34,106 nt of DNA from Candidatus Gastranaerophilales bacterium (GTDB lineage Bacteria; Cyanobacteriota; Vampirovibrionia; Gastranaerophilales; Gastranaerophilaceae). The position numbers were made by a program, and so were the translations under genes. The notes beneath the pieces were generated by a model. The model was given only the letters and a program-made list of their open reading frames with translations, had not been told where the DNA came from and searched no databases. The stretch covers positions 1-34,106 of the forward strand of contig CALUWF010000017.1 of NCBI GenBank assembly GCA_944324405.1. The letters are read 5' to 3'. Positions 1-34,106 of this stretch are shown here, piece after piece; position 1 is the first letter of the stretch; each line of letters opens with the position of its first letter.

Positions 1-175
1 TATGAACTGACGCGTTCCATGTCTTCACGCTTGCCGCCACGTCGACAAATAATCACTTATTCAATTTTCAACCTGTCTTTGTGGCGAAATGGTAGACATA
101 TGAACTGACGCGTTCCATGTCTTCACGCTTGCCGCCACGTCGACAAATAATCACTTATTCAATTTTCAACCTGTC
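1..175. repeat. 77-bp exact direct repeat, period 98, hairpin-forming
   Basis: Bases 1-77 and 99-175 are identical, separated by 21 bases (78-98), so this is about 1.8 copies of a 98-bp unit. The complete unit folds well: 74-77 pairs with 142-145, GTGGCG at 81-86 with CGCCAC at 133-138, AGACAT at 94-99 with ATGTCT at 117-122, and GAAC at 102-105 with GTTC at 112-115. It lies just downstream of the minus-strand fabF stop. No coding potential is visible. The exact 77-base length at a sequence edge also matches a common assembler k-mer, so the copy number may be an assembly effect; a longer tandem array could be collapsed here. Confidence 0.8.
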
Positions 176-210
176 ATAAATTTACCCCAAGCGAGGCAAA
201 AAATCAATCC

Positions 211-1473
211 TTATGCTTCGTATTTTTTAAACAACAGTGAAGCATTGTGCCCGCCAAAACCAAATGAGTTTGTAAGAGCATATTTAACATCCGCTTTCAC
301 TGCTTTATGCGGTACATAATTAAGGTTTGCAACCTCGGGATCCTGATTATCAAGGTTAATTGTAGGAGGGATTATACCTTCCTGGAGTGCTTTTATGCAC
401 ACAATAGACTCGGCGGCACCCGTTGCACCAAGCATATGACCGTGCATACTTTTAGTTGAAGATACTTTAAGATGCTTATTTGTATCAAGGTCGCCGAAAA
501 CTCTTGCAATAGCTTTGGATTCAGCTATGTCACCAAGCCCTGTGCTTGTACCGTGAGCATTCACGTAATCGACATCAGAAGGTTTAATGCCGGCATCTTT
601 AACGGCAAGTTCCATTGCCTTGGCGGCACCCGCGCCTGTAGGATCGGGTGCAACAATATCGTATGCATCCGCCGTTTGACCGTAGCCTACGATTTCAGCG
701 TAAATTTTGGCGCCGCGAGCTTTCGCATGTTCCAACTCTTCAAGGATTATAATTGCCGCACCTTCAGACATTACAAAACCGTCGCGGTCTTTGTCGTATG
801 GCCGTGAAGCTTTTTGCGGCTCATCATTTCTTTTTGAGAGTGTTCTTGCCGATGTAAAAGCACCAATGCCCAAAGTTGTTATAACAGCCTCGGAACCGCC
901 GGCGATAATGATGTCCGCGTCATTGTACTGTATTGTTCTGAAGGCATCACCGACGCAGTGTGCGGAAGTTGCGCATGCCGTAACAATTGCCTTATTCACT
1001 CCTTTGGCATGATGGCGCATGGAAATTCTTCCCGCACCCATGTCTGCAATCAGCATAGGGACTGTAAAAGGAGAACATTTTGTCGGGCCTTTGTCTAAAA
1101 TATTGTGGTGTTGTTTTTCAAACGTATCAAATCCGCCTGCAGCAGAACCTACGATAACGCCGTATCTGTATGGGTCTTCTTTTTGCGGGTCGATTTTTGA
1201 ATCTTCAACTGCTTCATCAGCCGCAACAACCGCAAATTGGGTAAATCTATCCATTCTTTTTGCGTCTTTGGCGTCTAATTTTTCCCAGCTTTCAAAATTT
1301 TTGATTTCACCCGCTATATGTACGCTGTGGCCCTCGAGAGGAATTCTGCCTATTGTGTCAATAGCGCTTTTGCCCTCAAGCATGGCATCCCAGAATTTTT
1401 TCGTACCGAAACCATAGGGCGTTGCCATTCCCATGCCTGTTATTACTACTCTTCTTTTCCTGTTCTCCATCAT
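211..1473 (-). CDS. fabF: Beta-ketoacyl-ACP synthase II (FabF)
   Basis: Condensing enzyme of type II fatty acid synthesis; it elongates acyl-ACP with malonyl-ACP in the cytoplasm. The 420-residue product has the normal FabF length. The thiolase-fold catalytic triad is visible: Cys167 in TACATS, His307 in NAHGTS and His346 in HGHMLGATG, with the family Lys341 before it. Two adjacent ATG codons start the frame (1471-1473 and 1468-1470). An AAGGAAG Shine-Dalgarno lies closer to the ideal distance from the second, so the product may lack the first Met. The gene follows acpP by 91 bases on the same strand, the usual acpP-fabF pair, and probably shares the acpP promoter. No intrinsic terminator with a T-run was seen after the stop; the repeat hairpin at 74-175 lies downstream. 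Confidence 0.97.
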   Translation of the reverse strand: MMENRKRRVVITGMGMATPYGFGTKKFWDAMLEGKSAIDTIGRIPLEGHSVHIAGEIKNFESWEKLDAKDAKRMDRFTQFAVVAADEAVEDSKIDPQKEDPYRYGVIVGSAAGGFDTFEKQHHNILDKGPTKCSPFTVPMLIADMGAGRISMRHHAKGVNKAIVTACATSAHCVGDAFRTIQYNDADIIIAGGSEAVITTLGIGAFTSARTLSKRNDEPQKASRPYDKDRDGFVMSEGAAIIILEELEHAKARGAKIYAEIVGYGQTADAYDIVAPDPTGAGAAKAMELAVKDAGIKPSDVDYVNAHGTSTGLGDIAESKAIARVFGDLDTNKHLKVSSTKSMHGHMLGATGAAESIVCIKALQEGIIPPTINLDNQDPEVANLNYVPHKAVKADVKYALTNSFGFGGHNASLLFKKYEA

Positions 1474-1564
1474 CTCTTCCTTAAACTTTCAAAACAAAAA
1501 GTTACAAATTGATACTATCTCGTTGCAACTTTTTGCAAATGAATTTTGTGTCTTAAATATCAAA

Positions 1565-1795
1565 CTATGAATGAGAGTCGATATAATCTACAGCGTCTTG
1601 AACGGTTGCGATTTTTTCAGCTTCTTCGTCAGGAATTTCGCATCCGAATTCTTCTTCAAAAGCCATAACTAATTCAACCGTATCGAGTGAATCAGCACCA
1701 AGGTCACCTGTAAAGCTTGCTTGGGGCGTAACTAAATTTTCATCAACGCTTAATTGGTCAACTACAACTTTTTTAACTCTGTCTAATGTGCTCAT
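1565..1795 (-). CDS. acpP: Acyl carrier protein
   Basis: Carries growing acyl chains on a 4'-phosphopantetheine arm for FabF, FabZ, LpxA and LpxD, all encoded in this window. The 76-residue acidic product is typical. The DSL phosphopantetheine site is in GADSLD, with Ser36 as the attachment residue, followed by the acidic helix [11 protein letters not shown]. The ATG is preceded by a GAGGT Shine-Dalgarno. It is the first gene of the acpP-fabF unit, and a near-consensus promoter lies about 40 bases upstream of the start codon. Confidence 0.98.
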
Positions 1796-1836
1796 TTTTA
1801 CCTCAATTTAATAATACTAACTAACTTACTCCATTG

Positions 1837-1865
1837 ATTATACAGGGCACATAATTATTTTGCAA
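1837..1865 (-). promoter_or_regulatory. Sigma70-type promoter of acpP-fabF
   Basis: On the minus strand, -35 TTGCAA (1860-1865) and -10 TATAAT (1837-1842) are separated by exactly 17 bases. Transcription should start near 1830, giving a leader of about 35 bases before the acpP ATG. No other gene lies between. Confidence 0.75.
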
Positions 1866-1994
1866 ATTATTAACCCTCAAAACTTTTACATTTGCGCAAT
1901 TCCTTTTGTCCTGCCTGTTTTATGCGTTTTTTTATCCGTCCTTTTGTGCGATTTTATTGTTAATTTTTTTTACAATTTTACTTTTCATGACAAT

Positions 1995-2020
1995 AAAAAA
2001 GGCGTATAAATTTATACGCC
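1995..2020 (-). terminator. Intrinsic terminator of yggS-sepF
   Basis: A perfect 20-bp palindrome (2001-2020, GGCGTATA arms around AATT) is followed on the minus strand by six T (1995-2000). It lies 47 bases after the sepF stop codon and upstream of the acpP promoter, so it insulates the two units. The plus-strand orientation has no T-run. Confidence 0.85.
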
Positions 2021-2067
2021 TCTGTAATTCTCTCTCTATTTTTCTCCGTATTAAAAAGACGCTAAGC

Positions 2068-2562
2068 TTAGTTGCTTGCTGTCCAGATAGCGTCTCTTGT
2101 CAATTTTGAATTTACAACTTCTTGCGAAATATTAATATTGGAAGGAGTAAAGATAAAGACAAACTCGCCTATTTTTCTTTGTGAGCCGTCAAGAGCATGA
2201 GTGCAGCCGCATAAGAAATCCACTATTCTTTGAGATTGTTCTCTGTCAAGTAATTGCAGGTTAAGGATAACAGTTTTTCTTGATTTCAGTGCTTCAACAA
2301 TGTTAATTGATTCATTGAAGGCTCTGGGCTCAAATACAATAACTTCATAGCCGCGGTTTGCGCCGTGCAAAACTCTTAAATTATTGCGCTCTCTTGTTTC
2401 CATAGGACTTTGTGTTTCAAAATTTCTTTTAAGTACGTTTGTGCCGTCTGTTTCGTACTCATTTTCATATTCGTCATTTAATTCGCCGAAATCATTCTCA
2501 TCCGGATTATCAAAGCCGAATAAGTTGTATAAAAACTTAAATTTTTCTCCTATGCCTGCCAA
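2068..2562 (-). CDS. sepF: Cell division protein SepF
   Basis: SepF anchors FtsZ filaments to the membrane and arranges them at the septum. It is found in Firmicutes, Actinobacteria and the cyanobacterial lineage. The 164-residue product shows the family layout: an N-terminal amphipathic segment (residues 1-16, membrane binding in known SepFs), an acidic linker (17-60) and a C-terminal globular domain with the hallmark stretch around FLCGCTHALDG and FVFTP-like residues. The start is TTG at 2560-2562, chosen because AGGAGG sits 8 bases upstream and no better start exists. It follows yggS by 14 bases, and its Shine-Dalgarno overlaps the yggS stop, so the two genes are co-transcribed. YggS-SepF adjacency is known from Firmicutes and cyanobacteria. 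Confidence 0.93.
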   Translation of the reverse strand: MAGIGEKFKFLYNLFGFDNPDENDFGELNDEYENEYETDGTNVLKRNFETQSPMETRERNNLRVLHGANRGYEVIVFEPRAFNESINIVEALKSRKTVILNLQLLDREQSQRIVDFLCGCTHALDGSQRKIGEFVFIFTPSNINISQEVVNSKLTRDAIWTASN

Positions 2563-2576
2563 TTTCTTTTCCTCCT

Positions 2577-3233
2577 TTATGAATTTTCAAATAGTATTCT
2601 TCCTAGCCGTATTATTGTTGCGCCCTCATCAAGCGCTATTTTAAAATCATGACTCATTCCCATCGAGAGTTCGCTAAAGCCGTATTTGCCATTTAGTTCT
2701 CTCATTTGCGAAAAAAGCCTTCTTAATTCCTTTTCATCGTCAATATTAGGTGCTATATTCATAAGTCCTTCGATTTTTAAAGAATTAAGCTTTGAAACTT
2801 CTTTTATTAAGTTATCCAACTGTGAAAGTACAATTCCGAATTTAGATTCTTCATTGGCATTGTTTACCTGAATGAAAATCTTCTGGACAATGTTTTTTTC
2901 TGCCGCACATTTTGCTATTTCCTGTGCTACCCTTAGCGAGTCAACGCTGTGGATGTAGTCAAAAAATCCTACAACATGCTTTACTTTGTTTGTTTGTAAA
3001 TGTCCAATAAAATGATAAGTCGATTTTTGCCTTATTTCATCGTCTAATTTGTTGATTTTTTCAATGGCCTCAAGCGCTCTGCTTTCGCCAAAATCTCTCA
3101 ATCCTGTGCTGTAAGCTTCAGTCATTTCTTCAACACCGTAATACTTTGTCACAGCAACAATTTTTACTTTTCTGTTATCAATAATTTTCAATATACGATT
3201 GAGATTAGTCTGTATTGTACTTGGCGCACACAC
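2577..3233 (-). CDS. yggS: YggS-family PLP homeostasis protein
   Basis: Cytoplasmic pyridoxal-phosphate binding protein (PLPBP/COG0325) involved in vitamin B6 and amino acid homeostasis. The PLP lysine is in KIVAVTKYYG near residue 29. Other family marks are RDFGESRALEA, HFIGHLQTNK and the C-terminal phosphate-binding SMGMSHDF...GATIIRLGR. The product has 218 residues, slightly short at the N terminus. The start is GTG (3231-3233): an in-frame stop lies immediately upstream, and AGGGGA sits about 9 bases before it. A separate ATG at 3238-3240 opens only an 11-codon out-of-frame ORF. It is the first gene of yggS-sepF. The B6 gene pdxJ lies next upstream on the same strand but has its own terminator. 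Confidence 0.93.
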   Translation of the reverse strand: MCAPSTIQTNLNRILKIIDNRKVKIVAVTKYYGVEEMTEAYSTGLRDFGESRALEAIEKINKLDDEIRQKSTYHFIGHLQTNKVKHVVGFFDYIHSVDSLRVAQEIAKCAAEKNIVQKIFIQVNNANEESKFGIVLSQLDNLIKEVSKLNSLKIEGLMNIAPNIDDEKELRRLFSQMRELNGKYGFSELSMGMSHDFKIALDEGATIIRLGRILFENS

Positions 3234-3249
3234 TTATCATTTCCCCTGT

Positions 3250-3265
3250 TCTTGCTTTTGCAAGA
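3250..3265 (-). promoter_or_regulatory. Small hairpin in the yggS leader
   Basis: TCTTGC-AAAA-GCAAGA (minus-strand reading) forms a 6-bp stem with a 4-base loop, just downstream of the predicted transcription start and before the AGGGGA ribosome site. It could affect mRNA stability or translation. There is no T-run, so it is not a terminator. Confidence 0.4.
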
Positions 3266-3272
3266 CCTTTTA

Positions 3273-3301
3273 ATTATATTCCGTTTGAGTGCTCATGACA
3301 A
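3273..3301 (-). promoter_or_regulatory. Sigma70-type promoter of yggS-sepF
   Basis: Minus-strand -35 TTGTCA (3296-3301) and perfect -10 TATAAT (3273-3278) with a 17-base spacer. Transcription should start near 3266, leaving a leader of about 33 bases. Confidence 0.75.
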
Positions 3302-3341
3302 CATTTTGTTCAGTAAACATATTGTTGCTTAAACACTTTTT

Positions 3342-3378
3342 CTCAAAACATGCATGGGTACATGGTTTGAGCATGTTT
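3342..3378. promoter_or_regulatory. Inverted repeats upstream of yggS (possible operator)
   Basis: AAACATGC (3346-3353) and GCATGTTT (3371-3378) form an 8-bp dyad. CTCAAA (3342-3347) and TTTGAG (3366-3371) form an overlapping alternative. The tetramer CATG occurs six times between 3294 and 3385. The block lies 40-80 bases upstream of the yggS -35 element and after the pdxJ terminator. A regulator site is possible; no family is recognised. Confidence 0.3.
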
Positions 3379-3437
3379 ACACATGAGTAATATTTCTTAA
3401 TAATATGTTAAAAAAACACTTAACAATGCTTTACAAG

Positions 3438-3459
3438 AAAAAATCATACAAATGTATGA
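3438..3459 (-). terminator. Intrinsic terminator of pdxJ
   Basis: Minus-strand reading: TCATAC-ATTT-GTATGA (3459 to 3444) followed at once by six T (3443-3438). It begins two bases after the pdxJ stop. The stem is AT-rich and short, so it may be leaky. Confidence 0.6.
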
Positions 3460-3461
3460 GA

Positions 3462-4172
3462 TTATAAAATTAAGTCCCGCATTTCTTCAATTGCGCGCTC
3501 AAGCCCTACAAAAACCGCACGCGAAATTATACTGTGGCCTATATTCAGTTCAATGATTCCGTCAATTTCTCTCATGCGATGTACGTTTTGATAGTTTAAC
3601 CCATGCCCGGCATTTACTTTTAAGCCTAAATTTTGGGCAAGCGCTGCCGCTGTTTTTAATTTTTCAAATTCTTCATTCTCTTTTTCGCTGCCAAAGGCAT
3701 CGGAATAAGCGCCCGTGTGCAGTTCAATAAAATCGGCATTACAGTTGTGTGCGCTAAACACTTGTTTTTCATCCGGGTCTATAAAAAGGCTGACTACAAT
3801 TCCGGCATCGCGCAATGGTTTTATAAAACCTTTCATGTAGTTTTCCTGAGAAAATACATCAAGGCCGCCTTCGGTGGTGATTTCTTTTCTTTTTTCAGGA
3901 ACAATACAACAGGAATAAGGCTTGTTTTCAAGCGCAATTTTCTGCATTTCTTCCGTTGCTGCCATTTCAAGATTTATATTTGTTTTTACGTTGTTTTTAA
4001 TTTCTATAAGGTCGTAATCTTTTATGTGCCTTCTGTCCTCGCGAAGGTGGATTGTAATTGCGCTTGCCTTAGCTCTTTGTGCAATTATGGCAGCATCAAG
4101 CACGCTAGGCTCAACGCCTGCGCGCGCATTTCTTAAGGTTGCAATATGGTCAATATTTACACCGAGTTCCAT
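3462..4172 (-). CDS. pdxJ: Pyridoxine 5'-phosphate synthase (PdxJ)
   Basis: Condenses 1-deoxy-D-xylulose 5-phosphate with 3-amino-2-oxopropyl phosphate to pyridoxine 5'-phosphate, the ring-closing step of the DXP-dependent vitamin B6 pathway. The 236-residue TIM barrel is family length. Visible marks are the N-terminal ELGVNIDHIATLRNAR, ITIHLREDRRHI (substrate His/Arg region), LFIDPD, and the late GLKVNAGHGLNYQNV containing the catalytic His. The ATG at 4170-4172 gives the canonical N terminus. No Shine-Dalgarno is visible; a -10-like TATTAT ends 7 bases before the ATG, so the mRNA may be nearly leaderless. It is transcribed divergently from the zinc-ribbon gene. Confidence 0.96.
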   Translation of the reverse strand: MELGVNIDHIATLRNARAGVEPSVLDAAIIAQRAKASAITIHLREDRRHIKDYDLIEIKNNVKTNINLEMAATEEMQKIALENKPYSCCIVPEKRKEITTEGGLDVFSQENYMKGFIKPLRDAGIVVSLFIDPDEKQVFSAHNCNADFIELHTGAYSDAFGSEKENEEFEKLKTAAALAQNLGLKVNAGHGLNYQNVHRMREIDGIIELNIGHSIISRAVFVGLERAIEEMRDLIL

Positions 4173-4238
4173 AGATAGAATAATATCATAATTTTATTTT
4201 TTTTAAAACTGGTACAAATCGACTATTTGCCATGTGTT

Positions 4239-4269
4239 TTGTGGACTAAATTTAAATTTCATATATAAT
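4239..4269 (+). promoter_or_regulatory. Likely promoter of the zinc-ribbon ATPase gene
   Basis: A -10 TATAAT at 4264-4269 has a candidate -35 TTGTGG at 4239-4244. The spacing of 19 is long; an overlapping TATATA at 4262-4267 would give 17. Transcription would start about 35 bases before the GTG. The region 4173-4308 between the two divergent genes is strongly AT-rich and holds nothing else visible. Confidence 0.45.
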
Positions 4270-4308
4270 TAAATTGTAAAATATTGTAAATTTTGACGAG
4301 AACAAAGT

Positions 4309-7300
4309 GTGATTTGTCCAAAGTGCAAAACTGAAGTAAGCTCTCAAGATGTTATATGCCCGGGATGCGGCCTGAGGCTTAAATTCAAATGCCCGAGATG
4401 CGGAAATTATACAAGAATAGGCTCCTCATCCTGCTCTGTATGTGGTTTTGCATTTGTGAAATTCTGCCCCAAATGCGGAAGTGCAAATTACGCTTCAAGC
4501 CCGGAGTGCAGAAAGTGTTCTTTTGTTTTTAATTCCGACACAAAGAGCGGCGATACCGACAACAAACGTGAAGAAAAAAAAGTTGACGAAAAGCCAAAAG
4601 TTAAGCTGCACAAGGCAAAAGAACAGCAAGTTCAAAATGCCGCTCCTTCGCAAAAGGAACAAAAGCAGCAAAAACTCACTGTATTTGTTGATTTTATAAA
4701 TCTTGAGGCACTTTTTGATAAATATAAAGATGAAGAGTTTAGGCAAAAAGTTGTTTTAAATATAAAAACTTCGGTAAAATTAGGCTTTAACGTGCCTTGC
4801 GAATTTATAAATCCGCATACCGTGTTTTTTAAAATTCCCCACACTAAAAATTTTAAATTTCTTGATAAAGTAAAACTTTTTAGTGAAGAATTTGAGAAAT
4901 TTAATAACATATTAAATGAAACTTTGGGGGTTGGAATAAATTATAAATATGCGGTTTTAAAAGAAGAAGAATACAAAGGGGGATACTCTCCCAAACAGAT
5001 TGAATTAGGCATTGAAAAGGATATAATAACATCAGAGGGTGCCTATGAGCTTTTATCGTCGGAAATTCCGCTTATAAAAATTTCTCCGGAATCATATAAA
5101 ATGGTCTTTTTGGATCAAAAACCCGTATTTTCGCAAAGTGAATGCCGCAGAGATGATGTTGCTCTTGAGATGGTGCTTGATGCCATAAATGACAGTTCAA
5201 GCGAGATTAGAGCAATTTCGATAAATGCGCCAAGAGGCTGCGGAAAAACTTACCTGCTCGATAAATTATACAAAAGGCTTGAAGGTGAACCCCATATTGT
5301 TTTAAAGGGCCATTGCTGCGCTTTAACGCAAGTAACCCCCATGGGTTTAATTCAAGATGTATGTTTATCGCTTTTTGATTTATCCTTTGCTCCGAGCCGT
5401 TATGAAAAACGGGTGCAGGAGCTAAAAAATGTTTTGGGGCAAAATTTATCGGGACATGTGGAGCAAGAGAAAATTGACACCCTGGTAAACATTGTCTATC
5501 CTCTTAAAGAGGCGTATTACGAAAATATTCTCGAAAACAAAAAAAAGACCTTCGAGGATTTAAAGGACATTCTCATTTATTTAAAATCAAAAAATAAGCT
5601 CACTCTTGTGATTGATGATTTTGATTTAATTGATGAAACTTCATTTGATTTTATAAAATATCTAATTGAGAGTGATTACTTTAAATCCGGCGCAAAGCTT
5701 GTTTTGACCTATCGAAACCAGCATGCAATCCAGATGTATATAAATTCTGAAAAATTACCCAAAAATGCTTGTTTAAACATAAATCTTGCAAGAAAAGAAG
5801 CACATGATGTCAGGGAGTTTATAAAATCAAAAATAGGAAACTGCGACATTTTGCCCCCGGGTGTTACAAACCAGATTATTTTAAACGCACAGGGTAATTT
5901 TGCCTATGTCGAGCAGGTTTTGTATGATTTGATTGAAATAAAAGTACTTTCTCTTAAAAATAAAGAGTTTGTTTTTGATACACAACAAAGCTCAATGTAT
6001 ATAATAAATAACCTAAAAGAGCTTATGGACAAACGTTTCAGCTTTTTAAAAGAAAAGCATATAAATGAATACAACTTTTTAATGGTGTCCTCAATGCTCG
6101 GCGGGAAATTTACAAAATCGCTTATGGAAAAAGTTTTCTCTCTGGAGCTTGAAAACTTTGAGCGTATGGCGGCATTTTTGGAAAAAAACGGATATGTAAA
6201 GAGAATTACGGAAAACATTTTTGAATTTAAAAATTCTCTTGTCTGGACTCATATCTATGCTGCGGCAAAAGATGACAAAGATTTGCTTGAATCGCATAAA
6301 AAACTTCTTAGCGAAATTTGCAAAAGGACTGTTTCATCCCCTGCAATCCCTTCTCTTCTTGCTCAGATTACCGGCGAAAAAGACCTTGCTTTCAGCCTTT
6401 GGACAATGAGTCTTAAACTTGCCTCATACATAGGCGATGTAAGTTTTTATACATTGTGTCAAAAGCAAAGCCTTATTTTGCTTGAAGACGTTAAGGTTGC
6501 AAATTTTGAATACATAAAAAATAATATCTGCGAGCGACTTGGTAAACTTACATATAATAAAAACCCCAAAGAAGCAATGGAATATCTTTCAAATGCTATT
6601 GTCTGTGCGCAGAAGAATGAAAACGAAAATAAAGTTGTGGAGCTGAGCGGGTATTTAATTCAAAGCTGCAAAATAGCGCAAAATTATTCCGCAATAGTCG
6701 AAACTGTGGACGCCGTTCTTGCTATTTACTCAAAACCAAAACAGGAATTGCAAAGAGCGCTTATTAAGACAAGGAAATTAGAGGCACTTTTGCAGCTTGG
6801 TAATTGGTCTGAAATTGCAAGCATTGTAAATAATGAAGTAAACCCTGTTTTGCAGGAATTTTTAAAGCACCCCGGAAAAAATGATTTTGCAAGCATAAGA
6901 GAAGTTTATGAAACCTGGATTATGTCAAATATAATTCTTTCGGAATCCTATGCACAACAAGGCAGCCCCCTTGCTTTTGAACTTATTGAAGAAATTCAAA
7001 AAGAGCTTAATAAGGACAAAAGTCATCGCTCAACAAGGCTTAAAATGCATCTTGCGCTTGCCCATGCCTGCGCACAGACCTCAAGAGGGTTTATAAAAGA
7101 CTCTGATGAAATTTTGCAATCAATCCTAAAAGAATTTTCATATGCCGTAAACGATTTAAAACTCGTTTCAAGATGGAATTTAATTGACATTTTTAATAAA
7201 ATATTCGCGCTCAACCTTGAAAATATTAAGGAAGATTTATTTGAAGCGGTTACTTTTGCAAACAACTGCGGGGATGAGTATACGAAAAATATTTTAAAAA

Positions 7301-7866
7301 CCATGCTCGCTTATGTCCTTTTAAAAGAAAATAACGCACTTCGCGCACTTGAAATATGCGCCGAGCAAATGACTTATTTTTCAGAGAAAAAAATAGCCTT
7401 TGGTGCCCTTTTGGCCTGGTATATAAGTGCTAAGTCCACTCTTATGACTTCAGGGGCGGACAGGTGCATTGAAATATGCGAAAAAGCCGTCGTTATTTGT
7501 GAAAGCGCCAAAATAAGCAGTATTAATTTTAAAATACTCTTCCAAGAGCTTCTCTCGCGCTCTTATCTTCAAAAGAATGACTTTGACAACGCAAAAATGT
7601 ACTGCGAACTTGCCTTGCAGGATGCAAGTGCAAATGAGTTAATATTTCTTCAAATGAGGCTTTACCGTTTAAGAGCAAATATAATGCAGGATTCAATAGT
7701 CCATATACCGGAAGATAAAAAACTTGCACTTGCCCAAAATACGGTAAGGGTTTATGAAAAAGCACTAATGCTGGCTTCACGTCTGGGGCTTGAAAAACAT
7801 CACTACATTATTCAAAAGGAACTGACGGCATTTCGGGCGTATTGTCAATTAAAGCGTATAAGTTGA
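4309..7866 (+). CDS. Triple zinc-ribbon, cyclase-like, STAND-type AAA ATPase with TPR-like tail
   Basis: Large (1185 residues) multidomain cytoplasmic protein of unknown role. Residues 1-72 hold 12 Cys in six CxxC pairs (C3/C6, C17/C20, C28/C31, C42/C45, C53/C56, C67/C70), that is three zinc ribbons. A charged linker follows (about 73-123). Residues 124-270 resemble a class III nucleotide cyclase fold (KLTVFVDFINLEALF at the start, late EKDIITSEGAYELL), but the usual catalytic metal aspartate pattern is not evident. The P-loop is APRGCGKT with K313 and the Walker B is LTLVIDD with D436-D437, typical of AAA/STAND ATPases. Residues from about 640 to the end are helical and TPR-like. The GTG start is the first possible after an in-frame TGA. 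By analogy with cyclase-AAA-TPR proteins it may be a signal-responsive scaffold; that is inference. Confidence 0.8.
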   Translation: MICPKCKTEVSSQDVICPGCGLRLKFKCPRCGNYTRIGSSSCSVCGFAFVKFCPKCGSANYASSPECRKCSFVFNSDTKSGDTDNKREEKKVDEKPKVKLHKAKEQQVQNAAPSQKEQKQQKLTVFVDFINLEALFDKYKDEEFRQKVVLNIKTSVKLGFNVPCEFINPHTVFFKIPHTKNFKFLDKVKLFSEEFEKFNNILNETLGVGINYKYAVLKEEEYKGGYSPKQIELGIEKDIITSEGAYELLSSEIPLIKISPESYKMVFLDQKPVFSQSECRRDDVALEMVLDAINDSSSEIRAISINAPRGCGKTYLLDKLYKRLEGEPHIVLKGHCCALTQVTPMGLIQDVCLSLFDLSFAPSRYEKRVQELKNVLGQNLSGHVEQEKIDTLVNIVYPLKEAYYENILENKKKTFEDLKDILIYLKSKNKLTLVIDDFDLIDETSFDFIKYLIESDYFKSGAKLVLTYRNQHAIQMYINSEKLPKNACLNINLARKEAHDVREFIKSKIGNCDILPPGVTNQIILNAQGNFAYVEQVLYDLIEIKVLSLKNKEFVFDTQQSSMYIINNLKELMDKRFSFLKEKHINEYNFLMVSSMLGGKFTKSLMEKVFSLELENFERMAAFLEKNGYVKRITENIFEFKNSLVWTHIYAAAKDDKDLLESHKKLLSEICKRTVSSPAIPSLLAQITGEKDLAFSLWTMSLKLASYIGDVSFYTLCQKQSLILLEDVKVANFEYIKNNICERLGKLTYNKNPKEAMEYLSNAIVCAQKNENENKVVELSGYLIQSCKIAQNYSAIVETVDAVLAIYSKPKQELQRALIKTRKLEALLQLGNWSEIASIVNNEVNPVLQEFLKHPGKNDFASIREVYETWIMSNIILSESYAQQGSPLAFELIEEIQKELNKDKSHRSTRLKMHLALAHACAQTSRGFIKDSDEILQSILKEFSYAVNDLKLVSRWNLIDIFNKIFALNLENIKEDLFEAVTFANNCGDEYTKNILKTMLAYVLLKENNALRALEICAEQMTYFSEKKIAFGALLAWYISAKSTLMTSGADRCIEICEKAVVICESAKISSINFKILFQELLSRSYLQKNDFDNAKMYCELALQDASANELIFLQMRLYRLRANIMQDSIVHIPEDKKLALAQNTVRVYEKALMLASRLGLEKHHYIIQKELTAFRAYCQLKRIS

Positions 7867-7895
7867 TTGACACAAAATAAAAATTTAACTAGAAT
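7867..7895 (+). promoter_or_regulatory. Consensus promoter placed for a leaderless acyltransferase mRNA
   Basis: -35 TTGACA (7867-7872), 17-base spacer and -10 TAGAAT (7890-7895). Only six bases separate the -10 from the ATG at 7902, so the expected start of transcription falls on or beside the A of the start codon. No Shine-Dalgarno is present. The -35 begins right at the end of the preceding gene. Confidence 0.75.
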
Positions 7896-7901
7896 CTAAC
7901 T

Positions 7902-8753
7902 ATGAACCAAGATACACCACAACATATGTATAGTGCGGTTCCGCCTACAAAAATGAGAAACCGCGAGGAGAAATTCAGGGAAGCAAAAAACATCCCCTTT
8001 TGGCATTTTGTCGGTGATATTGTTTTTGCAAAGATGATTGAAGCGCGCTTTTATTCGGTAATGTATAAAAATCTTGATAACCTTGAACAGCGCGACAAAA
8101 CAAAAGCCACGATATTTTATGCCCCCCATAATAACTGGTGGGACGGGGTTTTGGCGTATAATATCGTATACAGGATAATTAAAAAAGCAATAGATAAACC
8201 GCGTTTTCGATTTATGATTGAGGAAATGAACAGATTTCCGCTTTTTCAGTATGTAGGGTGTTTTCCGATAAATAAAAAATCCCCGCAGGCGTCTATGAAA
8301 TTCCTTCAATATGCGGTAACAACGCTTGACAGTCCGGATATTGCCTTCTGGATTTTCCCGCAGGGAATAATCCGTCCGCCGATGTACAGACCTGAAATTT
8401 TTCAGTCCGGACTTGCATATATAGCAAAAGAAGCGGTTAAAAAATTCGGCGGGGTTAACCTTGTGCCCGTTGCCATAAACTATACATTTTTAAGGCAGGA
8501 CAGGCCCGAAATACTTATAGAATTCGGCAAGCCGAGAATTATGAAAGACTCCTCTTTCAACAGAAAAGAGCTGACTCATACTCTTGAGCGCGAATTTGAG
8601 CAATTTTTAGATAAGCAGCAAGCTGATATTTCAAGCGCAAATTTTGAAGGCTATCATTATCTATACAGGCAAAAACTCAAATGGTGGCGCTATATTGAGC
8701 AAAAATTGAAAGCAAAAGGCTTAAAAAATAAAGAAATAATAGACTTAAAATAG
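7902..8753 (+). CDS. Lysophospholipid / glycerol-3-phosphate-type acyltransferase (PlsC-like)
   Basis: Member of the LPLAT acyltransferase superfamily, which transfers acyl groups to glycerolipids or pigments at the membrane. The 283-residue product has the HX4D catalytic motif H76-NNWW-D81, a block II-like segment around CFPINKK, and the FPQGIIRPP block corresponding to the FPEGTRS substrate/phosphate motif, with the usual Glu replaced by Gln. No clear transmembrane helix is visible; residues 33-50 and 84-95 are hydrophobic patches. The exact substrate cannot be assigned. Its own near-consensus promoter lies directly upstream, and the ROK kinase gene follows after 7 bases, so these two and probably mfd form an operon. 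Confidence 0.85.
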   Translation: MNQDTPQHMYSAVPPTKMRNREEKFREAKNIPFWHFVGDIVFAKMIEARFYSVMYKNLDNLEQRDKTKATIFYAPHNNWWDGVLAYNIVYRIIKKAIDKPRFRFMIEEMNRFPLFQYVGCFPINKKSPQASMKFLQYAVTTLDSPDIAFWIFPQGIIRPPMYRPEIFQSGLAYIAKEAVKKFGGVNLVPVAINYTFLRQDRPEILIEFGKPRIMKDSSFNRKELTHTLEREFEQFLDKQQADISSANFEGYHYLYRQKLKWWRYIEQKLKAKGLKNKEIIDLK

Positions 8754-8760
8754 GAAACAA

Positions 8761-9717
8761 ATGAAAAAATACTCTGTCGGAATAGATTTAGGCGGGACAA
8801 AAATCCTTGCGGGCATTGTCGAAAAAGAAAGCGGCAAGGTGCTTTTTGAAGTTAAAAATAAAACAAAAAAAGAAAAAGGTAACAAAAAAATAACCGCAAA
8901 AATTATTGAAACACTGGAGGAACTTTTTGAAACCTCAAATGTGCCGAAAGAAGAAATCTCATCTGTCGGCATAGGTCTTGCGGGTCAAGTAGAGAGAAAC
9001 AAAGGGATTTTAATCAACGCGGTTAACCTTGAGTGTAAAGATTTAAATATAAAAGAAATCCTTGAAGAAAAGTTTTCAATACCCGTAAATATAGGAAACG
9101 ACGTTGAAGTTGCCACATTTGGGGAATTAAAATTCGGCTCGGGCATCGGCTACAAAGACATTGTCTGTATATTTGTAGGCACAGGTATAGGCTCAAGCAT
9201 TGTAAAAGACGGCAAAATTCACCTTGGCGCAAGCCAGAGTGCCGGTGAAATCGGTCATATAATTGTCGATTTAAACGGCAGAGCATGCGCATGCGGCGCA
9301 AACGGCTGTCTTGAGGCTTACGCTTCAAGAAGTGCCATTGAATCAAGGATTTTAGGCGCCGTAAAAAAGGGTAGAAAATCAATCATAACAGAGCTTGCAG
9401 ACGGCAAAAGTATAAGCTCCAAGCACATCAAAAAGTCGCTTGAAGCGCATGACGAAGTTGTGACACAATATGTAAATGAGGCAATAGACTACCTCTCAGG
9501 CGGTATTGCAAGTGTTATAAATTTCTACAATCCAGAGCTTATAATCCTTGGCGGCGGACTCATTCAAAGTATTGACGATTTTTATTTGCAGACAATTAAA
9601 AAAGCCCGTGCAAAAGCACTCCCCACTCCCGCGCTTTCAATAGAGTTCAAAAAAGCGTCCCTTGGCGACTATTCGGGTGTAATAGGAGCCGCGCTTTTAG
9701 AACAGAGGGTTATCTGA
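8761..9717 (+). CDS. ROK-family sugar kinase (glucokinase-like)
   Basis: ATP-dependent sugar kinase of the ROK family, probably phosphorylating glucose or a related hexose. The 318-residue product opens with the ATP-binding GIDLGGTKI. It has the catalytic-region NIGNDVEVATFGE (Asp as base), the GTGIGSSIV glycine motif, and the ROK signature GEIGH followed by the zinc motif CACGANGCLE. No DNA-binding domain is present, so it is a kinase and not a ROK repressor. AGGAA lies 5 bases before the ATG. It is seven bases after the acyltransferase stop and 27 bases before mfd. Confidence 0.92.
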   Translation: MKKYSVGIDLGGTKILAGIVEKESGKVLFEVKNKTKKEKGNKKITAKIIETLEELFETSNVPKEEISSVGIGLAGQVERNKGILINAVNLECKDLNIKEILEEKFSIPVNIGNDVEVATFGELKFGSGIGYKDIVCIFVGTGIGSSIVKDGKIHLGASQSAGEIGHIIVDLNGRACACGANGCLEAYASRSAIESRILGAVKKGRKSIITELADGKSISSKHIKKSLEAHDEVVTQYVNEAIDYLSGGIASVINFYNPELIILGGGLIQSIDDFYLQTIKKARAKALPTPALSIEFKKASLGDYSGVIGAALLEQRVI

Positions 9718-9744
9718 TAAAAATTTTTGTGCAATACTTAATCT

Positions 9745-12700
9745 ATGTCTAACGATTTAACAAATATACAAATTCCTGCACTGAATCGTTTTTTAGCGCT
9801 CAACGGCGTTTCAAAACTCTCTTTAAGCGCGCTTAATAACCCCTTAAGGCTTCTTATTTTTAAAGCAATTCTTAAACAAAATAAAAAAATACTCTACATC
9901 ACCCCGAGCGAACAGGAAGCGCTGAAATTTCAAAAGGATTTGGAAAATTTTTGCGAAATTGAAGCCAAAATTTTCCCCTCTCAGGAGATAAATTTTTACG
10001 ATGATGTGGAGAAAAATTACTACATTTATCAGGAACAAATAAACGTCCTTTTAGGCTCTTATGATGTTGTTTTGGCGCCTATCCGCTCGCTTTTTGAAAA
10101 ATTTGCATCAAGAAATTTTTATGAGAAAAACTCTGTCAAAATAAGGGTAAATGAGGATGTTGACTATCAAAAACTTATAAAAACCCTCTCAAAACTCGGC
10201 TATAAGCGCACCACAAGTGTTGTTGACACTTCGGAATTCAGCGTAAGGGGCGATATTTTAGACATCTACACCCTTGATAAAAATCCCGTGAGAATAGAGT
10301 TTTTTGGCGACACTGTTGAGGATATAAGATACTTTGACCCAAAAACCCAGCGCAGCTTTGAAAAAGCAAAAGAGATAACAATTTACCCTCTCTATAAATT
10401 TTTGCCCGATGAAAACACAATTGAGGATTTTAAACAAAAACTTCTAAAGCAGGCAAAGGGTACAAACAACGAACTCGCGCAGGATATTTACAATCAAATT
10501 TGCGAGAAAATAAATGAAAGCGGCTATTTTGACGGCATTGAATATTATCAGAGCTATTTAACAAACTCCCTGTGCAGCCCTCTTGAATATTTTAAGGATT
10601 ATGTCGTAATTCTTGACGAGTCATCTCAAATATTTGCAAAGTTTGAAAATCTCGATAAAGACTTTTGCGAACAGTATCAAAAAGAATTATCTTCAAATCT
10701 TAAATTACCTTTATTGGAGCTTAATCATACAAGATACGACGAATTTATACACGATATTAAAAAATTCAAAACAATCGGATTTGACAACTTTTTAGACGAT
10801 GATTACGACAAACTGATTGAGTTTGAAACCTCGCTTGCGCCGATTTTTTCTTCCGATATGGAAGAAATAGGCACATATATAAAAAATAATTTGAAAAACA
10901 ACTGCAAAATATTCATCTGCACCGACTACCCCAAACGAATAAAAGAAGTGCTGAACGAGCAGGAAATATTTTCCGACAACGTTTTAATCAAGCCCTCTCT
11001 CAGCTTTGGCGGAGGAATTGTCGATTTTAACGACAATTTTGAAATTCCCAAGGGAAGATATATATTTTTATCCGACAAAGAACTTTTTAACAAGCGCTCA
11101 AAAGACGTCACCGTAAGAAAATATTTTAAAAACAAACAATCTCAGGACTATATAGACTCGATAAACGATATAAAAGAAGGTGAATACGTAGTCCACTCAA
11201 TCCACGGGGTGGGCATATACAAGGGGCTTACAAAACAAGAGATTGACGGTGCAAAAAAAGACTATCTTGAAATTGAATTTGCAAATAACGACAAGCTTTT
11301 TATGCCAGCGGAGCAAATAAATCTTCTCTACCGCTACAGAGGTTCAGGCTCAATAAAGCCCAAACTCTCCAAAATGGGCGGAAGCGCATGGGAAGCGACA
11401 AAATCAAAAGCAAAGGCGGAAGTTGAACTTATAGCGCAGGATTTACTTGAACTCTATGCAAAAAGACAAATGTCACAGGGGATTGCCTTTGACCCCGATA
11501 CAACATGGCAGTTTGAAATGGAAGATGCTTTTGAATACACCGAAACACCCGATCAAATGAAGGCAATAATAGACACAAAAGCAGATATGGAAGCCGCGCG
11601 CCCGATGGACAGGCTGATTTGCGCCGATGTCGGTTTCGGTAAAACGGAAATCGCCATAAGGGCGATGTTTAAAGCCGTTATGTCGGGCAAACAAACGGCA
11701 CTCATCGCCCCGACCACAATACTCACGCTTCAGCACTACCAGACAATTTATGAAAGGTTTAAACCCTTTAGTGTCCGGGTTGAGCTGCTCTCAAGATTTA
11801 AAAGCGCAAAAGAACAAAAACAGATTGTAAAAGAAATAAACGAAGGTACGGTTGATGTTGTAATCGGTACACACAGGCTTCTTGGCGACGATATTCAATT
11901 TAAAAATCTCGGACTTCTGGTAATTGACGAGGAGCACAAATTCGGGGTAAGGCATAAAGAAAAACTTAAAAAATTCCGCGAAAACATTGACATACTTGCA
12001 ATGTCGGCTACTCCCATCCCCCGTACGCTCAATATGGCGCTCTCCGGCATAAAAGATTTATCCGTCATAAACACCCCGCCTAAAAACCGTCTGAGTGTTA
12101 AAACTTACGTGGGCGAGTTTAGCGAAGCGTATTTAAAAAATGCCGTAAACCACGAGATACAGCGCGACGGGCAGGTTTTCTACCTCTACAACCGTGTCGA
12201 AACAATTTATCAATTCAGAGATTATCTGACCTCAATTTTGCCCAACGTAAGGATAGCCGTGGCACACGGACAGATGAAAGACGGCGAACTTGAAAAAATA
12301 ATGTATGAATTTGCAAATAAAGAATATGACCTTCTGCTGTGCACAACAATTATAGAATCAGGGCTTGATATTTCAAATGCCAATACAATTATAATCCATG
12401 ACTGCGACCGTTTCGGTCTTGCCCAGCTGTATCAGCTCAGAGGGCGGGTCGGGCGCTCCGACAGGCAGGCATATTGCTACTGTTTTTACAAAAAATCAAA
12501 AGAACTCACCCCTGATGCATACAAGCGCCTGAATGCCATAAAAGATTTTGAAAGCCTCGGCAGCGGTTATCACATAGCGCTGAGGGACATTGAAATTCGC
12601 GGCGTGGGAAATATTTTAGGCTCAAAACAGCACGGACATATGGTAAATGTCGGTTTTGACACCTATTGTAACCTTCTTGAAGAGTGCGTAAACGAACTTA

Positions 12701-13239
12701 AGGCAAACCAATCAAAAGACCCTTATGCAAAAGAAAAAATCAAAAAACCGCAAAACACGGTTGTTGACATTAATGTAACGGCATTTATACCCGATGAATG
12801 GGTGGGCGGATATGAACAAAAAATGCTTGAATATAAACGATTGAGCGATGTTAAAAACACCGCGGAGCTTGATAATGTTGTATTGGGTTTTAAAGACAGA
12901 TTTTCAAAACTCCCGCAGAGTGTCGAAAATCTCATAAAAATCATAAGACTAAGACTTAGTGCGGAACAATGTGATATTTCATCAATCCGTGAAACTCCCG
13001 ACAATATAAGGATTTATACACCTTTTAGTGAAAGGGAGTGGATGTATTTGAGAAGAAAAATTGATTTTTCCATAACGAAATATTTCAAATTCACAAACCC
13101 CCCAAAGTCAGTTACGGAAACAAAAGGCATACTGTTGATGAATAAAAATAATCTTAACTTTGATGAAATATTTAACATATTAACAGATTTGTTTTATTAT
13201 ATATCTAAAGTAATATCGGAATTCAAAATTCAAAATTAA
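9745..13239 (+). CDS. mfd: Transcription-repair coupling factor (Mfd)
   Basis: DNA translocase that removes stalled RNA polymerase and recruits UvrA. The 1164-residue length is normal. Domains in order: UvrB-like N-terminal domains (1-350), the CarD-like RNA polymerase interaction domain beginning at GEYVVHSIHGVGIYKG (about residue 475), the RecG-like SF2 motor with Walker A DVGFGKTE (K633) and DEEH box (D728-H731), the helicase motif SATPIPRTLNMA, the QLRGRVGRS motif VI region, and a C-terminal TRCF domain. The ATG has no strong Shine-Dalgarno. Confidence 0.97.
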   Translation: MSNDLTNIQIPALNRFLALNGVSKLSLSALNNPLRLLIFKAILKQNKKILYITPSEQEALKFQKDLENFCEIEAKIFPSQEINFYDDVEKNYYIYQEQINVLLGSYDVVLAPIRSLFEKFASRNFYEKNSVKIRVNEDVDYQKLIKTLSKLGYKRTTSVVDTSEFSVRGDILDIYTLDKNPVRIEFFGDTVEDIRYFDPKTQRSFEKAKEITIYPLYKFLPDENTIEDFKQKLLKQAKGTNNELAQDIYNQICEKINESGYFDGIEYYQSYLTNSLCSPLEYFKDYVVILDESSQIFAKFENLDKDFCEQYQKELSSNLKLPLLELNHTRYDEFIHDIKKFKTIGFDNFLDDDYDKLIEFETSLAPIFSSDMEEIGTYIKNNLKNNCKIFICTDYPKRIKEVLNEQEIFSDNVLIKPSLSFGGGIVDFNDNFEIPKGRYIFLSDKELFNKRSKDVTVRKYFKNKQSQDYIDSINDIKEGEYVVHSIHGVGIYKGLTKQEIDGAKKDYLEIEFANNDKLFMPAEQINLLYRYRGSGSIKPKLSKMGGSAWEATKSKAKAEVELIAQDLLELYAKRQMSQGIAFDPDTTWQFEMEDAFEYTETPDQMKAIIDTKADMEAARPMDRLICADVGFGKTEIAIRAMFKAVMSGKQTALIAPTTILTLQHYQTIYERFKPFSVRVELLSRFKSAKEQKQIVKEINEGTVDVVIGTHRLLGDDIQFKNLGLLVIDEEHKFGVRHKEKLKKFRENIDILAMSATPIPRTLNMALSGIKDLSVINTPPKNRLSVKTYVGEFSEAYLKNAVNHEIQRDGQVFYLYNRVETIYQFRDYLTSILPNVRIAVAHGQMKDGELEKIMYEFANKEYDLLLCTTIIESGLDISNANTIIIHDCDRFGLAQLYQLRGRVGRSDRQAYCYCFYKKSKELTPDAYKRLNAIKDFESLGSGYHIALRDIEIRGVGNILGSKQHGHMVNVGFDTYCNLLEECVNELKANQSKDPYAKEKIKKPQNTVVDINVTAFIPDEWVGGYEQKMLEYKRLSDVKNTAELDNVVLGFKDRFSKLPQSVENLIKIIRLRLSAEQCDISSIRETPDNIRIYTPFSEREWMYLRRKIDFSITKYFKFTNPPKSVTETKGILLMNKNNLNFDEIFNILTDLFYYISKVISEFKIQN

Positions 13240-13257
13240 TCATAAGGAGTAAAATTT

Positions 13258-14388
13258 ATGAAGTTTACAAAAGTATTTTTAAGCGCTTTTTGCTCTGTTT
13301 TATTGTTTGCGGGCTGCACTTCAAATAATAAAGCAATTGTCACCGTAAACGGCGAAGCTATTACAAGGGCTCAGTATAACGAAGTTATGGATCTTATAAA
13401 AAAAGGCCCTCAATTTAAGGCTGCATCAAAAGAACAGCAGCAAGAAAACAGCCCTATGATGTTAATGGCAAAAGACAGAATTGTTCAGGATTTAATTACA
13501 AAAACATTGCTTGAACAGGAGTTTGACAAACGCAAAATAGAAGCAAGCGATGCTGAAATTGAAGCAAAAAAAGAAGAGCTCATAAAGCAAATAGGCTCAA
13601 AAGAAAAATATCAAGAAGCACTTAAACAAAACGGCGTATCCGAATCGAAAGTCGAAGAAGATTTGGCAAATGTGATAAAAGTTGATAAACTCGCTTCCGC
13701 AATTTCGGATACATCCGTAAGCGATAAAGAAGTAAAAGATTTTTATAATGAAAATAAAGCGCAGTTTAACTTCCCCGAAAGAGTTCGCGCTTCTCATATT
13801 TTAATTGAAGCAAACCCGGAATTAATCAAAAAATCAATAATCGACGCGGATAAAGACGGCAAATTAAGCGCGGCTGATATTGATAAAAAGGTAAAAGAAG
13901 AACTCGATAAAAAAATGGCGTTAGCACGCGATGTAAGAGCACAGGTGCTTAAAAACCCAAAAGAATTTGCGGCGCTTGCGAAGAAATATTCAAATGATAC
14001 CGGCAGCGCACAAAAGGGCGGAGATTTAGGCTATTTCCCAAGAGAAGCTATGGTAAAAGAATTCTCTGATGTTGCTTTTGCAATTAAGTCTGATACCGTA
14101 TCGGAAATTGTTGTTACAAGATATGGCAACCATATAATTATGGTAACCGACCATGCCGCAGCCGGACTTGCACCTTTTGAACAAGTAAAGGGTGAAATTA
14201 AGGCAATGCTTGAACAAAATAAAAAACTCGGCGCAATGCAAAACCTTTTCAACGGTTTAAAATCAAATGCAAAAATAGAATACAATGACCCCGAGTTTAA
14301 TCCTGAAAATATTCAAAAACAACTCAGAGAAGCAGCAATGCCGCAGCCGCAGGGCGCGCCCGTTCAAACTCCTTCTGAGACAAAATAA
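13258..14388 (+). CDS. Lipoprotein peptidyl-prolyl isomerase (SurA/PrsA-like parvulin)
   Basis: Extracytoplasmic chaperone-isomerase that probably assists folding of exported proteins. The 376-residue product has a signal peptide with lipobox LFAGC (Cys20), a SurA_N-like helical region (about 25-160), then a parvulin domain starting at RVRASHILIEA (about 176) and continuing through DTGSAQKGGDLGYFPREAMVKEF and GNHIIMV (to about 300). The tail is Pro/Gln-rich. Between the first strand and the rest of the parvulin fold is an insertion with a perfect EF-hand loop pattern at residues 196-207 (D196, D198, D200, G201, L203, D207). AAGGAG precedes the ATG. It is 18 bases after mfd and followed by a terminator. 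Outer-membrane versus inner-membrane lipidation cannot be decided. Confidence 0.9.
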   Translation: MKFTKVFLSAFCSVLLFAGCTSNNKAIVTVNGEAITRAQYNEVMDLIKKGPQFKAASKEQQQENSPMMLMAKDRIVQDLITKTLLEQEFDKRKIEASDAEIEAKKEELIKQIGSKEKYQEALKQNGVSESKVEEDLANVIKVDKLASAISDTSVSDKEVKDFYNENKAQFNFPERVRASHILIEANPELIKKSIIDADKDGKLSAADIDKKVKEELDKKMALARDVRAQVLKNPKEFAALAKKYSNDTGSAQKGGDLGYFPREAMVKEFSDVAFAIKSDTVSEIVVTRYGNHIIMVTDHAAAGLAPFEQVKGEIKAMLEQNKKLGAMQNLFNGLKSNAKIEYNDPEFNPENIQKQLREAAMPQPQGAPVQTPSETK

Positions 14389-14407
14389 CTTATGAAATGA
14401 TTTTATG

Positions 14408-14451
14408 CAGCCGTCGACAACAACAAGTTATTGACGGCTGTTTTAATTTTT
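14408..14451 (+). terminator. Intrinsic terminator after the parvulin gene
   Basis: CAGCCGTC (14408-14415) pairs with GACGGCTG (14433-14440), followed by a T-rich run (14441-14451). It lies 20 bases after the parvulin stop and just before the ribosome site of rfaE2. No separate rfaE2 promoter was seen, so read-through may supply rfaE2. Confidence 0.75.
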
Positions 14452-14462
14452 AAAGGTGAGAT

Positions 14463-14927
14463 ATGGGAAAAATTATCGAAAAAGACAAACTGGAAGAACT
14501 GCTCAAGGTTTTAAGGGCAAAAAAGAAAATAATTGTCGCCACAAACGGCTGTTTTGACATTTTGCATGTCGGGCATGTCAGATATTTAAAAAAGAGTAAA
14601 ACATTCGGCGATGTTTTAATAGTGGGTCTTAACTCCGATAAATCCGTGCGTTCGATTAAGGGTGAAGGACGCCCGATTAATAATGAAAACGACAGGGCGG
14701 AAGTGCTTTGTGCGCTTGAGTGTGTGGACTACGTTATTCTTTTTGACGAAGATTCGCCAAAAGATTTACTTGAAATAATTAAGCCTAACATCTATACAAA
14801 AGGGGCGGATTATACCCTCAAAACCTTGCCTGAGGCTGATGTGGTGCTTAAAAATAACGGCTGGGTAGAGTTTATTGAGCTTGTCGAGGGCAAATCCACA
14901 ACAAAACTAATCGACAAAATGAAATAA
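14463..14927 (+). CDS. rfaE2: D-glycero-beta-D-manno-heptose 1-phosphate adenylyltransferase (RfaE2 type)
   Basis: Nucleotidyltransferase that makes ADP-heptose for the LPS inner core; it equals the C-terminal half of E. coli HldE. The 154-residue stand-alone domain has the nucleotidyltransferase signature NGCFDILHVGH (H35-x-G-H38), GLNSDKSVRSIKG, the conserved R in NDRAEVL, and TKGADYT. A stand-alone RfaE2 implies that the heptose kinase (RfaE1/HldA) is encoded elsewhere. AGGTGAG precedes the ATG. The related glycerol-3-phosphate cytidylyltransferases are less likely because the downstream genes are lipid A genes. Confidence 0.88.
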   Translation: MGKIIEKDKLEELLKVLRAKKKIIVATNGCFDILHVGHVRYLKKSKTFGDVLIVGLNSDKSVRSIKGEGRPINNENDRAEVLCALECVDYVILFDEDSPKDLLEIIKPNIYTKGADYTLKTLPEADVVLKNNGWVEFIELVEGKSTTKLIDKMK

Positions 14928-14939
14928 TTGTACTAAAAT
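14911..14939 (+). promoter_or_regulatory. Promoter of the lpxD-lpxC-fabZ-lpxA unit
   Basis: -35 TCGACA (14911-14916), 17-base spacer, -10 TAAAAT (14934-14939). The -35 lies inside the last codons of rfaE2. Transcription would start near 14946, 28 bases before the lpxD GTG. Confidence 0.55.
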
Positions 14940-14973
14940 AGACATATTCTGATAGCATTTGAGGAGTAATAAG

Positions 14974-16083
14974 GTGAGTAAAAAAACTTTTACACAAAAA
15001 GAGATTTCTGAAATTTTAGGCGGCATTTTAACTGTTGTTGAAGAAAGTATTATTGATAAAGTCGCCCCGCCTTTACTCGCCGATGAAACAACGCTTGCGC
15101 TTGCGCTAGGGGAAGATGAAATAACAAATTTAGCCCAAACAAAGGCTAAAGCAGCACTTGTTCCCTTGGGTGTAAGCCTTGAAAATATTACGACAATTGA
15201 AGTTGAACGCCCCAGACTTGCTATGATGAAACTTTTAAATTTATTTTACGAAGGCCCGGATACCCCGGCCGGAATTCATCCGAGCGCTGTTATCCACCCC
15301 GAAGCAAAATTGGGGCAAAATGTTTCAATAGGCCCTAATGTTGTTATTTCGCGCGGTGCACAGATTGGCGATAACACTGCAATTCTCCCTAATGTTTATG
15401 TCGGAAAATTCGCCAAAATCGGCGCAAATTGCCTTTTCCACCCCGGAGTTAACATCGGCGACAGGGTGCAAATCGGCGACAGATGCATAATTCACCACGG
15501 CGCAAGCCTTGGCGCGGACGGGTTCAGCTTTGTAACCGAAACTCCCGACAATATTGAAAGCGCAAGAAAAGAAGGAGAGATAAAAGGGGGGAAAGAAAAT
15601 CAGAAAGTATTTAAAATCCCTTCCTTGGGCTCGGTTGTAATAGGTAATGACGTCGAAATCGGTGCAAATGCAACAATTGACAGAGGTACCATTGAAAATA
15701 CAACAATCGGCGATCAAACAAAAATTGATAACCTTGTAATGATAGGTCACAACTGCAAAATCGGCAGAGCCTGCATGATAGTATCGCAAGTAGGTATAGC
15801 CGGCTCCTGCGAAATCGGCGACAGGGTTGTAATAGCGGGACAAGCAGGGCTTGCCGACCATATCTCAATCGGTGATGATTGTATTATTCTGGCGCAATCG
15901 GGTGTTACTAAATCTCACCCCGCAAAAACCGTCCTTATGGGCGCCCCCGCGGTTCCGAGAAAAGACTTCTTAAAACGCATGAAATATTTGAACGAAGCGG
16001 AAGTTATGGTTCAAAAATACAAAAAATATCAACACTTATTAGAAGACTATGAGAAATTTTTAAATGAAGACGGTAAAATCTAA
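14974..16083 (+). CDS. lpxD: UDP-3-O-acylglucosamine N-acyltransferase (LpxD)
   Basis: Adds the second 3-hydroxyacyl chain from ACP to UDP-3-O-acylglucosamine, the third step of lipid A synthesis. The product of 369 residues has an N-terminal LpxD uridine-binding domain (about 1-95), then a left-handed beta-helix of hexapeptide repeats (about 100-320, repeated I-G-x-N/D units), the catalytic His in [12 protein letters not shown], and a C-terminal helical tail. The start is GTG at 14974, chosen for GAGGAG seven bases upstream; the frame is also open 15 bases further upstream from a TTG with no ribosome site. The 3' end overlaps lpxC by 20 bases. Confidence 0.95.
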
Positions 16084-16909
16084 AATAACTGCAAACGGCA
16101 GGGGACTTATGACAAATCTTGAAGCACAGCTTGAGATTTGTCCTAACACATCAAATGAAAAACAAGGCATTCGCTTTTTTATAAACGATAAAATGATTGA
16201 GGCAAAAACCTCAAATGTCGTTTCATGCGAGCATTTTGTAGTGCTTGCAAATGTACAGGACGGCGCGGACGCTAAAATTGCGCTTATTGAGCACTTTATG
16301 GCGGCATGTGCCGTCTGCGGAATTGATAACCTTGATGTACATTTTAAATCTCAGGGCTATGAAGTTCCCATTATGGACGGCAGTGCAAAAGTCTGGGTTG
16401 ATTTATTTAACGAAACTGGTTTTCAGGGTGAGTCCGCTCCTGTTAAGCCCGTAAACAACCATTTTGTTTTTTCATACAACAACTCTATGATTGTACTTAT
16501 GCCAAACCCGAACAAAACAACAATAACATATGCCGTAAACTATAATCATCCCGACCTGAAAAACCGCTGGGTAAATTTAAATCAGGATACAAATTTGAAT
16601 GAAATAGTTGAAGCGCGCACTTTCGGCTACTTAAAAGACCTTGAAACATTTCAAAAAATGGGAATTTCAAAAGGTGTGACCATTGAAAATACGGTCGGTA
16701 TGAAAGATGACGGCACTTACACAACTCAATTAAGGAGCGAATTTGAACCCGCTAAGCACAAAATCCTTGATATAATAGGCGATTTGTATCTGACAGGTAT
16801 TAATCCGCTTATGCTTAATGCCAATATTTTTGTAAAAGAAGCGGGGCATGCTCTGCATATTCAATTTGCAAAAAATATCGAAAAAAGTTTGTGCGAACAA
16901 AGTTTGTAA
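16064..16909 (+). CDS. lpxC: UDP-3-O-acyl-N-acetylglucosamine deacetylase (LpxC)
   Basis: Zinc-dependent deacetylase, the committed step of lipid A synthesis. The 281-residue product has the two-domain LpxC layout. Zinc ligands are visible as the His in ALIEHFMAA and as the H-x3-D pair in [14 protein letters not shown]. Other marks are the conserved [13 protein letters not shown] and [12 protein letters not shown]. The N terminus [13 protein letters not shown] matches the usual start of the fold. The ATG lies inside the end of lpxD, so translation is probably coupled. FabZ follows after 18 bases. Confidence 0.95.
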
Positions 16910-16927
16910 TTTAATAAAGGAGATAAG

Positions 16928-17377
16928 ATGGATACAACTACAGACAAGCCATTATCTATGGATGTAACTGAGATTATGGATATGATTCCTCACAGATACC
17001 CTTTTCTGCTTGTAGACAGAATAACAGAGTATGTTCCGGGGAAATATTCAAAAGGTTATAAAAATTTAACTGCAAATGAAATGTTTTTTAACGGACATTT
17101 CCCGGGAAACCCCGTTATGCCCGGAGTTTTACAGATTGAAGCCATGGCGCAGACAGCCGCCCCCATTCTTTTATCGCTCGATCAATACAAAGGCAAGCTT
17201 GCACTTTTTGCCGCGGTTGATAAAGTGAGATTTAAAAACATCGTGCGCCCGGGGGACAAACTCGAGATGGAAGCATATATGACAAAAATCAAAGGCCCCA
17301 TCGCAAAGTGTGACGCGCGCGCGTATGTTGACGGGAAACTCTGTGTAGAAGCCGAAATTACAATAGCATTAAAATAG
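16928..17377 (+). CDS. fabZ: 3-hydroxyacyl-ACP dehydratase (FabZ)
   Basis: Hot-dog fold dehydratase of fatty acid elongation; it competes with LpxA and LpxD for 3-hydroxyacyl-ACP. The 149-residue product shows IPHRYPFLLVDRI, the catalytic His in NGHFPGNPVMPGV and the catalytic Glu in QIEAMAQ. AAAGGAG lies 5 bases before the ATG. Its place between lpxC and lpxA matches the order in cyanobacteria. A short N-terminal extension precedes the core. Confidence 0.96.
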   Translation: MDTTTDKPLSMDVTEIMDMIPHRYPFLLVDRITEYVPGKYSKGYKNLTANEMFFNGHFPGNPVMPGVLQIEAMAQTAAPILLSLDQYKGKLALFAAVDKVRFKNIVRPGDKLEMEAYMTKIKGPIAKCDARAYVDGKLCVEAEITIALK

Positions 17378-17390
17378 AAAGTGTGAAAAA

Positions 17391-18206
17391 ATGACTATTC
17401 ATAAAAGTGCAGTTATTTGTGATACTGCTCAAATCGCTCCTGATGTTGAAATAGGGCCTAACGCGGTAATAGGCGAAGGTGTTATTATTGAAGCCGGGGT
17501 TAAAATCGGTGCCGGTGCAAACATTGAATACGCAACAATAGGTGAAGGTACAAAAATCTCTCCTATGGCATCAATCGGCGGCGAACCTCAGGACTTAGGC
17601 TACAAAGGCGAAAGAACAGGGGTTATAATAGGTAAAAACTGCTGGATAAGAGAATTTGCGACAATAAACCGCGCCTCGGGCGAAGGCAACATGACAAAAG
17701 TCGGCAATAAATGCCTGCTTATGGCATACTCCCATGTTGCACACAACTGCGAACTGGGAGATGAGGTTATTTTTGCAAACGGCGCCACCATAGGCGGACA
17801 CGTAAAAGTCGGCTTTGGTGCATTTCTCGGCGGCTTAAGCGTATTTCATCAAAATATAAGAATAGGCGAGATGGCAATAATCTCGGGCGCCTCCGCCGCA
17901 AGACTCGATATAATTCCCTACTGCAAAGCGGAAGGCATTCCTGCAATTCCCGTAGGCTTAAATGCAATAGGCTTAAGGCGCAGAGGGGTGGATAAAGCTT
18001 CGCGCGATGCCATCCATAAAGCAATTAGAATTTTAAGAAGCCCCGAGTATAATACCACACAGGCGCTTGAAGTAATTGAAGATACGGTTGATAAAAATGA
18101 ATATGTAAATAAACTCGTTGAGTTTGTAAAAACTTCAAAACGCGGGGTTACTCTGCGCTTTAAAGACGCTTACTACAAAAACATGGAGGAAGGCAGCGAT
18201 GAATAA
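17391..18206 (+). CDS. lpxA: UDP-N-acetylglucosamine O-acyltransferase (LpxA)
   Basis: First lipid A enzyme: it transfers a 3-hydroxyacyl chain from ACP to UDP-GlcNAc. The 271-residue product has an N-terminal left-handed beta-helix with hexapeptide repeats, the LpxA-specific GEPQDLGYKGE loop, the catalytic His in AYSHVAHNCELG, the chain-length region GLSVFHQNIRIGEMA, DIIPYCKAEG and a C-terminal helical domain starting at NAIGLRRRGV. The gap to fabZ is 13 bases without a clear ribosome site. Its end overlaps the next gene by 8 bases. LpxB, often the next gene in cyanobacterial relatives, is not here. Confidence 0.96.
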   Translation: MTIHKSAVICDTAQIAPDVEIGPNAVIGEGVIIEAGVKIGAGANIEYATIGEGTKISPMASIGGEPQDLGYKGERTGVIIGKNCWIREFATINRASGEGNMTKVGNKCLLMAYSHVAHNCELGDEVIFANGATIGGHVKVGFGAFLGGLSVFHQNIRIGEMAIISGASAARLDIIPYCKAEGIPAIPVGLNAIGLRRRGVDKASRDAIHKAIRILRSPEYNTTQALEVIEDTVDKNEYVNKLVEFVKTSKRGVTLRFKDAYYKNMEEGSDE

Positions 18207-19308
18207 CAAAAGTGTTCTTGAAAAATATGCACAAATCCTTGTAGATTATTCAACAAAAGTTCAAAAGGGCGATTTGGTACTAATTAGAGCAGAAAGCTAC
18301 CAGTGTCAGCCTCTTATAAAAGAAATATACAAACGTGTTCTGCAATGCGGCGCTCACCCGATTGTAAGATGTTCTCTTGACGGGCTTGCGGTAGATTTTA
18401 TCAAATACGCAAATGACGAACAGCTTGCTTTTGTCGACCCCATAACCAAACTTGAATACGAAAAAGTTGACAAATACATCTCAATCGGTGCACCTTTTAA
18501 CGTTAAGAGCATGGCAAAGGCTGACTCCAAAAAAATGGCAAAACGTTCGGCTGCAACGCGTGAATTATCTACCCTTATGTTAAATCGCGCGGCTGAAGGC
18601 AAGCTAAACTGGGTAATTGCGGACTATCCGACTCAGGCTCTTGCGCAGGAAGCAAAAATGTCGCTTGATGATTACACAGATTTTATTATAAATTCCTGCT
18701 ATCTTGATTTAGATAACCCGATTGAAAAATGGCAGGAAATAGGACGCGAACAAGACAGACTCGTAAATCTTATGAACGGGGGCAAAAAGCTCCATATTAC
18801 AGGCGAAAGAACGGATATTACCTTTAGCGTTGAGGGCAGAAAATGGGTAAGCTGCTCGGGGCTTAATAACTTCCCCGACGGCGAAATTTTCACATCTCCC
18901 GTTGAAAACAGTGCACAGGGCGAAATATATTTTGATTTTCCCGCAATTTACCGCGGAAACGAGTCGCATAAAATTTGGCTGAAACTTGAAGGCGGCAAGG
19001 TAGTTGACGCAAAAGCCGAAAAAGGCGAGGACTTTCTTATTTCAATGCTTGATATGGACGCAGGCAGCCGCTTTGTGGGTGAAATTGCAATAGGTACAAA
19101 CGACAGAGTAAAAGATGTAACCGGCAATATTTTATTTGATGAAAAAATCGGCGGCTCAATCCATATGGCTCTGGGTGCAAGTTATCCCGAAACCGGCGGC
19201 AAAAATGAATCCGGTCTGCACTGGGATATTATTAAAAACATGAAAGAAAATTCAAAAATTTTCCTTGATGATAAGTTGATTTACGAAAACGGAAAATTTG
19301 TAATTTAA
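18199..19308 (+). CDS. M29-family metalloaminopeptidase
   Basis: Leucyl-type aminopeptidase of family M29 (AmpS/PepS/T), a cytoplasmic dinuclear-metal exopeptidase. The 369-residue product has the N-terminal ligand-binding-like domain with IRAESYQCQPL. Its C-terminal catalytic domain carries the family motifs: Glu residues in LNNFPDGEIFTSPVE, VGEIAIGTND, the His in GGSIHMALG and the H-x-D in SGLHWDII. Length is a little under the usual 400-410. It overlaps lpxA by 8 bases with GGAGG about 10 bases before the ATG. It stands where an lpxB gene would be expected. Confidence 0.93.
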   Translation: MNNKSVLEKYAQILVDYSTKVQKGDLVLIRAESYQCQPLIKEIYKRVLQCGAHPIVRCSLDGLAVDFIKYANDEQLAFVDPITKLEYEKVDKYISIGAPFNVKSMAKADSKKMAKRSAATRELSTLMLNRAAEGKLNWVIADYPTQALAQEAKMSLDDYTDFIINSCYLDLDNPIEKWQEIGREQDRLVNLMNGGKKLHITGERTDITFSVEGRKWVSCSGLNNFPDGEIFTSPVENSAQGEIYFDFPAIYRGNESHKIWLKLEGGKVVDAKAEKGEDFLISMLDMDAGSRFVGEIAIGTNDRVKDVTGNILFDEKIGGSIHMALGASYPETGGKNESGLHWDIIKNMKENSKIFLDDKLIYENGKFVI

Positions 19309-19314
19309 AATAAA

Positions 19315-20190
19315 ATGATACCCGAGGACACTTTAAAATCTTATATTCAAAACCTTGAGGACAATATAAGAACTATTGTTGAAGAAAATAAAAACGAACT
19401 TAAAAACGATGTCCTCGGGTTTCTTTTTGCAAAGTCAAAGCGCATTCGTCCGATTTTTATTTATTTTTGTACGCACATTCTGGGCGGCAGGGTTGATGAT
19501 GATATTCAAAATACTGCGCTTGCTCTTGAACTTATACACAGTGCAACGCTTGTGCATGACGATGTGCTCGACGAAAGCGAAATGAGGCGCGAAGATGTCA
19601 GCTTTTATTCAAAGTTTGGCTCAAAAAAATCAATAATACTGGGCGATTATCTGCTCTCTCTTGCTCTTCTTGCTCTTTCAAAATTAAATAACCCAAAAAT
19701 CCTAAAAATATTTTCGCAAAACGTACTAAAAACCCTTAATGGCGAGATAAACCAGTTTGAAGGGCGTTTTAATATTCCAAATGAAGAACAGTGTTTGGAG
19801 AAGACTGCGGCAAAAACGGCAAGCCTGTTTGTCTGCGGAGCAGAGTGTGTATGCGAGCTTCTTGGGGCAGATGCAGCACATAGAAATGCCCTTAAAAATT
19901 TTGCCTATGATTTTGGTACCTATTTTCAGCTTAAAAATGATATTAAGAATTTTTTATCCGGCGAGGATGATATTAAAAACGGTGTTTACACTCTTCCTTT
20001 AATCTATTTTAAGCAAGAAAATCCCGAATGTGATATTATTAATATTGACAGAAATCAAATTGTAAATTACGCTAAAAAAACAGATGATAAAGCCCGTAAA
20101 ATAATTAAAAACGCTCTTTTAAACATTGAGAGTATAAAAGGTGCACATCAGATGTTGGCCGGCTTGATTAAGCTTTTAGAGGAAAAATGA
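19315..20190 (+). CDS. Polyprenyl synthetase family protein with degenerate second Asp motif
   Basis: Trans-isoprenyl diphosphate synthase fold (all-alpha). The product is 291 residues, short for a long-chain synthase (about 320). The first aspartate-rich motif is intact: D82-D83-x-x-D86 followed by RR. The KSKRIRP substrate-binding segment and the GTYFQL motif are present. The second aspartate-rich motif, normally DDxxD, reads N208-D-I-K-N212, so two magnesium-binding acids are lost. It may be a non-catalytic or altered-specificity subunit. It starts 6 bases after the aminopeptidase stop with no clear ribosome site, and its last four bases overlap lepB (ATGA). Confidence 0.85.
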   Translation: MIPEDTLKSYIQNLEDNIRTIVEENKNELKNDVLGFLFAKSKRIRPIFIYFCTHILGGRVDDDIQNTALALELIHSATLVHDDVLDESEMRREDVSFYSKFGSKKSIILGDYLLSLALLALSKLNNPKILKIFSQNVLKTLNGEINQFEGRFNIPNEEQCLEKTAAKTASLFVCGAECVCELLGADAAHRNALKNFAYDFGTYFQLKNDIKNFLSGEDDIKNGVYTLPLIYFKQENPECDIINIDRNQIVNYAKKTDDKARKIIKNALLNIESIKGAHQMLAGLIKLLEEK

Positions 20191-20822
20191 ACAGGGAAAA
20201 AATTTTAAAAGCTGCAAAAGACTTTTTGAAAGAAACGGTGGAAACACTTGTTTTTGTCATTGTTGCGGTTATTTTAATAAGGTTTTTTATAGGTGAACTC
20301 AGATGGATTCCCTCAGGCTCCATGCACCCCACTTTAATCGAAAAAGACAGACTTTTTGTTGAGAAAGTATCAAAACCCTTTAGAGATTTAAAGCGCGGAG
20401 ACGTAATTGTTTTCTACCCTCCCGACGAAAGGCTTAAAAAGGATGTATTTTCTGTATTTTCAAGGCTTACGGGTATTTTCTGCCGCGATATTGCCTACAT
20501 TAAAAGAATTGTGGGTGTCGGCGGAGATAAATTTGAAATCAAACAAGACAAAGACGGCGGCTGGTATGTTTATATTAATGACATTCCGCTTGATGAACCC
20601 TATATTTTATCCAAAACCGACTGGACGCCATGCCGTGATGATATGTACTGCGGCCCTTTTGTAATTCCTCAGGGGCAGTATTTTATGATGGGTGATAATC
20701 GTGCAAACTCTCAAGACAGCCGTTTTTGGGGCTTTTTGCCAAAAGAGCGGGTTATAGGCAGAGCTTATTTTGTTTTTTGGCCGCTTAATCGGATTGAGAT
20801 GTTAAATAAATACGCAAAATAA
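20187..20822 (+). CDS. lepB: Signal peptidase I
   Basis: Membrane-bound serine-lysine protease that removes Sec and Tat signal peptides. The 211-residue product has a single N-terminal transmembrane helix (about residues 18-36), the nucleophile Ser45 in PSGSMHPTL and the general base Lys106 in YIKRIVGVGGD. The late box is MGDNRANSQDSRFWG. The ATG overlaps the prenyl synthase stop (ATGA), indicating translational coupling. A promoter region for smc follows. Confidence 0.95.
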   Translation: MNREKILKAAKDFLKETVETLVFVIVAVILIRFFIGELRWIPSGSMHPTLIEKDRLFVEKVSKPFRDLKRGDVIVFYPPDERLKKDVFSVFSRLTGIFCRDIAYIKRIVGVGGDKFEIKQDKDGGWYVYINDIPLDEPYILSKTDWTPCRDDMYCGPFVIPQGQYFMMGDNRANSQDSRFWGFLPKERVIGRAYFVFWPLNRIEMLNKYAK

Positions 20823-20858
20823 CAATCTAGCTCATTTGGAGTAATATTTATACAAAAT

Positions 20859-20888
20859 TTGACATAGTAGTCTATTTTGTTGTCTAAT
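20859..20888 (+). promoter_or_regulatory. Promoter of smc-scpA-scpB
   Basis: -35 TTGACA (20859-20864), 18-base spacer, -10 TCTAAT (20883-20888). A perfect TATAAT also occurs at 20889-20894 but would be 24 bases from the same -35. Transcription would start 20-30 bases before the smc ATG. Confidence 0.6.
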
Positions 20889-20923
20889 TATAATAGTCGA
20901 CTTGTCTTTTTTGGAAGTTTTGA

Positions 20924-23900
20924 ATGCGTATAAAACAGTTAGAAATAGACAACTTTAAATCTTTTGCCAACCAAAATACTATTCCGTTTTTGGACGGTTT
21001 TACGGTTGTGTCCGGGCCTAACGGTTCGGGCAAAAGTAATATCATTGACTGTATTTTATTTGCGCTCGGACTTTCAACTGCGCGTGCACTTCGCTCGGAG
21101 CAAGGCGTGGGTGATTTAATTACTACGCATAACAAAAGAAACGAAGCTTCGGTAAGAGTTACTTTTGCGCTTGATGATGAAGAAGAGCTCATCATTGCAA
21201 GAAAAATTAAAAGAACTTCCCAAGGGGTGCAGAGTATTTATTATATGAACGATAAACAGTGCACCTTGACCCAGGTGCATGCGGAACTTGAAAAGTATAA
21301 TATTACCCCAAACAGCTATAACGTAATTATGCAGGGCGATGTTACAACGATTGCAAATTGCAGTGCAAATGAAAGAAGAAAATATTTGGATGAAATCGCA
21401 GGTACTGCTGATTTTGACAGAAGGATAGCCCTTGCGCAAAAAGAGCTTGAAACAGTTGAGGCTCGTGTACAAAACTCCCTTATCGTGAAAAACGAAAAAG
21501 ATGCAAGGCTGGAGGAGTTAAAAGAAGAAAGAGAAATAGCGCTAAAATATAAAGCTTTAAACGATGAAAAAACGGAACTTGAAGGCAAGGTGAATGTCAT
21601 AAAATACTTTGATACAAAACGTTCATTGGAGCTTGTGCATCAAAATATTTTAACTTCCACAAAAGAAATAAAAGTCCAAACACAAAGGCTGGATGAAATA
21701 AAATCCAAAATTGAAGACAGAACCGCGAAATATAAAGAAATTTGCGAGCTTGTGCGTGCACAGGGCGAGGACAAACAGCTTGAGGTTAAAAAGCTTCTTG
21801 AGGAGAAAAAAGGCGAGATAAGCCGCAAGGAAACTTCAAACGCGCACAGCGACAAGCTTATCTTAGACAATAAAAAAACAGCTCAAAATGCCCAAAACGG
21901 TATTGAAAACTTAACAAAGAAAAAAGAAGAAATAATTGCGGCAATAGAGCAGAAAGAAAAGCTTATCAAAGAACGCGAAACGCTTTTGGAGCAAAAAAGA
22001 ACAAAATTAAGCGAAATTCTAATGGAGATGTCCGGGCTTAATAAAACCGCAGACGAACATATTGAAAAAAGAAACATTTTAAGAAAAGAGCTTGACGAGC
22101 TTAAAGACAAAGAAACAGAACTTATTAAAACAAAACTTCCGCTTGAAAACGAGCTTTCAAACCTTCAAAAAGAACTCAGTGAAACAAATAAAGCAATAGA
22201 AGAGCTTGAAGAGGGCCAAAAGACTTTTGATGAAAAACGCGACAAGCTTGAACTTCAAATAGAAACTCTGCAAAAAGAGCTTGACGAGTGCAAGTCTGTT
22301 CAAAAAATAACTTTTGAAGATTTGGATAAAACCCGCACTCAATTGCAGGATTTAGAGCACAACATTCAGCTTTCACACAGAAAAATTGCAACGCTTGAAG
22401 CAAATAAGCAGGCATATAAAACGGTAGCATTGGGCGCAGGGGTTGAAACCATTATGAACGCTCATCTTGAAGGTGTTCATGCTCCGCTTATGCAGCTTGC
22501 AGAGGTTGAAGGAGAATTCAGTGACGCAATTGACGTTGCTATGGGCGGGCGTTCAAGATTTGTTGTGGTTGACGATGAAAACGTTGCGGCGCGCGCAATT
22601 CAGCTTTTAAAATCACAAGGGCGCGACAGAGCAACTTTTCTGCCTTTAAATAAAATCAAAAAAGCGCCCTCGAGGCTTTCTTTGCCAAAAGATGAAGGCG
22701 TAATTGACTTTGCGATAAATCTTATCGACTTTGATGACAAATACATTGATGCGTTTTATTTTGCGCTGGGCGAAACCCTTGTGGTGGAAGATTTAGACTG
22801 CGCCAAAAAATTGATGAGCAAGTTCAGAGTGGTAACTCTTGAAGGAGATATTTTTGAAAAAACAGGCGCAATAACAGGCGGTGCAAGGAAAAGGGCTTCA
22901 TCTGTCTTTGGCAAAGCGGAAGATAAAGAGCTTGAAACTTTTAAAAAACGCCTTCGTGCGTTTGAAATTGAATACAAGGAACTGGAACAGAAAAGAAATA
23001 CTTTGGATAAACGCCTGGAGCAAGTCCGCTCCGATTATTCAAATGCGTCAAATGTGTACAACAGCGCCAAATACGAGCTACAAAACCTTATAAAAGTAAA
23101 CTCCGGCGCAAAAGAAGCAATTGAAAAGAAATTTGCGCGCATAAATGAAATTACGCCAAAAATCAAAGAAAACGAGAAAAAACTCGACTCCATGGAAGTC
23201 CGGCACGTTAATATGCTTGATAAAATAACAAAAGTTCAGGGCGAGATTGAAGAAGTCGAGAAGCTTATTGATGAAGGCGAACTTAAAGAGCTGAAAGAAA
23301 AAACACAGGGAATTGAAAACGAAATAAAAGAAATAGAACGCGGAATTTTAAACATTCAAAACGACATTGAAAAAGAAAAAAATAACATAAAATTCCACGA
23401 TATGAGTATAAAACAAAGACAGGATGACATTGTCCGCACGGGCGAAGAAAACGAAAAACTTGAAGAGGACAAGAAAAAATACGCAAAAGAAATTGAAGAG
23501 TTGCAAGTTGTTCTAAAAGAATATGAAGCAAAAATCGAAGAGCTTGGCAAAAATCTTATTCAATATCAAAAACAGCGCGACGAAGCCCAAAATGAGCTTT
23601 TGGAGCTTGAAAAAACGAAAAATAACACGGAAGCCGAACTTGAGAGAATAAACGAGCAGATTGAAAGCTCAAAGGCGCGCAGGCGTGAGCTTGAACCTAT
23701 GCTTGAGCAGGCGGCAAAAGAACTTGAAGAAGCCGGTATAAACGTAAAAGAAATAGTGCCTGATGAAATTTCTCTGGATGAGATAAATTCAAAAATCCAA
23801 AAACTTCAAAAGAAAATTGAAGCGTTGGGTTTGGTTAACATGAGGGCGATTAACGATTATGAGAACGTTTCAAATGCCCTTAATGAGCTTACGCAAAGGA

Positions 23901-24445
23901 TTGAAACTCTTGAAAAAGAACGTGTTGAAATAAACGAGCGTATGAAAGGATATGAAACAAATAAAAGAGAAGAATTTTTAAAAACATTTAACGCGGTTAA
24001 TCAAAACTTTAAAGACATATTCCCGCTGCTCTCCGAAGGAGAAGGCGAGCTTGTGCTTGAAAATCCGTCTGATCCTTTCTCGGGCGGACTTGTTTTCAGG
24101 GCAAGTATTAGGGATAAGAAAAATCAAAAACTCGCCGCTATGTCGGGCGGTGAAAAAACCCTCACGGCGCTGGCGTTTGTCTTTGCGGTACAAAGGTATC
24201 TGCCTGCACCTTTTTATGCGTTTGATGAAGTTGATATGCACCTTGACGGCCCCAATGTGGAGCGTCTTGCGCGTATGATTAATATTCAGGCGAAACAGAC
24301 ACAATTTATCGTGGTAAGCTTGAGAAAGCCTATGATTGACTCTGCTGACAGGATGATTGGTGTTACACAAAAAGGACATGGGATTACAAAAATATCGGGC
24401 GTAGGATTAAAAGAAGAAGCTGAATTGCAAGCAGGGATAGCATAA
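20924..24445 (+). CDS. smc: Chromosome segregation protein SMC
   Basis: Condensin ATPase that extrudes DNA loops and organises the chromosome with ScpA and ScpB. The 1173-residue product has the full layout: Walker A GPNGSGKSN (K37), an N-terminal coiled coil rich in K/E/L heptads (about 165-500), a hinge domain (about 510-660, with AIDVAMGGRSRFVVVD and GAITGGARK), a return coiled coil, then the ABC signature MSGGEKTLTALAF (S1074) and Walker B FYAFDEVD (D1101-E1102). GGAAG lies 7 bases before the ATG. scpA starts one base after the stop. Confidence 0.97.
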   Translation: MRIKQLEIDNFKSFANQNTIPFLDGFTVVSGPNGSGKSNIIDCILFALGLSTARALRSEQGVGDLITTHNKRNEASVRVTFALDDEEELIIARKIKRTSQGVQSIYYMNDKQCTLTQVHAELEKYNITPNSYNVIMQGDVTTIANCSANERRKYLDEIAGTADFDRRIALAQKELETVEARVQNSLIVKNEKDARLEELKEEREIALKYKALNDEKTELEGKVNVIKYFDTKRSLELVHQNILTSTKEIKVQTQRLDEIKSKIEDRTAKYKEICELVRAQGEDKQLEVKKLLEEKKGEISRKETSNAHSDKLILDNKKTAQNAQNGIENLTKKKEEIIAAIEQKEKLIKERETLLEQKRTKLSEILMEMSGLNKTADEHIEKRNILRKELDELKDKETELIKTKLPLENELSNLQKELSETNKAIEELEEGQKTFDEKRDKLELQIETLQKELDECKSVQKITFEDLDKTRTQLQDLEHNIQLSHRKIATLEANKQAYKTVALGAGVETIMNAHLEGVHAPLMQLAEVEGEFSDAIDVAMGGRSRFVVVDDENVAARAIQLLKSQGRDRATFLPLNKIKKAPSRLSLPKDEGVIDFAINLIDFDDKYIDAFYFALGETLVVEDLDCAKKLMSKFRVVTLEGDIFEKTGAITGGARKRASSVFGKAEDKELETFKKRLRAFEIEYKELEQKRNTLDKRLEQVRSDYSNASNVYNSAKYELQNLIKVNSGAKEAIEKKFARINEITPKIKENEKKLDSMEVRHVNMLDKITKVQGEIEEVEKLIDEGELKELKEKTQGIENEIKEIERGILNIQNDIEKEKNNIKFHDMSIKQRQDDIVRTGEENEKLEEDKKKYAKEIEELQVVLKEYEAKIEELGKNLIQYQKQRDEAQNELLELEKTKNNTEAELERINEQIESSKARRRELEPMLEQAAKELEEAGINVKEIVPDEISLDEINSKIQKLQKKIEALGLVNMRAINDYENVSNALNELTQRIETLEKERVEINERMKGYETNKREEFLKTFNAVNQNFKDIFPLLSEGEGELVLENPSDPFSGGLVFRASIRDKKNQKLAAMSGGEKTLTALAFVFAVQRYLPAPFYAFDEVDMHLDGPNVERLARMINIQAKQTQFIVVSLRKPMIDSADRMIGVTQKGHGITKISGVGLKEEAELQAGIA

Positions 24446-24446
24446 A

Positions 24447-25328
24447 ATGAATAACAGTGTACAGGATTTTTACGGCAGCTCAAATGAAGTTTTGAAAGAT
24501 ATTTCAAAACTCGATTCCACAATTGATTTCGGGGTAAACCTTGAATATATTTCAAAAAACGGCATTCAAAAAGACAGCAATATAGATACCATTGAAATTC
24601 TTGTGGACTTGGCAAAATCCGGAAAAATTGATCCTTGGAATATAGATATAGTTGATCTTTACGACAAATATATGGAGCGCCTTTCAAAACTGAATATAAA
24701 AAATCTTAAATCGGTCGGGCGTGCACTTTTATTCACCTCTATTCTTTTGAGGTTGAAATCAAATATAATTGAGGGAATAAGCCTTGAAGATTTAGAACCT
24801 CAGGAAGATGACTTTTTTGATGACGACGGTTTTGAGGCTGATTATGAACCGGAACAGCTTCAACTTCCTTCTTCCAATGTTATTTCTTTTGATGAGGTTT
24901 TGCAAAGGCGCACAAGTATAAAACTAAATCGAAACAGAAATGTTACCTTAAAAGACTTAATCCGACACTTGGAATTTTATGAGCAGTTAGAAAAAAAACA
25001 AACTCTTAAAAATGCTCTGGAACGTCAGAAAAGACGGGTGCGCGATTATTCAAAACTTAAAGCAAAGGATATTTTAAACCTTGCGCATGACGAATATATT
25101 GAAACAGTCGTTGAAAAAATGCGCCAGAATTTGGAACAAATTTTTAAAAAAGAAGAAAAAATCGAGCTTCGCGAACTGACTCTTTTGGGCTTTGACAGGA
25201 GCAGCGCATATGTTGCGATTTTATTTTTAATGGTAAAAGATAATATTGATATTATCCAGAACGATTTTTACGGCAAACTCTACGTTGTGCCCGCAAGGAA
25301 ATCCGCGGAGGAAGAAGTTGCAAACTGA
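24447..25328 (+). CDS. scpA: Segregation and condensation protein A (kleisin)
   Basis: Kleisin subunit that bridges the SMC heads. The 293-residue product has the N-terminal helical SMC-neck domain with DTIEILVDLAKSGKIDPWNIDIVDL and the typical ALLFTSILLRLKSN. A variable acidic linker (EDDFFDDDGFEADYE) follows, then the C-terminal winged-helix domain binding the SMC cap (about 215-285, LRELTLLGFDRSSAYVAILFLMVKDN). About 40 extra residues precede the usual start. It is tightly coupled to smc (one-base gap) and overlaps scpB. Confidence 0.94.
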   Translation: MNNSVQDFYGSSNEVLKDISKLDSTIDFGVNLEYISKNGIQKDSNIDTIEILVDLAKSGKIDPWNIDIVDLYDKYMERLSKLNIKNLKSVGRALLFTSILLRLKSNIIEGISLEDLEPQEDDFFDDDGFEADYEPEQLQLPSSNVISFDEVLQRRTSIKLNRNRNVTLKDLIRHLEFYEQLEKKQTLKNALERQKRRVRDYSKLKAKDILNLAHDEYIETVVEKMRQNLEQIFKKEEKIELRELTLLGFDRSSAYVAILFLMVKDNIDIIQNDFYGKLYVVPARKSAEEEVAN

Positions 25329-25848
25329 GGAAAATAAAGAAATAAACAATTTAAAAGCAAAGGTAGAGGCGGTGCTTTTTGTTACGGCACGTGCCATGCA
25401 GCCGCTTGAAATAGCAGAGCTTCTTGGTGTTCGGGAGGATGAGGTTGAAAATGCGCTTTTGGATTTAATGTTTGATTACTCTTCGCGTGACGGTGCTCTT
25501 GAAATTGATGATGAGGACGGATATATAATTCAGGTCAGGGCGGAGCATCTTGATATTGTTGAAAAGCTCTGTCCCGTAGATTTAAAACCGGCTGTACTAA
25601 AGACTTTAACAGTCATTGCGCTTAAGGAGCCCATAAGACAGTCTGCCTTAAAAGAGCTTCGCTCAAATGCTTATGAGCATGTGGCCGAACTTGTTGAAAA
25701 AGGATTGATTTCAAGAACAAAAGACAGAAACGGCAGGTCTTATAACCTAAAAACCACGCCTAAATTTGCCGAATATTTTAAACTTAAGGGCGATGCAAAA
25801 ACGCTTGCAAAAATGTTAGACTCCAATAAAGAACTTAAAGATTTGTAA
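25318..25848 (+). CDS. scpB: Segregation and condensation protein B
   Basis: Winged-helix dimer that binds ScpA in the condensin complex. The 176-residue product has the two winged-helix domains, with KVEAVLFVTARAMQPLEIAELLGV at the start and the characteristic ALKEPIRQSALKELR and LVEKGLISRTKDRNGRSYNLKTTPKFAEYF near the end. The TTG start at 25318 was chosen because GGAGG lies 6 bases upstream; the frame is open further upstream but only as out-of-frame scpA sequence. It overlaps scpA by 11 bases. Confidence 0.92.
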   Translation: MQTEENKEINNLKAKVEAVLFVTARAMQPLEIAELLGVREDEVENALLDLMFDYSSRDGALEIDDEDGYIIQVRAEHLDIVEKLCPVDLKPAVLKTLTVIALKEPIRQSALKELRSNAYEHVAELVEKGLISRTKDRNGRSYNLKTTPKFAEYFKLKGDAKTLAKMLDSNKELKDL

Positions 25849-25857
25849 TATTTTCTG

Positions 25858-25911
25858 TTGCAATTTATAAGCTATTTTTAGTATAATCTTTATGTCTTTA
25901 GTAAAAGACAT
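25858..25911 (+). promoter_or_regulatory. Ferredoxin promoter with a hairpin at the start of transcription
   Basis: -35 TTGCAA (25858-25863), 18-base spacer and perfect -10 TATAAT (25882-25887). A perfect 8-bp inverted repeat, ATGTCTTT (25892-25899) and AAAGACAT (25904-25911) with a 4-base loop, spans the expected transcription start. It could be a 5' mRNA-stabilising hairpin or an operator. Confidence 0.65.
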
Positions 25912-25937
25912 TTGATATTAAAATTAAGGAGAACAAA

Positions 25938-26117
25938 ATGAAAGTTAAAATCGAAGAAGGCTGCATAGCTTGCGGCGCATGCGAATCATTCTGCCCGGAT
26001 GTATTTAAAGTGGAAGATGCTGCAACTGTTAATGAAGCAAACGTTGCAGGCAACGAAGATTGCGTTAAAGAAGCAGCTGATGCTTGCCCCGTAAGTGTTA
26101 TTACGGTTGAAGAATAA
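25938..26117 (+). CDS. Small [4Fe-4S] ferredoxin, Thermotoga type
   Basis: A 59-residue soluble electron carrier. It has one cluster motif, C9-x2-C12-x2-C15, with the fourth ligand C50 in the ACP triplet. Two further Cys, C19 (in FCP) and C42 (in EDC), sit where the single-cluster ferredoxin of Thermotoga maritima has a disulfide. The ends KVKIEEG and ITVEE are typical of the family. AAGGAG lies 8 bases before the ATG. It has its own promoter and ends at a shared terminator. Its partner enzymes are not in the window. Confidence 0.93.
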   Translation: MKVKIEEGCIACGACESFCPDVFKVEDAATVNEANVAGNEDCVKEAADACPVSVITVEE

Positions 26118-26135
26118 TAATTCTTTTAATTTTAA

Positions 26136-26170
26136 AAATGCGCCTTGAAATTTAATTTTCGGGCGCATTT
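26136..26170. terminator. Terminator between convergent ferredoxin and membrane-protein genes
   Basis: AAATGCGCC (26136-26144) pairs with GGCGCATTT (26162-26170) around a 17-base AT-rich loop. On the minus strand it is followed by TTTTTAAAATT; on the plus strand the T-rich run starts a few bases later. The stop codon and last codons of the minus-strand gene (from 26152) lie in the loop and right arm. Confidence 0.7.
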
Positions 26171-27534
26171 GTAATTTTGTTTTTTAAATTATCCACCGCT
26201 GAGTCAAGTGTCGGAATATCAAGTTCCTGCGGTTTTATATTATTTCTCTTTTGATATTCCCTGTTAATGATTTTGCCTATATTGTTGGCAATAAAAGTCG
26301 CAACAGCCCCAAAGCCCATTGCTTTCATTCCAGTGTACATTTTCATTGTTGCAAAAGTAGTTGCAAGCATACCAAGCCCCAAGGGTACCCCTGTTGTAAG
26401 TGCTGCTTCCACCCTTTGGTTTTTGTCTTCTGCTTGTGCAAGATAAATTCCGAGCATGCCTGCGGTGCTGAACATTCCTAAAATATCATTGGGCGCAGAG
26501 CCTATTTCAATGTCGCGGATTTTATCAAAAAGATCGTTACCTTCCGTCCTTATTGCGTTATTTAGCGACTTTTGACTCTTTTTAAATGCTTCGCCGATGT
26601 TTTTGTATGTTTCATCATCAATTTTTCCTTTTAATGCTTCAAGTATTTCATCATCGGCACTAAGGATTGCTTTTCGCATATCGGCAAGTTCTTTAATATA
26701 TTGTGCTTTTTGGTCTTTAACCATATCTTCCGCTACAAATTTAAAAAATCCTTCCCTGTCTTTTCCTTTGGATTTGATAAATTTCTTTATAAGGTTGCTG
26801 AATGTATCTCTTACTTCGACCGCTATGCCTTTCTCGCCTACATTATTCATTATCTCTTGGATTTTTCCGACCCGTGTATTAAGTTCTTTTGTGCCAAAAT
26901 TTGAGTCTATCAGGACATTTCTTTTTTCGATAAGTTTTCTGATTTCATCACTGTCCAATGCATTTAAAATTTTTAAATCAAGTGCGCCGTATGTACTGCT
27001 TGCATGTTTATACGCGCTTTGCGTCATTTTAACGCCGGTATTTGTGTACATTTGAGAAGTTTTCTTTGCAAAACCCCTTAAAATCGGGAATTTTTGCAAG
27101 AATGGCGCAAGGTAGCAGTCTTTAATATTTGCACTGTTGTTCATTAAATTTGTAAATTTTAAAATTCTGCCTTCTTTTGCACTTAATTCAAGATTTTCTT
27201 TTAATCTTGTAAAGTTCAGGATTTTATCCGCATGTTCGCTGTTTTGAAGTCCTTTTTTTATTATTCTGTCCGCTTTTTTGTTTAAGCCGCGGGCTCTTGT
27301 TACTACGCCCAGAAGGGTTATTAAACCGGCCATGCCCAAAGAAGCGGCAGCTATAATAACATGTTTGGGCTTAATTTGTTTGTCTTTTGGCTCCTGTTTT
27401 TTGTTTTCGGCTGAAATTTCAACACTGTCGCTTTTTTCCTGCTGCGTAATTGTGCTGTAATTTTCGGGTAAATTTATATATTTGGAATTTACCGCAGTAA
27501 GATTATTTGAGATATACGTATTATTTTCCAACAT
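26152..27534 (-). CDS. Membrane protein of unknown function
   Basis: I do not recognise this 460-residue protein. It has a polar N terminus without a signal peptide, a single hydrophobic helix at about residues 59-79, then about 270 residues of charged, probably helical sequence with short coiled-coil-like stretches. A cluster of small-residue-rich hydrophobic segments follows (about 350-425, for example GVPLGLGMLATTFATM and GFGAVATFIANNIGK) and a polar tail. The layout of one early and several late membrane segments around a long soluble helical region suggests an inner-membrane scaffold. ATG start at 27532-27534; no strong ribosome site or promoter was seen. It lies 69 bases downstream of the secreted VirB10-like gene on the same strand. 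Confidence 0.75.
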   Translation of the reverse strand: MLENNTYISNNLTAVNSKYINLPENYSTITQQEKSDSVEISAENKKQEPKDKQIKPKHVIIAAASLGMAGLITLLGVVTRARGLNKKADRIIKKGLQNSEHADKILNFTRLKENLELSAKEGRILKFTNLMNNSANIKDCYLAPFLQKFPILRGFAKKTSQMYTNTGVKMTQSAYKHASSTYGALDLKILNALDSDEIRKLIEKRNVLIDSNFGTKELNTRVGKIQEIMNNVGEKGIAVEVRDTFSNLIKKFIKSKGKDREGFFKFVAEDMVKDQKAQYIKELADMRKAILSADDEILEALKGKIDDETYKNIGEAFKKSQKSLNNAIRTEGNDLFDKIRDIEIGSAPNDILGMFSTAGMLGIYLAQAEDKNQRVEAALTTGVPLGLGMLATTFATMKMYTGMKAMGFGAVATFIANNIGKIINREYQKRNNIKPQELDIPTLDSAVDNLKNKITNAPEN

Positions 27535-27603
27535 CTATTTTAATAAATACAACTGTACATATTAATTAAAAACAAAAACAGGGTAAAAATTGCTATTGAC
27601 CTT

Positions 27604-28707
27604 TTATTTTCTGCCCTTCTTTTTCTTTTTGTCGGCGAGTTTTTCTTCTAAATCGGATTTTGCATTGTCAACCGAATATTTTGCAAGAGGTTTTTTTGTT
27701 TTTTTATCGTAAAAGACAAGCCAGTGGTGTTTCTTTCTGTCATTTACGCAAAAAGACAATTTGCCGACAACCCTGTCTCCGGGGCCTATATTTTTAAACC
27801 ACAATGAAGTGTCACCAAAAGGAGAAGGGAAAAACGTTGTTTTTGTGTCATTAACAAGCGCTATATCAAAAGCGGAGAATGTGTTTTGCGTAAAGTTGTC
27901 AATCCCTAAAGAAAGAGTGATTGTATTGTCTTCTCCAAAGGGGTCTTTTTCGTATTTTACGGTATTTATTCTGACATTTAACCCTTCAAGCCTTAATTCT
28001 TCCTGGCGAAATGCGTCTTTTGAAAAAACGGGGAGTTCAACATTTGAGAGGACTTTTATTTTAAGCTCATCTCCCGGCTGAATAAGTACTCCGTCGCCCT
28101 TTCTTAATATTGCTGCGGTTAAGCCTACGACCCCGCCAATTGCAGCTCCTCCGGCAAGCGTGTAGCCTTGCGAAGCTATAGCTGCTTCAATACCTAAAAG
28201 GTTAAGCGCCACAAATCCGCCGACAACGCCGCCTGCAAGCGTATAGCCAACATGCTCGCCTATTGCTTTAGCGGTTCCTTTTGCAAGATTTTCTTTTGTG
28301 GAAATTGAAGCTTGAATGGGAATTTGTCTGCCGTCAGGCGTTACGAGATAATCAAAATCCATAATAATATATCCGTCGCGCCCCATATTTTTGGCTTCTT
28401 GCATATATTGAACTTTTCCATGTGCAATTGAGCCTTTGGGAATAATTATTCCTTTATCGCTTGAAACATCTTCTGATACTTCGGCAAAAAACTCATCCCC
28501 TTCTTGGGTATAGCCGGAGCTTAAAACCTGTGATACAGTCATTTTAATGACGTCTTTTTGCTCAAGCATTTCTACTTCGCCGGTAAAAAGTTTTTTATCA
28601 AGCTCTTGGTTTTTAATATCGGTTTGCTCAACGTGCCCTTCAATTGCCGCGTGGCATAAGGGCGTAAACAAAAACATTATTAAAAGTATTGAAATAAGCT
28701 TTTTCAA
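27604..28707 (-). CDS. Secreted protein with VirB10/TrbI-like domain
   Basis: Exported protein of unconfirmed role. The start is taken as TTG at 28705-28707, giving MKKL and a good signal peptide ending at CHA; another TTG four codons earlier is possible. GGGGGAAG precedes the chosen start. Residues about 70-135 resemble the VirB10/TrbI C-terminal beta domain: AEVSEDV, then IIIPKGSIAHGKV, then DFDYLVTPDGRQIPI. After it comes a glycine-rich hydrophobic region with an internal repeat, GYTLAGGVVGG and GYTLAGGAAIGG (about 154-195). The C-terminal half is a beta-rich domain (about 215-345) and the tail is highly basic (KKKKKGRK). No other conjugation or type IV secretion genes are nearby, so a surface or envelope role is more likely than transfer. 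Confidence 0.7.
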   Translation of the reverse strand: MKKLISILLIMFLFTPLCHAAIEGHVEQTDIKNQELDKKLFTGEVEMLEQKDVIKMTVSQVLSSGYTQEGDEFFAEVSEDVSSDKGIIIPKGSIAHGKVQYMQEAKNMGRDGYIIMDFDYLVTPDGRQIPIQASISTKENLAKGTAKAIGEHVGYTLAGGVVGGFVALNLLGIEAAIASQGYTLAGGAAIGGVVGLTAAILRKGDGVLIQPGDELKIKVLSNVELPVFSKDAFRQEELRLEGLNVRINTVKYEKDPFGEDNTITLSLGIDNFTQNTFSAFDIALVNDTKTTFFPSPFGDTSLWFKNIGPGDRVVGKLSFCVNDRKKHHWLVFYDKKTKKPLAKYSVDNAKSDLEEKLADKKKKKGRK

Positions 28708-28732
28708 AACTTCCCCCAATCCTTGTAATTTA

Positions 28733-28807
28733 ATTATAATACAATTATTTCACCAAAACTACATAAAACTTAAAAAATAGTTTAAAAACACCAATATATG
28801 TTAAAAT
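28733..28807. promoter_or_regulatory. Divergent intergenic promoter region
   Basis: Between the secreted-protein gene and the HIT gene. A minus-strand TATAAT (28733-28738) lies about 25 bases before the TTG start. On the plus strand an extended -10, TG-T-TAAAAT (28799-28807), lies 25 bases before the HIT ATG. Convincing -35 elements were not found for either. Confidence 0.4.
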
Positions 28808-28832
28808 GCACTTGTATTTAAAGGAAAATAAA

Positions 28833-29144
28833 ATGGAAGATTGTATTTTTTGTAAAATTGCAAACGGCCAAATCCCGACGGATTTTGTTTACAAGAGTGA
28901 TAACGTCGTTGTTTTTAACGATATAAACCCTAAAGCACGGGTGCATATGCTTGTTGTGCCAAAGGTTCATATTAAAAGCCTGAATGAACTTGAAGACAAA
29001 GAACTCATGGCGGAGCTTTTACAAACCGTAAAAGATGTTACCAAAAAACTTGGTATAACGGATTATAAGACATTGATAAATACGGGACGCGGCGCGGGCC
29101 AGGAAGTTTTTCACCTGCATATACATATTCTTTCAAATAGTTAA
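28833..29144 (+). CDS. HIT-family nucleotide-binding protein (HINT type)
   Basis: Histidine triad hydrolase/transferase acting on nucleoside phosphoramidates or adenylylated substrates. The 103-residue product starts with the HINT signature EDCIFCKIANGQIPTDFVY. It has NDINPKARVHMLVVPK and ends with the triad FHLHIHILS. The ATG at 28833 was chosen because AAGGA lies 8 bases upstream and the protein then starts like its family; the frame is open for nine more codons upstream. Confidence 0.94.
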   Translation: MEDCIFCKIANGQIPTDFVYKSDNVVVFNDINPKARVHMLVVPKVHIKSLNELEDKELMAELLQTVKDVTKKLGITDYKTLINTGRGAGQEVFHLHIHILSNS

Positions 29145-29223
29145 TTTTTGTAACATATTTTTTGTTTTGCGCAATAGCGGAATAAAAAAATCCTTATTTA
29201 AATTAGAAGTAAGGAGGAAGTTT

Positions 29224-29385
29224 ATGTTTAGTGAAAATTTTATGCGATATTTAATCGCCTATCAAAGTGAAGATATGGAGCCGCAAGAGCCAAATACGGT
29301 ACAAGTACGCGAGAAAAGGCCTTTAATGGTCGATTTAACAGGGGTAAAATATGCTACAATTCCCGTCAGAAACTGCACAAAGTAA
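29224..29385 (+). CDS. Small protein of unknown function (53 residues)
   Basis: I do not recognise it. A strong AAGGAGG lies 7-8 bases before the ATG, which argues for real translation. The product begins MFSENFMRYLIAYQ, is acidic in the middle (SEDMEPQEPN) and ends with a basic/polar stretch (VRNCTK). It has no signal peptide or membrane segment. Its 3' end overlaps the start of the 5-formyl-THF cyclo-ligase gene by 35 bases in another frame, so the two are probably translated together. Confidence 0.65.
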   Translation: MFSENFMRYLIAYQSEDMEPQEPNTVQVREKRPLMVDLTGVKYATIPVRNCTK

Positions 29386-29917
29386 AATCCTTATAAGAAA
29401 GCTTTGCAAGGTTATAAGACATAAGCTATACAGTGAAAATAAAACTGATGGAATTTCAAAATTAATTACGGAAAATATAGTAAAATCAGATGTTTTTAAA
29501 AATGCAAAAAACATTATGTTTTTTTATCCTTTGGATGAGGAAATAAACCTTCTTGAACTTTTAAAATATGCGGACAAAAATTTTTACTTCCCCAAATGTG
29601 ACGGCAAAAATCTGCTCGTTTGCCCTAATTGTAATGAATTTAGCGAGAATAAATATAAAGTTAAGGAGCCATGTTGTGAGCCTCTTGATGATTTAAGCCT
29701 TCTTGATATTATTTTTACCCCGGCGCTCTGTGCCGATTTAAGATTTTTTAGACTTGGTTACGGCGCCGGATATTACGATAAATTTTTATCAAATCCGAAA
29801 ATTAAAGCAAAAAAAATTATCCCCATAAGCGAACATCTTATTTGCAGGGAACTGTGCACGGATGATTATGACGTAAAATGCGATGCTATAGTTTGTGAAA
29901 GCGGATTTATAAATTAG
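29351..29917 (+). CDS. 5-formyltetrahydrofolate cyclo-ligase
   Basis: ATP-dependent conversion of 5-formyl-THF to 5,10-methenyl-THF (5-FCL/YgfA family). The 188-residue product has MFFYPLDEEIN with the substrate/ATP region, FFPKC-like YFPKCDGKNL, the FTPALCADLRFFRLGYGAGYYDKFL signature and the late IIPISEHLI. AGGGG lies before the ATG (29351), which sits inside the upstream small-protein gene. In many bacteria 5-FCL lies near ssrS/6S RNA; no such RNA was seen here. Confidence 0.92.
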   Translation: MLQFPSETAQSKILIRKLCKVIRHKLYSENKTDGISKLITENIVKSDVFKNAKNIMFFYPLDEEINLLELLKYADKNFYFPKCDGKNLLVCPNCNEFSENKYKVKEPCCEPLDDLSLLDIIFTPALCADLRFFRLGYGAGYYDKFLSNPKIKAKKIIPISEHLICRELCTDDYDVKCDAIVCESGFIN

Positions 29918-29941
29918 TCCTCTAAAAACCTGTAAGACCTA

Positions 29942-29994
29942 TTGAAAAGTGTGATACCATGCCTTATTTTGATTTTATCGAATAAAAAATAAGG
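29942..29994 (+). promoter_or_regulatory. Rubrerythrin promoter with overlapping dyad
   Basis: -35 TTGAAA (29942-29947), 17-base spacer and -10 TATTTT (29965-29970). CCTTATTTT (29962-29970) is an inverted repeat of AAAATAAGG (29986-29994). The left arm covers the -10 and the right arm contains the ribosome site AAGG, so the dyad could act as an operator for a redox regulator or, in a longer transcript, hide the ribosome site. Confidence 0.5.
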
Positions 29995-30001
29995 AATAAA
30001 T

Positions 30002-30583
30002 ATGACGGACTTACAGGGAACAAAGACGCAGATGAACCTTATAAAAGCATTTGCGGGCGAATCAATGGCAAGAAACAGGTATACTTATTACTCTAAAATT
30101 GCAAAAGAAGAAGGCTATGAGCAGATTGCGGCGATTTTTCTTGAAACTGCGGATAATGAGAGGGTGCATGCCAAAAGGTTTTTTAAATTTTTAGGCTGTG
30201 AGAATACGCCGCTTAAAATTGATGATGCGATTTATCCGATTGGCATAAGCAATACGGAAAAAAATCTTGAATATTCAATTGAAGGCGAGCATGAAGAAAA
30301 TACCATACTCTATCCGGGTTTTTCAAAAATCGCAAAAGAAGAAGGTTTTGACGAGATTGCAAAGTGTTTTATTGAGATTGTCGAATCTGAAATAGGGCAT
30401 GAAAAAAGGTATATAGCGCTTTTAGAGAATATTAAAGAGGACAAAGTGTTTAAAAAAGACAAAAAAGTCCTTTGGAAATGCAGGAAATGCGGCTATTTAT
30501 ATTCTGATACGGACGCGCCTAAAATTTGCCCCGCATGTTTGCACCCGAAGGCATATTTTGAGCTGTATTGCCAAAATTATTAA
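30002..30583 (+). CDS. rbr: Rubrerythrin
   Basis: Non-heme di-iron peroxidase that detoxifies hydrogen peroxide in anaerobes. The 193-residue product has the N-terminal ferritin-like domain with ligand motifs AFAGESMARNRY, ETADNERVHAKRF, EGEHEENT and EIVESEIGHEKRY. A C-terminal rubredoxin domain has two CxxC pairs (CRKCGY and CPACL) for one iron. It is typical in length. AAGGA lies 7 bases before the ATG. The start region has a dyad that suggests regulation. Confidence 0.96.
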   Translation: MTDLQGTKTQMNLIKAFAGESMARNRYTYYSKIAKEEGYEQIAAIFLETADNERVHAKRFFKFLGCENTPLKIDDAIYPIGISNTEKNLEYSIEGEHEENTILYPGFSKIAKEEGFDEIAKCFIEIVESEIGHEKRYIALLENIKEDKVFKKDKKVLWKCRKCGYLYSDTDAPKICPACLHPKAYFELYCQNY

Positions 30584-30625
30584 TTTGTCTTTATTTTGTT
30601 TTTTGTTTGTAATAAAATCCTATAT

Positions 30626-31633
30626 ATGAAAGTATATTTAGGAATAGACGTCGGCTCGGTTACAACAAAACTCGCAGTTATTGACGAAAACGGAAAATAC
30701 ATTGACTCGTATATGCTCAGGACTTCCGGTCAGCCTGTAAAAGCTGTCCAAAAGGGTCTTAGCGAACTGCTTAAAAAGTCGCTTTGCGATTATGAAGTCT
30801 GCGCGGTGGGAACCACGGGAAGCGGCAGAAACCTTGCAGGTGCTCTTGTCGGCGCTGATGTTATAAAAAATGAAATAACGGCACATGCCGTCGCTGCCTC
30901 GGTTATTGTCCCGGGTGTGCAGACGATTCTTGAAATCGGCGGCCAGGACAGCAAAATTATTATACTTCGCGACGGTATAGTGACGGATTTTGCAATGAAT
31001 ACCGTTTGTGCTGCCGGCACGGGAAGTTTTCTTGACCAGCAGGCGGGCAGATTGAACGTTAAAATTGAAGATTTCGGCTCAATTGCTCTGCAATCTTCCT
31101 CTCCTGCACGTATCGCAGGACGCTGCGGAGTTTTTGCGGAATCTGATTTAATTCACAAGCAACAGCTTGGTTATCCTGTTGAGGATTTATTATACGGACT
31201 TTGCCAAGCGCTTGTGAGAAACTATCTTTCAAATCTTGCCCTCGGTAAAGAACTTTTGCCGATTGTGACTTTCCAGGGCGGTGTTGCAACAAATAAAGGT
31301 ATGGTCAAAGCTTTTCAGGAAGCTCTTGGCTGCGAGATTGTTGTTCCGCCAAACCATCAAACCATGGGCGCAATCGGCGCGGCATTGCTTGCAATGGAGC
31401 AGCACCAGTTTACAAATGAACAAACAAAATTTAAAGGCTGGCAGACAAAAGATATGCACTTTAACTCCGTTACCTGTACGTGTGACGGCTGTTCAAATAA
31501 CTGTGAAGTTATAACAATTATTGAAGGCGATATTGAACCCTTAAAACCCGGACAGGCGCATAAAATCAGTGATGTTAAGGGTAATATTATCGCACGCTGG
31601 GGCGGTACTTGCGGCAGATGGGATATAGGATAG
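30626..31633 (+). CDS. 2-hydroxyacyl-CoA dehydratase-type activase (BadF/BcrA/HgdC ASKHA ATPase)
   Basis: ASKHA-fold ATPase that in known systems drives an electron into 2-hydroxyacyl-CoA dehydratase or benzoyl-CoA reductase. The 335-residue product starts with GIDVGSVTTKLAV and has EIGGQDSKI, AAGTGSFLDQQAGRL and GGVATNKGM. Cys128 and Cys167 match in spacing the two Cys that hold the shared [4Fe-4S] cluster at the dimer interface of HgdC. A C-terminal extension is Cys-rich (CTCDGCSNNC, then GGTCGRW). The ATG was chosen because the family N terminus starts there; a -10-like TAAAAT ends 7 bases before it and no ribosome site is seen. No dehydratase subunit genes are adjacent. Confidence 0.88.
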   Translation: MKVYLGIDVGSVTTKLAVIDENGKYIDSYMLRTSGQPVKAVQKGLSELLKKSLCDYEVCAVGTTGSGRNLAGALVGADVIKNEITAHAVAASVIVPGVQTILEIGGQDSKIIILRDGIVTDFAMNTVCAAGTGSFLDQQAGRLNVKIEDFGSIALQSSSPARIAGRCGVFAESDLIHKQQLGYPVEDLLYGLCQALVRNYLSNLALGKELLPIVTFQGGVATNKGMVKAFQEALGCEIVVPPNHQTMGAIGAALLAMEQHQFTNEQTKFKGWQTKDMHFNSVTCTCDGCSNNCEVITIIEGDIEPLKPGQAHKISDVKGNIIARWGGTCGRWDIG

Positions 31634-31771
31634 TGTGCAGAATATTATACTGCAAGATTAATCGCCAAAGATAATAAATGGAATATTTTTAGCGTAGGAT
31701 ACAAAAGGGCGTATGGCTTATTTTTTAACAATTCGAGCCAAATATTTTTTAACTTGTCAAACTTTTACAAA

Positions 31772-31808
31772 TAAAAATAAAATTGGCGTTTAAGCTTGCT
31801 TAAACGCC
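31772..31808 (-). terminator. Intrinsic terminator of the truncated GlcG-like gene
   Basis: GGCGTTTAAG (31785-31794) and CTTAAACGCC (31799-31808) form a perfect 10-bp stem with a 4-base loop. On the minus strand it is followed by AATTTTATTTTTAT. It includes the stop codon of the remnant (31800-31802). The preceding stretch 31634-31771 holds nothing I can identify. Confidence 0.75.
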
Positions 31809-32039
31809 ATATACACTTTGCAGTTTTTCAAATTCTTTCAGAATATATTCTGCAATTTTACAATCTTGTTCTTCCGTTCCGCCGCCGACACCGATGCCGC
31901 CGGCTATTTTACCGTTTACAAATAAAGGATAGCCTCCTGCTACAAGTGTTATTTTCTTATCATTTGACTGAATTGCCATTAAAGAATTTCCTTCTTTTGC
32001 CCAATGAGCTACATCTTTTGTTTTGCTTTGAGTGTAAAT
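31800..32039 (-). pseudogene. 5'-truncated GlcG/HbpS-family (DUF336) gene
   Basis: Minus-strand open stretch of 79 codons ending at TAA (31800-31802), with no usable start; an in-frame stop lies at 32040-32042. The translation matches the C-terminal half of GlcG/HbpS heme-binding-type proteins: KDVAHWAKEGNSLMAIQ, then TLVAGGYPLFVNGKIAGGIG, then VGGGTEEQDCKIAEYIL. Normal members are about 135-150 residues, so roughly the first 45-60 are missing. The sequence upstream (32043-32137) does not continue the family in any frame. The intact terminator shows it was once an expressed gene. Confidence 0.8.
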
Positions 32040-32137
32040 TTATCACTAATTTCAAGCTTTGCATTTATTGTTTCATTATATTATTATACTATTTTTTGCC
32101 TGTTTTGTTTATGATAATATTACAAAAAAGTGTTTAT

Positions 32138-32731
32138 ATGGGCAGAAAAGAATACAGATATATTGATACGGAATCAAAAGAACTTTTTGATATTAACGTT
32201 AAAGCCCGAGCCTTGACAAAAGAGTATTCTCAAACAAATTATGACAATCTTGAGAAAAAGGAAGCTATTTTAAAGGAATTATTTGGCTCAATCGGTAAAA
32301 ATGTTGCTATTGACGTAAATTTCTTTTGTGATTTCGGAAGTAATATTTTTATCGGGGATGATGTAATAATAAATTCAAGCTGTACTTTTATTGACAATGA
32401 AAAGATTATTATAGGAAATAAAGTCCTGATTGCACCGAACGTTCAAATTTACACTGCCTATCATCCTCTGCTGCCGGAACAAAGAATTATTGAGAAAAAA
32501 GAAGGCTCTGACTGTTATTATACAACCTGTGCGGATCCGGTAGAAATAAAAGACGGTGTTTGGATTGGCGGGGGTGTGATAATTCTTCCGGGTGTAACTA
32601 TCGGGGAAAATAGCGTAATTGGAGCAGGCAGCGTGGTTACACGTTCAATTCCGGATAACTGTGTTGCCGTCGGAAATCCTTGCCGGGTTATAAAATTCTT
32701 TGATGACATCAGAAAGGAAAATAATGTATAA
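32138..32731 (+). CDS. Maltose/galactoside-type sugar O-acetyltransferase
   Basis: Acetyl-CoA-dependent O-acetyltransferase of the LacA/Maa/NodL left-handed beta-helix family. The 197-residue product has an N-terminal helical Mac domain (MGRKEYRY to about residue 55), hexapeptide repeats (FCDFGSNIFIGDDVIINSS and IIIGNKVLIAPNV), the catalytic His in YTAYHPLLPEQR and the C-terminal GVWIGGGVIILPGVTIGENSVIGAGSVVT. The ATG at 32138 is the family-like start; the frame is open far upstream but that sequence lies over the antisense GlcG remnant. The last 8 bases overlap the start of the frameshifted HAD gene. Confidence 0.9.
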   Translation: MGRKEYRYIDTESKELFDINVKARALTKEYSQTNYDNLEKKEAILKELFGSIGKNVAIDVNFFCDFGSNIFIGDDVIINSSCTFIDNEKIIIGNKVLIAPNVQIYTAYHPLLPEQRIIEKKEGSDCYYTTCADPVEIKDGVWIGGGVIILPGVTIGENSVIGAGSVVTRSIPDNCVAVGNPCRVIKFFDDIRKENNV

Positions 32732-33333
32732 ACATATTGTTTTGATGTTGACGGAACTTTGATTGATACTGAATATGCGCTTCTGCATTCTCTGAGAGAT
32801 ATATTAAAAGAGGAATATGACAGAAATTATAAAATTGAAGAATTGGAATTTGCACTTGGAATAACAGGTGAAGCCGCTATAGTACAACTTGAAATTTCTA
32901 ATATCAAATATGCTATAGAGTTATGGAATGATAAATTAAATAAATATAAAGAGACCGTTTGTGTTTTTAACGGAATAGAAGAACTCTTAAAACAACTTTC
33001 GCTAAATTATAAATTAGGAATTGTGACTTCAAAAACAAAGGAAGAATTTGAAGAAGAGGTTGTACATTTCGGGCTAAATAAATATTTTGGAATAATTATT
33101 TGTGCCGATGATACAAAAAAGCATAAACCAAACCCGGAACCGCTTTTGAAGTATATGGAACTTGCAAATGCAAAAAATAATGAAATTATTTATATAGGCG
33201 ACAGTATTTATGATATGCAATGTGCAAAAGCGTCCAATGTTGATTTTGTTTTTGCAAAGTGGGCAATAAAAGACAGAACATAGAAGCAAAATATACCCTT
33301 AATCAACCTTTAGAATTATTAAATCGGGTATAA
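32724..33333 (+). pseudogene. HAD-family phosphatase gene with two frameshifts
   Basis: ATG at 32724, preceded by AAGGA, encodes MYKHIV. The HAD motif I then appears only one frame over, as FDVDGTLIDTE from 32741. One T appears missing from the T-run at 32740-32743. The middle part is intact over 32741-33283 and shows motif II-like GIVTSKTKEEFEE, the motif III Lys in KKHKPNPEPLL and motif IV IYIGDSIYDMQ. After KDRT the frame hits TAG at 33281-33283, but the other frame continues as NIEAKYTLNQPLELLNRV to a TAA at 33331-33333, which is the expected C terminus. One A appears missing near 33276-33279. Either two sequencing errors or a decayed gene; the intact gene would give about 202 residues. 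Confidence 0.8.
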
Positions 33334-33429
33334 AATTTTGTATTTTTTAAGTTGAACGTTTTTCTTTATTGCCTATCCAGGTTTTAACTCATATGCAAAA
33401 TCACGGCAAATATTAAAGCACGGTTGTGC

Positions 33430-33470
33430 GCTAAACAAGCTCTTAGAGGACTTCTAAGGGCTTGTTTAGC
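33430..33470. repeat. Long stem-loop beside the tRNA remnant
   Basis: GCTAAACAAGC (33430-33440) and GCTTGTTTAGC (33460-33470) pair perfectly. The stem continues through one wobble pair and CTTAGA/TCTAAG (33442-33447 with 33453-33458), giving about 18 bp and a 5-base loop. It lies 3 bases from the CCA end of the tRNA fragment and could be the old tRNA terminator or a recombinase recognition structure. There is no strong T-run on either side. Confidence 0.7.
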
Positions 33471-33473
33471 AAT

Positions 33474-33497
33474 TGGTTACGGGAGTTGGATTTGAAC
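33474..33497 (-). other. Isolated 3' end of an initiator-type tRNA (probable att site)
   Basis: Read on the minus strand, the block holds the T-loop TTCAAAT, the T-stem 3' arm CCAAC, an acceptor 3' arm TCCCGTA, discriminator A and an encoded CCA. The 5' arm of the T-stem and everything upstream are absent: bases 33498 onward do not pair or fold as a tRNA. An A at position 72 before A73 is a mark of initiator tRNA-fMet, and the T-arm resembles fMet genes. A lone tRNA 3' end is the usual scar where an integrative element recombined into a tRNA gene. The 157 bases on its left, back to 33334, hold only the stem-loop and nothing else recognisable. Confidence 0.7.
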
Positions 33498-33620
33498 ATT
33501 TTTGTTGAATTATTTTTACAGTTTCTTTATGCTTTTAAATCTTTCTATTTCTTTTGGTCACTTAAAATTTTTGCCCCTATGCCTTATAAATATTATTTTA
33601 ATAATACCGGGTCTGTCACA

Positions 33621-33645
33621 GGCGGGGAATTCCCCGCCATTTTTA
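33621..33645 (+). terminator. Palindromic intrinsic terminator
   Basis: A perfect 18-bp palindrome (33621-33638, GGCGGGG arms around AATT) is followed on the plus strand by ATTTTTAATA. Its design is like the yggS-sepF terminator. No intact plus-strand gene precedes it within 290 bases, so it may belong to a lost gene. The stretch 33498-33620 shows no gene I can support. Confidence 0.65.
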
Positions 33646-33749
33646 ATATAGGGGAGAAATGAGCGAATTTAGGAATATTTATGGATTAATCGGGAATTTT
33701 TGCGGCAAACCGCTCTTAAAAAGACAATTTGAAAGATTATAAAGCATAA

Positions 33750-34091
33750 CTAAGGGTTCTTTTTTGTATTGTTATACTTTTTTACCGACTCTATAAGATT
33801 TAAATACAGTTCTAACTCCTCATTATCAGATGAATATATTTCTTTTATTATTCTATCCCTGTTAGTATTCTCTATTTTTTCTATCTGTATACCAAATTCG
33901 GACAGAGGAATTTTTAATGTATCTATGAGCTTGAAAAAAGTTTCAAGACTTGGCATAAAAACTCCTCTTTCCAATTTGCCATAATGCTTTTCTGCTATTT
34001 CAATTTTTTCCGAAAGTTCTTCCTGGGTAAGATTTGCCTTCTTTCTGTATTCTTTAAACTTTTTGCCTAAAAATTCTTTGTCATAAAACAT
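33750..34091 (-). CDS. XRE-family helix-turn-helix regulator
   Basis: A 113-residue probable DNA-binding protein. Residues 7-65 form an HTH_3 (Cro/CI-type) domain: FKEYRKKANLTQEELSEKIEIAEKHYGKLERG, then MPSLETFFKLIDTLKIPLSEF. The C-terminal part (66-113) is charged and helical with no known ligand domain. The ATG at 34089-34091 has GAGG 13 bases upstream, further than ideal; the window ends 15 bases upstream, so the promoter is mostly outside. Its place just inside a tRNA-end scar fits the regulator of an integrated element, but it could also be an ordinary chromosomal regulator. Confidence 0.85.
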   Translation of the reverse strand: MFYDKEFLGKKFKEYRKKANLTQEELSEKIEIAEKHYGKLERGVFMPSLETFFKLIDTLKIPLSEFGIQIEKIENTNRDRIIKEIYSSDNEELELYLNLIESVKKYNNTKKNP

Positions 34092-34106
34092 AAGGGAATA
34101 TACCTC

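Follow-up and report, generated by a model that had tools for sequence, protein, structure and literature searches.

An attR-type scar at a tRNA-fMet gene is a known kind of trace, and tDNA islands have been catalogued by Islander (Hudson, Lau and Williams, PMC4383910). The mechanism by which a tRNA tail is left behind as a scar is already textbook material, and the locus described here is a further instance, a mobile-DNA scar of an ordinary kind. The locus suggests that small integrating elements have repeatedly entered the genomes of Gastranaerophilaceae at tRNA-fMet; on such elements in this uncultured gut lineage our search of the literature found nothing.

The locus lies at the right end of the window, the whole stretch of 34,106 nucleotides that was analysed, which is contig 17 (C17) of an assembly of 1.80 Mb in 48 contigs that is estimated to be 99.6% complete. 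The nearest relatives of the window are Candidatus Gastranaerophilales assemblies and its left part is mostly core chromosome, with Mfd, SMC and SurA-type genes. Close to the right end the minus strand reads GTTCAAATCCAACTCCCGTAACCA, a tRNA-fMet 3' tail of 24 bases with the tRNA body absent (Table 1). This tail is likely what remains, in decayed form, of the far (attR-type) end of a tyrosine-recombinase element that had inserted itself into tRNA-fMet. A worn-down element end is the most likely source because the XRE gene beside the tail sits at the same element end in other gut Gastranaerophilales.

Table 1 Features at the right end of the window.
Feature	Position	Strand	Remarks
Non-syntenic stretch, BcrAD to tail	31634..33429		GlcG/HbpS-like remnant (inferred from translation), maltose-acetyltransferase-like gene, HAD gene
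Hairpin directly after tail	33430..33470	minus	Probable old tRNA-fMet terminator, no T-run
Displaced tRNA-fMet 3' tail	33474..33497	minus	T-loop, 3' half of T-stem, 3' acceptor strand, discriminator base, CCA
DNA between tail and XRE	33498..33749		No close match to the corresponding L100/L102/L103 stretch
AATAATTCAAC motif	33504..33514	minus	Candidate integrase arm-type site; sole copy in the 34 kb window
XRE-type HTH regulator, 113 aa	33750..34091	minus	Pfam HTH_3 2e-14

Neither the tRNA search nor the Rfam search of the whole window gave anything that reaches threshold. The complete tRNA-fMet gene of this genome is found at the very end of another contig, C4, whose last bases are ...GGTTCAAATCCAGCTCCCGCAA. 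The comparison of the tail with this gene leaves out the CCA, as C4 stops before it; CCA follows the same tRNA in relatives. Among the comparable bases there are two substitutions, both G/C to A/T transitions, at tRNA position 64 (G to A) and position 71 (C to T). Among the tRNA ends collected from the assembly, that of tRNA-fMet is the only one with such a match in the window, which bears out the assignment to initiator tRNA in the initial annotation. The description given there, a clean tRNA 3' end without a body, holds for the 24 bases and the missing tRNA and not for the cleanness, given the two substitutions and a length short of the 45 bases, from anticodon loop to CCA, seen in the elements of relatives; 21 of the 45 are missing. 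Because the tail variant of the window (at most one mismatch) occurs in 0 other genomes of the 288 family genomes searched, including as a donor tRNA, a foreign donor tRNA would be an unlikely source and decay the simpler reading.

The intact arrangement is present in relatives. Three of them (G006, G003 and G020) carry a complete tRNA-fMet, an element of 6.6-9.4 kb with a tyrosine recombinase gene and a displaced 45-base tail that begins in the anticodon loop, and L100 holds the same pair of complete tRNA-fMet and displaced tail. That tyrosine-recombinase elements entering tRNA genes leave fragments of this kind, as had been proposed for the window, is thus supported by the family. The G006 element encodes an integrase, excisionase-like, primase-like and DnaD-like proteins (PHROGs) and HSDR_N. 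Downstream of tRNA-fMet, which in the genus lies next to lptC-like genes, nearly every relative has different DNA. The tyrosine recombinase genes between complete gene and displaced 3' fragments support tRNA-fMet as an integration hotspot in Gastranaerophilaceae. As a separate observation, tRNA 3' tails in nested or tandem arrangement, with a terminator behind each, occur at L106:2503-2926, L090:5352-5602 and L039; those in L106 are tRNA-Arg tails of 42, 21 and 16 bases. G014 contains repeated 114-bp units carrying an fMet tail, and in G002 a second terminator-like hairpin accompanies what may be an 8-base tail (CGCAACCA).

The XRE gene ties the tail to these elements. It is transcribed towards the tail, 253 bp away, and L100, L102 and L103 carry a homologue with matching order and orientation at about 0.45 kb from the 45-base tail, on its element side; of these, L100 and L103 were found by a search with the window XRE protein and L102 is G006 itself. 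The placement of the XRE gene just inside the element in the initial annotation is therefore borne out at three loci. Other XRE homologues (L095, L099, L104 and L105) have no tRNA-fMet tail beside them. The gene shares 98% DNA identity with G010 and 83% protein identity with G006. The XRE stretch is thus 98% identical to that of G010 whereas BcrAD, further left in the window, is 86% identical, a contrast that fits horizontal movement. The XRE had no match in viral contigs, nor did the window's right end in phages. At L081:7027-8082 and L084:7947-9020 a stand-alone HSDR_N endonuclease gene (phrog_4225) is divergent from XRE; it may be a small module for restriction or defence that accompanies XRE.

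Between the XRE gene and the tail, 7 bp from the latter, lies the single copy of AATAATTCAAC; the probability of finding this motif by chance in the 25 positions beside the tail is about 2e-5. The same motif stands at element ends in G006, L100 and G004. In L081 and L102 it is found at both element ends (two copies in L102), in L100 twice at the tail end, and in L032 and L089 beside the tRNA. L103 contains no copy and therefore AATAATTCAAC marks only one group of these elements. Its position and repetition make it a candidate binding site for the integrase. In the L100 element (L100:1492-10810) the repeats towards one end differ in type from those towards the other, with TTTGTGTAAT close to tRNA-fMet and AATAATTCAAC close to the tail; the element may thus be a mosaic or two elements.

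On the CCA side of the tail, the 48 adjacent bases fold into a strong hairpin (-24.2 kcal/mol, z -7.7) similar in sequence to the terminators that follow tRNA-fMet in G019, G020 and G003. In the best alignment, to the G019 terminator, 25/34 bases are identical and all 9 differences are transitions; 0/500 shuffles and 0/2000 shuffled hairpins score as high. The hairpin is probably the original tRNA terminator, displaced and worn along with the tail.

These features can be joined in one scheme. Recombination between the tRNA 3' end carried by the element and that of the chromosome would restore a complete tRNA gene on one side of the element and displace the original 3' tail, together with its terminator, to the opposite side. 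The orientation of the tail supports placing the element to its right, and the XRE gene would be cargo of the tail-proximal end. We infer that the window copy descends from such an element, and that its tail was later shortened on the 5' side from 45 to 24 bases and took the two G/C to A/T changes. A later chromosomal rearrangement would have brought the region next to BcrAD. As a route for the shortening we considered recombination of a second AATTCAAC repeat with the T-loop TTCAA; the junction shows no exact fit and this was set aside as a guess.

The element might instead still be whole, with C17 continuing through it into the tRNA-fMet gene that closes C4; its middle would then be missing only from the assembly or bin. 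The tail and the complete tRNA-fMet are on different contigs that both end at this place: C4 stops exactly at the tRNA-fMet 3' end and C17 stops at 34106, inside the XRE upstream region. G010, which has the closest XRE, likewise has a contig that breaks off 16 bp past tRNA-fMet. Genome bins often lack mobile DNA. Against an intact element, the tail and the sole end motif look worn, the 45-bp shared core is absent, and this assembly, despite its estimated completeness, yielded neither an integrase nor a replication gene belonging to such an element. Its only Phage_integrase proteins are XerC and XerD; the excisionase-like, primase-like and HSDR_N genes of G006 have no counterpart in it, and the G006 element DNA shows no similarity to it beyond XRE and the tRNA-fMet core. 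An integrase gene beside a complete tRNA-fMet, for which the initial annotation had advised a search, was thus located in relatives and not in this genome, where the interval between tRNA and fragment is itself unassembled. We regard an element that is still whole as possible, if somewhat doubtful.

Shortening of the tail would not be required if another integrase had crossed over in the T-loop, making the 24 bases a full tail. The tail does start at the T-loop, which Islander lists among the crossover subsites of tRNA genes (PMC4383910), and the 21- and 16-base tails at tRNA-Arg in L106 show that short tails exist. The motif beside the tail, however, belongs to elements with 45-base cores that begin in the anticodon loop, and we consider a T-loop crossover unlikely.

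The left flank bears on how the scar came to its present place. The conserved gene order is interrupted immediately after BcrAD (31633), some 1.8 kb to the left of the tail. BcrAD is followed by DegT in 14/14 same-genus relatives and, where contigs reach, by flagellin, RsmE and the CCA-adding enzyme, with tRNA-Leu(tag) in five relatives. In the present genome the block of DegT, flagellin, RsmE, CCA-adding enzyme and tRNA-Leu(tag) lies between uvrA and aroE (C31:9455-14505 and C34:1-1411); in relatives, where readable, aroE and topA precede uvrA. As read from these gene orders, the block from DegT to tRNA-Leu(tag) has moved away from BcrAD in this genome, with an assembly chimera as the alternative. 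The possibility that C31, the contig with DegT, is the other end of an inserted island was rejected: it holds uvrA and other core genes, and a rearrangement therefore explains the break after BcrAD. The decayed genes to the left had been taken as DNA flanking the island. This does not hold, because the conserved order stops at BcrAD and the block that should follow is elsewhere. The HAD phosphatase gene among them (32725-33283) has a 1-nt shift near codon 7, close to the gene start, which is decay or an assembly error. The suggested comparison with an empty site came to nothing: none with the left flank of the window was found in relatives, and a search with 32150-33470 gave only short, weak acetyltransferase-like matches.

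The same flank lends some support to a reading in which tail and XRE were carried in as a mobile or rearranged piece and integration into tRNA-fMet never occurred here in this lineage. The region sits at the BcrAD rearrangement breakpoint and not at the lptC/tRNA-fMet locus of relatives; in these, the BcrAD neighborhood is not near tRNA-fMet on any shared contig. However, the hairpin resembles a chromosomal terminator of tRNA-fMet, a sequence located outside the element that must then have travelled with the piece; import as a ready-made piece is thus rather improbable. Chance resemblance to a tRNA 3' end is conceivable for merely 24 bases, two of them differing, but can be dismissed almost with certainty, as an independent-base model predicts about 6e-6 occurrences of a 24-mer with up to two mismatches to the tRNA-fMet end in the 1.8 Mb genome, and 2e-7 in the window, and the hairpin, motif and XRE context add to this. 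A broader proposal, in which the fMet tails and terminators accumulating in the family preserve a legible history of repeated arrivals of elements, scars also mark the sites of later rearrangement, and the window holds one such scar at a breakpoint, strikes us as a long shot.

Compared with the islands in Islander, the locus is alike in that the 3' fragment reaches the tRNA end, a complete tRNA is present in the same genome and the element is expected 5' of the fragment, and relatives show the full signature with an integrase. It is unlike them in that tRNA and fragment are on separate contigs, in the mutations and short length of the fragment, and in the lack of any integrase in this assembly; it would therefore fail the Islander filters.

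The G006 element also resembles phage-satellite-like islands of the PICI type, to which we liken it by gene content, in its set of integrase, excisionase-like, primase-like and DnaD-like genes; the window, unlike these islands, holds an element end only. Such a set is the general make-up of satellites.

The closest counterparts are the tRNA-fMet elements of Gastranaerophilaceae itself (G006/L102, L100 and L103). These have an XRE gene near the displaced tail, as here, with AATAATTCAAC in L100 and L102 and, in L100 and L103, a hairpin after the displaced tail; they differ from the window in their 45-base tail and, in L102, in a 93-aa gene between XRE and tail. The combination of tail, end motif and XRE offers a practical marker of element ends in fragmented genomes.
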